From Sphaerobacteraceae bacterium (GTDB lineage Bacteria > Chloroflexota > Chloroflexia > Thermomicrobiales > Thermomicrobiaceae), in the NCBI GenBank assembly GCA_007695115.1, contig REEK01000174.1, positions 1-51,668 of the forward strand: a stretch of 51,668 nucleotides of DNA, written 5' to 3'. The first letter of the stretch is position 1, and every line of letters starts with the position of its first letter. Below, in pieces: positions 1-51,668 of this stretch. The position numbers and the translations under genes are program-made. The notes beneath the pieces were generated by a model. That model saw only the letters and a program-made list of their open reading frames with translations, was not told the origin of the DNA and did no database searches.

Positions 1-3000
1 CAGTTCTTTTCTCAGCGACGACTGATTCAGGCGACTTCCCAGTACCGGGCGAATGAAGACTTCACCATCGCGCTCAGCGATGGACGTTATTCCGAGGTTG
101 CTTGCCCGAACCCGAAGTCGGGCCAGTTCGAAGAGCATCTGCACCGGATTTGGCAAAGCGCCAAAACGATCCAGCAGTTCAGCTTGCAAGTCACGCAGTT
201 GCCCGAACGACTGCGCTGAGGCGATGCGCTGGTAGAGCTCGATGCGTCGCTCTTCATCGCCTGCATACTCCGGCGGAATGACCGCAGAGACCGGGAGATC
301 GACCGTCACCGATTCCGGCTCCTCGATCGGACGGCCCTGACGAATCTCTTCGACGGCGGTCGCCAGCAACCGGGTGTAGAGGTCGAACCCGACGGCCGCG
401 ATGTGCCCGCTCTGCTCGGCTCCGAGCACATTTCCAGCACCGCGTATCTCGAGGTCTCGCAGAGCGATCTGGAAACCTGAACCGAGATCGGTCGCTTCCT
501 GTATTGCTTCCAGGCGGGCCTGAGCTTCGGCTGATAGCGGTTTGTCGTGTGGATAGACGAGGTAGGCGTAGGCGCGCTGGTGACTCCGTCCAATCCGTCC
601 ACGCAGCTGATAGAGCTGAGTCAGGCCGAAGTTCTGTGCCTGATCGATGATCATCGTGTTCGCGTTCGGGATATCGACGCCAGACTCGATGATGGTCGTG
701 CAGATGAGGACATCGAACTCGTGCTGAACGAACGAGAGCATGACCGACTCGAGTTCATCTTCGTGCATCTGTCCGTGACCGATACCGATCCGCGCCTCCG
801 GGACGAGCGTCTGAAGACGATGGGCCAGATTGTGGATGCTTTGCACTCGATTGTGCACGAAGTAGACCTGCCCGCCGCGACCGAGTTCACGCAGGATCGC
901 CTCACGGATGAGGTGTTCGGATGACGGGCTCACAAATGTCCGGATCGGGATTCGATCCTGAGGTGGGGTGTTGATCACCGAGAGATCCCGGATTCCAGAA
1001 AGCGCCATATGAAGCGTCCGGGGTATAGGGGTGGCGGTCATCGTCAGCACATCCACATTGGCCCGGAGTCGCTTTAGTTGCTCCTTGTGGGCGACGCCGA
1101 ACCGTTGTTCCTCGTCGATCACTACCAGGCCGAGATTGGCGAACTGAAGGTCCTTTTGCAGGATCCGGTGGGTGCCGATGACGATGTCGGACTTGCCGTT
1201 TTTCGCGTCATCGAGGATCTTTCGCTGCTCTGCGCGAGTTCTAAGCCGGGATAGCATGTTGACCTGTGCAGGGAAGGCCGCCAGGCGTTCCCGGAAGGTG
1301 TAGTAGTGCTGGAGTGCCAGAATAGTTGTCGGCACCAACACAGCCACTTGATACCCCGCGTTGACCGCCTTGAACGCTGCGCGAAGCGCGACCTCCGTCT
1401 TGCCATACCCGACATCGCCGCAGACCAGACGGTCCATCGGGCGGGATGTCTCCATGTCCTGCTTGACCGAGTTGATGGCCGACAGCTGATCCGGGGTCTC
1501 TTCGAAGGGAAACGATTCTTCGAGCTCGACATCCCATGAGATATCCGGCGGGAACTCGACACCTTCGTTGGCTTCTCTGGCGGCGTAGAGCTGGAGCAGC
1601 TCGAAGGCGAGTTCTCGAACCGACTGCCGTACCCGCTGTTTGGCCTTGCTCCACTCCGGCGATCCGAGACGGGTGAGCTTTGGATCGATCCCTCCACCTT
1701 CGTACCGGGTGATGCGGTCGATCTGATCGACTGGTAGATAGATGCGATCGTTACCCGCGAACTGGAGAATCAGATACTCGCGATCGGCGCCGCTTGAATC
1801 GAGGGTTGAGAGGCCATCGTAGCGAGCGATTCCATGCTCGACGTGAACGACGTAGTCTCCCGGTGTAAGTGATTCCAGGAGCCCTGGTTGTGCCTGACGA
1901 CGCCGGGAGCGCATCCGGACTTGCCGACGGTAGCCAAACAGTTCCCGATCCGTGACCAGCGCCAGTTTGCCATCTGGATGTGCCCAGCCCGGCTGCACCG
2001 GAGAGTGCAGGATCTGCAGCTTGGCTCCCGTTTCGGCGACCTCTCCGGGATCAAGATCGTTTTCGGCCAGGAGCTCTCGCACTCGCTCACTTTGCTCCGT
2101 AGCTATCTGGACGAGCCAGCCATCCTGACGCCATTTCTTGAGCTGGTTGATCCAGTCGGCCGCATTGCCGGTAAATGTCATCGGAGCACGATCGAACCCG
2201 AGAAGCTCGAGCTCGGCGGCGGGATCTTCCTCCTCGCTCTCTTGCTCCTCGACGTTTCCGAAATACACTGCGCGTCGGCGGTCCAGCGCATTGACGATCG
2301 AATCGCCGTCGAAATAGGGGACGTCGAGGTCCGGAGGAATCTCTCCGGCAGCGATCAGGTTCTTGCGGAGCTCCTCGGCTTGCGTCTCGTACTGATCGAG
2401 TGCCAGGCGCACCGCTCCAGGTTCGACTACGATGACCAGATGACGAACTGGCAGGTGATCGAGAAGCGGCGTTGGGCTGCTCAACAGATAGGGACTGAAG
2501 ACATCCAGGGCAACGGATGGGTCCCCAAGCTCGATCGACTGCACCACCCGGAACCACTCGTCGTTGACTTCATCACGCAACCCGCTGGTATCAAGTTGAC
2601 GTAACTTCTCTGCAGCCACATGGCGATCGACCAGTGCATGCTCGAGTGGGGGACGGATCACGGCCCGATTGACTCGCTCCACAGAACGTTGCGTTTCCGC
2701 ATTGAAGAGACGGAGCGAGTCGATTTCATCGCCGAACAGATCTATGCGGATAGCATTCGTCTCGAAAGGCGGGAAGACATCGACGATTCCGCCACGGCGC
2801 GACATCTGTCCAGGCTCACGGACCATCTTCACCATCTGATAGCCGAGTGAGAGCAGGGTGCGCAGGGTCTGATCGATATCGATCCGCTCTCCGGTTCGGA
2901 GTGTGAAGGTCTGGCCACTCAATTCCCCTGGTGAACTGAGCATCTGGGTAAGCGCCCGGGCTGGCGCCACGGTGATTGCTCGCTCTCGCTGATGCAGAGA

Positions 3001-3339
3001 TTCCAGGATCTCCACCCTGCGCGCCGAAGCATCACGGTCGATCGGCACCAGCTCATAGGGAAGGGAATCACTCACCGGCCAGAGTCGCGCCGGGATCTCG
3101 TGCGAGAGATATTCCTGAATTGAAGCAGTGACCTGTTCCGCCGTGTCCTGCCGGGAGGTGACCACCAGAACCGGCATACTGATCGATTTGATGATCGCCG
3201 CGATTGACGCCATCCGGGCCGAACCAGTAACGCCTGGAACGTGGAGAATCCGACCAGCACGAACACGGGCGGCCCGGCGTGACAGCGACGATAGCTGCTC
3301 AGTCTCGGAGAGTCGGGTTGTCAACTGCGCCAGCGTCAC
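1..3339 (-). CDS. mfd: Transcription-repair coupling factor Mfd (3' end cut off by window)
   Basis: Mfd is a DNA translocase that removes RNA polymerase stalled at DNA lesions and recruits UvrA. The reading frame is open from a GTG at 3339 to the window edge, giving 1113 codons against about 1150 in the family, so only the extreme C-terminus is missing. The CarD-like RNA-polymerase-interaction domain starts near residue 486 ([17 protein letters not shown]). The helicase Walker A is near residue 640 ([11 protein letters not shown]), and the DEEQRFGV Walker B box is near residue 740. The GTG start is chosen because a GGAAGG ribosome site lies 7 nt upstream, and no ATG is in frame before it. The gene is divergent from comEA. 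Confidence 0.95.
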
Positions 3340-3422
3340 GGCGGAGCCTTCCGTTGTCGGGGCATGCTGGAAACGCCGACCGGGAAGGTTCCGGGTCGTT
3401 CAATTTCCTTGCGTGACCGTGA

Positions 3423-3428
3423 ATTATA
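3423..3428 (-). promoter_or_regulatory. Possible -10 box for mfd
   Basis: The minus strand reads a perfect TATAAT about 84 nt before the mfd GTG. I see no good -35 hexamer at 16-18 nt, so this is a weak call based on the -10 alone. Confidence 0.35.
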
Positions 3429-3471
3429 GCCGGTCGTCCATCGAGATGCGTGGACCCGGGTGCATGAAAAC

Positions 3472-3499
3472 TTGCGTTCAGATGCGTGTTCGGTATAGT
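3472..3499 (+). promoter_or_regulatory. Sigma70-type promoter for comEA-comEC
   Basis: TTGCGT (3472-3477) and TATAGT (3494-3499) are separated by 16 nt and lie 39 nt before the comEA ATG. Position and spacing fit a housekeeping promoter for the competence pair. Confidence 0.55.
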
Positions 3500-3537
3500 A
3501 GTCTCAACTCCAATGCGTAATGAATCGAGGCGGATGA

Positions 3538-4131
3538 ATGACGAAGTCGCATCGAAGCAGGGCAATACTCGCTGCCATGGTCGTGGTCGTCGTCTTCGTC
3601 GTCATCCTCTCTGTGACACGTTCCGATCGCTCGCGTGATCTCGTGCTGCAGATCGAGCCGATCGATTCGTCGAACGATGTCACGGTGTTTGTCGGTGGAG
3701 CGGTAGAAGATCCGGGGCTCTATTCACTGCCGCGTGGATCTCGCGTGCATGATGCGATCGACCTTGCCGGAGTTCTCGATTCGGCGGACACGTCGGCGTT
3801 GTCGCTGGCGAGTGTCGTCAGCGACGAGCAGTCGATCATCATCTCGGAGCAACAAAAACCAGTTGAAGCGACGGATGACGATTCGGTGCCCGACCCGGGC
3901 TCAGTGGGTCGTTTGTCGGAGTCAGATTCCGGCGATCGTATCAACGTGAATACCGCCTCACAGGCTGAACTGCAGTCGTTGCCAGGGGTGGGGCCAGCGA
4001 TCGCCGAGCGAATCATCGACCACCGTACCTCCGAGGGACTGTTTGAATCCATCGATGAGCTAAGTGATGTCTCGGGAATCTCCGATCGCATGGTCGATGA
4101 CCTTCGTTCTCTCGTGGAAGTCAGTCACTGA
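3538..4131 (+). CDS. comEA: ComEA family DNA-binding competence protein
   Basis: This is a 197-residue membrane-anchored protein that by family binds incoming DNA outside the membrane during natural transformation. A single TM helix lies at about residues 9-26. An SLBB-type domain follows at about 47-100 (VFVGGAVEDPGLYSLPRG), then an acidic linker. The C-terminus from about 134 carries two helix-hairpin-helix motifs (INVNTASQAELQSLPGVGP and the following DVSGI repeat). The start has a GAGGCGG-like ribosome site. The stop codon overlaps the comEC start by one base (TGATG), so the two are translationally coupled. Domain order and neighbour are exactly those of comEA. Confidence 0.93.
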   Translation: MTKSHRSRAILAAMVVVVVFVVILSVTRSDRSRDLVLQIEPIDSSNDVTVFVGGAVEDPGLYSLPRGSRVHDAIDLAGVLDSADTSALSLASVVSDEQSIIISEQQKPVEATDDDSVPDPGSVGRLSESDSGDRINVNTASQAELQSLPGVGPAIAERIIDHRTSEGLFESIDELSDVSGISDRMVDDLRSLVEVSH

Positions 4132-5573
4132 TGCGCCTGCCGCTCGGGTTTCTCGGAGCGGGTGCGTTTGTGGCCGGTATTGCGCTGCAGTCGACGCCAT
4201 ACTTTCTCCCCATTCTTACTCTCGCAGTCGGAGCAGGCCTCGTTGCCGCGATCTCGGAATGGAACTGGAGACCTCTGGCGCTGACCGGTGCGCTCATTCT
4301 GCTGGCACTGGTGGGAGTGCTTCGCGCTGGGGGGCACGACTCGTATCCTCAGGGGCCGCCGCAGCTATCGGAGACTGAAACCTTCTCGGGGATCGTCATC
4401 GACGTTCCACGCGTCTATCCGACTCGCTCCTTCTCACGTGTCGATATCACCGAACCGGCCGAGAGTCGTGTCTGGGTCGAATTTCCAGCGTATCCTGCAA
4501 TAGAGCAGGGCGATCTCGTCGATGTGCATGGCGTGTTCACGCCGAATGAGCAGACAAGCTATCGCGGGTTTGCGGCGCAACGGGATACCACCGGGGTGCT
4601 CACCGTCGAACGGGTCTCTATCGGCGAGAACCAGGCGACAGGTGCGCAACGACTGCGCTCAGACATCGCCGGGTCGATGTCCAGAACCTTGCGAGAGCGA
4701 ATTCCCGATCCAGCTGGCGCGTTTGCGACCGGAGTGGTGCTCGGTGATGACGGCGCAATGACCGAGGCGACGCGCGACTCATTCCGGGTCGGCGGACTGA
4801 CCCATATGACTGCAGTCAGCGGGGTTCATGTCGGAATCGTTGCGGCTGGATTGATGCTGGTGAGTAACCTGGGACTGGTCAACAAATGGGTCATGCTTGC
4901 GGTGAGCCTGCCAGTTGTCTGGTCGTTCGCATATCTCGTTGGAATGCGGCCATCGGTGGTGCGGGCGAGCATCATGTTGACGTTGCTGGTGATTGCGCAC
5001 TTTCTCGGAAGACCTCGAGACACGCTGAACGCCGTCGGTCTGGCAGCTGCGTCGATGCTTGCCTGGGACCCTGCATTTCGTCACGACATCGGTTTCCAGC
5101 TATCGGTTGCCGCCACATGTGGAATCGCGATCGGCGTGCTGTTGATCGGTGGTCGGAGCCACTGGCACCTGCTGTGGGTGGTGCCGACATCAGCGCAACT
5201 GGCGACCGAGCCGCTGGTTCTCTATCACTTCGGGTACTACTCGCTCGTATCGCCGTTCGCGAACATCCTGGCGACGCCGTTTCTGGCTTTTGCCATGGCA
5301 CTGAGCCTGTTGACGATACTGGCAGGGATGGTCAGCAGTGGGCTGGCAGATATTCTGGCGCTTGCGGCCTGGGTTCCGGCGATGGCCGTGGTGGTGATCG
5401 CCGATTTCGTGTCGCAGATTCCGTATCTGTCCGACGATGTTTCGCCATTGAGTCGAGCTGGCGTGTGGTCTGCGTATGCCATACTGGGAGGGCTGGTGAC
5501 GATTGCGTTCTTGCTGATCGAGCCAGCACCTGAGGATCAACATCCGGACTACAGCGTCGTTTATCGGGTTTGA
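4131..5573 (+). CDS. comEC: ComEC/Rec2 family DNA channel protein, lacking the metallo-beta-lactamase domain
   Basis: This 480-residue polytopic membrane protein is the putative channel that carries single-stranded DNA across the membrane. Two N-terminal TM helices are followed by a soluble OB-like DUF4131 region (about 75-190) and then the Competence domain. That domain includes the conserved segment THMTAVSGVHVGI near residue 225, and about eight further TM helices follow. Many ComEC proteins are 700-800 residues and end in a metallo-beta-lactamase domain with HxHxDH. This one stops right after the membrane domain, and no such motif follows in any frame. It could be a natural short form or part of a split system. 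Confidence 0.9.
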   Translation: MRLPLGFLGAGAFVAGIALQSTPYFLPILTLAVGAGLVAAISEWNWRPLALTGALILLALVGVLRAGGHDSYPQGPPQLSETETFSGIVIDVPRVYPTRSFSRVDITEPAESRVWVEFPAYPAIEQGDLVDVHGVFTPNEQTSYRGFAAQRDTTGVLTVERVSIGENQATGAQRLRSDIAGSMSRTLRERIPDPAGAFATGVVLGDDGAMTEATRDSFRVGGLTHMTAVSGVHVGIVAAGLMLVSNLGLVNKWVMLAVSLPVVWSFAYLVGMRPSVVRASIMLTLLVIAHFLGRPRDTLNAVGLAAASMLAWDPAFRHDIGFQLSVAATCGIAIGVLLIGGRSHWHLLWVVPTSAQLATEPLVLYHFGYYSLVSPFANILATPFLAFAMALSLLTILAGMVSSGLADILALAAWVPAMAVVVIADFVSQIPYLSDDVSPLSRAGVWSAYAILGGLVTIAFLLIEPAPEDQHPDYSVVYRV

Positions 5574-5599
5574 CATCGCCGATGCCGATGCAGTAGGAT
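5570..5599 (+). promoter_or_regulatory. Promoter for tRNA-Glu, starting inside the comEC stop region
   Basis: A consensus TTGACA (5570-5575) and TAGGAT (5594-5599) are separated by 18 nt and lie 56 nt before tRNA-Glu. The -35 box overlaps the last codon and stop of comEC, so the tRNA has its own promoter and need not depend on the competence transcript. Confidence 0.7.
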
Positions 5600-5654
5600 T
5601 CTGCGGTGTTGCGCCCCGGTTGCCGGGGTCAAGCACGCAAAAGCAAGCAAGTAG

Positions 5655-5728
5655 GCCCCCATAGTCTAGCGGCCTAGGACGCCACCCTTTCAAGGTGGAG
5701 ACCGCGGGTTCGAATCCCGCTGGGGGTA
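5655..5728 (+). tRNA. tRNA-Glu (anticodon TTC)
   Basis: A full cloverleaf can be folded. The acceptor arm GCCCCCA pairs with TGGGGGT with one G-U pair at the end. The anticodon loop is CTTTCAA within CACC...GGTG, and the T-arm is CGGGTTCGAATCCCG. Anticodon TTC reads GAA/GAG. The discriminator is A, followed by genomic CC but no full CCA. An intrinsic terminator follows at 5765. Confidence 0.96.
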
Positions 5729-5764
5729 CCGTTTCTTTTCGCGATGAGATACTGAATGGCGAGG

Positions 5765-5792
5765 CGCTAGTGGCAACCACTGGCGTTTTTTT
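5765..5792 (+). terminator. Rho-independent terminator after tRNA-Glu
   Basis: The 9-bp stem CGCTAGTGG/CCACTGGCG (one G-T pair) with loop CAA is followed directly by seven T residues. It ends the tRNA-Glu transcript before the convergent deacetylase gene. Confidence 0.9.
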
Positions 5793-5988
5793 GTGTGCGG
5801 TGCGACCGGTACCTGATCGCATCCACGTCAGGAATCGAACTTCCCTAACTGGTGGTCCTTGATCTGATTGACCCGGGATCAGCCAGCTCGACGTGAATAC
5901 AGGGCTTTTGTGCAGAGCTTCAATGCAAAAGCAGGAAGCAGATTTCTGGAAATGTGATTACGCCAGATGCCTGGAAGATCATGGAAAC

Positions 5989-7104
5989 CTAGCCCAGACT
6001 CCAGAATGGTTCCTGAGCAGAACGGGCGGCCTCGACCGCGGCTTTCTCACGATCGCTAAACTGCGATACGGCATGATCGTATTCGGAGCTGCCCGCCCAG
6101 GGGTCGGCGACCGAGGTCTCCTCACCGACGAGACCCTCGATGATGCCGAGTGTGCAAAATGGGACATATGCCGGCGTATAGCCACCTTCCTGAAGAGCGA
6201 TGAGCCGTCCTCCGCATATCTCCTCTGCCAACGTTTTGAGTTGCTCGGTCAGGTTCCGATAACCGTCCATTGTCAACAGCATTCGTCCAAGAGGATCTGC
6301 CATGTTGGCGTCCTGGCCAGCCGAGATGAAGATCAATTCCGGTCCGAACTCCCGAACGATCGGTAGCACAACTCGCTCGAAGGCATACTCGTAACCCTGG
6401 TTCCCAGTACCTGGTGGGAGCGGGATGTTGACCGTGTGGCCCTTCGCACCGTCACCGCCTGTCTGATCGATACTGCCCCAGCCAGCCGGATACCAGTTGT
6501 CCTGATGCAGCGAGATGAACAGGACGGAGGTATCATCCCAGTGCGCGCTCTGGGTCCCATTTCCGTGATGGACATCCCAATCGATGATGGCAATGCGCTC
6601 GATCCCTCGTTGCTGCTGAGCATGTCGCGTGGCGATAACTACATTGTTGAATACGCAGAATCCCATTCCCTGGTCAGCCATCGCATGATGACCAATCGGA
6701 CGGAGAAGTCCGTACCCGTTCTTAGCTCGACCGTCGAGTACGGCGTCGGTTAGTTCTATAGCCCCACCCGCTGAAAGCAGGGCCGCCTCGAACGAGCCAC
6801 GTGTCACTCGAGTCTGGTCGTCCAGCATTCCGCCACCTGTGGCGTCGAGGTTTCGGACGTGCTCGACGTAATCCGGCGTGTGACAATAGTGAACTTCTCC
6901 GAGCGTCGCCTCACGGACAGGGATCTGCTGCAAATGCTCGACGATTTCCGATCCGGCTATCAGCCGGGCAGCACGTCGGGTAATCCGATTGTTTGACGGG
7001 TGTTCTATACCCTCGAGGTAGCCACCGCGCGGAAGTTGCATCAGGTGCTCGCCTGTATCGTGCATGAGAAAGCGTTCGTCAAAAACGTATCCAGTCTTTG
7101 CCAT
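5989..7104 (-). CDS. Histone deacetylase family (class II-like) zinc amidohydrolase
   Basis: This 371-residue protein belongs to the arginase/HDAC fold. In bacteria these enzymes deacetylate polyamines, acetoin-pathway proteins or other acetylamides. The active site is intact: the His pair PIGHHA (H139, H140), the metal motif DWDVHHGNGTQ (D177, H179), a second metal Asp in SAGQDANMADPLG (D265), and the transition-state Tyr in LQEGGY (Y309). The usual SAGFDAH is SAGQDAN here, a small departure near the metal. It sits 168 nt downstream of an M24 peptidase on the same strand, so the two may act on one substrate. The true substrate cannot be told from sequence; polyamine deacetylase is the likeliest alternative to AcuC. 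Confidence 0.88.
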   Translation of the reverse strand: MAKTGYVFDERFLMHDTGEHLMQLPRGGYLEGIEHPSNNRITRRAARLIAGSEIVEHLQQIPVREATLGEVHYCHTPDYVEHVRNLDATGGGMLDDQTRVTRGSFEAALLSAGGAIELTDAVLDGRAKNGYGLLRPIGHHAMADQGMGFCVFNNVVIATRHAQQQRGIERIAIIDWDVHHGNGTQSAHWDDTSVLFISLHQDNWYPAGWGSIDQTGGDGAKGHTVNIPLPPGTGNQGYEYAFERVVLPIVREFGPELIFISAGQDANMADPLGRMLLTMDGYRNLTEQLKTLAEEICGGRLIALQEGGYTPAYVPFCTLGIIEGLVGEETSVADPWAGSSEYDHAVSQFSDREKAAVEAARSAQEPFWSLG

Positions 7105-7272
7105 CGTTGCCTGCCCTTCAGTCCGTCACCCAGATGGACATGATCTGGAACTCCAACCCAGTAACGGCCTCGAGATGAGAAGTACACCGTTACACGAACA
7201 GCCCCGGAACGCCGACAACCAGTGGTCGCAGCCGCAGTCGCAGCGCGTCAAGTTCGGTGTCGAAAGCCGGCA

Positions 7273-8544
7273 TCAGGACCCGACGACCATCAACTCTCTC
7301 GGAGTGGTGCCCATCAGGCGGGCTTCGTTCTCCGTGAAAATCAGGCTGTCGATCTGCATGTGGTAGCCAACGTTGAGTGGCATAAAAAACTGACTCTCGT
7401 GGTTGACGACCATTCCCGGCCGAAAGAACTGCCCCTCAGACGGGACGTGCGGTCCGTAATTGAATTCTCCAACCCAGTCAGGGGGGAATGATATGCCGAG
7501 TTCATAGCCGCCAATGTAGCCCCGGTCTTCCCAGATCCCGACCTCTTCGTAGTAGCTTTGCACCGCGTCGTTGAGAACCTCTACCTCCATCCGCGGCTTC
7601 AGAATGTCAGTGATGATGTCGAACACTCCAGCGGCCTTGTCGAACTTCTCCTGCACTTCCAGATGCGGTTCTCCCACTGAGAAATTGCGGGCAATGTTGA
7701 CGTGATAGCGGTTATAGACGCCGCAAACATCAACGAACACCATCTCGCCCGGCAGGATTTGCTTTCGCGAAGCCAGAGCGTGTCCGTTTGTCGATTTCAG
7801 GCCAGATAACACCGGCAAGGTGATTCCAGGGTTCTCACCACCGGCCTTCGCCATCGCACGGATGATCTCGCCGTAGACCTCCAGTTCGGTCACGCCGGCT
7901 TCAATCGTGTCGCGCGCCGCCTGCAAGCCGATATCGGCTATCCGGGCTGCGCTTTCCATATATGCCAGCTCGAGAGGCGACTTGATGAGTCGAACGTCGC
8001 GCATAATGTCAGTTCCATCGACCACGGTGCAGCCGGCATCTTCGAATGCGGCCTGGTACTTTTCGCTGACAATCCGATTGGGCCGGTAGCTGCGCATCTC
8101 CAGAGCAACCGTGCCCGGCAACCATCCATCTCCCTTGAGTTCATTGACGATGGACTCGATCGGGCTGGCAGATTTGCGGTCAAAGAACCGTGCGTCGGTG
8201 GCGACCGTCTGGAAGCGGCAGAGGATGGCTTCGCCGAGGTTGTCGAAAAGGATGAAATCATCACGATCGACATGCACGGCGACACCACTCCATGGAATCC
8301 AGTCCTTTGGGCTCTGCGCCTGATACCACTCGTTCTGATATCCACTGAGGTAGAACATGCTCTCTGGAGCCATTGCGAGCAGAACATCGATGCCTCGCTC
8401 GGCCATTGCGGCCTGTACCATCCTGAGTCGAACCTTGTACTCCCCGATTGAGAACGGCACTTCCATCGCGGGATAGCCATACTTGAAGACAAGTTCACGA
8501 TCGGTCAGCTTTACATCTCCTGCCCGACGCTCCTCAGCAGCCAC
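7273..8544 (-). CDS. M24 family metallopeptidase (Xaa-Pro dipeptidase/creatinase-like)
   Basis: This is a 423-residue cytoplasmic protein with the two-domain creatinase/prolidase layout. The N-terminal domain runs to about residue 165 (MAERGIDVLLAMAPESMFYLSGY). The pita-bread catalytic domain follows (PLELAYMESAARIADIGLQ, then GEMVFVDVCGVYNRYHVNIARNF). It may cleave Xaa-Pro dipeptides or a C-N bond in a creatine-like compound. Several usual metal ligands look replaced: VFVDVCGVYNRYHVN stands where D-x-G-x-x-x-x-G-Y-x-x-D is expected. It may therefore be a creatinase-type, metal-independent hydrolase. The GTG at 8544 is preferred because AGGA lies 7 nt upstream. A TTG at 8604 would add 20 residues but has no ribosome site. 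Confidence 0.82.
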   Translation of the reverse strand: MAAEERRAGDVKLTDRELVFKYGYPAMEVPFSIGEYKVRLRMVQAAMAERGIDVLLAMAPESMFYLSGYQNEWYQAQSPKDWIPWSGVAVHVDRDDFILFDNLGEAILCRFQTVATDARFFDRKSASPIESIVNELKGDGWLPGTVALEMRSYRPNRIVSEKYQAAFEDAGCTVVDGTDIMRDVRLIKSPLELAYMESAARIADIGLQAARDTIEAGVTELEVYGEIIRAMAKAGGENPGITLPVLSGLKSTNGHALASRKQILPGEMVFVDVCGVYNRYHVNIARNFSVGEPHLEVQEKFDKAAGVFDIITDILKPRMEVEVLNDAVQSYYEEVGIWEDRGYIGGYELGISFPPDWVGEFNYGPHVPSEGQFFRPGMVVNHESQFFMPLNVGYHMQIDSLIFTENEARLMGTTPRELMVVGS

Positions 8545-8934
8545 ATCCGTTTCCTGTCTACCGTCATGCGGTGAACTGACAATACGCGACGCGCGTGCAG
8601 TCAATCAGTTTGAGGTGCACTGCGCTACACATGTAACCAGGCTAGATTGAATGCCTATCACGCTTTCGCGCATCATAGTGCAAAAATCAAGCTGCGAACA
8701 GAGTCTGATCCGGTCTCCGAGGTTCGTCACATTCCGTCGCTCAATTACGCGCGCGTTAGTCTAGTGTGCGAGCAAAACGGGCGAGTTCTGTAAACAGAAG
8801 ATCTGACCGGCTCGATTTTCTCTTGCCGCTCGGCGGGAAAGTGGACAGCGGCGCAATCTGTGTGAGAATACCGACATCGTCAACACGAGAGTTGTTCAGA
8901 TTTCTCGATCCGAGGAGTCCAACCAGGAGGCATT
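8545..8934. other. Intergenic region between divergent M24 peptidase and lactonase genes
   Basis: This 390-nt stretch has no ORF that I believe. It must hold the promoters for both divergent units. I see only weak hexamers, plus the strong AGGAGG ribosome site just before the lactonase ATG. No terminator or structured RNA is evident. Confidence 0.5.
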
Positions 8935-10002
8935 ATGCAATCCAACCTGATGTATGTCGGCAGTTACACCAAGTCCAGCCCGTCGAACGGGATCAATCTG
9001 TTCCGTCGCGAGCCTTCAACCGGCAAGCTGGAGCACGTTGATGAATTCGAGCTGGTCAACCCGTCCTGGCTGGCGTTCAGTCCGGACAAACGGTTTCTCT
9101 TTGCTGTCGCGGAAACGATGGAGTATCAGGGCAAGGTCGGTGGTGGTGTCGCGTCGTTTGCGATCGATCAGACGAGCGGTGCGCTCACCAAACTCAGCGA
9201 ACAGCCAACGGAGGGTGGCGCTCCGTGCCATCTGACGACCGATCCATCCGGCAAGTTTCTGTTCGTTGCCAACCATGAGCACGGCAACGTGTCGATGCTC
9301 CCCATCGCAGACGATGGAACACTGGCGCCAGGGAGCCATCTGGTTCAGCATGAAGGATCCGGCCCTGGGCCAACACAGGAGAGTCCGCACGCGCACTGCA
9401 CGGTGTTCGATCCGGCCGGCGAACGTCTGATGGTGGTCGATAAAGGCATCGATAAGGTGATGATCTATCACGTGGATGCTTCAGGCCAGAAGATGGTTCC
9501 GGCAGAGCCGGCCTATGCCCCGGTTCACAGCGGCGCAGCGCCACGTCACATTGCGTTTCATCCGACCGGGTCATTCGCCTATGTCAATGGTGAAGCCGAC
9601 ATGACAATCACCGCGTTCAGCTACGATGGCGCCGGCCGGCTGGACGAAATTCACCACCTTTCGACATTGCCTGAGGGCGCCGATCGAGAAGGGGTATCTA
9701 CCGCCGGCATCATGGTGCACCCGAGTGGACGATTCGTCTATGTCTCGAACCGTGGTCATGACTCGATCGCGAAATTTGCGATCGATCCCACAGACGGATC
9801 ACTCACTAGTGTCGGGTTCGTGCCAAGTGGCGGAAAGGTCCCACGAGCGTTCACCATCGATCCCGAAGGCGCCTACATGTATGTGGGAAATCAGGAGTCG
9901 AACGAGATCGTCACCTTCCGGATCGATCCCGAGACCGGGGATCTCGAGCCGACCGGCGACGTCACGACCTGCGGGGCGCCAGTCGCGTTCCTGTTCACAT
10001 AG
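8935..10002 (+). CDS. Lactonase family beta-propeller protein (Pgl / carboxymuconate-lactonizing-like)
   Basis: This 355-residue cytosolic protein has the seven-bladed beta-propeller of the YbhE/Pgl family, which includes 6-phosphogluconolactonase and the fungal 3-carboxymuconate lactonizing enzyme. Blade repeats of the type HPSGRFVYVSNRG, DPSGKFLFVANHEHGN and DPEGAYMYVGNQESNE recur about every 50 residues. The family's ESPHAHCTVFDP segment is present near residue 145. The ATG has a textbook AGGAGG site. It heads a same-strand group with an iron-dependent reductase and a small esterase. Hydrolysis of a sugar lactone or of a diene-lactone are both possible. Confidence 0.85.
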   Translation: MQSNLMYVGSYTKSSPSNGINLFRREPSTGKLEHVDEFELVNPSWLAFSPDKRFLFAVAETMEYQGKVGGGVASFAIDQTSGALTKLSEQPTEGGAPCHLTTDPSGKFLFVANHEHGNVSMLPIADDGTLAPGSHLVQHEGSGPGPTQESPHAHCTVFDPAGERLMVVDKGIDKVMIYHVDASGQKMVPAEPAYAPVHSGAAPRHIAFHPTGSFAYVNGEADMTITAFSYDGAGRLDEIHHLSTLPEGADREGVSTAGIMVHPSGRFVYVSNRGHDSIAKFAIDPTDGSLTSVGFVPSGGKVPRAFTIDPEGAYMYVGNQESNEIVTFRIDPETGDLEPTGDVTTCGAPVAFLFT

Positions 10003-10131
10003 GACTGTCGCGAAGAACACACCAGCGACGGCCCGGAATTTGCAAAACTCTGAGATGCGTACTGGCTTCTACTTGTGAAGTGCCAGTGCGCATCGATTTT
10101 TCTGCCAGATCCAGTTCAGCACGGAGGTAGG

Positions 10132-11286
10132 ATGACGCCGTTCACATTCTCGGGACACGCTCAGGAGGTGGTCTTTGGTACCGGCAAGACGGACGACATC
10201 GCACGCGTGATCGAGCCGTTCCGATGGACACGGGCGATGTTCGTGACTAGTGGATCGCACATCCGAAACGGCAATGCGGGGCGGGCAACCGCCGCGCTCG
10301 GTGATCTGGTCGTGGCTCAGTTCGATGCTGTGCAGCCCCATGTTCAGGCTGAGCAGGTGTCCGAGGCGTTGACCCTTGCCAGCGAACATGAAGTGGACGT
10401 GATTATCGGACTCGGTGGCGGCAGTGTGATCGGTATGGCGAAGGCGCTAAGTGATCGCCTGCATGAACAGCGCACCGGGGCGCTGGCTCTTGATGCCGAT
10501 CCGCTGACCGGTCCGGTCGTTCCAACCGTGATCCTGCCGACGACATACGCAGGCTCTGAGATGACGCCAGTCTACGGTGTTTCAGGTCCGGTGAACGGGG
10601 TGCGCCGAAAGATCACGGTGTCTGGACGGAACGTTGTGCCCAGGGTTGTGATCTATGATCCGTCGCTGACCATCGATATGCCCTGGCAACTTACTGGAAC
10701 GTCGGCGATGAATGCACTGGCGCACTGTTTCGAGGCTCTCTACTCGGCAAAGCGAGATCCGGTCTCGAGTGCGTCGGCATTGCGCGGTATTCGGGCGATT
10801 GGGCTGGCACTTCCCCGTCTCTACAATCAGGGAGACGACATTGGGGCTCGAGGTGACGTTCTGGAAGGGGCCTTTCTGGCTGGAAGCGCACTGGCGCAGG
10901 TCCAGATGGCGATTCATCACGGCGTCTGTCATGTCCTTGGAGGAACAGCCGGCGTCCCGCACGGAGTGGCGAACACCATCGTTTTGCCACACGCGCTCCG
11001 ATTCAATCGAGAAGTTGCTGCAGCGGAATTGGCTGAAGTTGCGATCACGCTCGACCTGGCGGCACGTCAGGACGACCATCTGGAGTCCGCCGACCGGGTC
11101 ATCGCCTGGCTGGATGAACTCTGTCGCGATCTCGACCTTCCGCGGAGACTCGGAGACTATGGTGTGACCGAAGCGCAGGTGCCAGAGCTGGCACGCATTG
11201 CAATGGACGGCGGTCCGGTTCAGGCCAATCCACGGCCAGTGAAATCGGCAGACGAAATGGAAACGTTCATTCGTGCGATGATCTGA
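10132..11286 (+). CDS. Iron-containing alcohol dehydrogenase, maleylacetate reductase-like
   Basis: This 384-residue protein of the Fe-ADH superfamily would reduce a keto or ene-acid with NAD(P)H. The dinucleotide motif GLGGGSVIGMAKALS is near residue 95, and PTTYAGSEMTPVYGV is near 140. The metal-site region reads AIHHGVCHVLGGTAGVPHGVANTIVLPH, which is closer to maleylacetate reductases (HHxxCHxLGG) than to classical ADHs. The ATG at 10132 follows GGAGG by 4-5 nt and is preferred to an upstream GTG in the same frame at 10075. Neighbours encode a lactonase and a dienelactone-hydrolase-like esterase, which supports a lower aromatic or lactone route. Confidence 0.85.
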   Translation: MTPFTFSGHAQEVVFGTGKTDDIARVIEPFRWTRAMFVTSGSHIRNGNAGRATAALGDLVVAQFDAVQPHVQAEQVSEALTLASEHEVDVIIGLGGGSVIGMAKALSDRLHEQRTGALALDADPLTGPVVPTVILPTTYAGSEMTPVYGVSGPVNGVRRKITVSGRNVVPRVVIYDPSLTIDMPWQLTGTSAMNALAHCFEALYSAKRDPVSSASALRGIRAIGLALPRLYNQGDDIGARGDVLEGAFLAGSALAQVQMAIHHGVCHVLGGTAGVPHGVANTIVLPHALRFNREVAAAELAEVAITLDLAARQDDHLESADRVIAWLDELCRDLDLPRRLGDYGVTEAQVPELARIAMDGGPVQANPRPVKSADEMETFIRAMI

Positions 11287-11335
11287 GAGAGACAAGACCG
11301 AGCGAGCGGTAAATCCGGAATCGAAAGGATGAGAT

Positions 11336-11989
11336 GTGAGCCAACAGGAAAATTCCCACGCCAATCAGCCAGTTCTCGGTGTTGGGCCAGGGCTCGACGA
11401 GTCAAAGGCCGCCATGGTGATGATTCACGGCCGGGGAGCTTCTGCTCAGGACATTCTGGGACTTACTGCGGAGCTCAACGCCGAGGGGATGACCTTCATT
11501 GCCCCGCAGGCCGCCAACAGCGCCTGGTATCCGCACAGTTTTCTGGAGCCGATGGACAAGAACGAGCCATTTCTGACGGACGCGTTGAATCTGCTAGCCG
11601 CCACAATGCAGAGTATCCAGGAGGCGGGTATCCTGGCCGAGAAGACGGTTCTGCTGGGCTTTTCTCAGGGGGCCTGTCTAACCAGCGAGTTCGTGGCCCG
11701 GAACGCACGCCGCTTCGGTGGGCTCTGTGCACTCAGCGGCGGCCTGATCGGCCCGCCCGGCACGCCACGCGAATACGAGGGATCGCTGGCTGGTACTCCG
11801 GTCTTTCTCGGATGTAGCGACGTTGACTTCCACATCCCGGTGGAGCGGGTTCACGAGACTGCCGAAGTGTTGAAGTCACTCGGTGGCGACGTTACCACGA
11901 GTATCTATCCAGGGATGGGACATACAATCAACCTGGACGAGATCGAGCAGGTCCAGACGATCGTCGATCAGGTTCTGGCCGCGAACTAG
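11336..11989 (+). CDS. Alpha/beta hydrolase, phospholipase/carboxylesterase (dienelactone hydrolase-like)
   Basis: This is a 217-residue single-domain serine hydrolase of the Abhydrolase_2 type. The oxyanion segment VMIHGRGASAQD is near residue 30. The nucleophile elbow GFSQGA is near 106, the acid is in GCSDVDFHIP near 165, and the catalytic His is in GMGHTIN near 196. The short, lid-free form fits esterases acting on small soluble esters or lactones. The start is GTG with an AAAGGATGAGAT leader. It is the third gene of the lactonase/reductase/hydrolase set, 49 nt after the reductase. Confidence 0.87.
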   Translation: MSQQENSHANQPVLGVGPGLDESKAAMVMIHGRGASAQDILGLTAELNAEGMTFIAPQAANSAWYPHSFLEPMDKNEPFLTDALNLLAATMQSIQEAGILAEKTVLLGFSQGACLTSEFVARNARRFGGLCALSGGLIGPPGTPREYEGSLAGTPVFLGCSDVDFHIPVERVHETAEVLKSLGGDVTTSIYPGMGHTINLDEIEQVQTIVDQVLAAN

Positions 11990-12019
11990 CCCGGAGCTGG
12001 TCGTCCTCTGGCGAACGAC

Positions 12020-12715
12020 CTACTGCTGGTGCTGAAGGTCTCGAAGTTTCTCGATTGTCTCGAGATCTTCCAGCGCTCCAAGTTCGTCCAGCGCCTCCCC
12101 CATCTGGATGTAGGACTGCGTGGCGCTGCTCAGCGAACCGACGGCTTCGCCGAGTTGCGAGGGGCTGAGGCTATCTAGCGCGCTGGCTGTCGAGTCGATC
12201 GCCTGGCGGTATTCCGTCATGCCAGTGGTCCATCGCTCGTGAGCCGTCTCGAACTCTTCCGGAGGTGTCGCATTTCCGGCCTCCTGTTCAAGATGGCGGA
12301 CCATTGCGATCTCACGGGCGAGTTTATCCTGCCAGTCATCGTCCTGAAGTTGCGGTCGACGAACCAGGTCGGCCACACGACCCATCGTGGCGGCGAATTC
12401 ACGATTGTATTCCTCGAGGAAATGAAGATACGATTCGCGGTCGCCAAAGGCCTGTGGTTCCGATAGATCCTCCGCGAAATCATCGACGGACGCTGCTCGA
12501 TCGGAAATGTCCGTCCCGAACTGGTCAGTGAGCCAGGAAGATACGAAGTTTCCTCCTGCTTCGGTTCCGCGATCCCAGAACAGTGAACCGGCGACGATGA
12601 GCACCACGAATCCCACGACAACGAATGCGACGCACCCGCCACCAATCATGGCGATTCGCCCACAACCGCCGCCAGACTGTCGCGACTGCGTCTGATGATA
12701 TGTTCGTTGATTCAT
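12020..12715 (-). CDS. Hypothetical single-TM protein with helical extracytoplasmic domain
   Basis: I do not recognise a family for this 231-residue protein. A polar, Gly/Gln-rich N-terminus of about 20 residues precedes one strong TM helix (about 22-45, ending AGSLFWDRG). The remaining 185 residues are acidic and mostly helical, with a likely coiled-coil section (QDKLAREIAMVRHLEQEAG) and a C-terminal Leu/Glu-rich helix. The region after the TM is presumably outside the cell. GGGAA lies about 8 nt before the ATG. It is divergent from the orphan response regulator, and a 13-bp palindrome sits between them. Confidence 0.7.
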   Translation of the reverse strand: MNQRTYHQTQSRQSGGGCGRIAMIGGGCVAFVVVGFVVLIVAGSLFWDRGTEAGGNFVSSWLTDQFGTDISDRAASVDDFAEDLSEPQAFGDRESYLHFLEEYNREFAATMGRVADLVRRPQLQDDDWQDKLAREIAMVRHLEQEAGNATPPEEFETAHERWTTGMTEYRQAIDSTASALDSLSPSQLGEAVGSLSSATQSYIQMGEALDELGALEDLETIEKLRDLQHQQ

Positions 12716-12755
12716 AGCACATTCCCGGATCTCATTCAGCGGGTGATTTTCACTT

Positions 12756-12768
12756 GCGTATCATACGC
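12756..12768. promoter_or_regulatory. 13-bp inverted repeat between divergent genes, possible operator
   Basis: GCGTAT-C-ATACGC is a perfect 6-1-6 inverted repeat between the TM protein (-) and the response regulator (+). On the minus strand it contains TATGAT, which could be a -10 box. Binding by a dimeric regulator is inference only. Confidence 0.35.
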
Positions 12769-12925
12769 CATGACTCAATGAACTGTGGAACCGTGATTGC
12801 GAAACTGGTACCGAAGGACCACTACTAATGGACCCGAACATATCAAAAACTGTAAGCTTGCGGTTGAACGTGGCGTTAGCGTGTTACTCAACGAAATACC
12901 CCATCGGAGGGAAAAGGACTCATTT

Positions 12926-13354
12926 ATGCTTCAGACGCCTCTGATCGCAATCATCAACGACGACCCCGCATTTCTGGAGTTCATCGCATCATTTCTCGAA
13001 GAAGAGACTGTCTATCGTACGGTGGTCTGGGATGACGGCGTCGATAGCCTTCCCAGGTTGCGTGAACATCTGCCTCAGGTCGTCATTCTGGACGTCAGAA
13101 TGGGTGACCAGGCAGTGGGTCAGACGATTCTCGAACAGATGCGAACCGATTGCGAACTGAAAGATACGCCGGTGATTGTCTGCACCGCTGACGCACAGTT
13201 TATCCGCACGAATGGCGACGTTATCCGGTTGTTGAACGCAGATGTGCTTGAGAAGCCGTTTGATCTCGAGATCCTGGAGCAAAAGGTTCATCATGCGGTA
13301 AACGGATTGCCTTTAGCCGGAGTCAAGCCGGATCCTGTGGGCGAGGCAACCTGA
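12926..13354 (+). CDS. Stand-alone response regulator receiver protein
   Basis: This 142-residue CheY-like protein has only a receiver domain and no output domain. The acidic pocket is IINDDP (D12, D13), the phospho-acceptor is D56 in VVILDVRMG, the switch Thr/Ser position is CTADA near 87, and the conserved Lys is in LEKPFD (K110). The ATG at 12926 is preferred: AAAGGA lies 9 nt upstream, and an N-terminal extension in the same frame is not homologous to receivers. No histidine kinase is in the window. The next gene, 51 nt on, is the CvpA-CAP protein. Confidence 0.88.
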   Translation: MLQTPLIAIINDDPAFLEFIASFLEEETVYRTVVWDDGVDSLPRLREHLPQVVILDVRMGDQAVGQTILEQMRTDCELKDTPVIVCTADAQFIRTNGDVIRLLNADVLEKPFDLEILEQKVHHAVNGLPLAGVKPDPVGEAT

Positions 13355-13393
13355 ATCGGATAGCGCCCCAACCGTTTCGCTGGCCCGCGGCAG

Positions 13394-13399
13394 TAGAAT
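13394..13399 (+). promoter_or_regulatory. -10 box that would give a leaderless cvpA-CAP mRNA
   Basis: TAGAAT ends 6 nt before the ATG at 13406, so transcription from it would begin at or next to the start codon. There is no recognisable ribosome site before this ATG. No good -35 box is seen at 17 nt. Confidence 0.35.
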
Positions 13400-13405
13400 A
13401 GCACC

Positions 13406-14371
13406 ATGAATCTCTTAGACGTTGTTTTCATCCTTCTTCTGATTACTGGTGTTGTAATGGGAGTCCAGCGCGGTTTTCTGCGTACAAGCCTGGACCTCAT
13501 TCTCCTGGCGACTTCAGCCTATGCGGGTGCCCGACTGTATCGACCCATCAGCAACTGGTTTGCGTCAACGTTCGGTGCCGAGGGAGCAGCAATCAATGCC
13601 CTCTCGCTCGTCATTGGCGCGCTGGGTGTGCTGCTTGTCCTGAACCTGCTGATTTCCTGGACCGTGACACCGAGCCTGATGGCGATTCGCGTCATTCCAC
13701 CGATCCGGCTGGTTGACAACGGGTTTGGAGTTGTTCCCGGACTTGTTTATGGCATTCTCTTCGCCGCGATGATGACGCTGACGCTCGGGCTGGTGTCCGT
13801 GGGTGATTCCGTGGACAGTGCGCTCGCCGGCTCTGACCTCGCCAAACGGCTTCGCGCCGGTGCGACCTCGGCTACGACGAACCTGGCCAGTCAGACCGGG
13901 ATGGATCTGGCCGATTTTACCTACGTGGTTGTGCCGGAAGAAGAGGCCAGCTATCGGGTTCCGCCAACCGGTGATTCACATCTTGACGCGGTTGAAGGGT
14001 ACGAATCCGAGATTATGGATCTCGTCAACCAGGAACGCGTGGAGCGAGGTCTTGGTACGCTGGAGTTCGATGCCTCGCTGGTACCAGTAGCACGGGCGCA
14101 CTCGCAAGAGATGCTTGAGTTAGGGTACTTCTCTCACGTGTCGCCCAATACCGGCACACTCGGCGATCGACTCAACGCAGCCGGGGTGCAGTATCTCTCG
14201 GCTGGAGAGAATCTGGCGTATGCTCCATCGGTCGGCGTTGCACATCGTGGTTTGATGCAAAGTGATGGTCACCGTGAGAATATCCTTGATCCATCCTGGG
14301 AACGAATCGGTGTTGGGGTGTTGTCTGCGCCGGACGGCACCATTATGGTCACACAGTTGTTTGCCCGATAG
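13406..14371 (+). CDS. CvpA-family membrane domain fused to a CAP/SCP domain
   Basis: This 321-residue protein has two parts. Residues 1-135 form a CvpA-like unit with four hydrophobic helices (LLDVVFILLLITGVVMGVQRGF, the CvpA hallmark G-x-x-R-G-F). After a short linker, residues 197-321 are a CAP domain of the YkwD/SCP type (IMDLVNQERVERGLGTLEFD, ARAHSQEM, YFSHVSP, GENLAY, HRENILDPSWERIGVGV). The CAP part should lie outside the membrane, where such domains act on or bind cell-wall or lipid ligands. The cavity His (H232) and the SH in FSHVSP are kept. Stand-alone CvpA is about 160-180 residues, so this is a true fusion. Confidence 0.88.
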   Translation: MNLLDVVFILLLITGVVMGVQRGFLRTSLDLILLATSAYAGARLYRPISNWFASTFGAEGAAINALSLVIGALGVLLVLNLLISWTVTPSLMAIRVIPPIRLVDNGFGVVPGLVYGILFAAMMTLTLGLVSVGDSVDSALAGSDLAKRLRAGATSATTNLASQTGMDLADFTYVVVPEEEASYRVPPTGDSHLDAVEGYESEIMDLVNQERVERGLGTLEFDASLVPVARAHSQEMLELGYFSHVSPNTGTLGDRLNAAGVQYLSAGENLAYAPSVGVAHRGLMQSDGHRENILDPSWERIGVGVLSAPDGTIMVTQLFAR

Positions 14372-14451
14372 TCCGACGTGAAGACTGCGAGAACCGTGAA
14401 AATCAGAAGTAGTAAACGAATCTGGCATAAGACGCGAGGGAAGGGCAGAGC

Positions 14452-15462
14452 ATGAACATAATTATCCCCGTAGCAGGTCTGGGGAAACGACTACGACCGC
14501 ACACCTGGAGTCGGCCGAAGCCGCTGGTGAGCGTAGCGGGGAAACCGATGCTGGGACACGTGCTGGATCGCTTGCTGACGGTGCCGGTCGAGCGTGTCGT
14601 GTTCGTTACCGGCTACCTGGGAGATCAAATCGAGGATCACGTCCGAGCGAACTATGATTTCGATGTTGATTTCGTCGAGCAGACCGTTCCTCGTGGACAG
14701 TCGGATGCCATCATTCGGGCCCGCGGAAAGGTTACCGGTGAGACGCTTGTGGTGTTCCCGGACATGCTGTTCGAGGTGGATCTGAACGAAGCGATCGAAC
14801 TGAGCCACGACGGCGCCCTGTTCGTCAAGGAAGTCGATGACCCGAGAAAGTTCGGAGTTGTCGTCAAGGATGGCGATCTGATCACCAGACTGGTCGAGAA
14901 ACCACAGGAACCGGTGTCCAACGAGGCGGTGATCGGCATCTACTATTTCAAGAACATCGAAGATCTGTTCGATGGTATCGACTACCAGATGGAAAACGAT
15001 CTGCAGAAGGATGGTGAGTTCTTCATCGCCGATGCGATCCAGTATATGATCGACCAGGGTAAGAGTATTACCACCCTCAAAGCCAGCGTCTGGGAGGATT
15101 GCGGAAGTCCGGAGGCGTTGCTTCACACCAATCGATACCTGCTGGATAACTTCGGCGAGGCACCGAATGTGAACGGAAACAATGTCATTCTGCCTCCGGT
15201 GGTGATCGATCCGTCGGCCCAGATCGAAGGCTCAGTGATCGGGCCGCACGCAAGCATCGGTGCGAACGTAGAAGTCCGCGACTCGATCGTTCGGGACTCG
15301 ATCGTCGACAATGGCGCCGAGATCGAGACCGCTATGCTCACCGCGTCGATTGTCGGGCGCGAGGCCCTGGTAACCGGAGACTTCATGCGAGTCAACGCCG
15401 GGGACTCCTCGGACATCCTTCTGGCAGCACACGCTCGAGATGGACGTGTTGATAATGGTTGA
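14452..15462 (+). CDS. Sugar-1-phosphate nucleotidyltransferase with left-handed beta-helix tail
   Basis: This 336-residue enzyme would form an NDP-sugar from NTP and a sugar-1-phosphate. The nucleotide-binding signature GLGKRLRPHTWSRPKPL is at residues 9-25. The metal Asp is in FPDMLF near 106, and EKPQEP and ADAIQYM follow in the usual order. From about residue 245 a short hexapeptide-repeat tail is visible (DPSAQIEGSVIGPHASIGANVEVRDSIV), as in RmlA-long or GlmU-type proteins. The exact sugar is not clear; glucose-1-phosphate thymidylyl- or uridylyltransferase are the likely choices. It leads a co-directional run with prmA, whose start lies within this gene's end. Confidence 0.87.
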   Translation: MNIIIPVAGLGKRLRPHTWSRPKPLVSVAGKPMLGHVLDRLLTVPVERVVFVTGYLGDQIEDHVRANYDFDVDFVEQTVPRGQSDAIIRARGKVTGETLVVFPDMLFEVDLNEAIELSHDGALFVKEVDDPRKFGVVVKDGDLITRLVEKPQEPVSNEAVIGIYYFKNIEDLFDGIDYQMENDLQKDGEFFIADAIQYMIDQGKSITTLKASVWEDCGSPEALLHTNRYLLDNFGEAPNVNGNNVILPPVVIDPSAQIEGSVIGPHASIGANVEVRDSIVRDSIVDNGAEIETAMLTASIVGREALVTGDFMRVNAGDSSDILLAAHARDGRVDNG

Positions 15463-16393
15463 TCAACATAAGGCGCCTGACGGCCGGTGGGTTGAACTCA
15501 GTGTGGCCGTCGACAGCGAAGCGGTCGAACCCGTTTCCGAGTTGATGAGCCGGCACGCCTACGGGCAGGGTGTCGCTGTGTACGAGCAGTATCAGCAGGA
15601 TCCGGATGGCGACAATCTCGCGCCGGATCCCACGCGACCGGTCACCGTGGTTGCCTATCTGCCACTGAATCAGGAGACCGAGCAGAAGGTTGGTCGCATC
15701 GAAGAGGGGCTCTGGCACCTTCGGTATCTGGGCGAGATCGGTGAACTCGAGCGCGCCGAGCGGCCCGAGGAGGACTGGGCTAACGCCTGGAAAGAACACT
15801 TTCAGGTGCTTCGGATTGGCGAGCGGTTCGTAATCCGACCGACCTGGCGAGAGTATGAGCCGGTGGCCGGTGATCTGGTTATCGATCTCGATCCTGGTAT
15901 GGCGTTCGGAACCGGTCATCATCCAACCACCGAGCTCTGCTTGCGCTGGATGGAAGAGGTTCCGGTTGCCGGCAAGCGCGTGCTGGACGTCGGCGCTGGT
16001 TCGGGAATCCTGTCGATCGCGGCAATTCTCCTGGATGCACAGAGCGTCCATGCTGTGGAGATCGATGAAGTGGCGGCTCGGGCGCTTCGCGAGAACCTTG
16101 ATATGAACCGGGTCGGCGAATCGGTTCTGGTATCGGTTGGCGATTTCAGCAAGACCGGCACTGGTGGTGAGCGGTACGATCTCGTGATCGCCAACATTAT
16201 CTCCAGCGTGCTCACCCGGCTGGCGACACCGATCTGTGAAGCTGTTGATGATCGTGGACAGCTCCTGCTCAGCGGAGTCATCGAGCAGCACATTGATCAG
16301 GTTCGGGCAACGTTCACCGCGGAAGGTATGAAGGTTATCGAGGAGCGCCAGCAGGGCGACTGGATCGCGATGTTGCTGGAGCGAAATGCCTGA
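15440..16393 (+). CDS. prmA: Ribosomal protein L11 methyltransferase
   Basis: PrmA methylates ribosomal protein L11 using S-adenosylmethionine. The 317-residue product has the N-terminal substrate domain (to about 95), then the family signature DLDPGMAFGTGHHPTTELCL near 150. The SAM loop VLDVGAGSGILSIAA is near 180, and the NxxS-like motif is in IANIISSVL near 250. A second ATG at 15455 would shorten it by five residues and is equally possible; neither has a strong ribosome site. It overlaps the nucleotidyltransferase by 23 nt and rsmE by 8 nt, so translation is coupled. Confidence 0.94.
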   Translation: MDVLIMVDQHKAPDGRWVELSVAVDSEAVEPVSELMSRHAYGQGVAVYEQYQQDPDGDNLAPDPTRPVTVVAYLPLNQETEQKVGRIEEGLWHLRYLGEIGELERAERPEEDWANAWKEHFQVLRIGERFVIRPTWREYEPVAGDLVIDLDPGMAFGTGHHPTTELCLRWMEEVPVAGKRVLDVGAGSGILSIAAILLDAQSVHAVEIDEVAARALRENLDMNRVGESVLVSVGDFSKTGTGGERYDLVIANIISSVLTRLATPICEAVDDRGQLLLSGVIEQHIDQVRATFTAEGMKVIEERQQGDWIAMLLERNA

Positions 16394-17156
16394 TCAGCTG
16401 CCACGTCACCGGTTCTATACCGATACTCAATTGACCAGTGACGAGGACGTGACCCTGAGCGACGGTGCCGCTGCTCAGATTACCCGGGTACTGAGAATGC
16501 GTCCGGGTGACACGATCACGCTGTTCAATGGCGACGGAAGCGAGGTCGGAGCGCGGATCGTCGAGGCGGGTCGGCGTTCTGTTGTTGCCCGGATCGAAGG
16601 TGAGCCGCGACCGGGTGTGGTGATCGGCAGCCCACACGTTCACCTGTTGCAGTCGTTGATCAAGGCGGACCAGCTCGACCTGGTTGTTCAGAAAGCGACG
16701 GAACTCGGCGTTTCTGCGATAACCGCGATCAAAAGCGACCATTCCGTGGTAAAATTATCCGCTGATCGCGCGATTTCGAAGGTCGAGCGCTGGCAACGAA
16801 TTGCCATCGAAGCACTTGAGCAGTCGGAGCGTGCGGATTTTGTTCAGATCAATGATCCGATCACGTTCAGGGAACTGGTTGGTCATCCGCCAGCGTCGGT
16901 CAATCTGATCGCCGCGGAACGATCCGATGGTGTTGATCTCACCCATGCCGTTCCGGCGCACGGTGAGTCGATCAGCATTCTCATTGGACCCGAAGGCGGG
17001 TTTTCCCCTGCTGAGATTGAACGGGCCGTCACGAACGGCTGGTCTCCGGTGTCGATGGGGAACACGATACTCAGAAGTGAAACCGCCGGCATCACCGCGG
17101 TTGCCGTGATCCGGGCAATTGCCCGAATGCACCATCAACAGCATGAACCGAGTTAG
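16386..17156 (+). CDS. rsmE: 16S rRNA (uracil-1498-N3)-methyltransferase
   Basis: RsmE methylates U1498 of 16S rRNA. The 256-residue protein has the N-terminal PUA-like part (HRFYTDTQL, HITRVLRMRPGD-type motif) and a C-terminal SPOUT domain. SPOUT marks are QSLIKADQLDLVVQKATELGV near 98, the SAM knot IGPEGGFSPAEIE near 200, and LGNTILRSETA-like MGNTILRSETAGITA near 220. Position directly after prmA is common across bacteria. Confidence 0.95.
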   Translation: MPDQLPRHRFYTDTQLTSDEDVTLSDGAAAQITRVLRMRPGDTITLFNGDGSEVGARIVEAGRRSVVARIEGEPRPGVVIGSPHVHLLQSLIKADQLDLVVQKATELGVSAITAIKSDHSVVKLSADRAISKVERWQRIAIEALEQSERADFVQINDPITFRELVGHPPASVNLIAAERSDGVDLTHAVPAHGESISILIGPEGGFSPAEIERAVTNGWSPVSMGNTILRSETAGITAVAVIRAIARMHHQQHEPS

Positions 17157-17174
17157 CTGAGGTACGCGACAATC

Positions 17175-18599
17175 ATGACAACACAGGTTCGCAAGCGACG
17201 CGTAGCCGAAACCCCCGAACGACCCGGCAGAGTTGAATCTGTTGAACCGGGCACGCTCGGCGAGGAACTCGGTCTGGAGCAGGGTGATCAGATTCACTCG
17301 GTCAACGGAGCCGATCTCGTTGATGCGCTCGAGTTTCAGTATCTTGCTGATAGCGAGCAGGTAACGATCGTTGTCGAGCGCGGCAACGAGATGCTCGAGT
17401 ATGAAATCGAACGGGAGCTCTGGGAACCGTGGGGCATCACGTTTGCCGACCCGACGTTCGATGGCATTCACCTCTGCGAAAATGCCTGCCCGTTCTGCTT
17501 CATCAAGCAGTTGCCAAAAGGGATGCGCAAGAGCCTGTACGTTATGGACGACGATTATCGCTATTCCATGATGTATGGCAATTTCGTCACGCTGACGAAC
17601 CTGACTGAAGCTGACTGGCGGCGGATCGAACAGCAACGCATCAGCCCGATGAACGTCTCGGTTCACGCTACGGATCCGGATCTTCGGATTGCCCTCGTGG
17701 GAAATCCGAAGGCGGGCGACATTATGGAGCATCTCGGTCGACTTGATCGCGCCGGTATCGAGTTCAACACGCAGATTGTTCTGTGCCCGGGCGTGAACGA
17801 TGGCGAGCAGCTCGATCGCACGATCAGCGATCTCCTGTCCTCTGGCGAGAACCTTCGCTCGATTGCGATTGTCCCGGTCGGCCTGTCTCAGCATGGCATC
17901 GAACGCCAGAGCAAGCGTGTCCGGCTCTCTCGAACGTGCATGCGCAGCTTGCCAGCCGCCAACCAGAAACTGCTGGAGATGCGGCGGCATACGCATGAAG
18001 AAGCAGTCACCGTTATCCGTCAGGTCGAATCCTGGCAGAAGAAGCTGCGTGCCGAACACGGTCGTTCCGTTGTCTACCTGGGCGATGAGATGTACCTGAT
18101 GACTGGAGAGCCGATTCCGCCCTCTCGGGAGTACGATGGTTTCCCGCAGGTCGAGGATGGAATCGGCATTACTCGCCTGTTCCTCGATGATGTCGACCGT
18201 GTCATCCGGCGACGCAAGCGGCGAGACCTCACCGGTATCGGAGGAACGATCGTCTGTGGAACCCTGATTGAATCGACAATGAGGGAAACAGTGGAGCGGA
18301 TCAATCGGAGCATGGGCACCACGCTTCGCGTGATTTCAGCAGAGAATACGCTGTTCGGCCCGCAGATCAATGTCTCTGGTTTGCTCACCGGCAGCATCGT
18401 GCGAGATGCGGTGCAGCATGAAGAGGTAGCTGAACCAGTGTTCATCTCCGATACGATGGTCTCTCGACGGACGCATACGTTCCTCGATGATATGAGTGTT
18501 GAGGATCTGAGTGCGGCACTTGGTCGTCCAGTTATCCCGGCGGAGAACATGAACGAAGTGCTCCAGGCGCTCGAGCCGTCGCTGGTCTCTATAGCGTGA
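17175..18599 (+). CDS. PDZ / radical SAM / DUF512 protein (TIGR03279-type)
   Basis: This 474-residue protein of unknown biochemical role has three parts. A PDZ-like domain is at about 18-80 (GRVESVEPGTLGEELGLEQGD). A radical SAM core has the iron-sulfur cluster motif C101-x3-C105-x2-C108 (CENACPFC). A DUF512 domain fills the C-terminal half (YLGDEMYLMTGEPIPPSREYDGFPQVEDGIG). The family is conserved in cyanobacteria, clostridia and Chloroflexota, often next to der/GTPase or translation genes. Here it follows two ribosome methyltransferases, which hints at RNA or ribosome modification, but that is inference. All cluster cysteines are present. Confidence 0.92.
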   Translation: MTTQVRKRRVAETPERPGRVESVEPGTLGEELGLEQGDQIHSVNGADLVDALEFQYLADSEQVTIVVERGNEMLEYEIERELWEPWGITFADPTFDGIHLCENACPFCFIKQLPKGMRKSLYVMDDDYRYSMMYGNFVTLTNLTEADWRRIEQQRISPMNVSVHATDPDLRIALVGNPKAGDIMEHLGRLDRAGIEFNTQIVLCPGVNDGEQLDRTISDLLSSGENLRSIAIVPVGLSQHGIERQSKRVRLSRTCMRSLPAANQKLLEMRRHTHEEAVTVIRQVESWQKKLRAEHGRSVVYLGDEMYLMTGEPIPPSREYDGFPQVEDGIGITRLFLDDVDRVIRRRKRRDLTGIGGTIVCGTLIESTMRETVERINRSMGTTLRVISAENTLFGPQINVSGLLTGSIVRDAVQHEEVAEPVFISDTMVSRRTHTFLDDMSVEDLSAALGRPVIPAENMNEVLQALEPSLVSIA

Positions 18600-18605
18600 T
18601 CGCGC

Positions 18606-18911
18606 ATGCCTTCGCCTCGACTTGATCTTCGAGCAAGTAGTGATGGCGTCCTGCTTCGCGTTCGAGTGACCCCGCGGGCGAGCTCTACCTCGCTAAACGG
18701 TGTCTCGAACGGGAAATTGCTCGTCAAGCTCAACGCTCCGCCGGTTGATGGCGCAGCCAACAAGGCGCTTTGTCGATTCATCGCCCGGACACTGGGTTGT
18801 TCGAGGGGGTCTGTCGAGATCGAGAAGGGCGAGCGATCCCGGGAGAAGTCCGTGCTCGTGCGTGGCGTGTCGGAAGATACGATCCGCGACCTGCTCGAGG
18901 TTCAGCCCTGA
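18606..18911 (+). CDS. DUF167 family protein (YggU-like)
   Basis: This is a small 101-residue cytosolic protein of the DUF167/YggU fold, function unknown. Typical features are RVTPRASSTSLNG near residue 22, LLVKLNAPPVDGAANKAL near 40, and ARTLGCSRGSVEIEKGERSREK near 60. It follows the radical SAM gene by 6 nt, so it is the last gene of the run starting at 14452. Its 3' end overlaps the convergent glycosyltransferase by 10 nt. Confidence 0.9.
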   Translation: MPSPRLDLRASSDGVLLRVRVTPRASSTSLNGVSNGKLLVKLNAPPVDGAANKALCRFIARTLGCSRGSVEIEKGERSREKSVLVRGVSEDTIRDLLEVQP

Positions 18912-19750
18912 TCTGACCGGCTTTTCATCCATCGGACGAAGAATCCCACTACGACAGCCAGGACCAGCGTGACCAGAAGTGTCGGGAGCAGACTGCCTGC
19001 CCGGGAAGAGCTCGTGGCCTCGTCTTCCAGTGACGCTGGTTCCACATCTCGATCTTCTCTTCGCAGACGCAACCAGAGCAGCGGGACATCACGCATCGCC
19101 CGGAAGATGACGCGAATCGAACCACCTGATTGCTGGCCGGCAGTTCGCGGATAGTGGTGGACGCCAACCTGGCTCCACGTTGCGCCGACTTGCGCCCAGC
19201 GCGCCATCAACTCAGTACTGATCATCGCGCCTTCGGATGTCAGCGGCAGGCTTCGCAGGATGTCTCCCCGCATAACTTTGAAGGCGCAATCGATGTCCTT
19301 TAGCTGGACCCCGAACAGTGTGCGCATCGCCAGGCGAAACGTCTTTCCGAATACCGTCCTGTGAAGCGGGTCATTGCGCTGAATCCGGTAGCCAGCCACC
19401 ATATCGAACTGGCTGATGAACGGCACCATATAGACGATGTCGCCGATGTCGAATTGACGATCAGAATCCATCACCATGACATAGTCGCCGGTCGAGGCAT
19501 CAAAGCCCGAGCGCAGTGCTGCTCCATAGCCTCGATTGACCGGATGATCGACCAGTCGCACACGTGTATCCGTCTGACTCATCGAGCGGACAATGTCAGG
19601 CGTTTCGTCAGAGCTCCCGTCGTTGACGACGATTACCTCGAGCCCGGCGAAATGGCGAGGCACTGCAATCAACGCCTCGGAAACCACTTGCTCGATATTC
19701 TCGGCCTCGTTGTGAGCTGGCAGTACAAGTGAGAGTTTGCCGTCGATCAT
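18902..19750 (-). CDS. Family 2 glycosyltransferase with C-terminal membrane anchor (DPM1/polyprenyl-phosphate type)
   Basis: This 282-residue enzyme most likely transfers a sugar from a nucleotide sugar to a polyprenyl phosphate on the inner membrane face. GT-A features are LVLPAHNEAENIEQVV (residues 8-23), VVNDGSSDETPDIVRS near 40, the metal motif MDSDRQFD (about 93-100), and FRLAMRTLFGVQLKDIDCAFKVM, typical of DPM-type enzymes. One TM helix ends the protein (LLPTLLVTLVLAVVVGFFV). The ATG at 19750 is preferred over an upstream in-frame start at 19810 because GGAGCAGGA lies just before it. Confidence 0.88.
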   Translation of the reverse strand: MIDGKLSLVLPAHNEAENIEQVVSEALIAVPRHFAGLEVIVVNDGSSDETPDIVRSMSQTDTRVRLVDHPVNRGYGAALRSGFDASTGDYVMVMDSDRQFDIGDIVYMVPFISQFDMVAGYRIQRNDPLHRTVFGKTFRLAMRTLFGVQLKDIDCAFKVMRGDILRSLPLTSEGAMISTELMARWAQVGATWSQVGVHHYPRTAGQQSGGSIRVIFRAMRDVPLLWLRLRREDRDVEPASLEDEATSSSRAGSLLPTLLVTLVLAVVVGFFVRWMKSRSDQG

Positions 19751-19810
19751 TCCTGCTCCACCGGTAACTGGCGATAGTGTCTGGTGTCTGCACCAGCTGA
19801 TGCCAGACAT

Positions 19811-19846
19811 GAAACGAGGCGCTGACCGTCACTGGCCAACGCCTCG
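19811..19846 (-). terminator. Likely intrinsic terminator of the fhaA-fhaB-vanW-glycosidase unit
   Basis: Read on the minus strand, CGAGGCG and CGCCTCG pair, with an inner partial stem TGGCC/GGTCA, and are followed by TTTCATGT. It lies 44 nt after the glycoside hydrolase stop. The T-run is short, so this is a moderate call. Confidence 0.5.
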
Positions 19847-19889
19847 CCAAGCTTACCGTATGAGTCCCGTGATTTCTTTGCCGGTTCGC

Positions 19890-21659
19890 CTAGTGTTTCG
19901 GCATATCCCGCAAGGCTTCATACGATGGTCGTGGGCTGAAATCAGGATTGATTACTGACCACGGGAACTTCTCGTCAGCTGGACCGACCACGGTGCTGTA
20001 GTTCAGGTTCCAGACCATCATCACACCCATCCATGGCCATTCCTGCTTGGCGATCTCGAATGCGCGGACCAGGTAGTCTGCCTGGTTCTGCTCCGAGTTG
20101 TCGGCACCATACTCGTAACCCGGTGCCTGGTTCGCAGTTGTCCAACCGAATTCGGTCAACCAGATCTGCTTGTCAGCATCACCGTTCTGCACCATTACCG
20201 CGCGCTGCTGCTCCATGCGACGGAAGTAGAAGCTCGGGTGGGTCGACCACTCGCCCGGACCAATGTTGTGCGGGTACATCGTATCCGGTGGGTTGTTGTT
20301 GCTTCCCGGGTGAGCGCCGAGATGGTCGTAGTAGTTGCTGACCTCGCCGTTGTTATAGGCGTAGACCCGCTCCAGGTAGGTGATGTCGTCGATCGCGATG
20401 TTCGGGTCGTTGACACCGGTTGGGGTCAGCCCGCCGAAGAGAACCGGAGCCTTCGGATCGCCGGCCTTCACGGCCTCATACCCGACCTTCAGGAGTTCAA
20501 CATACTCGTTGGGGTCAACAAAGCCACCAACTTCATAGGCAAGGTTCTGCTCGTTCCAGATCTCCCAGCCGTGAACCTGTCCTTCGAACTCGCTGGCAAG
20601 TGTCTCCATGAAAAAGCCGAATGCGTTGAGGTCGTTGGGGATTCCGCCGTTAGCGTTGAGCCAGCCCGGCGAGTTTGTCACGCTGACGACGATGTTGAGC
20701 CCACGGTCATTCGCGTGATCAATGATGCGCTTCAGTGGCGCAACATCAACCCAGTTCGGCTCACGATGAAGTTCACTCCAGCGAGCCTGGACTTTGATCC
20801 AGTTGAATCCGGCTCCTTCGACCATGTCGAAGACCTGGTCGTGGTACTCGAATGCACCGGGATCGCCGTCACCGCGCACGAAGGTGTTGAAGCCGTAGCC
20901 GACGTGTGGCCCGTACTGGAATTCGCGAATTGGATCGTATGGCGGCATCTCCGGGCCTGGCTTCTCCAGTGCTTCGTCGGGCACGCCGTGCTCCTGGAGG
21001 TATTCAACGCCGAGAAGCCCGAGGAGAACCTGGAATTGCGGATCGTTGTCCGGGTGCCACTCCAGTCGATTTCGCTCGAAATACTGCACGAGATGCTCTT
21101 CACCATCTCCGGCTGGCGGGGGGGCATTGCGTTCCACGAACTCGCGCGACTTCGGATACCCAAAGTTCCGCTGTCCGTTGTTGGCATCCCAATATGGTTT
21201 GAAATGCTCGATCCCGTGACCGGTCAGGGAGAAGAAGCGGCGCTCGTTTGTATCGGTGAACGGCTCGACCGGTTCGAACTCCGGTTCGACGCCTTCGCGG
21301 TCAGCGATCAGTTCGTTACCGAGCAGCATCAGGAGAACCTCGTACTCGGTCCCTTTATGCTCCGGGTGATATTCGAAGATGGCGCGCTGAAAGTACTGCT
21401 TGTACATGCCATCTTCTTCATGCCAGAAAATGTTGGTAATCGGGAAGCCAAAAATCATCAGGCCGCCGCGTGTTTCCCAATACTCACGAAAATGGCCCTG
21501 CACCCAGTAGCCGGTGTCTTCGAAGTAACGTGGCAGCATCAGGTCCTTTTGCGGCTCATAGTTGGCCGATGCTGTGTTGCTGTCTGAATTGAATGCCGCG
21601 ACCGGTGCCAATGAGGCAACCAGCACAACAGCCATCAACAAAATTCTCAACGATTTCAC
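19890..21659 (-). CDS. Secreted glycoside hydrolase (clan A TIM barrel) with two tandem N-terminal modules
   Basis: This is a 589-residue exported protein. The signal peptide ends near residue 23 (LVASLAPVAA). Two tandem copies of an aromatic module follow, about 44-118 and 141-222. Each has the pattern F-x-x-TG...HF..YW...G....FG[FY]P, later QYF.R...E..HP and [YF].VLL.[ML]LG. Residues 245-589 form a GH clan A barrel with acid/base E370 in EIWNEQN and nucleophile E503 in LTEFGW, resembling GH39/GH5-type enzymes. The likely role is cleavage of an extracellular or wall polysaccharide. Start is GTG with AGGGAGGGA upstream. It follows the VanW gene by 67 nt. The substrate is unknown. Confidence 0.87.
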   Translation of the reverse strand: MKSLRILLMAVVLVASLAPVAAFNSDSNTASANYEPQKDLMLPRYFEDTGYWVQGHFREYWETRGGLMIFGFPITNIFWHEEDGMYKQYFQRAIFEYHPEHKGTEYEVLLMLLGNELIADREGVEPEFEPVEPFTDTNERRFFSLTGHGIEHFKPYWDANNGQRNFGYPKSREFVERNAPPPAGDGEEHLVQYFERNRLEWHPDNDPQFQVLLGLLGVEYLQEHGVPDEALEKPGPEMPPYDPIREFQYGPHVGYGFNTFVRGDGDPGAFEYHDQVFDMVEGAGFNWIKVQARWSELHREPNWVDVAPLKRIIDHANDRGLNIVVSVTNSPGWLNANGGIPNDLNAFGFFMETLASEFEGQVHGWEIWNEQNLAYEVGGFVDPNEYVELLKVGYEAVKAGDPKAPVLFGGLTPTGVNDPNIAIDDITYLERVYAYNNGEVSNYYDHLGAHPGSNNNPPDTMYPHNIGPGEWSTHPSFYFRRMEQQRAVMVQNGDADKQIWLTEFGWTTANQAPGYEYGADNSEQNQADYLVRAFEIAKQEWPWMGVMMVWNLNYSTVVGPADEKFPWSVINPDFSPRPSYEALRDMPKH

Positions 21660-21726
21660 GTAGCTCTGTCCCTCCCTGTCAAACCTTCAGAATTTCACCA
21701 CCCGGTCAGATCCCCAGTTCTTCCTC

Positions 21727-23685
21727 CTATCCTCCGGATGACTCGGATTCGTCACCTTCGATAATGTCACCGCTTGGCTCGCCCGCTCCGGGGGGCTCTT
21801 CTGGTGCCTGAGCATCAGGACTGGTACTTGGACCGACTCGATAACGGTTTGCCCACGGCTGGAAGTTGCTATAAAAGTAATCTTGCCGGACCACTTCTCC
21901 ATTGCGGTTGGTCACCGTTCGCGGCAAAGTGATCTCGAGTCCAGGTCGCGCCTCTTCAACCCGTCGGCGCTCACCCGGAGCAAGGCTATCATCGATGATC
22001 TCGACATCGCCCGGTGGATCGGTTTCACTCGAGATCACTGGCTCACCCATCTTCACGTCGTACCCCAGGTCCGGCCCGTAGAGATTGACATAGAGCTGAC
22101 CATCGGCGACGTGGGTGTGAACGAGCATGTAGCTATCAGTGCTGTTGACGAATTTGAAATCGAGATCCGGCTGGAAGATCGCGGCATCGAAACCGAGCGG
22201 CCAGTCACCCTGCTCATAGTAGCCAACAATGTAAGCGTGCGGATGACGCTCAGTGATTGGCAACCCACTGAAGAACGCGGCACGAAACGCGGTCGTCGAT
22301 ACTTGGCAGACTCCGCCGCCAACGCCTTCAACGGTCGCTTCTGCTTCGATCACGAAGGCTTCCTGGTACCCGCGCTCGATACTGATCTCGCCGATCGCCC
22401 GGTTGAACGAGAACTCGGTACCCGGCGGGATAAGGGTGCCGTCCAGATAGCCGGCGGAGACCTGAATATTGTGCACCCGCGAAGGCACAGAATTCCAGAA
22501 GGCCGATTGGCCCTGCGACATCAAACCGTCGATCCCCAATTCGTGCAGATTGTTGGAGTCGATCGCCGGTCGCGTGACATTGTAGGCGAGCTCTACAGAT
22601 CGCTCACCGTTCTTCACAGCCTCTTCCAGACGAGCCACAGTGGCGTACAGATCTCGCTCCACACCGTTCTGGCTCGGACTGGTGGCGACCACTCCGCTAC
22701 CGCCCCAGGCAACTCGAGCGTTCTGAGCTGGTCGATTGACGTCATCGATCATACTGCTGAGGTAATTCACAATCGGATCATGGTGGAACACCAGTTCCAT
22801 CTGGCCGCTTTCGCCGGGGCTCAGGGTGAGGAACTCTGCCAGATTCTGCGGCTGAATCGACCAGCTGCGATCCTCGAACCAGATCGTCAACGGCTCACTC
22901 AATGTGCTGTCGATCAGGGCTCGGAGCGACTCGACGTCGCTATCGGTAAACGCAGGCTCGGTTTCCTGGTGACTGACCTGGATCGACGATGAACTCAGGT
23001 TGAAAAGCGAATCGGTGATTGACTGAACCAGCGCCGCCTGCTCGATCTCGATGCCGTTCCGGGCATCCGTAATCGACAGGCGATCATCGACGATCGAAAG
23101 CTGCGGCACCTGGGGCGACACGTTAGTTTCGAGCGCAATCGACTGCACATATTCACGTAGCCGCGCTTCATCCAGGCTCAACCGCAGAGGAATCGAGCGC
23201 TCGTCTTCACCGAATAGACGAGTCTGAACTCGCTGAATCGGTGATTCCGAACGACGTGCGTGCTCAACGGTCTGCAGGTAGTTGAATTCAGCGCCGAGTT
23301 CGGCCATCGACGGCTCCCACACCTGATCCTCCCAGACAATCTGGAACGGCTGATCTGTGTAGCCCGAGAGCTGCTGCTCGAGTCTGGATGCCGCATCGCC
23401 GTTGCTGTGCTCGCCGATGTCAATGCCGGCCACCATCACCCCAGCGGGCACGGTACCTTCCGGGTAGATCTCCCGGCCAAGCGCTGCCATACCGATGGTG
23501 ACAAGAAGGAAGACCGCAGTGGTTACCGCGATGGTGATCTGAAAGGATGTGGAACCCAGAACAGGGAAGTCCAGCACGCCACGAGATCCCCCGGCGCGCA
23601 CTGGCGCAAACTCGGCGGTACCCTGCGTTGTTGATTGCGACGTTCGCATTTGCGATTGGTCAGGATGTGCGTGCTGCATACCCAT
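21727..23685 (-). CDS. VanW family protein with peptidoglycan-binding-like domains
   Basis: This 652-residue membrane-anchored protein has a cytoplasmic head of about 48 residues and one TM helix (about 49-72). Two YoaR/PG-binding-4-like domains follow, at about 85-210 and 235-370, each with a GVEV-like NGxE pair: RNGIEIEQAALV and QNGVERDLYATV. The VanW domain is at about 400-540, with the signature VEGVGGGVCQVSTTAF. A Pro/Glu/Ser-rich tail ends the protein. VanW proteins accompany vancomycin-resistance and wall genes, but their reaction is unknown. Neither start candidate has a good ribosome site. It lies between fhaB and the glycosidase. Confidence 0.9.
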   Translation of the reverse strand: MGMQHAHPDQSQMRTSQSTTQGTAEFAPVRAGGSRGVLDFPVLGSTSFQITIAVTTAVFLLVTIGMAALGREIYPEGTVPAGVMVAGIDIGEHSNGDAASRLEQQLSGYTDQPFQIVWEDQVWEPSMAELGAEFNYLQTVEHARRSESPIQRVQTRLFGEDERSIPLRLSLDEARLREYVQSIALETNVSPQVPQLSIVDDRLSITDARNGIEIEQAALVQSITDSLFNLSSSSIQVSHQETEPAFTDSDVESLRALIDSTLSEPLTIWFEDRSWSIQPQNLAEFLTLSPGESGQMELVFHHDPIVNYLSSMIDDVNRPAQNARVAWGGSGVVATSPSQNGVERDLYATVARLEEAVKNGERSVELAYNVTRPAIDSNNLHELGIDGLMSQGQSAFWNSVPSRVHNIQVSAGYLDGTLIPPGTEFSFNRAIGEISIERGYQEAFVIEAEATVEGVGGGVCQVSTTAFRAAFFSGLPITERHPHAYIVGYYEQGDWPLGFDAAIFQPDLDFKFVNSTDSYMLVHTHVADGQLYVNLYGPDLGYDVKMGEPVISSETDPPGDVEIIDDSLAPGERRRVEEARPGLEITLPRTVTNRNGEVVRQDYFYSNFQPWANRYRVGPSTSPDAQAPEEPPGAGEPSGDIIEGDESESSGG

Positions 23686-23762
23686 CTGGCGGTGTACGTC
23701 CTTCTACTGGTGCGAAATGCAACGGACGAAAAACGGAAACTGGCTACGCTGCATCGGGTTGG

Positions 23763-24218
23763 CTATGGGACAAGTTGAAGGCTGATCTCACCGATCTCAA
23801 CTACATCGCCAAATCTCAGTCCGGTCGGGATCGTAACGTCCCGACCATTGAGGATCGTCCCGTTAGTGCTGTCCAGATCGGTAATCCACCATCGACCATC
23901 GCTCCAGGATAACTGCGCGTGCTCGCTGGAAACGAACGCATGATCCAGGACAATTGTTGCACGCGGATGCCGCCCAATAACAGTCACTGGCTCGAGCGGA
24001 ATACGCTGTCCATGACGGAGTTGCGAGTCTCCTGCATCCTTAACGAGCAAGTGCCCGCTAAGGTCGCTTTCATCTCGTTCTTCGTGTTCTCCAGCCGCGA
24101 ATACCTGCATTTCTCGCAGCATCACGCGGATAACCTGAAAGATGAAAAAGTACAGGAGAAAGACGAACAGAAGTCTGAGCAGAAGAATGAACCATTCGAA
24201 TGGGAGAGAACTCAGCAT
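23763..24218 (-). CDS. fhaB: FhaB-like membrane-anchored FHA protein
   Basis: This 151-residue protein has one N-terminal TM helix (about 8-32) and a C-terminal FHA domain (about 75-148). FHA domains bind phosphothreonine peptides made by Ser/Thr kinases. The key features are VIGRHPRATIVLDHAFVSSEHAQL and DLDSTNGTILNG, with the phosphopeptide-contact Arg, Ser and Asn kept. In Actinobacteria FhaB (FipA) works with FhaA, PknA/B and the peptidoglycan machinery. It follows fhaA by 24 nt. Confidence 0.9.
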   Translation of the reverse strand: MLSSLPFEWFILLLRLLFVFLLYFFIFQVIRVMLREMQVFAAGEHEERDESDLSGHLLVKDAGDSQLRHGQRIPLEPVTVIGRHPRATIVLDHAFVSSEHAQLSWSDGRWWITDLDSTNGTILNGRDVTIPTGLRFGDVVEIGEISLQLVP

Positions 24219-24242
24219 GCAGCCTGCCAGGTAAAGGTCGCG

Positions 24243-25013
24243 CTAGCGACCGACTGATGATCGATACGGAACGATTTCAAGGCGAGCGGTGCCAAGCATG
24301 ATCTCATCGTGATCCTCGATCGGCGTGTTGGTCACCCGGCGTCCGTTTACCATCGTTCCGTTGGTGGAGCCGAGATCAATAATACGAAATTGCCCGCTTT
24401 GATACTCAATCCGGGCATGCTGTCTCGAGACCTCCGGGATCTCGATTACGATGTCGTTGGATGTTGATCGACCAATGCTGGTCACCCGCTTTCGCAGCAT
24501 GAATGATTGTTCATGCCCATCATTGCGGATTGCACGGACGAGCTTGGGTGGAACATCACCAGTGTGTTCCACCACCCGGTAGATCTCTGTGCGCTGGATC
24601 TCTTCCTGGTAGTCGGGATCGTAGTCTCCCAGTTCAACGATCTGGGCGTCGACGACGATCGAGCGGACCGGGATCTTTTCATCGCCATACAGCTGAATCC
24701 GGACCTGATCGATAAAACCGTAATTCCGTTCGTCGGCGAGATCGATCAGCCAGTCCTCCATCTGCTGGCAGAGGCTGGTGGCGAAATCGCTGAAGAGCAC
24801 CATATCGCCAGGATGTAGATAGACGATGTAGTCGTTGGGAACAACGATCCCCTCGACTGTCGAAACCTGATTGCTTTCCATTGCACGTTCGAGCCGCCGG
24901 CCGATCTCGGCCGGTTGAACTGGGCTGCGGAAAATGCGACCGACGGAACCTTCCATCAGTCGCTCGAAAAACCCTTCGAATCGATCCAGACTATTTACCA
25001 CAGAGCGCGCCAT
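24243..25013 (-). CDS. fhaA: FhaA-like protein: DUF3662 plus FHA domain
   Basis: This 256-residue cytosolic protein has the FhaA order: an N-terminal DUF3662 domain (about 1-120, starting DRFEGFFERLMEGSVGRIFRSPVQPAEIGRRL) and a C-terminal FHA domain (about 175-248, SIGRSTSNDIVI, VSRQHARI, DLGSTNGTMVNG). In mycobacteria FhaA binds the phosphorylated pseudokinase domain of MviN and controls peptidoglycan synthesis. A near-consensus promoter sits 33 nt upstream. No kinase gene is in the window; a PP2C phosphatase lies about 4 kb away. Confidence 0.92.
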   Translation of the reverse strand: MARSVVNSLDRFEGFFERLMEGSVGRIFRSPVQPAEIGRRLERAMESNQVSTVEGIVVPNDYIVYLHPGDMVLFSDFATSLCQQMEDWLIDLADERNYGFIDQVRIQLYGDEKIPVRSIVVDAQIVELGDYDPDYQEEIQRTEIYRVVEHTGDVPPKLVRAIRNDGHEQSFMLRKRVTSIGRSTSNDIVIEIPEVSRQHARIEYQSGQFRIIDLGSTNGTMVNGRRVTNTPIEDHDEIMLGTARLEIVPYRSSVGR

Positions 25014-25045
25014 CCTGCCCTAACGCTGGCGTACATACACCTCAA

Positions 25046-25074
25046 ATTATAGGAAGTGGACCGCACAGGGTCAA
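25046..25074 (-). promoter_or_regulatory. Near-consensus sigma70 promoter for fhaA-fhaB-vanW-glycosidase
   Basis: On the minus strand TTGACC (25074-25069) and a perfect TATAAT (25051-25046) are separated by exactly 17 nt. They lie just before the fhaA ATG at 25013. I see no equally good promoter between the four genes that follow. Confidence 0.8.
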
Positions 25075-25150
25075 TTAACAAGTCAGATTCAGGACTCTGG
25101 TCCGCTGCGCACTGTGAAACCAGTGCTCGAACCGCCCCCCTGAACAGCGT

Positions 25151-26050
25151 TTAGTCCCGCGAACTCGTTTCCACGGGATCATCCATCGATGCTCGCATGT
25201 ACCGTTGTGGCCGATGTCCACAGATCCAGAGGCTCAACGCGGTGAACGCGACCACTTCCATACCGAACGGCATATACCCGAAGTAGCCGAGAGCCGGCAT
25301 CTCGAAGATCTGCAGAACGTGAACGAATGGTACGTCATAGAACCACTTGGGGTTGGCGAAAACATTCCACAGCTCCCAGAAAAATCCGGTGAACGTCGTT
25401 GCCAGCATGACATTGTAGATGGGCCCCCAGTTGTTCTGACGCGCGTATTGCCACAGCGACGGTTGTCCGAGTCGCTGATTGATCGGCTCCAGCACGAAGA
25501 ACAGAGCCAGCCAGACCAGCGCAAACGCGTAGGTAGGCCAGATCGCAATCAGGATCAGCATCACCACGCCGGCAATCTGGAATCTCATGAGGCCGGAAGC
25601 GCCGAATTTCCAGTGCCCGAGTCCCGGGATGCGTTCACCGATCCGGAAGCTGGCGAAGAGTTCAATCGTTCCGATTACTGCCGGGATCACCGTCGCAAAC
25701 GACAGAGTGGACGTAGTGAAGTAGTAAAGTCGACCGGTGCCATCTGGATGGACGTAGTACCAGTTCTCCAGGAACTCATTGAGTCCCTCGAAGATCCACC
25801 AGAGCACAGCCGAAAGGGGAAACAGCAGAATCCAGGTGGTTGGACTCCGTCGCCACGGCGAGGTGCCGGTTCTCCACTCCACGAGCCCATCGATAGCGAG
25901 AATGTACCCGAGCCAGAGTGGAAAAAAGTAATAATCGGAAAATGGGCGCCATTGTAACCAGGCAATTGGCCACCAGATTGCGATCAGTACCAATCCGAGG
26001 ATCAACTGATACGGTATTCTGGTCGCTAGTGGTCCCTCGGTAGTATTCAC
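25151..26050 (-). CDS. Hypothetical multi-pass membrane protein
   Basis: I do not recognise a characterised family for this 299-residue protein. About eight hydrophobic segments can be counted (for example IPYQLILGLVLIAIWWPIAW, WILLFPLSAVLWWIFEGL, VVMLILIAIWPTYAFALVWL, ALGYFGYMPFGMEVVAFTAL). It is rich in Trp, Phe and Tyr, and several buried charges recur next to aromatic pairs (WWIFEGLNEFLENWYY, FFWELWNVF). Repeated W-[IE]-[FL]-[EW]-x-[LW]-N motifs might be functional. No signal peptide or soluble domain is seen. It lies upstream of fhaA on the same strand, but the fha genes have their own promoter. Confidence 0.75.
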   Translation of the reverse strand: MNTTEGPLATRIPYQLILGLVLIAIWWPIAWLQWRPFSDYYFFPLWLGYILAIDGLVEWRTGTSPWRRSPTTWILLFPLSAVLWWIFEGLNEFLENWYYVHPDGTGRLYYFTTSTLSFATVIPAVIGTIELFASFRIGERIPGLGHWKFGASGLMRFQIAGVVMLILIAIWPTYAFALVWLALFFVLEPINQRLGQPSLWQYARQNNWGPIYNVMLATTFTGFFWELWNVFANPKWFYDVPFVHVLQIFEMPALGYFGYMPFGMEVVAFTALSLWICGHRPQRYMRASMDDPVETSSRD

Positions 26051-26116
26051 CGCTTGTTAGTCCCCTGCTTTTAGTGATTACACGATCCAGTAGCCTGCTA
26101 GAAGGAGTTTTACACT

Positions 26117-26800
26117 ATGGCGTTCTCGCTGCAGTCGCTCGCATCACCGGCCATTGCCCCGTCAATACTGACGGCTGATCTCGGACGTTTGAATCACGAG
26201 ATCGAGTCCGCGGAACAAGCCGGGGTCGACCTGATCCATCTCGATGTGATGGACGGCAGTTTCGTGCCGAACATTTCCTTTGGGCCGCTGGTGGTCAATG
26301 CGGTTCGGCAGTCGACGAGCCTTCCGCTCGATGTGCACCTGATGATCGAGCAACCCGAGCGCTACATCGGTGAATTTGCGGAGGCCGGGGCGGACGTCAT
26401 CACGATCCATTCAGAGGCGACGCTACATACGCATCGAGCAATCCAGCAGATACGGTCACATGGGTGCCAGGCCGGAATTGCGATCAACCCGGGAACACCA
26501 GTCTCGGCAATCCATGAATTGATTCCGCTGGTCGATCTGGTTCTGGTAATGACGGTAAATCCTGGCTTCGGTGGGCAGGCGTTCCTGCCCGAAATGCTCA
26601 ACAAGATCCTGATGGCACGCTATGCGATCGATGCGAAAGATACGGATGTCCGGATCGAAGTTGACGGTGGAATCAATGCCGACACCATCTCCGATGCCAG
26701 AGAGAGCGGCGCAGATATGTTCGTGTGCGGCTCTTCTCTCTTCAACCCCGAGCACCCGATATCAGAATCACTGCAGCTTCTCCGCAAAGCGATCGCCTGA
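26117..26800 (+). CDS. rpe: Ribulose-phosphate 3-epimerase
   Basis: Rpe interconverts ribulose-5-phosphate and xylulose-5-phosphate in the pentose phosphate pathway. The 227-residue TIM barrel shows APSILTADLGRL near residue 13, the metal and catalytic motif HLDVMDGSFVPNISFG near 41, DVHLMIEQPERYI near 72, MTVNPGFGGQAFLPE near 142 and VDGGIN near 180. Length is typical. AAGGAG lies before the ATG. It is monocistronic and converges on the MFS gene, ending 3 nt from its stop. Confidence 0.96.
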   Translation: MAFSLQSLASPAIAPSILTADLGRLNHEIESAEQAGVDLIHLDVMDGSFVPNISFGPLVVNAVRQSTSLPLDVHLMIEQPERYIGEFAEAGADVITIHSEATLHTHRAIQQIRSHGCQAGIAINPGTPVSAIHELIPLVDLVLVMTVNPGFGGQAFLPEMLNKILMARYAIDAKDTDVRIEVDGGINADTISDARESGADMFVCGSSLFNPEHPISESLQLLRKAIA

Positions 26801-26803
26801 AAT

Positions 26804-28345
26804 TCACTTGCGGGATCTCCGGATGAAGAATGCCGGAATCAGAGAGACAACGCAGACGATCCCCGCAACGAGATATGTGGTCTGCAGGATTTCCAGAGTG
26901 ATCGGGATCGCCTGATCGAAGAGGTACGACTCCTGCCGCTCGAGATACTCCGCGGTCGTCTCCGCGTCTTGCTGTGGAGGGATGTCGATAGCCCGCAGAC
27001 GGGAATCGACCTGCCCGGTGGCCCAGGCGCTCAGAACCGAGATCCCCAGGGTCATCCCCAGAAGTCGCATGACGATCACCAGACTCGCCGAGATACCCCG
27101 GTCATCGTCAGTTGAATCCTGCAGCGCAGCGTCAGCCAGTGGTGCGATAACAAATCCAAGCCCGGTGCCAGCGAGAATCAATCCGGGGAGCATCGCGGAG
27201 TAGTTGAGCTCAAAAGGCCACTGGCTCATCAGGATATAACCGGTGGCTCCGAGTCCGAAGCCAAGCAGTGCAAGAGGCGATCGACCAAATCGCCTCACCA
27301 GGAAGCCGCCGGACAGTGCGGTGATCGCCATCGGGATCGAGAATCCGGCCAACAGCTGTGCTGTTACGACGCTGAGTTGCCCTGCGCTGACCAGAACTGC
27401 CACTGCGACCGGTACATTGACCAGGGCAACCATCAGCGCCACACCCATCCCGAAATTGGCGATGGCTGCCGAGGCGAACCGTGGGACCCGGAATAGATGC
27501 AATGGAATGAGAGGGTTTGGAATCCGGACCTGCCGGAATATGAACGCAGCAGTCAGGGCGATACCTGCAAGGATCAGCGGCAACCGATAGCCATCCAGCG
27601 GGTGCGCTGCAGCACCGAGCGCCCGGGCACCATCCTCAACGGCGGCTGTCTCCGCGATCGATAGACCAGTGGTGATCGTCGCCAGCGCGGCGACGATTAG
27701 TGCAGCCGACACGAGATCCAGTCTATGTCTGGATACGAGATTGGCAGCCACTTCGCGGGCAGGTCTCAGCATCGCTGTCCCAATGAGGACACCTGCAGGA
27801 ACGTTGACCCAGAAGATCCAGCGCCAGGAACCGGCTACCTGTTCGATCATCGAGCCCCACATCGGGCCGAGAACCCAGCCAATCGTTTCAACACCTCCGA
27901 CGATGCCGAGGACCGGCGCCCGGACTTCCTCGTCGAACAGGTCGGCCACCAATGCAAGAGTCACCGGCAACATGGCGCCTCCACCGGCGCCCTGTATGAT
28001 CCGGCCGAGCACCAGAACCCAGAGCGAGTCAGCGGTGGCGCAGATCAGCGAGCCCCCCACGAACAGCGCTGCAGCGAGCATCAGTGCACGGAAGCGGCCG
28101 ATCGAGTCCGATAGCCTGCCGAACAGCGGGATGCAGCTCGTGTAGGCAATCAGATAGCCGCTGGCGATCCAGACATACCGGTCGGCTTCGGCTGCATTAA
28201 TGTTCAGATCGAGGAGAATGAGCGGGAGGATCGGTGCGATGACCGTCAGATCAACCGAGGAGAGAAACACGATAGCGAGCGCTGGCAGGAGGACCAGCCA
28301 GCGCGCATCGGGTTTGAAAGGGTTCTGTTTCCCGGTATCTGACAC
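26804..28345 (-). CDS. DHA2-type MFS transporter (14 TM), P55/Rv1410-like
   Basis: This 513-residue permease should have 14 TM helices, as in the EmrB/QacA group. The motif-A-like loop PLFGRLSDSIGRFRALML follows TM2, and a motif-C-like stretch GGVETIGWVLGPMWG is near 165. A hydrophilic helical insertion of about 35 residues lies between the last two TM helices (about 448-484, QVDSRLRAIDIPPQQDAETTAEYLERQ). Such an outer-side extension also occurs in the mycobacterial lipid exporter Rv1410/P55. The start is GTG, 9 nt after the stop of an LprG-like lipoprotein gene. Drug efflux is the generic alternative; lipid export is suggested by the partner. Confidence 0.88.
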   Translation of the reverse strand: MSDTGKQNPFKPDARWLVLLPALAIVFLSSVDLTVIAPILPLILLDLNINAAEADRYVWIASGYLIAYTSCIPLFGRLSDSIGRFRALMLAAALFVGGSLICATADSLWVLVLGRIIQGAGGGAMLPVTLALVADLFDEEVRAPVLGIVGGVETIGWVLGPMWGSMIEQVAGSWRWIFWVNVPAGVLIGTAMLRPAREVAANLVSRHRLDLVSAALIVAALATITTGLSIAETAAVEDGARALGAAAHPLDGYRLPLILAGIALTAAFIFRQVRIPNPLIPLHLFRVPRFASAAIANFGMGVALMVALVNVPVAVAVLVSAGQLSVVTAQLLAGFSIPMAITALSGGFLVRRFGRSPLALLGFGLGATGYILMSQWPFELNYSAMLPGLILAGTGLGFVIAPLADAALQDSTDDDRGISASLVIVMRLLGMTLGISVLSAWATGQVDSRLRAIDIPPQQDAETTAEYLERQESYLFDQAIPITLEILQTTYLVAGIVCVVSLIPAFFIRRSRK

Positions 28346-28354
28346 CGACGGTGC

Positions 28355-29068
28355 CTATTCGAGCTCGGGGACGTCGATCTCCACCGGCTCATCGTGATCC
28401 GAGAGGGACAATTCCCAGCTCATCGGATCCTCGGCCTCAGTATCGTGGAGAACAACGCGCAACAGCCGGTAGTCGTCCTGGGCGACCCAGATATCAACAT
28501 CGAGCTGTTCGCTTTCGAAGAAGTCACCGGCGAGCGCTGTCACCGCTGGGGTATCGACACGTCCGGTCAGGTGGAATGCATCAGTGCCACCCACACTGTC
28601 TTCGCCTTCGAGTTCGATGTCTTCAAGCTGATCGATGATCGCGGCGATCCCCTCGTCTTCGTCGAAAATTCGCGCCGGATCGTACTGCAGATCGCTTGGA
28701 GCCCGCTCCCAGTTGCCGGTCAGCAGGTTCCGCATGAACATCTCACCGTCTGAGGCGACCATCTCCAGTGAGACACTTGATCCACCGAAGACAACCGAGG
28801 CGTCGGCCCGTGCATCGGCCGGGCGCGCAATCTCACCGGAAACCGCTCCGAGGGAAATCATTCCCTCGGCATCGATTCCGATGGTTCCGTCAATGTCGAG
28901 TTCGAAGTTGGCACTGTTGAGATCGTCGAAGGCGTCTGCGGCCTGGTCGACGACGTCACTAGCCGTCGGTTCATCGGAATCATCGCCGTTGTCGGCACAC
29001 GCACCAAGAACCGCCAGCGAGAGAACGAAAAACAGTAAAAGCGGGAAGAATTGGAGTCGTGAAGTCAT
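28355..29068 (-). CDS. LppX/LprG-family lipoprotein
   Basis: This 237-residue lipoprotein has signal peptide MTSRLQFFPLLLFFVLSLAV and lipobox LGAC, with Cys24 as the lipidated residue. An acidic linker (DNGDDSDEPTASD) precedes an LppX_LprAFG-like domain with the usual order ADAFDDLNSANFELDIDG, GEMFMRNLLTGNWERAP, DAFHLTGRV and DIWVAQDDYRLLRVVLHD. These half-barrel proteins carry acyl lipids in a hydrophobic pocket. In mycobacteria lprG is followed by the MFS gene p55, and the same order is seen here. Confidence 0.88.
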   Translation of the reverse strand: MTSRLQFFPLLLFFVLSLAVLGACADNGDDSDEPTASDVVDQAADAFDDLNSANFELDIDGTIGIDAEGMISLGAVSGEIARPADARADASVVFGGSSVSLEMVASDGEMFMRNLLTGNWERAPSDLQYDPARIFDEDEGIAAIIDQLEDIELEGEDSVGGTDAFHLTGRVDTPAVTALAGDFFESEQLDVDIWVAQDDYRLLRVVLHDTEAEDPMSWELSLSDHDEPVEIDVPELE

Positions 29069-29145
29069 TCATTTACCTCAAACTGGATGGATGATGGTTC
29101 GCACGTTCGCTAATCGCGATGGTAACACAGGGGGAGTAGAAAATT

Positions 29146-29174
29146 TTGCCGATGACTCACCCCTATGTTACGAT
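29146..29174 (+). promoter_or_regulatory. Possible promoter for the PP2C phosphatase gene
   Basis: TTGCCG (29146-29151) and TACGAT (29169-29174) are separated by 17 nt and lie about 80 nt before the GTG start. Similarity to the consensus is moderate. Confidence 0.4.
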
Positions 29175-29256
29175 TCCGCCGCTAGCACGGGCAGTGTGAT
29201 GGCGAGGCAACCCAGCACGGCTTTCCGCAGGGACAAGTGCAAAAGGCAAGGGAATC

Positions 29257-30144
29257 GTGGACGAACTTACGGTACGCGTCGGCGCCGCCACAGATACTGG
29301 GCCTGTTCGAGAGCAGAATGAAGATGCTGTGCTCATCTCGGAGCCAGATCCGGCATTGCTCGAAAGTAATGGCCTGCTCCTCGCCGTTGCCGACGGTATG
29401 GGTGGGTACCAGCGTGGGGAAGTTGCGTCTCGCATTGCAGTAGAGACCCTCAAAGAGATCTTCTATGAATCCCCGATCGGCGAGAATGAGATTCCCGATC
29501 GCCTCAAGCGTGCGTTCCGCGCGGCGAACGAGCGTATCTACGAAGATGGCTCGGCCGAGGGGCAGCAGAACATGATGGGCACCACACTTGTGGCTGCCGT
29601 GGTCAAAGACAATGACCTGACGCTGGCCAATGTTGGCGATAGCCGCGGGTATCTCATCCGCGCCAGCCGTGCGAACCAGGTGACCCAGGACCACTCACTG
29701 GTGGCTGAACAGGTCGCTGCCGGTGCCATGACTGCCGAAGAGGCGCGGGAGAGCCAGCATCGCAATATCATCACGCGAGCGCTCGGTCATCGAAATCGAG
29801 TTGATGTCGATATCTTCGAGATGCGACTGCTCAGCGATGACCGTCTGGTGCTGACCTCTGACGGCCTCCACGATTACGTCACCGATGATGACCTTGCCAG
29901 CATTCCTCTCGCCAGCAGCGCAGACCAGGCGGCTCGGGAGTTGATCTCGCTGGCGATCGAGAACCAGACGACTGACAACGTAACAGTACTGGTAGCGTCG
30001 TTCGTCGAGGCCGGAGTCGAGGCTGACGCAGCTGGAGCACCAGAAGACGAGGCCGAGCGAACCAGTCTGCTCGTTCCAGTTCTCGTGCTGCTGGGGCTAA
30101 TCATCTTCATCGCAATTGTCATCGTAATCCTGCAGATGGGCTAG
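29257..30144 (+). CDS. PP2C-family Ser/Thr protein phosphatase with C-terminal membrane anchor
   Basis: This 295-residue metal-dependent phosphatase has all PP2C motifs: REQNEDAV (about 18-25), AVADGMGGYQRGE near 46, MMGTTLVAA near 108, LANVGDSRGYL near 126, LVLTSDGLHDYV near 205 and TTDNVTVLV near 238. One TM helix closes the protein (about 268-292). It is the PstP/Stp1 type that reverses Hanks-kinase phosphorylation, so it could act on partners of the FhaA/FhaB proteins encoded 4 kb away. The start is GTG. No kinase is adjacent, unlike the usual operon. Confidence 0.93.
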   Translation: MDELTVRVGAATDTGPVREQNEDAVLISEPDPALLESNGLLLAVADGMGGYQRGEVASRIAVETLKEIFYESPIGENEIPDRLKRAFRAANERIYEDGSAEGQQNMMGTTLVAAVVKDNDLTLANVGDSRGYLIRASRANQVTQDHSLVAEQVAAGAMTAEEARESQHRNIITRALGHRNRVDVDIFEMRLLSDDRLVLTSDGLHDYVTDDDLASIPLASSADQAARELISLAIENQTTDNVTVLVASFVEAGVEADAAGAPEDEAERTSLLVPVLVLLGLIIFIAIVIVILQMG

Positions 30145-30210
30145 GCCGACCGATCACCGGTCTGATCCTGGCACGCGTTCAGATTGAAGCTGCTTGAAGG
30201 GCGTGACCTC

Positions 30211-31059
30211 GTGCGGTATCCGATCGTCGATAGCCACGTGCATGCCTTTTCTCCCGACGTAATCGAGCAGCGAGCGATGCTCGCTGACAACGACTACTGG
30301 TTCGGGGAACTCTACGCCAATCCCGGAGCGAAACTGACCACCGCGGACGACCTCCTAGCCTCGATGGACGATTCCGACATCGACATATCGGTCATGTGTG
30401 GCTTTCCCTGGACCGATAACGGTTCCTGCGTCGATCACAACGACTACATGGCCGTTGCCGCTGGAGAACATCCGGATCGATTGCGTTGGCTCGGCACGGT
30501 GTTGCCCACTGATCCGGGTGCTCCTCGCGAAGCCGAACAGTGCTTTCGGGCTGGTGCAGCCGGAATCGGAGAACTCAACGCTGATGCTCAAGGGTTCGAC
30601 CTGACTCAGCCCGAGGATCTTGCTCCACTGGTCGAAATCTGTGAAGAATGGGATCGCCCGATAATGTTCCACATCAGCGAACCGGTGGGGCATATGTATC
30701 CGGGAAAAGGGACGGCAACGCCGGATAAATTGCTCGTGTTTCTGGAGCGATTTCCCGATGTTCGTGTAATCGCCGCCCACTGGGGAGGCGGTCTGCCGTT
30801 TTACGAGCTGATGCCGGAAGTTTCCGAACTGACCAGAAACGTGATCTACGACTCTGCGGCGTCGACTTACCTGTATCGATTTCCCGTTTTTCGCAGTGCC
30901 ATCGATATCGTTGGTCCGAGCCGGATTCTCTTTGGCAGCGATTTTCCGGTTCTCGGTCAGAAGAAACTCCACCGGCGGGTCAAGAGCCTGTCTTTGCCGA
31001 GCGACGTGCATCAGATGATAATGGGCGGAAACGCTCAGTCGGTATTCTCATTCAGCTAA
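30211..31059 (+). CDS. Amidohydrolase family 2 (metal-dependent TIM-barrel hydrolase)
   Basis: This 282-residue enzyme of the amidohydrolase-2 type has metal-ligand motifs in order: DSHVHAF at its N-terminus, MFHISEP near 160, IAAHWGGGLP near 193 and the Asp in LFGSDFPVLG near 248. Family members are decarboxylases or hydrolases of small ring or lactone substrates; the substrate here is not known. The GTG at 30211 is preferred because GAAGGG lies about 9 nt upstream. An in-frame TTG at 30184 would add nine residues but has no ribosome site. It lies between the PP2C gene and ruvA. Confidence 0.85.
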   Translation: MRYPIVDSHVHAFSPDVIEQRAMLADNDYWFGELYANPGAKLTTADDLLASMDDSDIDISVMCGFPWTDNGSCVDHNDYMAVAAGEHPDRLRWLGTVLPTDPGAPREAEQCFRAGAAGIGELNADAQGFDLTQPEDLAPLVEICEEWDRPIMFHISEPVGHMYPGKGTATPDKLLVFLERFPDVRVIAAHWGGGLPFYELMPEVSELTRNVIYDSAASTYLYRFPVFRSAIDIVGPSRILFGSDFPVLGQKKLHRRVKSLSLPSDVHQMIMGGNAQSVFSFS

Positions 31060-31071
31060 CGAGGCAACAGC

Positions 31072-31671
31072 GTGATCAGCGGTATTCGAGGAACACTTCT
31101 CTCAAAACTCCCCGGCATTCTCCACGTCGATGTTGGCGGGATCTTCATCCGTGTCCTGACGTCGCAGCACAGCGTGGACAATGCGCCTGACCCCGGCACA
31201 GAGGTAACGCTCACGACCCATCTTCAGGTTCGTGAAGACGACCTGACGCTGTTCGGGTTCGTCGGTCAGGACGAATTGCAGTGCTTTCAGCTCTTGATCG
31301 GCGTCAACGGTATCGGACCGCGTGTTGCGCTGGGAATGCTCTCCGCCAGTCGACCGGACGACATCTATCAGGCGATTGCAGCCGAAGACGCGACCTACCT
31401 GAGCCGGATGCCCGGCATCGGCAAGAAGACGGCCAACCGGATCATTTTCGATCTGCGCGGAAAACTGCCAGAGCCGACCGAGGACGAGGTGTCGTCCAGC
31501 GGCCCAGTCAGTCGGCGCTCGGATGATATGGATGCGCTGGAGGCGTTGCAGGCGCTGGGATACTCCGCCGCGGAGGGTCGAGACGCCCTGTCCCGGATCG
31601 ATTCCAGCGAGGGCGAAACGGTTGAAGAGCGCGTCTTCAACGCGCTCCGGATTCTGGCACCGAGTAGCTGA
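31072..31671 (+). CDS. ruvA: Holliday junction DNA helicase subunit RuvA
   Basis: RuvA binds four-way junctions and loads the RuvB motor. The 199-residue protein has the OB fold (ISGIRGTLLSKLPGILHVDVGG), two helix-hairpin-helix motifs (LIGVNGIGPRVALGML and LSRMPGIGKKTANRI) and the C-terminal RuvB-binding UBA-like domain (DALEALQALGYSAAEGRDAL). It starts with GTG, 12 nt after the amidohydrolase. No ruvB or ruvC is nearby. It converges on hisD with 8 nt between stops. Confidence 0.96.
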   Translation: MISGIRGTLLSKLPGILHVDVGGIFIRVLTSQHSVDNAPDPGTEVTLTTHLQVREDDLTLFGFVGQDELQCFQLLIGVNGIGPRVALGMLSASRPDDIYQAIAAEDATYLSRMPGIGKKTANRIIFDLRGKLPEPTEDEVSSSGPVSRRSDDMDALEALQALGYSAAEGRDALSRIDSSEGETVEERVFNALRILAPSS

Positions 31672-31679
31672 AACTGAAG

Positions 31680-33017
31680 CTACTGGTTGTTCAGGCGTCG
31701 CTCGACGGCTTTCGCGTGGGCCGTCAAGCCCTCAGCACGAGCGAATGTGGCTGCTGCCGGACCAATGCGCCCAAGGCCACGCTTGTTGATGCCAACCAGG
31801 CTGATGATCTTGATGAACTCTTCGACGTTGATCGGTGACGAGAACCGCGCAGTCTGCCCAGTCGGCATCACATGACTCGGCCCAGCCGTGTAGTCTCCGA
31901 CGACTTCCGGTGAGTTCTCTCCGACGAAAATGCCACCAGCGTGCTTCACCCGGTCGATATGTGACCACGGATCGCTGACCAGCAGGCAAAGATGCTCTGG
32001 AGCGTAGGTGTTGGCAAGGTCGAATTGCTCGTCGATGGTGTCGACCACAATGATTGCTCCGGTGCCGTCCAGTGACTGTCGGGCCACCTCTTCGCGCTCC
32101 AGGCTGCCGAGTTGGGACTCGATCTCATCCCGAACCTGCTCGGCCAGAATGGTCGAGGTCGTGATCAGAATTGCGCTAGCCATCGGATCGTGCTCGGCTT
32201 GTGCCAGCAAGTCAGCGGCACAGAGCTCCGGGTCTGCGCTCTCGTCGGCAACCAGCATCGTCTCGGTTGGTCCGGGGAGTTGATCGATATCCACGTCTCC
32301 ATACACTCGCTTCTTTGCCAGTACCACGAAGATGTTGCCCGGCCCGAGGATCTTGTCGACCTTCGGAATACTCTCGGTTCCATAGGCCATCGCGGCGATC
32401 GCCTGAGCCCCACCGACCTTATAGACGCGGGTAACACCGGCAATCTCGGCCGCTGCCAGAATGATCGGGGCCACGTTTCCATCTGGCCCAGCCGGAACAC
32501 AGACGATGACGTCCGGAACCCCGGCGACGATCGCTGGCACTGCCGTCATCAGCAGCGAGGATGGGTATGGGGCCCGCCCTGCGGGGGTGTAGATGCCCAC
32601 CCGATCGAGCGGACGGATGATCTGACCCAGTGCTCCATCGCTATCGAAATTGATCCACGATGTCCGCAGTTGCTGGGTGTGGAAGAGCTCGATTCGTTCG
32701 CGTGAGAACTGCATCGCCCGGTAGACATCTGCCGGGACTTGATCACGGGCTGCCTCGAACTCGGCTGGAGTGACCTGCAATCGATCAAGTTCAACGTTGT
32801 CAATCAGCTTATTGAAGTGGAGCAGCGCCTGATCGCCGTCGGCGCGTACCCGCTCGATGATTCGCTCGACCACTCCCATCGCGGAGAGGTCTTCACCGAA
32901 CCGCTCGCGGATCGACTGGCGAATCGACTCTGGAAGGTCGCCCTGTTCGAGCTGACGAGAGCGAAGCAGAAAGTCGCGTCCTTCGTCGGCGCCGTTGATC
33001 ATCCGTACCGGGCTCAT
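31680..33017 (-). CDS. hisD: Histidinol dehydrogenase
   Basis: HisD carries out the last two oxidations of histidine biosynthesis, L-histidinol to L-histidine, with NAD and zinc. The 445-residue product contains [40 protein letters not shown] with GPGN, and the signature [18 protein letters not shown] near residue 370. The ATG at 33017 forms an ATGA overlap with the hisG stop. A longer reading of the same frame overlaps hisG and is rejected. Confidence 0.96.
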
Positions 33018-34039
33018 GAGAGTTCCTCCACTGCGTCGCGGAGCCGCTGAAAGGCTGGTGAGCACGAATCGAATACGTAGTCGGGTGAATTCACGGTGAT
33101 ACCGTGACTGCCGGCCTCGCGGAGGTGGTCGACCGCGGGAAGCAGGTAGCGAGATGGGACAATCACCCGAACTTCCCACCAGCGCTGATCACCAGGATGC
33201 TCTTTGCTGTAGACCTCGGCGATCGTCGGACCCTGTTCGCCGGCTGTCTCGAGTTTCTGATTGACGTGCTCGGCAACCTCCTCGGCGGAGTTGCCCTTCA
33301 CGTTGGCGGTGACGATTCGGTAGCCACGGCTGCGAAGGCGGGCTTCGCTCATCTCCACGATTGAGCGCACCGCTTCGAGCTTCTGCGGCTGATTGCGCAA
33401 CGTTCGCTTCGAAGCGATCAACGCTGCTTGTGCTTTGAGGATCACGCCACCGTCGATGACACGAAGTCGATTGTCTCGTAGCGTCACGCCGGTCTCACTC
33501 AGATCGGCGATGATGTCGGCGTATCCGAGCGTTGGTGCTGCTTCGAGCGCGCCATGTGCATCGACCAGACTGAAATAGTTCACGCCGTGCTTGTGCAGGA
33601 AATCCCTGGTCAGGTTCGGGAACTTCGTGGCAACGCGCAGTGATCGGCCAGTCCGCTTGAAGTCGATCGAAAGGTCGGCGAGGTCTGCCAAAGAGGAGAT
33701 ATCCAGCCAGCCCTCGGGAACGGCCAGGATCAACTCACATCGACGGAACCCCAGATCCGGCATCACGACGAAAAGATTCTCCTGGTCGAAGCCATGTTCG
33801 GCGACCAGGTCGTAGCCGGTGATGCCCAGATCGACGCTTCCATCTGCGACCTTGTGGACAATGTCTTCGGTTCGCTGAAAGAGCACCTCGATGTCGGGCA
33901 ACTCACTGATGCGCCCAACGTACTGACGTGGATTTGGTCGCCAGACCGAGAGGCCCGCCCGGTCGAGGAAGTCGATCGTGGCTTTCTCGTAGCTGCCTTT
34001 GGAGGTCAGGCCAAATCGGAGTTTCTCCGGCGCGTTCAC
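33014..34039 (-). CDS. hisG: ATP phosphoribosyltransferase, long form (HisG)
   Basis: HisG joins ATP and PRPP in the first step of histidine synthesis. The 341-residue protein starts with RFGLTSKGSYEKATIDFL, has GSVDLGITGYDLVAEHG near 70 and the PRPP loop ALEAAPTLGYADIIADLSETGVTLRDN near 165. The segment after about 235 (VTANVKGNSAEEVAEHV, GPTIAEVYS, WWEVRVIVPSRYLLPAVDHLREAGSHGI) matches the regulatory C-terminal domain of long HisG. It is longer than the usual 290-300. Long forms normally do not need HisZ, yet a HisZ/HisS-like gene is directly upstream. The start is GTG overlapping that gene's stop (GTGA). Confidence 0.93.
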   Translation of the reverse strand: MNAPEKLRFGLTSKGSYEKATIDFLDRAGLSVWRPNPRQYVGRISELPDIEVLFQRTEDIVHKVADGSVDLGITGYDLVAEHGFDQENLFVVMPDLGFRRCELILAVPEGWLDISSLADLADLSIDFKRTGRSLRVATKFPNLTRDFLHKHGVNYFSLVDAHGALEAAPTLGYADIIADLSETGVTLRDNRLRVIDGGVILKAQAALIASKRTLRNQPQKLEAVRSIVEMSEARLRSRGYRIVTANVKGNSAEEVAEHVNQKLETAGEQGPTIAEVYSKEHPGDQRWWEVRVIVPSRYLLPAVDHLREAGSHGITVNSPDYVFDSCSPAFQRLRDAVEELS

Positions 34040-35517
34040 GCTTCACCTCCCGGCTGGCTGGTCTGGTTCTTCGTCGTGATCGTTTCCTCATCGACCCGGC
34101 CGTCGGCGTAAGCGATTACCATGCGGGCGATTCCGCGTCGCTGCGCGTAGCGCCGACTGGCATTGACCGATCTGCCACGCACGTCGATCTCGACGGTCTG
34201 ATTTTCTGAGCGGAGCTTCTCAGCAACCCTGGCCGCTTCGATGGCACTGTCGGAATCCGCCTGAACCACCAGCACAGCAGGGGCACTGACGGCTTCCACG
34301 CTCCCTTGTGCCTCGACGATTCGCTCCAGCCCGTAGGAGAACCCGCAGGCAGGAATCGACTCGCGAGCACCCAGCGATTGCGCCAGTTCGTCGTAGCGTC
34401 CGCCACCACAGAGTTGCAGCCAGGGCTTCTCCGGATCGTAGATCTCGAAGAGGATCCCGGTGTAATAGTGGAGCCCCCGACCGAGCCCAAGATTGAGCTC
34501 GACCTCGCTGGTGTCAATGCCGTAGGCGTCCAGCAGTTTCAGTGTCATCTCGATCTCAGTGATTGGCCCCTCGTCGAGTCCGTGACGCTGAAGCAGTCCG
34601 CGAAGCTCGGGGATGACGGACTCTGGTGTGCCGCGTACCTCGATCAATTCACTGATGAACATGAACGCGCGACGAACGTCTTCTGCTTCGCTGGTCTGGT
34701 GCATCTTGGCAATCACGCCGGCGACGATCTCTTCCGATGAGCGCGTACCGCCGTGCATCTGCACGCCGACCTCGTGGAGCACTGCGAGAACCCATCGCTC
34801 GAGCTGATCATCAGGGATCTCGTTGAGTGAATCACTCAGTTCGAAGAAGACGGCGGGAAGCGTGTCGCGACTGATCAACCCGGGCAGTTCGCCCTCGACA
34901 TCGACCGGCTGCCCTTTGCGCAATCGCTCCATGCTCCAGATGAGCCAGTCGCGGGCACGTTGCCGTAGCGGCAAACGATCAAGGAAGTCGAGCACGATTC
35001 CAATGTGTCCGAGCACCAGCTTTCCGGTAATACCGAGGTTGGAGAGCCCTTCCATGGCGAGATGGATGATCTCGGCATCGGCGGCGCTTCCCTGCCCACC
35101 GATCAGCTCTACGCCGGTGTCGGTAAATTGTCGAGCCCGACCGGCCTGGGGACGTTCGTAGCGGAACACGGGTCCCGCGTAGGAAAGCCGCACTGGAAGT
35201 GGAGACGACTGTCCAGATTCTACGTAGTAGCGAAGAATCGATGCGGTGTATTCCGGGCGAAGTGAGATCTCCCGGTCCCGGAAATTGAAGGCGTACATCT
35301 GAGCAACGCGCTCTCCTCCGGATTTTCGGAGAAAGAGCTCGGTATGCTCCAGCACTGGTGTGTCGACAGTCTGATACCCATGACTCGAAAAGGTTTCCTG
35401 CAGTCGATGCTGTACCGATTGGCGGGTGCGCAGCGTTGCCGGATCGGCATCCGCCATTCCACGCAATCGATCGACGGGCGCGCGCCATGACTCGAATCGG
35501 AAAGAGGTTTCGTTCAC
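34036..35517 (-). CDS. HisZ/HisS-like protein (ATP-PRT regulatory subunit or histidyl-tRNA synthetase paralogue)
   Basis: This 493-residue protein has a class II synthetase core: motif 2 GPVFRYERPQAGRARQFTDTG, the histidine motif LGRGLHYYTGILFE, GGGRYDEL and the motif-3-like GFSYGLERI. HisS proteins have RQFHQ and RGLDYYT at the corresponding sites. Here they are RQFTD and RGLHYYT, suggesting altered histidine binding as in HisZ. It nevertheless keeps an anticodon-binding-like C-terminal domain (about 395-490), which HisZ usually lacks. The GTG at 35517 has AGGG 9 nt upstream; an ATG at 35457 is a weaker alternative. It heads the hisG-hisD operon. Confidence 0.8.
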   Translation of the reverse strand: MNETSFRFESWRAPVDRLRGMADADPATLRTRQSVQHRLQETFSSHGYQTVDTPVLEHTELFLRKSGGERVAQMYAFNFRDREISLRPEYTASILRYYVESGQSSPLPVRLSYAGPVFRYERPQAGRARQFTDTGVELIGGQGSAADAEIIHLAMEGLSNLGITGKLVLGHIGIVLDFLDRLPLRQRARDWLIWSMERLRKGQPVDVEGELPGLISRDTLPAVFFELSDSLNEIPDDQLERWVLAVLHEVGVQMHGGTRSSEEIVAGVIAKMHQTSEAEDVRRAFMFISELIEVRGTPESVIPELRGLLQRHGLDEGPITEIEMTLKLLDAYGIDTSEVELNLGLGRGLHYYTGILFEIYDPEKPWLQLCGGGRYDELAQSLGARESIPACGFSYGLERIVEAQGSVEAVSAPAVLVVQADSDSAIEAARVAEKLRSENQTVEIDVRGRSVNASRRYAQRRGIARMVIAYADGRVDEETITTKNQTSQPGGEA

Positions 35518-35795
35518 GGTGTTCTGTCCCTGGAGGGTATGGATCGGCCAATAGGGTCGGGCCGACCGCGTCGACATCCCGGCAGAGTTTAACATACGCC
35601 TGCGCGGCTCCGAGACTGTTAGCGCGCCGTTGGACTAGCTGCCCGGACTCCAATTCATGGCATTTGACACAACTCTGTTACGAACGAACAGATGGTTACC
35701 CCGAGGTTTTACAATTGACCGGTAGACTGATGTCAGTGCGCACATCCCGATCTGTGCCTGCGGGGCCGAGTGCGCCATTATGAATGGGGTGCAGC

Positions 35796-36290
35796 ATGAG
35801 CCAGCCCGCTATGCCTGAAGAGCAGGTTGCACAGTATTCGGAGGCGCCGCATGGAGGAGGCCGGGGACCAGGAGCCGAGTCACATCCGGAGATGTCTCGC
35901 CGCCGTCAACTTCGTCGCAGCAAACAGAACCGGGTCATCGGTGGTGTCTGCGGGGGACTCGGTCGATATGTAGACACCGATCCGGTCCTGTTCCGGATCG
36001 CCTTTTTGGCGCTGCTCATTCCGGGTGGCGCCGGGATTATCTTCTACGTACTGTCCTGGATCATTATTCCGGAGTTCAACAGTGTTCAGGACGAGCAACG
36101 TGATGCCTCGTCGCGACCGATCAATCGACAAACAGCGGCAACCATCGTTGGAAGTCTGTTGATCGTCATTGGAGCGTTGATTCTGATCGAACGATTTATC
36201 GACTGGTTCGATCCACGCATCATCGGCGGCGGAGCGCTGGTTCTGATCGGTGCGTTCATTGTCTGGCGGGGACTGCGACGAGGAGAATAG
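35796..36290 (+). CDS. PspC domain protein with extra TM pair
   Basis: This 164-residue membrane protein begins with a polar 45-residue head. A PspC domain follows (about 46-95: NRVIGGVCGGLGRYVDTDPVLFRIAFL...GGAGIIFYVLSWIIIPE), then two further TM helices (TIVGSLLIVIGALILI and GGGALVLIGAFIVWRGL). PspC proteins take part in envelope-stress responses. The second ATG at 35796 is chosen since a GGGG stretch lies 5-6 nt before it; an in-frame ATG at 35784 is possible. It is 2 nt from the next gene, with which it forms a three-gene unit. Confidence 0.88.
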   Translation: MSQPAMPEEQVAQYSEAPHGGGRGPGAESHPEMSRRRQLRRSKQNRVIGGVCGGLGRYVDTDPVLFRIAFLALLIPGGAGIIFYVLSWIIIPEFNSVQDEQRDASSRPINRQTAATIVGSLLIVIGALILIERFIDWFDPRIIGGGALVLIGAFIVWRGLRRGE

Positions 36291-36292
36291 CC

Positions 36293-36940
36293 ATGAGTCA
36301 GAATGTTTACGAGAGCGGGGAATACAACGAGCGACAATCCAGTGGGGTATCACCGGCCACGATTCTGTTCGGCCTGATTCTGGTCTCGCTTGGACTACTC
36401 TGGTTGCTCGATGTCTCGGGTGTCATGTCGGTGACCTGGGCGATCGTCGGTTCGGTAATGCTGGTGATCATCGGCGTGCTCTTGATTGTCGCAGCTCGTC
36501 AGGATTCGCATGGCGGGATGATCTTTCTGGGGATCATTCTCAGTGGGGTGGTCTTGCTGGGTTCGCTGGCAAGCTGGCCGTCGTTCGAAGGAAGCATCGG
36601 GGACGAGCAGATCTCCCCGACAACGATGTCTGAACTTCAGAGTGAGTACTCGCTGTCGGTCGGAAGTCAGGAGATTGACCTGACCGGATTGACCTTCCCA
36701 GAGGGCGAGACGGATATCGAAATCCGCCATGGAACCGGAGATCTGGAGATCATTCTACCCGACAATGCCGCATACAGGATCGAGTGGAGCGTTGGATTGG
36801 GTGATGCTCAGGTTCTTGATCAGAATCGATCCGGTTTCGGGCAGGATGGTGTCTGGGAGAGTGACGATATCGAGCAGGCTGACGTGGTGGTGAATCTCGA
36901 TGTTCAGCTTGGCTTGGGAGCGCTGGAGGTACGGCAATGA
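36293..36940 (+). CDS. LiaF-like membrane protein (LiaI/F TM region plus toastrack-like domain)
   Basis: This 215-residue protein has an N-terminal cytosolic stretch and about four hydrophobic segments within residues 22-105 (FGLILVSLGLLWLLDVSGVMSVTWAIVGSVMLVIIGVLLIV, GMIFLGIILSGVVLLGSL). A beta-rich C-terminal domain (about 120-215) has repeated GxGDxxIxLP-like strands (HGTGDLEIILPDNAAYRIEWSVGLGDAQVL, VQLGLGALEV). That is the layout of LiaF and related DUF2154/DUF4097 envelope-stress sensors. It is in a unit with PspC and a LiaI-like protein. Confidence 0.82.
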   Translation: MSQNVYESGEYNERQSSGVSPATILFGLILVSLGLLWLLDVSGVMSVTWAIVGSVMLVIIGVLLIVAARQDSHGGMIFLGIILSGVVLLGSLASWPSFEGSIGDEQISPTTMSELQSEYSLSVGSQEIDLTGLTFPEGETDIEIRHGTGDLEIILPDNAAYRIEWSVGLGDAQVLDQNRSGFGQDGVWESDDIEQADVVVNLDVQLGLGALEVRQ

Positions 36941-37128
36941 CGAGTAATGCCGATGTGACCGGAAACATCAGCTTCGGTGTGGTGTTCGTGCTGATCGGAT
37001 CGCTGGTCCTGCTCAACGAGTTCGATGTTCTCTCGCTGACATGGAGCTTCATCGTGCCGATCGTGCTGATCGGGGCAGGGATTGCGGTCATCGTTTCGTC
37101 CCAGATGAGCGGTCGAAAACCGTCCTGA
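36937..37128 (+). CDS. Small LiaI-like two-TM protein
   Basis: This 63-residue protein consists almost entirely of two TM helices (ISFGVVFVLIGSLVLLNEF and FIVPIVLIGAGIAVIV). It repeats the pattern G-x-x-F-[VG]-L-[IV]-x-x-G-x-[LV]-x-L-L-[ND]...LSLTW of the preceding LiaF-like protein, so it is a duplicated TM half. Its ATG overlaps the previous stop (ATGA), so translation is coupled. Confidence 0.8.
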   Translation: MTSNADVTGNISFGVVFVLIGSLVLLNEFDVLSLTWSFIVPIVLIGAGIAVIVSSQMSGRKPS

Positions 37129-37135
37129 TTGACTA

Positions 37136-37163
37136 CCGGGAGAGTCAAAGCCGACTCTCCCGG
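37136..37163. terminator. Strong hairpin between convergent LiaI-like and pheT genes
   Basis: An 11-bp perfect stem CCGGGAGAGTC/GACTCTCCCGG with a 6-nt loop lies between the two stops. The T-run is poor on both sides (TCTTCG), so it is either a weak bidirectional terminator or a 3'-end stabiliser. Confidence 0.6.
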
Positions 37164-37180
37164 TCTTCGCCACTTCGTTG

Positions 37181-39637
37181 CTAGGATCGCAACGTACCGG
37201 AGACCTGCTGCTTCAACTGCTTCTCGACACGCTTCCGCAGTTTGTCCAGATCTTTGTCTCTCATCGCGCGATCCGGCGCGGCCAGCGTCACCCGGAACGC
37301 GAGACTCTTGTTGCCCTCGCCGACCGATTCCCCTCGATAGACGTCGAAGAGCCGCACCGAGGTCGCCAGCGGTTGCGTGGCATCTTCCAGCACCTTCTGG
37401 ACGTCGCCTGACGGGGTTGCCTCTTCAACGACGATGGCAAAGTCCTGCTGGACTGGCTGGAAGCGGGAAACCGGACGATAGGCGAATCGCTCCAGGCCGA
37501 GTTCCATCAGCAGCGGGATGTCGATTTCGGCGATCGATACGCGGGTGCTCCGGTCGATCTCGAATCGCTCAACAACCAGCGGGTGAACCTCTCCGGCGAC
37601 GCCGATGACCTGGTTCTTCACCACGATCTCTGCCGCCCGGCCGGGATGCAGTGACGGATGAGATGCCTGCCGGATGTCGACGTTGCTGGCACCAATCTCA
37701 GCGAACAGGTGTGAGAGCGCTCCAGACAGATCGAAGAAGTTCGCTTCCCGCGGTGATTCGTAGAGATCGGCGGAACTGTATTTTCCGGCGATGGCCAGAC
37801 AGAGCGTCCGGCGCTCGTTCGGGAGTTCGTCGATCCCTTCCGGCAGGTAGACCCGTCCTGTCTCGAAGACAGACACCAGTTCGTTGTACTTGAGGTTCTC
37901 GCTGACATTGCGAAGAATCGCTGGCATCAGCGTCGGCCGCATCTGCTGCCACTCGCTGCGCAGCGGATTCAATGCCTTCACGAACGGAATTGCCGGTTTC
38001 TCGGCCAGACCGACGCGTGTGGGTATCGCCTCTTCGTCCGGGTTGAGCAGCGCGAGCTCGTTGTCGTCGAGCATCGGGTAAGTGATCACCTCGTTCATTC
38101 CGGCGGCAGTGAGACTGTCCTGAACGCCGCGAACAAACTCGAGCACGGGATCGATGGTGACCGGTGCGGTCTTCCCGACCGGAAGCGTCTCCGGGAGCGA
38201 TTCATAGCCGATGATCCGGGCGACTTCTTCGACGACGTCGGCCTTCAGGTTGATGTCGTTCCGGTAGGTCGGAACCTGTACCCGAATCGCTGGTGCCCCG
38301 TTTTCGTCTACGATCTCCGGGGCAAGATCCAGACGCTGCAGGACGCCCAGTACCACGTCATCAGGGTAATCGACACCGAGCAGCCGTTTGATCTCAGTTC
38401 GGGGCATGGTCACGGATTTCTGATCGCGTGGAGCCGGGTACTGGTCAGCGATCTCCGTGATCCTAGCTTCGGGACAGAGTTCAAGAATCAGAGCGGTTGC
38501 TCGCTGGGCGGCCGTCATCGCGAGGTTCGGATCGAGCCCTCGCTCGAATCGCGCGGATGCTTCAGTCCTGAGTCGCTGCGAGCGTGCTGTCTGCCGGATA
38601 CCGACCATGTTGAACGACGCTGATTCAAGCAGCAAGGTGGTTGTGTCATCCGAGATCTCTGAATCGACACCGCCCATAACTCCGGCGATCGCCACCGGTC
38701 GTTCTGCGTCAGCGATGACCAGATCTTCCGAGGTCAGCGATCGCTCGATATGATCCAGTGTCTCCATCGTTTCACCTTCGTTGGCGCGGCGGACGATGAT
38801 ACGACCCTCGGAGAGATCGTTCCGGTCGAAAGCGTGAAGCGGTTGGCCCCATTCCAGCATGACATAATTCGTGATGTCGACGATGTTGTTGATCGGCCGG
38901 ACTCCCGCCGCATTGAGCCGTCGTTGCATCCAGGTTGGTGATGGCTCAACGTTGACGTTCTCGATGACGACCCCGACATAGCGGAAGCAGAGATCCGGTG
39001 CGTCAATCTGCACGAGGTCTGGCTTCTCGGTGCCGGCGGAGAGGTCGGCGAGTGCTGGAAAGGTCACCGGCTGATCGGCGAGTGCGCCGAGCTCCCGGGC
39101 GATGCCGATCATGGAAAACGCGTGAACCAGATTCGGTGTGATCTCGAACTCGATCACGTCATCGCCCAGATAGTCCCGGAGTGGTGTGCCAACTGGTGCA
39201 TCGGGGTCGAGCACCATGATTCCTTCGTGCTCGCTAGAGATCCCCAGTTCTTTCTCGGAGCAGACCATACCTTCGGAGCGCACCCCGCGGATCTTATTGG
39301 CCTTCAGCGTCATCATCTTCAGTTCTTCGGAGTAGGGATCGATCAGCCGGGCACCGAGGAGCGCCAGCGCGACGCGCTGCCCGGCCGCAATGTTGGGGGC
39401 GCCGGTAACCACGGTCTGTTCGTCGTCGCCAGCCCGAACGGTGGCCAGAACCAGACGATCCGCATCCGGGTGCTGTTCGACGCGCTCGACCGACCCAACG
39501 AAGACTTTCTCCCAGTCGATCCCGATCTGCTCGATGCCTTCGGCTTCCAGCCCCGCCATCGTCAGTCGCTGCGCGATCTCGGCGGAATCCATGCCAGACG
39601 CAACGAGGTCGTTCAGCCAGCTCACAGGTACTTTCAT
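37181..39637 (-). CDS. pheT: Phenylalanyl-tRNA synthetase beta subunit
   Basis: PheT is the large subunit of the alpha2-beta2 enzyme that charges tRNA-Phe. The 818-residue protein has the tRNA-binding EMAP-like OB domain (about 39-150), the B3/B4 editing domain (about 205-390, with RFERGLDPNLAMTAAQRA), B5 (about 405-475), the catalytic-like core, and the FDX-ACB anticodon domain at the C-terminus (ending RVTLAAPDRAMRDKDLDKLRKRVEKQLKQQ). Length is typical. It follows pheS by 56 nt and shares its T-box control. Confidence 0.97.
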   Translation of the reverse strand: MKVPVSWLNDLVASGMDSAEIAQRLTMAGLEAEGIEQIGIDWEKVFVGSVERVEQHPDADRLVLATVRAGDDEQTVVTGAPNIAAGQRVALALLGARLIDPYSEELKMMTLKANKIRGVRSEGMVCSEKELGISSEHEGIMVLDPDAPVGTPLRDYLGDDVIEFEITPNLVHAFSMIGIARELGALADQPVTFPALADLSAGTEKPDLVQIDAPDLCFRYVGVVIENVNVEPSPTWMQRRLNAAGVRPINNIVDITNYVMLEWGQPLHAFDRNDLSEGRIIVRRANEGETMETLDHIERSLTSEDLVIADAERPVAIAGVMGGVDSEISDDTTTLLLESASFNMVGIRQTARSQRLRTEASARFERGLDPNLAMTAAQRATALILELCPEARITEIADQYPAPRDQKSVTMPRTEIKRLLGVDYPDDVVLGVLQRLDLAPEIVDENGAPAIRVQVPTYRNDINLKADVVEEVARIIGYESLPETLPVGKTAPVTIDPVLEFVRGVQDSLTAAGMNEVITYPMLDDNELALLNPDEEAIPTRVGLAEKPAIPFVKALNPLRSEWQQMRPTLMPAILRNVSENLKYNELVSVFETGRVYLPEGIDELPNERRTLCLAIAGKYSSADLYESPREANFFDLSGALSHLFAEIGASNVDIRQASHPSLHPGRAAEIVVKNQVIGVAGEVHPLVVERFEIDRSTRVSIAEIDIPLLMELGLERFAYRPVSRFQPVQQDFAIVVEEATPSGDVQKVLEDATQPLATSVRLFDVYRGESVGEGNKSLAFRVTLAAPDRAMRDKDLDKLRKRVEKQLKQQVSGTLRS

Positions 39638-39693
39638 AGGTTTCGCGTTCCTCTTCCTACAACAACGGTCGTCGGGTCATCATCAGGCGATGC

Positions 39694-40737
39694 TCAGGCG
39701 AGTACACGATTGAACTGGCTGAGGAAACGGAGATCGCCCTGGTAAAAGTGTCGGATGTCTTCGATGCCGTACTTCAACATGACGATGCGCTCGATTCCCA
39801 TGCCGAAGGCCCAGCCGGTGTAGACATCGGGATCGTAGCCGACATGCCGCAGCACGTTGGGGTGAACCATTCCTGCACCGAGCAGTTCGATCCAGCCGGT
39901 CTTGCTGCATACCCGGCAACCGGATCCTTCGCAGAACATGCAGTCGATAGCGAAATCGACGCCTGGCTCAACGAAGGGGAAGTAGTCACAGCGGAACCGG
40001 ACCTTGCGTTCCTGCCCGAAGATCTGACGGGCGAATTCGGCTAGCGTGCCTTTGAGGTCAGTCATGGTGATGTTGGTATCGACGGCCAGCCCCTCGATCT
40101 GGTGAAAGTGCCACTCGTGTGTCGCATCAAGTGCCTCGTATCGATAGCACCGACCTGGAACGACAACGCGAACCGGTGGTTCCACCTGCTCCATTGTCCG
40201 GATCTGCATTGGGGATGTGTGCGGTCGGAGCACGATCTCGCGCTGATCTGACTCGATGAAGATGGTGTCCCAGACATCACGAGCCGGGTGATCCTGTGGA
40301 ATGTTCAGAGCGTCGAAGGCGTAGTAGGCGTCTTCTACCTCGGGCCCCTCGACCGTCTGGAAACCCATCAGTCCGAATACGCGAGTGATGTCCCTGATCA
40401 TCTTCGTGACCGGGTGGAGATTTCCTGCCTGAGGAAGGCGACCAGGCAGCGTGACATCGATCGCCTCGTCGTTCAGTCGTTTGCGAAGTGATGCCGCGAG
40501 AATGTTGTCCTGACGAGCGTCGAACGCCTCTTGCAGTTCGTTTCGCAATGCGTTGACTGCCTGACCGAACGCCGGACGCTCCTCTGCCGGGCGCTGACTG
40601 ATGCCCTTCATTGCACTGGTCACTTCACCCTGGCGTCCCAGGTAGCTCCGGTACCAGGTGGCAAGGTCGTCTTCGGTGCTAATGCTCTCCAGTTTGTCGG
40701 TCGCCTCACGCTTCAGGCGTTCCAGTTCATCACTCAT
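39694..40737 (-). CDS. pheS: Phenylalanyl-tRNA synthetase alpha subunit
   Basis: PheS carries the catalytic site. The 347-residue protein has an N-terminal coiled coil (ELERLKREATDKLESI) and motif-1 region HPVTKMIRDITRVFGLMGFQ. Motif 2 is GRCYRYEALDATHEWHFHQIEGLAVD, and the Cys cluster CMFCEGSGCRVCSKTGWIELLGAGMVHPNVL leads to motif 3 (AFGMGIERIVML). The ATG at 40737 is the natural start. Extending the frame upstream would run into the T-box leader and is rejected. Confidence 0.97.
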   Translation of the reverse strand: MSDELERLKREATDKLESISTEDDLATWYRSYLGRQGEVTSAMKGISQRPAEERPAFGQAVNALRNELQEAFDARQDNILAASLRKRLNDEAIDVTLPGRLPQAGNLHPVTKMIRDITRVFGLMGFQTVEGPEVEDAYYAFDALNIPQDHPARDVWDTIFIESDQREIVLRPHTSPMQIRTMEQVEPPVRVVVPGRCYRYEALDATHEWHFHQIEGLAVDTNITMTDLKGTLAEFARQIFGQERKVRFRCDYFPFVEPGVDFAIDCMFCEGSGCRVCSKTGWIELLGAGMVHPNVLRHVGYDPDVYTGWAFGMGIERIVMLKYGIEDIRHFYQGDLRFLSQFNRVLA

Positions 40738-40779
40738 CGACTGTTTCTCCGCTCTGAATGGATAAATCGGGTTCTTAAC

Positions 40780-41056
40780 AGACAAAACCCCGCCACAGGG
40801 GCGAGGTGTTTCCACGCGGTACCACCCTGATTGATCGCCGGTGGCGATCATCTCAGTGCCAGGATTCGAGCTGTATAGCCCGGTTCTGGCGGCTCCGATA
40901 AAGGGGAGCGAACCATGTGCGACTACTGGATCGAAATCGATCGTTCGCCGTCAAGCTCGGGAGTGAATTCTCCGGATCGTCGTTCGAGCGGGTTCTCAGT
41001 CTGTGACGCGCTCTCCCTGTTGCGGACGATTCCCGGGTACTGCTCTCCGTCATCGC
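40780..41056 (-). ncRNA. T-box riboswitch specific for tRNA-Phe, leader of pheST
   Basis: The minus strand holds a full T-box. Stem I begins near 41055 (GATGACGGAGAGCAGTA), and CCGG-GA-ATCGTC pairs with GACGATCCGG. The conserved GGGAGAGC and CTGAGAA elements follow. The specifier loop reads GAATTCACTCCCGAGC, with Phe codon TTC at 40967-40965. The hallmark antiterminator sequence AGGGTGGTACCGCG is at 40828-40815. It is followed by a terminator, CCTCGCC/GGCGGGG with TTTTGT, ending near 40782. Uncharged tRNA-Phe would pair with the specifier and with TGGTA..., favouring antitermination and pheST expression. The order and spacing match established T-box leaders. Confidence 0.94.
40782..40806 (-). 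terminator. T-box attenuator terminator before pheS
   Basis: CCTCGCC and GGCGGGG form a 7-bp stem with loop CCTGT, followed by TTTTGT. Its 5' arm (CGCCCCT) is also the partner of AGGGTGG in the antiterminator, so the two structures exclude each other. Confidence 0.88.
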
Positions 41057-41083
41057 TGCTGCAGATCTTCAATTTCCGCAGGC

Positions 41084-41113
41084 AGTATAGCGAATCGATC
41101 GAAGCGGCGGCAA
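41084..41113 (-). promoter_or_regulatory. Promoter for the pheST T-box leader
   Basis: On the minus strand TTGCCG (41113-41108) and TATACT (41089-41084) are 18 nt apart. Transcription would start about 20 nt before Stem I of the T-box. Confidence 0.65.
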
Positions 41114-41117
41114 TTGA

Positions 41118-42506
<1,389 letters not shown>

Positions 42507-42541
42507 CTTTCGATATCTATCTGAGTCAGGTAACGAACAAA

Positions 42542-42565
42542 GGGTGCGGCACATCGGCCGCACCC
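42542..42565. terminator. Hairpin between convergent eno and gpmI
   Basis: GGGTGCGGC and GCCGCACCC form a perfect 9-bp stem with a 6-nt loop. The following bases (TCTCGCG) are not a strong T-run, so termination strength is uncertain. Confidence 0.55.
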
Positions 42566-42585
42566 TCTCGCGTGTTGAGTGGCAA

Positions 42586-44127
42586 CTATTCGCGAACCAG
42601 TGGGGTTCCAGTCATCGCTGGAACCGGGTCGACGCCGATGAGCTTTAGAACCGTCGGGGCGATGTCCGCCAATCGGCCCTCGCTGAGCAGTTCCGCATTT
42701 CGAACGTCCGAATCTTCTCCGGAGACGAGCACCAGTGGGACGGTGTTCAGCGTGTGCGCTGTCCAGACATCGTCGGTGCCGGGTATCACCATTTCCTCAG
42801 CGTTGCCGTGGTCTGCGGTGGCGATCACGGCTCCATCGGCAGCGAGCGTGGCTTCGACGATCTCGCCGAGGCAGTGATCGACCGTTTCAATCGCTTTGAC
42901 AGCCGCATCGAAATCGCCCGTGTGACCAACCATATCCCCGTTGGCGTAGTTGATAACCACGAATCGGTATCTGCCGGACGAGATCGCCTTCACCGCTTTC
43001 TCTGTCACTTCCGGCGCGCTCATCTCTGGTTGATGATCATAAGTTGGCACGTCGGGGGACTGCACCATTTCCCGATCCTCGCCGTCGAATGGCTCCTCTC
43101 GGCCGCCGTTGATGAAGTAGGTGACGTGAGCATATTTCTCCGTCTCGGCGATATGGAACTGTGCCAGTCCAGCCTCGCTGATGACCCTCGCCAGCGGATA
43201 CTCGACATCTTCGGGTGGGAAAATCACCTGCACTGGCAGGCTGCGCTCGTATTGCGTCATCGTAGCGATCTCGACGTTCTTCGGTCGATCAGCACGGTCG
43301 AACCCATCGAACTCATCATCGGCAATCGCCGCGACGATTTGCCTCATACGATCGGCCCGGAAGTTCACGAATACGATTGCGTCACCGTCTTTGATCGGTG
43401 TGGATTCCTCGCCGACAACGACAGGCTCGAGAAACTCGTCGGTGACGCCCGCATCGTATGACGCCTGAATGGCGTTGCATGGGTCTTCCATACTGCGAGC
43501 TGAGCCGTGAACGATCGCGTCGTAGGCAAGTTTCGTTCGATCCCATCGTTTGTCGCGATCCATGGCGTAGTATCGCCCGGATACGGTCGCTATACGTCCC
43601 ACACCGAACTCGTTCATGTCGTTCAGGAGCGACTGCATGAAGGCGATCCCGGACGTTGGCTCGGTGTCCCGGCCATCCATGATCGCGTGGGCCACGACGT
43701 CTTTTGTTGACTGACTGGCGAAATAATCGAGCAAGCCACGCCAGTGACGATGGTGCGCGTGGACGCCACCATCTCCGACCAGTCCGACCAGATGGACCGT
43801 GCTCCCGTTCGATCGGGTGTGCTCGACGATCCTGCTTAGCACGGTCGATTCAGCGAATGAACCGTCCCGGATGGCGAGATCGATTCGCGTGATTGACTGA
43901 TACACCACGAACCCGGCGCCGATGTTCAGGTGCCCGACTTCAGAGTTACCCATTTGACTATCAGGCAACCCGACGTCCTCGCCTGAGCAGTCCAGGTTCG
44001 TTCGGGGATACTCAGTGAGGTAGCGGTCCATATTCGGAGTTCTGGCAGTCGAGATCGCGTTGCCCGGCCCATCGGGCGCGTTTCCCCAACCATCGAGAAT
44101 CACCAGCACTACCGGTCCGTCGATCAT
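42586..44127 (-). CDS. gpmI: 2,3-bisphosphoglycerate-independent phosphoglycerate mutase
   Basis: GpmI interconverts 3- and 2-phosphoglycerate using two manganese ions and a phosphoserine intermediate. The 513-residue alkaline-phosphatase-fold protein has VLVILDGWG (metal Asp12), the phosphorylated Ser62 in MGNSEVGHLNIGAG, HAIMDGRDTEP near 145, FRADRMRQI near 255, and the C-terminal metal motifs NYANGDMVGHTGD and IATADHGNAEEM. Length is typical. It starts 8 nt after the RNase H-like gene on the same strand. Confidence 0.97.
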   Translation of the reverse strand: MIDGPVVLVILDGWGNAPDGPGNAISTARTPNMDRYLTEYPRTNLDCSGEDVGLPDSQMGNSEVGHLNIGAGFVVYQSITRIDLAIRDGSFAESTVLSRIVEHTRSNGSTVHLVGLVGDGGVHAHHRHWRGLLDYFASQSTKDVVAHAIMDGRDTEPTSGIAFMQSLLNDMNEFGVGRIATVSGRYYAMDRDKRWDRTKLAYDAIVHGSARSMEDPCNAIQASYDAGVTDEFLEPVVVGEESTPIKDGDAIVFVNFRADRMRQIVAAIADDEFDGFDRADRPKNVEIATMTQYERSLPVQVIFPPEDVEYPLARVISEAGLAQFHIAETEKYAHVTYFINGGREEPFDGEDREMVQSPDVPTYDHQPEMSAPEVTEKAVKAISSGRYRFVVINYANGDMVGHTGDFDAAVKAIETVDHCLGEIVEATLAADGAVIATADHGNAEEMVIPGTDDVWTAHTLNTVPLVLVSGEDSDVRNAELLSEGRLADIAPTVLKLIGVDPVPAMTGTPLVRE

Positions 44128-44135
44128 CTGTTACC

Positions 44136-45365
44136 TTACCTGTCCTGTTTTCGGGATTTGGCTCGCTCCAGCCGGCGCATCAACCGAGCGTATCGATGGA
44201 CGATCGCCGGGCGTTCCTGATTCCAGTCATGGAGTTCGACGAGGTTTCGTGCCCGCTCGACATACTGGAGCGCACGTCGATAATCCTTCTGCCGGTGTTC
44301 ACACACTTTTGCAAGTTCGATCAATGGATAGAGCGCGGTTTCCGCACTCGCTGATCCAGTGAGCTCTGACATCTGATCCCAGAGCGCCATCGCCTCATCA
44401 AATCTGGCCCGCCGCTTCAAATGATCGGCCGCGGAGCGTGATGCTCGAAATCGCAGGTCCGACGAGATGGCGGGAGATTCCAGCAACGGACAGATGAGCT
44501 CCAGCGCCTCGTCGATGAAGCCATGATTCAGCCTGGAGAGCCCGAATGAAACCTGGTCGATCGGGTGGCTGAGTGCGAGATGCGGCGCTTCGTGGGCAAA
44601 TATGAGCTGATCAGCCAGTCGTGCGAGGGAAACGATGTCCTCCCGGTTGTGACTGAACACGGGCCGGAGTGGCGCGGCATCCTGGTTCCTCAGATAGGCG
44701 AAGTAGAGGTCCGGGATCATGTATCCGGGCACGTCTCCAAATCTCTGGACGCCGAGAATCTCGCGCTCGATGTTGCCCAGTGAGCAATCCTGCAGGCGGT
44801 TGCGCCAGATTCGCCTGGTTGACGTCAAGAGATCCCAGTGCATCGGCTGGTTGAAATCCCGATGGCCGTGCAGAATCAGCCGTCCAGCGATCATCGGCCA
44901 GTCGAACCCCCGGCCATTGTAGGTAACCAGCAACCGGGAACGATTGATTCGTTCGAGAACCGACTCCAGCATGCTCGGCTCTTCGTGAAGCCCTCGAAGG
45001 AAATGTTGCTCCACGATGAAGTTCGAACCATCGTAGTATCCGAGACCGACCAGAAACACGTGCGTCCCGGTTCCGCGATCAAGGCCTGTCGTTTCCGTGT
45101 CGAGAAACAGGATCTCCGATGGATCGATGGCCTGCGTATCATCAGCGCCTGTTCCGAGAATCGTCGGGAGGGTGCGCTCGACCGAGGACAGGCCACCGTC
45201 GGTCGGATCGGTTATTCTCTGTTCGACAACGAAGTGAGATCCTCGGGTGGTGACAAGTTCGGATCCGGGGACGATGAGGTCGATCCCGTTAGTCGAGCGC
45301 GGAGGAGTAGTACGCGACTGCGTCTCCGGCTGCATTGAATTGAGTCGCTCCCGGATCGAACGCAC
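44136..45365 (-). CDS. YprB-like RNase H-fold exonuclease with helical repeat tail
   Basis: This 409-residue protein has an exonuclease-type domain at about 83-255 with DEDDh-like residues: D89 and E91 in FLDTETTGL, an Asp in TYNGRGFDWPMIAG, and HNREDIVSLARL. This is the YprB ribonuclease H-like family, probably acting on DNA or RNA ends. From about 270 the protein is helical with TPR-like pairs (GFIDEALELICPLLES, RARFDEAMALWDQMSEL, KDYRRALQYVERARNL), which may bind a partner. GTG at 45365 has AGGGGG about 9 nt upstream. It is translated just ahead of gpmI. Confidence 0.86.
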   Translation of the reverse strand: MRSIRERLNSMQPETQSRTTPPRSTNGIDLIVPGSELVTTRGSHFVVEQRITDPTDGGLSSVERTLPTILGTGADDTQAIDPSEILFLDTETTGLDRGTGTHVFLVGLGYYDGSNFIVEQHFLRGLHEEPSMLESVLERINRSRLLVTYNGRGFDWPMIAGRLILHGHRDFNQPMHWDLLTSTRRIWRNRLQDCSLGNIEREILGVQRFGDVPGYMIPDLYFAYLRNQDAAPLRPVFSHNREDIVSLARLADQLIFAHEAPHLALSHPIDQVSFGLSRLNHGFIDEALELICPLLESPAISSDLRFRASRSAADHLKRRARFDEAMALWDQMSELTGSASAETALYPLIELAKVCEHRQKDYRRALQYVERARNLVELHDWNQERPAIVHRYARLMRRLERAKSRKQDR

Positions 45366-45497
45366 CGGAATTCCCCCTGCTGTTCGTCGCCGATGTCTTT
45401 CATCATTCTACGGGCGTCAGTCGGCGAATGCCCACAGGCCAGGACGTGGTTCCATTGACGACTGAAGCTGTGAGCTGACGAGAATCTGGAGCAGGAA

Positions 45498-46055
45498 GTG
45501 TCGCGAATCGGGAAGACGTTCACAACGAAGAGGCTTCTGTTCCGGACACTGCAAGACGAAGATCTCGATCACGTGCACAGGCAGTTCTCCGATCCGGAGA
45601 TGTGTCGGTACTTCAGCGAACCCCCGATGGATCGGCGTACTGCGGCCGAAACGATCAAGTTCTTCCAGCATCCGGAGCACGATCCCTACTTGCGCTATGC
45701 GATGATTCATCGAGAGACTGGCGCGTTTATCGGAACCTGCGGCTATCATCACCTGGATAGAGATCGACGCCAGGTTGAGCTCGGGTATGATGTCTGGAAG
45801 GAATTCTGGGGACAGGGGTACGCCACTGAGGCGATCGAGCCACTACTGGCTCTCTGTTTCGAGGAGCTTGGGGTGGAACAGGTCTACGTGTTGATCGATC
45901 GCCAGAATCTCGGATCAATCAAAACGGCTAGAAAGTTCGGTTTCGAAGACTCGGAGCCGTGTCGCCCACTTGACGATCCCAATGAGGTGTGCATGAAATT
46001 GACACAAGCGGACAGACAGCAGAGGCTGGCTGACACTGAATTCAACAACAGATAG
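45498..46055 (+). CDS. GNAT N-acetyltransferase, RimJ/RimL type
   Basis: This 185-residue protein has the Acetyltransf_3 layout: TTKRLLFRTLQDEDLDHV at the N-terminus, FIGTCGYHHLDRDRRQVELGYDVWKEFWGQGYATEAIEPLL (acetyl-CoA loop GQGYATEA), and the closing NLGSIKTARKFGFEDS. It probably acetylates an amino group of a protein N-terminus or small molecule; the substrate is unknown. Start is GTG, and the spacing of AGGA to the start is tight (2 nt), though GGAG lies further upstream. It precedes the isocitrate dehydrogenase by 13 nt. Confidence 0.9.
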   Translation: MSRIGKTFTTKRLLFRTLQDEDLDHVHRQFSDPEMCRYFSEPPMDRRTAAETIKFFQHPEHDPYLRYAMIHRETGAFIGTCGYHHLDRDRRQVELGYDVWKEFWGQGYATEAIEPLLALCFEELGVEQVYVLIDRQNLGSIKTARKFGFEDSEPCRPLDDPNEVCMKLTQADRQQRLADTEFNNR

Positions 46056-46068
46056 AGGAGATCGATTT

Positions 46069-47151
46069 ATGGCCTACGATGTGACACTGATTCCCGGTGA
46101 CGGGATCGGTACTGAGGTTTCCGGCGCAGCGAGACGTGTTCTTGAAGCGACCGGATTGCAGTTCAACTGGGACATTCAGGAAGCTGGCGTTACTGCTCTC
46201 GAGAAACATGGCGACGTGCTGCCGGCGTCGGTTCTGGATTCGATTCGCAAGAACGGTATCGCCCTCAAGGGACCGCTGACGACGCCGATTGGTGAAGGCT
46301 TCCGCAGTGTCAACGTGGCGCTTCGGCATGAGCTGAACCTCTACGCAAACCTGCGCCCATCTCGCACCTATCAGGGTGTCCAGAGCACCTTCGACAACGT
46401 GGATCTCGTCATCGTTCGAGAGAACATGGAGGATCTCTACGCGGGCGTTGAGTTCGAGCAGGGTGGCGAAGACACCGCGGAGATTATCGCCGAGATCAAC
46501 AAGCGTTCAACCAAGCAGGTCTCGGAGTCAGCCGCGCTGACGATCAAGGCGATCACACCGGAGAACTCCCGCCGGATCGTCAAGTTTGCGTTCGATTACG
46601 CTAAGGAGAACGGCCGCAAGCTCGTGACGTCTGTCCACAAGGCAAACATCATGAAGCACACCGACGGCCTCTTCCTCGAAGTGTCGAAATCGGTCGCCAG
46701 CGAGTACCCGGATGTCGAGTTCAACGATCGCATCGTCGACAACATGTGTATGCAGCTGATGCAGAAGCCTGACCAGTACGACGTTCTGGTGATGCCGAAC
46801 CTGTATGGCGATATCGTGAGTGATCTGACCTCCGGTATGATCGGCGGTCTCGGTGTCGCCCCGAGCGCGAACATCGGTGAAAAGGGTGCCGTATTCGAGG
46901 CGATTCATGGCAGCGCCCCGAGCCACGCCGGGAAGAATGTCGCCAACCCGACGGCGATGATTCTCAGTGGCGTCATGATGCTGCGACATCTGAAGGAATT
47001 TGATGCCGCGCAGTCGGTCGATGATGCGGTTTCGAAGGTCATTGCCGAGGGCAAGAACGTGACCTACGATCTTCGTGCCGATCGCGACCAGTCCAAGGCG
47101 GCCAAGACCTCGGAGATGGCTGATGCCATCATCGCCGAGATGAAGAAGTAA
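46069..47151 (+). CDS. NAD-type isocitrate dehydrogenase (IDH/IMDH family)
   Basis: This 360-residue beta-decarboxylating dehydrogenase has VTLIPGDGIGTEVS, a substrate loop GEGFRSVNVALRHELNLYANLRP (typical of isocitrate rather than isopropylmalate enzymes), NMEDLYAGVEFEQG, SVHKANIMKHTDGLF and metal Asp residues in NMCMQLMQKPDQYDVLVMPNLYGDIVSDL. The C-terminal GAVFEAIHGSAPSHAGKNVANPTAMILS is also present. It would turn isocitrate into 2-oxoglutarate. Homoisocitrate dehydrogenase is a less likely alternative. A strong hairpin follows the stop. Confidence 0.93.
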   Translation: MAYDVTLIPGDGIGTEVSGAARRVLEATGLQFNWDIQEAGVTALEKHGDVLPASVLDSIRKNGIALKGPLTTPIGEGFRSVNVALRHELNLYANLRPSRTYQGVQSTFDNVDLVIVRENMEDLYAGVEFEQGGEDTAEIIAEINKRSTKQVSESAALTIKAITPENSRRIVKFAFDYAKENGRKLVTSVHKANIMKHTDGLFLEVSKSVASEYPDVEFNDRIVDNMCMQLMQKPDQYDVLVMPNLYGDIVSDLTSGMIGGLGVAPSANIGEKGAVFEAIHGSAPSHAGKNVANPTAMILSGVMMLRHLKEFDAAQSVDDAVSKVIAEGKNVTYDLRADRDQSKAAKTSEMADAIIAEMKK

Positions 47152-47192
47152 CCGTTCAGAACGCAGACTGACGCGACTTCGATAGCTGAAAC

Positions 47193-47227
47193 GAAACCCG
47201 GAAGGCTCCATAAGCCGCCCGGGTTTC
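47193..47227. terminator. Hairpin between isocitrate dehydrogenase and the convergent hydrolase
   Basis: GAAACCCG pairs with CGGGTTTC around a 19-nt loop that can pair further (GGCT/AGCC). The plus strand ends TTTCGTTGT and the minus strand GGTTTCGTTTCAG, so it could work on both strands. Confidence 0.6.
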
Positions 47228-47232
47228 GTTGT

Positions 47233-48150
47233 CTAGCGCAACGATCTGCTGAAGAACTCACTGATTCGCTTGCAGTATCCGGGGCGATCGGCGAAGTACG
47301 CTCCGCAATGTCCGGCCTCCTCCAGATACCAGGATTCGAAACCTTCTCCGGCGCGGTCTCGGATCGTCATTGCCTGGGAGAATGGCACGACCTGATCATC
47401 CTTCGGATGGATCTGCAAGAACGGTCTCGGTGCTATGTGTCCAACCGACAGGGCAGGGGAGAAATCGTCGATACGGTGGCCGTGCTTCTTGCGCAGCAGC
47501 GGATCGGCTGCTGCCAGAATCGGTGTCGGCCAGAGTCGAGTTCTTCGACGAGTGTGATGGCGCAGAATTTCACGCTGGGTGGCAAAGGCGCTGTCGGACA
47601 CTATCGCGCCGATCTGCGGATTCGATGCCGTGAGCATCAATGCCACCGAACCACCCATCGAGTACCCCAGCACGCCGATCGGTGCTTCGGGTAGCTCGGT
47701 GCTGATCCAGTCGACGGCGGCCTGGGCGTCGATGGTCTCGTTGTGGCCCATTGTCACCATTTCGCCGGGTGAACGTCCGCTGCCTCGGAAATCGACCAGC
47801 AGGATCTGGAAGCCGTCCCGGTGCAGGTTGGAGCTGATGCCCAGGAGTTCGGCTTTATGGCTGGCGAATCCGGTGAGCACCAGAATACAGGGAGCTGTCG
47901 GGTCATCCTGAGCAAGGTGCCAGGCTGAAATCTCGCTTCCGTCGACCGGAATCATCAGTTCGCGATACGGAATCTGAAACTCCCATGGAGTAAACGTGTA
48001 GTGGGCCGGACGTCGGGAACGGCGCGGCGCCGAAATTCGTGACGTGAGATAGGCGGAGATTCCTACGGTTCCAATTGCCGCGATACCTGCCGCTCCAGCA
48101 ACGCTGTAGAGGGCTCGGCGGAGAACTCGGGGAGGCCTGTTGGTGTCCAT
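47233..48150 (-). CDS. Membrane-anchored alpha/beta hydrolase
   Basis: This 305-residue protein has one N-terminal TM helix (about 12-33, AGAAGIAAIGTVGISAYL). The serine hydrolase domain shows LVLTGFASHKAE near 93, LLVDFRGSGRSPGE near 118, the nucleophile elbow GVLGYSMGGSVAL near 158, an acid in HPKDDQVVPF near 250 and the His in EEAGHCGAYF near 282. It resembles YqkD/FrsA-like cell-envelope esterases. The ATG at 48150 with GGAAG upstream is preferred to an in-frame start at 48228. The substrate is unknown. Confidence 0.87.
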   Translation of the reverse strand: MDTNRPPRVLRRALYSVAGAAGIAAIGTVGISAYLTSRISAPRRSRRPAHYTFTPWEFQIPYRELMIPVDGSEISAWHLAQDDPTAPCILVLTGFASHKAELLGISSNLHRDGFQILLVDFRGSGRSPGEMVTMGHNETIDAQAAVDWISTELPEAPIGVLGYSMGGSVALMLTASNPQIGAIVSDSAFATQREILRHHTRRRTRLWPTPILAAADPLLRKKHGHRIDDFSPALSVGHIAPRPFLQIHPKDDQVVPFSQAMTIRDRAGEGFESWYLEEAGHCGAYFADRPGYCKRISEFFSRSLR

Positions 48151-48243
48151 CTGTGCTACTTCCGATGTGAAATCGAGTGAGATCCAATAGGCAAGACGAG
48201 AATTCAGTTTGCCATTGAATTCTGACACACCTCGCCGGGCGCG

Positions 48244-48272
48244 TTGACAGCGCCGGCTCCGATTTCTATACT
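48244..48272 (+). promoter_or_regulatory. Consensus promoter for tRNA-Thr
   Basis: A perfect TTGACA (48244-48249) and TATACT (48267-48272) are separated by exactly 17 nt and lie 18 nt before the tRNA. This is one of the strongest promoters in the window, as expected for a stable RNA. Confidence 0.88.
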
Positions 48273-48289
48273 CTGTAATTGATTTGCGC

Positions 48290-48365
48290 GCCGGCGTAGC
48301 TCAATTGGCAGAGCAGCTGTTTTGTAAACAGCAGGTTGCGGGTTCGAGTCCCACCGTCGGCTCCA
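48290..48365 (+). tRNA. tRNA-Thr (anticodon TGT), CCA encoded
   Basis: Acceptor arm GCCGGCG pairs with CGTCGGC (one G-T). The anticodon stem-loop is CTGTT-TTGTAAA-CAG with anticodon TGT, and TCCA ends the gene. The T-stem GCGGG/CCCAC contains one C-A mismatch, unusual but not fatal. A strong terminator follows at 48396. Confidence 0.93.
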
Positions 48366-48395
48366 CTGAAATTCCATTCAACTGGCAACATGGAA

Positions 48396-48422
48396 CCTCT
48401 ACCAACCAATGGTAGGGGTTTT
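48396..48422 (+). terminator. Rho-independent terminator after tRNA-Thr
   Basis: CCTCTACCA and TGGTAGGGG form a 9-bp stem (one T-G pair) with loop ACCAA, followed by TTTT. It closes a short single-tRNA transcript. Confidence 0.85.
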
Positions 48423-48753
48423 CTGTCCCCTCTACCCACGCCGATACCTGCTCGGGATTCAGGCACCGTAGGCGAGCAAGGTTCTCATCCTGGTTCGGAG
48501 CATCCAACAAAACACGATCATTAGCGCACCCTGATCGGGCGGTGAAGTGTATCGGCACTGCTCGCGTCTGAGCTGTCTCTAGTCGTTCTGGTCCGGGAGG
48601 ATGAGAAAACAGTCACGGACAATGACTAGTTGCGACTGGCTGGCAATCGGTGTCGAACCCGGCACGAAACTTGCCGCTATCCGTTCAAGAGCAACAACAC
48701 AATCGCTCGGTTTCTCTCGCGAATTTCATTGATCTCAGGAATCGAGGAACGTT
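48423..48753. other. Intergenic region after tRNA-Thr
   Basis: About 330 nt without a gene I can support. A 43-codon ATG frame (48601-48732) directly follows GGGAGG with no spacer, so I do not call it. No repeat or further RNA gene is seen. Confidence 0.5.
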
Positions 48754-48960
48754 ATGGAACCTGATCGCACGCAGATCGCCGTCTGGTTCATGCTACCGGT
48801 GGTTGGACTGCTCCTCCTGATGCTCGCGATCGGTGCTCGAGGAGGAATATTCATCCTGCCGATCATCGGACTGTTTTTTCTGCTGTTCATTGTGCCTGTC
48901 TGGATCAGGCATGAACGAGAACAGCGGCGCACCCGATCCGACGAGAATCAGGAGTCCTGA
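48754..48960 (+). CDS. Small two-TM membrane protein
   Basis: This 68-residue protein has two TM helices (VWFMLPVVGLLLLMLAIGA and GIFILPIIGLFFLLFIVPVWI) and a basic, polar tail (RHEREQRRTRSDENQES) that should face the cytoplasm. GAGGAA lies about 6 nt before the ATG. No family is recognised. It sits alone between tRNA-Thr and a lipoprotein gene. Confidence 0.65.
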   Translation: MEPDRTQIAVWFMLPVVGLLLLMLAIGARGGIFILPIIGLFFLLFIVPVWIRHEREQRRTRSDENQES

Positions 48961-49362
48961 TCAGCGCTGGCCAACCCTCAGTGAATACTAACGGTTGATC
49001 GCGACACTGATCTCATAGCGACGGGACGTGCAAATTCAACCAGGTGACCGCGGAATCTCGAGACAACATTGATCGGTCTGTGGGGAGAAGTTCGTGGATC
49101 TCATCTACGATCTCGCTGACGGGGCACGCTCCGTCAAGGATTCCCTCGCCTTTGCGGGCATGAGGATCTGCGCAATTCCCTGTCTGGCTGTTGCAACCGA
49201 AAGGGGATGAGCGAACGCCGTGCTCCGACTTGCGTGCTAACGGTTTGATCCTGACAGTGTTTAGCAATTCAGAAGCCCCGATCGGCCAACTTGCCCCTGG
49301 CTTGTCAATGCGTTGCACCGTGTAGCGCGGATATTTCGATCAACTCTCACAATGGAGGCGTG
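48961..49362. other. Intergenic region before the lipoprotein gene
   Basis: About 400 nt without a supported gene. A 37-codon GTG frame near 49093-49206, preceded by GGGGAG, is too short and lacks any recognisable feature. No strong promoter or RNA structure is evident. Confidence 0.45.
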
Positions 49363-49935
49363 ATGCGCTGGATCTCGATCCTGATGCTTGCCGTGGTTCT
49401 TGCCGGGTGCGGTGGTGACGACGATGCCGAGAGCGTAAGCGCGGAGCCCGCGAGCACGAGTCCCGTGACGGCTGCAGCCACCGGGGAGCCTGCAGACTCT
49501 GACAATTCGGAAGCTGATAACTCAGGCAACGGTTCAACGTCAATCATCTACACCGGAGCCCATTCAGGGGAGATCAACGACGAGGGATCGTGCGGTGATG
49601 GTGCCAGTGGCGACGGGTTGGAGCTATTCACATCTCTGTACGACGAAGATCAAGACGTAACCTGGATGTTCAAGATTTCAATCCCGGCTTACGACGGTCC
49701 CGGACAGTACGAGGTTGGTCAATCACTCCTCGCCGATGGCACCGTGTCCTTCGATGACACATCCGTTACATTCAGCAACAATGCCGATGAAGGCTGGGGC
49801 TCGACGCTGGATCAGGGGGGTCTCGTCGTGGTCAATGCCGACGAGGTCTCCGGTACCGTTGAGGCGACACTCGTTGCCGAAGAAGGCTCGTCCGAAATTA
49901 ATGTCAGCGGCGCCTGGACCTGCACTAGCTCGTGA
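49363..49935 (+). CDS. Secreted lipoprotein of unknown function
   Basis: This 190-residue protein starts MRWISILMLAVVLAGC, a classic lipoprotein signal with Cys16 as the lipidation site. A Ser/Glu/Asp-rich linker of about 40 residues follows, then a beta-rich domain of about 130 residues (YTGAHSGEINDEGSCGDG, WMFKISIPAYDGPGQYEVG, ending INVSGAWTC). Two cysteines, near the start and end of that domain, could form a disulfide. No family is recognised. GGAGG lies 7 nt before the ATG at 49363; an upstream in-frame start would bury the signal and is rejected. Confidence 0.78.
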   Translation: MRWISILMLAVVLAGCGGDDDAESVSAEPASTSPVTAAATGEPADSDNSEADNSGNGSTSIIYTGAHSGEINDEGSCGDGASGDGLELFTSLYDEDQDVTWMFKISIPAYDGPGQYEVGQSLLADGTVSFDDTSVTFSNNADEGWGSTLDQGGLVVVNADEVSGTVEATLVAEEGSSEINVSGAWTCTSS

Positions 49936-49956
49936 CGCAGGTGGCCGCGCATCGCC

Positions 49957-51000
49957 CTAGAAGAACAACTTGGCGAGTTTCAGGATTCCCTGACTCCACG
50001 GGACTCTGTGTGTCACGCCGGATTTCTTCTCGAGTTCCTCGCGGTTGTTGACGTACCAGATGTAGTTCCGGATTAGCGCGTCTTTGTTGGAGTATTGCGG
50101 GTCGTATCCGAGAACGCGTTCGGCTTTCTCGATCGAGACGAAGGAATCTTTCCCTGCCGTCTCATAGACCCAGGCGTAGAGCGGTGAGAGCTTCAGCTTC
50201 TCCAGGACTCTCAGCATCGTGATGACGGGCGCTGCCGGCAACCCGATGATCCGCTTACCGTATCCTGCCTCGTCCAGCACTGCCTGGTAATCGTCCCGGA
50301 TCGTCCCGAACTCCCGGGCTCCGATATTGAAGGTGTCGTTCACGACGTCGCGCTCACCGTTGGCGGCGAGATAGATTGCCTCGCACAGGTCGTCGACATC
50401 GAGCAACTGGTAGCGGTTGTTGCCTGAACCGAGGATCGGGAAGTTCTTGCCACTGATCGCCCAGTCATAGAGAAGGGCGAAGACGCCGAGTCGCTCCGGG
50501 CCGATGAATGATTTCGGTCTCAGCACAGGAATCGTCAGATCACCCTGTCGATACTGCTCGCAGATCGCCTCTGCTTCGATTTTCGCTTCACCGTAGGGGC
50601 CGACGCCAACGAGTTGATCGGTTTCCATCAAAGGATGATGATCCGGAATGCCGTAGACAGCGGTCGACGAGACGTACACCACGCGTTCGATGTTGTGGGC
50701 CAGCGCCGCTTCGAGAACGTTGCGGGTTCCATCAATAGTCGTCGTCAGGATCTCGTCGCGGGTATAGAGCGGAAGTGCGGCAGCCGCATGGATGACAATG
50801 TCGACATTCTTGAGCGCGTCGTCAAGGGCGCTCCGGTCTCGCACGTCTGCGGTTATTGTGGTCACCTGGTTGAAGACGTCCTCGGAGAACGAATCGTCGA
50901 CATCGTATGACGTGACGGTATGTCCCTTCGACAGCAAATAGCGAGTCAAGCGAACACCGAGAAATCCGGTCCCGCCGGTAATCAGATAGTGCTGTCCCAC
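49957..51000 (-). CDS. NAD-dependent sugar epimerase/dehydratase (extended SDR)
   Basis: This 347-residue extended short-chain dehydrogenase has the NAD motif GGTGFLGVR (residues 9-17), an Asp at the end of strand beta2 (YDVDD), the catalytic Ser/Thr in VSSTAVYG near 112, and the YGEAK Tyr-Lys pair near 136. The C-terminal region ([24 protein letters not shown]) resembles UDP-glucose 4-epimerase and hydroxysteroid-type enzymes. The likely role is NDP-sugar conversion for the envelope. The start is GTG with GGAGG 4 nt upstream. It is divergent from tRNA-Tyr. Confidence 0.87.
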
Positions 51001-51341
51001 ATCACCTCCAGATAATCAGGAAACGCCAGAGTCCTGCGGCGTGATTTTCGACCCGGTCGAGTATAGCGTCTGAGGTCGCTGAGGACGAAATGCGGTTCTT
51101 TCAGGCAGCGGTATACGGGATTGGTCTGATTCTTAGCATGGAGACAGTCGGTTTGCTATACTCTCTGAGGTCAACTTCAGGTTGACCGCTACTGCGAACC
51201 CTGTACTTCAATTATTGGGTACACGGCGTTAGCGCACTCGTAGTAGACTCTGGCTGATGTCGATAAGCGCCGTTCTGGCGAGATCGTGTCTGTCGGCTTG
51301 AGAAGTTAGGATGCGCGACTACGTATCATAGTCGGCGTCTT
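51001..51341. other. Regulatory region between the epimerase gene and tRNA-Tyr
   Basis: This 341-nt region contains no ORF that I support. It includes a TATACT -10 box at 51157-51162 and a perfect hairpin just downstream at 51169-51187. No convincing -35 box is seen. Confidence 0.5.
51169..51187 (+). repeat. Perfect 7-bp inverted repeat next to a -10 box
   Basis: GGTCAAC-TTCAG-GTTGACC starts about 7 nt after TATACT (51157-51162), so it would lie at the very 5' end of a transcript heading toward tRNA-Tyr. It may be a stabilising hairpin or an operator. Confidence 0.5.
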
Positions 51342-51426
51342 GGGGAGTTACCCGAGCGGCCAAAGGGGCCTGGCTGTAAACCAGGTGCGTAATGCTTCGG
51401 GGGTTCGAATCCCTCACTCCCCACCA
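51342..51426 (+). tRNA. tRNA-Tyr (anticodon GTA), class II, CCA encoded
   Basis: Acceptor arm GGGGAGT pairs with ACTCCCC. The anticodon loop CTGTAAA gives GTA. A long variable arm (GTGCGTAATGCTTC) is typical for tRNA-Tyr, and ACCA ends the gene. It lies just ahead of tuf, a common bacterial arrangement. Confidence 0.95.
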
Positions 51427-51453
51427 GGCCTGTCAATCTTGATAGGCCTTTTT
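51426..51453 (+). terminator. Rho-independent terminator between tRNA-Tyr and tuf
   Basis: AGGCCTGTCAA and TTGATAGGCCT pair over 10-11 bp around a 2-4 nt loop and are followed by TTTTT. tuf must therefore have another promoter or depend on read-through. Confidence 0.88.
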
Positions 51454-51586
51454 ACATGCCGACTGGCAATCGACAACATGGCACAAGTCTTGATGGTGCG
51501 GCAGTGGCCGCGAAGCGAGAGTCGCGGAGTTCTGGTTTTGCCCGGTGCGTCCGGAGCAATCCGAAGCGTAATGGAGGAAGAAGTAC

Positions 51587-51668
51587 GTGGCAAAGAAGAC
51601 ATTTGAGCGGACAAAGCCGCACGTAAACATCGGGACGATCGGTCACGTCGACCACGGCAAGACGACGC
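51587..51668 (+). CDS. tuf: Elongation factor Tu (5' end only)
   Basis: The last 27 codons read [27 protein letters not shown], the start of EF-Tu including the complete P-loop GHVDHGKT. The GTG start has GGAGG 9-10 nt upstream. EF-Tu delivers aminoacyl-tRNAs to the ribosome. The rest lies beyond the window. Confidence 0.97.

Follow-up and report, generated by a model that had tools for sequence, protein, structure and literature searches.

The window (the whole analyzed stretch of 51,668 nt) carries pheS and pheT on the minus strand and eno on the plus strand, pointing away from them (Table 1). The products of pheS, pheT and eno matched NCBIfam equivalogs above their cut-offs, and the closest pheS matches of the window are Thermomicrobiaceae (Chloroflexota) assemblies. 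Upstream of pheS lies a complete Phe T-box leader RNA, which extends from Stem I to the T-run of a terminator at 40784..41060 (−). The initial annotation had described a Phe-specific T-box here, and every element that it named on the minus strand was found in its place when the sequence was read. The position of the leader ahead of pheS and pheT bears out the predicted control of pheST.

Table 1. Features of the pheST leader, its flanking genes and the tRNA genes of the window.
Feature	Position	Strand	Basis or remark
pheT, phenylalanine–tRNA ligase beta subunit	37181..39637	−	NCBIfam TIGR00472, 726.9 bits (cut-off 402.65)
pheS, phenylalanine–tRNA ligase alpha subunit	39694..40737	−	NCBIfam TIGR00468, 326.8 bits (cut-off 237.45)
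Intrinsic terminator, CCTCGCC-CCTGT-GGCGGGG-TTTT	40784..40806	−	terminator scan and sequence reading
Antiterminator, CAGGG-[TGGTACC]-GCG ... CGC-CCCTG	40796..40829	−	RF00230 alignment; helices 11, 12
T-box bulge, TGGTACC	40824-40818	−	sequence reading
Stem III, TGATCGCC / GGCGATCA	40832..40850	−	covariation; helices 9, 10
Stem IIA/B H-type pseudoknot, TGG with CC(A/T), GCTCC with GGAGC	40892..40915	−	helices 7, 8
Stem II with GAA / AGTA loop-E-like internal loop	40916..40952	−	two-sided changes in 10/10 pairs; helices 5, 6
Specifier codon TTC (Phe)	40965..40967	−	invariant in 34/34 aligned leaders; complements anticodon GAA of tRNA-Phe
Stem I	40955..41056	−	sequence reading and RF00230 alignment; conserved in the 34-leader alignment
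Stem I AG bulge CAGGGAG and distal loop ACTGAGAA		 	aligned to model CAGAGA and GGUGAAA
Stem I loop-E, AGTA	41041-41038	−	sequence reading and RF00230 alignment
Promoter-like site of pheST, TTGCCG, 18 nt, TATACT	41084..41113 (−10 at 41089-41084)	−	
eno −10-like TATAAT	41147..41152	+	outside the T-box transcript
eno, phosphopyruvate hydratase	41217..42506	+	NCBIfam TIGR01060, 661.7 bits, above cut-off
tRNA-Glu(TTC)	5655-5730	+	
tRNA-Thr(TGT)	48290-48365	+	
tRNA-Tyr(GTA)	51342-51426	+	

In an Rfam covariance search, the leader was aligned to the T-box model RF00230 over model positions 1-219 (window 41062-40794, minus strand) with 75.2 bits. The E value was 1.7e-16 in a search of 601 bases against all families and 2.5e-16 in the covariance search of the whole 3.68-Mb genome. 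The covariance check suggested in the initial annotation thus gave a strong full-length match, which nevertheless falls short of the curated gathering cut-off of 93 bits. Because of this cut-off the element is missed by a default Rfam scan; at the gathering threshold, no T-box and only three tRNAs were reported in the window. We attribute the low score to the high G+C content of the element. The shortfall could be taken as a sign of a degenerate, non-functional T-box, a reading that we consider exceedingly unlikely, since half of the eight T-boxes of the genome likewise score under the cut-off (72-81 bits in the whole-genome search), and since the covariation of the pheS leaders, together with their invariant specifier, bulge and antiterminator, indicates purifying selection. 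The well-supported Phe T-box from the Thermomicrobiaceae relatives is a useful annotation, as the curated Rfam threshold hides the element.

The evidence for covariation comes from an alignment of 34 pheS leaders across the order, in which the mean column identity is 55%. Two-sided changes were present in 45 of the 58 base pairs, against 31.2 ± 2.1 in shuffles, and 76.7% of the cells paired, against 68.2 ± 0.6; none of the 500 shuffles matched the observed value in any of five measures, with the reservation that this control ignores relatedness. In the control that preserves relatedness, in which the partners were slid by 1-3 columns, pairing fell to 42-52%. Compensatory changes were found in Stems I, II and III and in the IIA/B pseudoknot (helices 5-10 cover II, IIA/B and III), and in other genera TGG/CCA of the pseudoknot is swapped for CCC/GGG. 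The pairing counts are lower in distal Stem I (helices 3 and 4, only 41-56% paired) because this part is poorly aligned by MAFFT. RNAalifold, applied to the MAFFT alignment, failed to recover the pseudoknot and joined columns 185-187 with 343-345 in one spurious long-range helix; for this reason, the structure drawn from the sequence was used for the counts. Minimum-energy folding of the single strand, another check put forward earlier, did not reproduce Stem I as drawn.

Comparison of the related leaders upheld the earlier expectation that the TTC specifier and the AGGGTGG element are conserved, and with it the Phe specificity, as TTC is the codon found in all 34 aligned leaders. Read from the window sequence alone, the specifier could also be placed in another frame, as AAT (Asn) or TCA (Ser), in which case a different tRNA would be sensed. 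There is virtually no chance that this is so: the flanks of the codon vary among the relatives (GAAGTTCG, GAAGTTCC, GATTTCT), TTC alone is invariant, and the regulated gene is pheS. The tRNA-Phe of the genome has the anticodon GAA, and its gene ends in ACCA; it fits both TTC and the TGGT (UGGU) of the bulge. The anatomy of the leader, its conservation and this fit to the tRNA are all directly observed. Within distal Stem I, GGGAGAGC holds the AG bulge (consensus CAGAGA), and CTGAGAA is the distal loop (consensus GGUGAAA). Both are predicted to be the elements of the pheS leader that dock the tRNA elbow.

The competing terminator with a T-run that had been noted at the 3′ end is indeed present, as an 8-pair hairpin (40806-40788) followed by TTTT (40787-40784) on the minus strand, and its 5′ strand, CCTCGCC, is common to the terminator and the antiterminator. 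T-boxes outside Firmicutes are sometimes translational, as was reported for actinobacterial ileS (PMC1262725), and the pheS leader might accordingly act by sequestering a Shine-Dalgarno site. We find this extremely unlikely, as the G+C-rich hairpin runs directly into TTTT and is conserved in most relatives, whereas the pheS start (40737) and the preceding GGAG lie outside the hairpin, about 50 nt downstream of it. According to our analysis, the leader is almost certainly a standard class-I (transcriptional) T-box riboswitch with Phe specificity.

From the behavior of the family we infer that this leader would bind tRNA, respond to its charging and terminate transcription. The pheST transcript would start about 25 nt upstream of Stem I, the TTC specifier in Stem I would read the GAA anticodon of tRNA-Phe, and the module of AG bulge and distal loop would hold the tRNA elbow. 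The ACCA end of an uncharged tRNA-Phe would then pair with UGGU of the T-box bulge, and this pairing would lead to the antiterminator (CAGGG/CCCTG and GCG/CGC) and to transcription of pheST. In the presence of charged tRNA-Phe, CCTCGCC would instead pair with GGCGGGG, and transcription would end some 50 nt short of pheS, at TTTT. By analogy with the family, pheST should be switched on when tRNA-Phe is uncharged.

The comparison of relatives reveals a pheST T-box that is widespread in an order of Chloroflexota and absent from some genera. The 15-mer CAGGGTGGTACCGCG occurred 79-155 nt before pheS in 35 loci (up to 60 relatives), mostly with eno divergent upstream; in one of the loci, L173, it differs by one base. 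At L173 (genome G040) the pheS T-box carries UGGC (TGGC) opposite a tRNA-Phe with discriminator A, a mismatch that may be an assembly error. BLAST with tRNA-Phe matched only near relatives. The bulge, which otherwise hardly varies, deviates in family f2 (L118, L119, L120), where TGGTATC or TGGTAAC takes the place of TGGTACC; these T-boxes read TGGTATCGCG or TGGTAACGCG and were missed by the motif search, and the covariance match at the same position rests on taking G912 as the same genome as G021.

The motif search revealed no T-box at pheS in three genera of the same family (g3, g4 and g6), and the covariance search found none near pheS for members of g3 and g6, genomes being matched by coordinates. 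In g3 and g4, the place of the T-box is taken by a short reading frame that contains a PALPV stretch and by a terminator-like hairpin, which together could represent a leader-peptide attenuator; no NCBIfam model matched the short frame. Upstream of pheS in L105, L107, L108, L109 and L114 this frame reads ...HHVHFSPPALPV... or ...FHHHRWPALPV... and is followed by the terminator-like hairpin. Loss of the eno neighborhood was considered as a cause of the loss of the T-box and rejected, as several genera without the T-box keep the divergent eno.

The pheST leader has, as previously claimed, its own promoter-like site before Stem I, with the −10 box TATACT about 25 nt ahead of the stem; in most relatives TATACT (or TATAAT, TATAGT, TACACT) is found 22-30 nt before Stem I. 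The back-to-back arrangement with eno was also confirmed and is conserved among relatives, with an eno gap of about 210 to 1400 nt. The divergent promoter region, put at 60 nt in the initial annotation, is real: the −10 boxes TATACT (minus) and TATAAT (plus) are 57 nt apart, and in many relatives an AGTATA or ATTATA box opposes the pheS −10 close by. That amino-acid control and glycolysis are thereby placed under joint regulation is not borne out, since a T-box exerts its effect on the transcript that carries it, once initiation has taken place, and eno is encoded outside this transcript, on the other strand. Being located downstream of the pheST promoter only, the T-box has no action on eno; as it acts in cis, on pheST only, glycolysis is not controlled by it. 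The retention of divergent eno and pheS across the order, with opposed −10 boxes often near each other, would be compatible with a deliberate regulatory unit coupling glycolysis to Phe supply. We judge such coupling very unlikely, given that the T-box lies entirely on the pheST side, that the gap to eno varies so widely, and that the divergent pair also occurs in genera without the T-box, which makes the pairing independent of it. Only the promoter region is common to eno and pheST.

In the Phe T-box leaders of Bacillota pheST, a TTC specifier in Stem I is followed by Stems II, IIA/B and III and by an antiterminator that competes with an intrinsic terminator. The window leader shares all of these, including the AGGGTGGTACCGCG antiterminator and pheST downstream, and differs in being G+C-rich, in the longer linker between IIA/B and Stem III and in the divergent eno. 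Its occurrence outside Firmicutes, which the initial annotation had stressed, holds true for this Chloroflexota genome (Thermomicrobiaceae) and is no surprise, as T-boxes of Chloroflexota have been known since 2008. In Dehalococcoides, they were described at ileS, trpE and a trpB-like gene (PMC2494555). These belong to the same phylum and the same family of riboswitches and have the same types of target, a synthetase and amino-acid biosynthesis; their specificities are Ile and Trp, whereas that of the window T-box is Phe, and its host genome has eight T-boxes. The pheS T-box is thus an ordinary addition to a known family.

The eight T-boxes of the genome, with the specifiers taken from the cmscan alignment and the open frames, precede leuS (CTC), leuA (CTC), a lysX-like ATP-grasp gene (AAG), trpE (TGG), metX (ATG), thrS (ACC), pheST (TTC) and ileS (ATC). 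Gene names were assigned by inspection or from similarity to leuS, except for eno, pheS, pheT and the neighboring phosphoglycerate mutase. According to the TBDB, over 85% of the T-boxes for amino acids with two codons, including Phe, rely on a single specifier, with a preference for 3′-C over 3′-U (PMC7778990). Outside the window, at L005 1339-1752 (contig C22 of the same genome), a SAM-I riboswitch is directly followed by the Met T-box (ATG) before metX, which matches exactly the SAM-I/T-box tandem arrangement already described (PMC9481103). The thrS T-box (L006 1501-1891, contig C98) has the specifier ACC and the bulge TGGA and is preceded on the same strand, at a distance of about 70 nt, by a tRNA-Val(GAC) gene.

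The leuS T-box of this genome, also outside the window, is far more unusual than that of pheS. At L001 (G000:C180:39951-40256, minus strand; specifier CTC), the Stem III loop houses an entire tRNA-Ala(GGC) gene on the same strand. No second GGC tRNA-Ala was found among the typed tRNAs of the genome, and the few long untyped ones (81-90 nt) match Leu, Ser or Tyr tRNAs in length. With a search pattern consisting of a tRNA T-loop and a T-box 20-50 nt downstream, matches were obtained in 21 of 158 genomes of the class; the reversed control pattern gave none. All 21 loci (L228-L248) contain tRNA-Ala(GGC) with leuS downstream. Across the phylum, 39 of 400 genomes matched, three of which had already been counted, leaving 36 further genomes by pattern; 12 more phylum loci (L282-L293) were read, and each of them was leuS with tRNA-Ala(GGC). 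The pattern also matched in 31 of the 398 genomes of a Firmicutes sample, and the ten loci read there comprised eight cases of leuS with tRNA-Ala(GGC), one truncated leuS case and one non-leuS locus without a tRNA. Composite loci, which also include L294-L297 and L299-L303, thus occur in different families of Chloroflexota and in the Firmicutes sample.

Matching changes preserve Stem III around tRNA-Ala: in the best of three registers tried, 150 of the 198 flank positions pair, compared with 119.6 ± 4.6 (maximum 139 in 2000) when the flanks were dealt among the sequences. Taken together, these observations make it reasonably probable that the leuS leader is an ancient dual-use, composite RNA with tRNA-Ala(GGC) as its Stem III loop. 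Since the tRNA gene forms this loop, each leuS transcript, terminated or read through, would also bear a non-cognate tRNA precursor. If this is true, tRNA processing could sever the sensing domain of the leuS T-box from its decision domain. The composite raises the questions of how a single transcript can function as a riboswitch while also being the precursor of a tRNA, and whether the processing of this tRNA contributes to the control of leuS. A literature search, which did not cover two key reviews on T-box distribution, revealed no earlier description of a tRNA inside a T-box; this is no proof of novelty. In g4, g6 and part of g3 (L258-L260, L262-L265, L267 and L269), tRNA-Ala(GGC) is encoded ahead of the leuS T-box, on its strand, and not inside it; the tRNA and the leuS T-box have therefore stayed neighbors in these genera.
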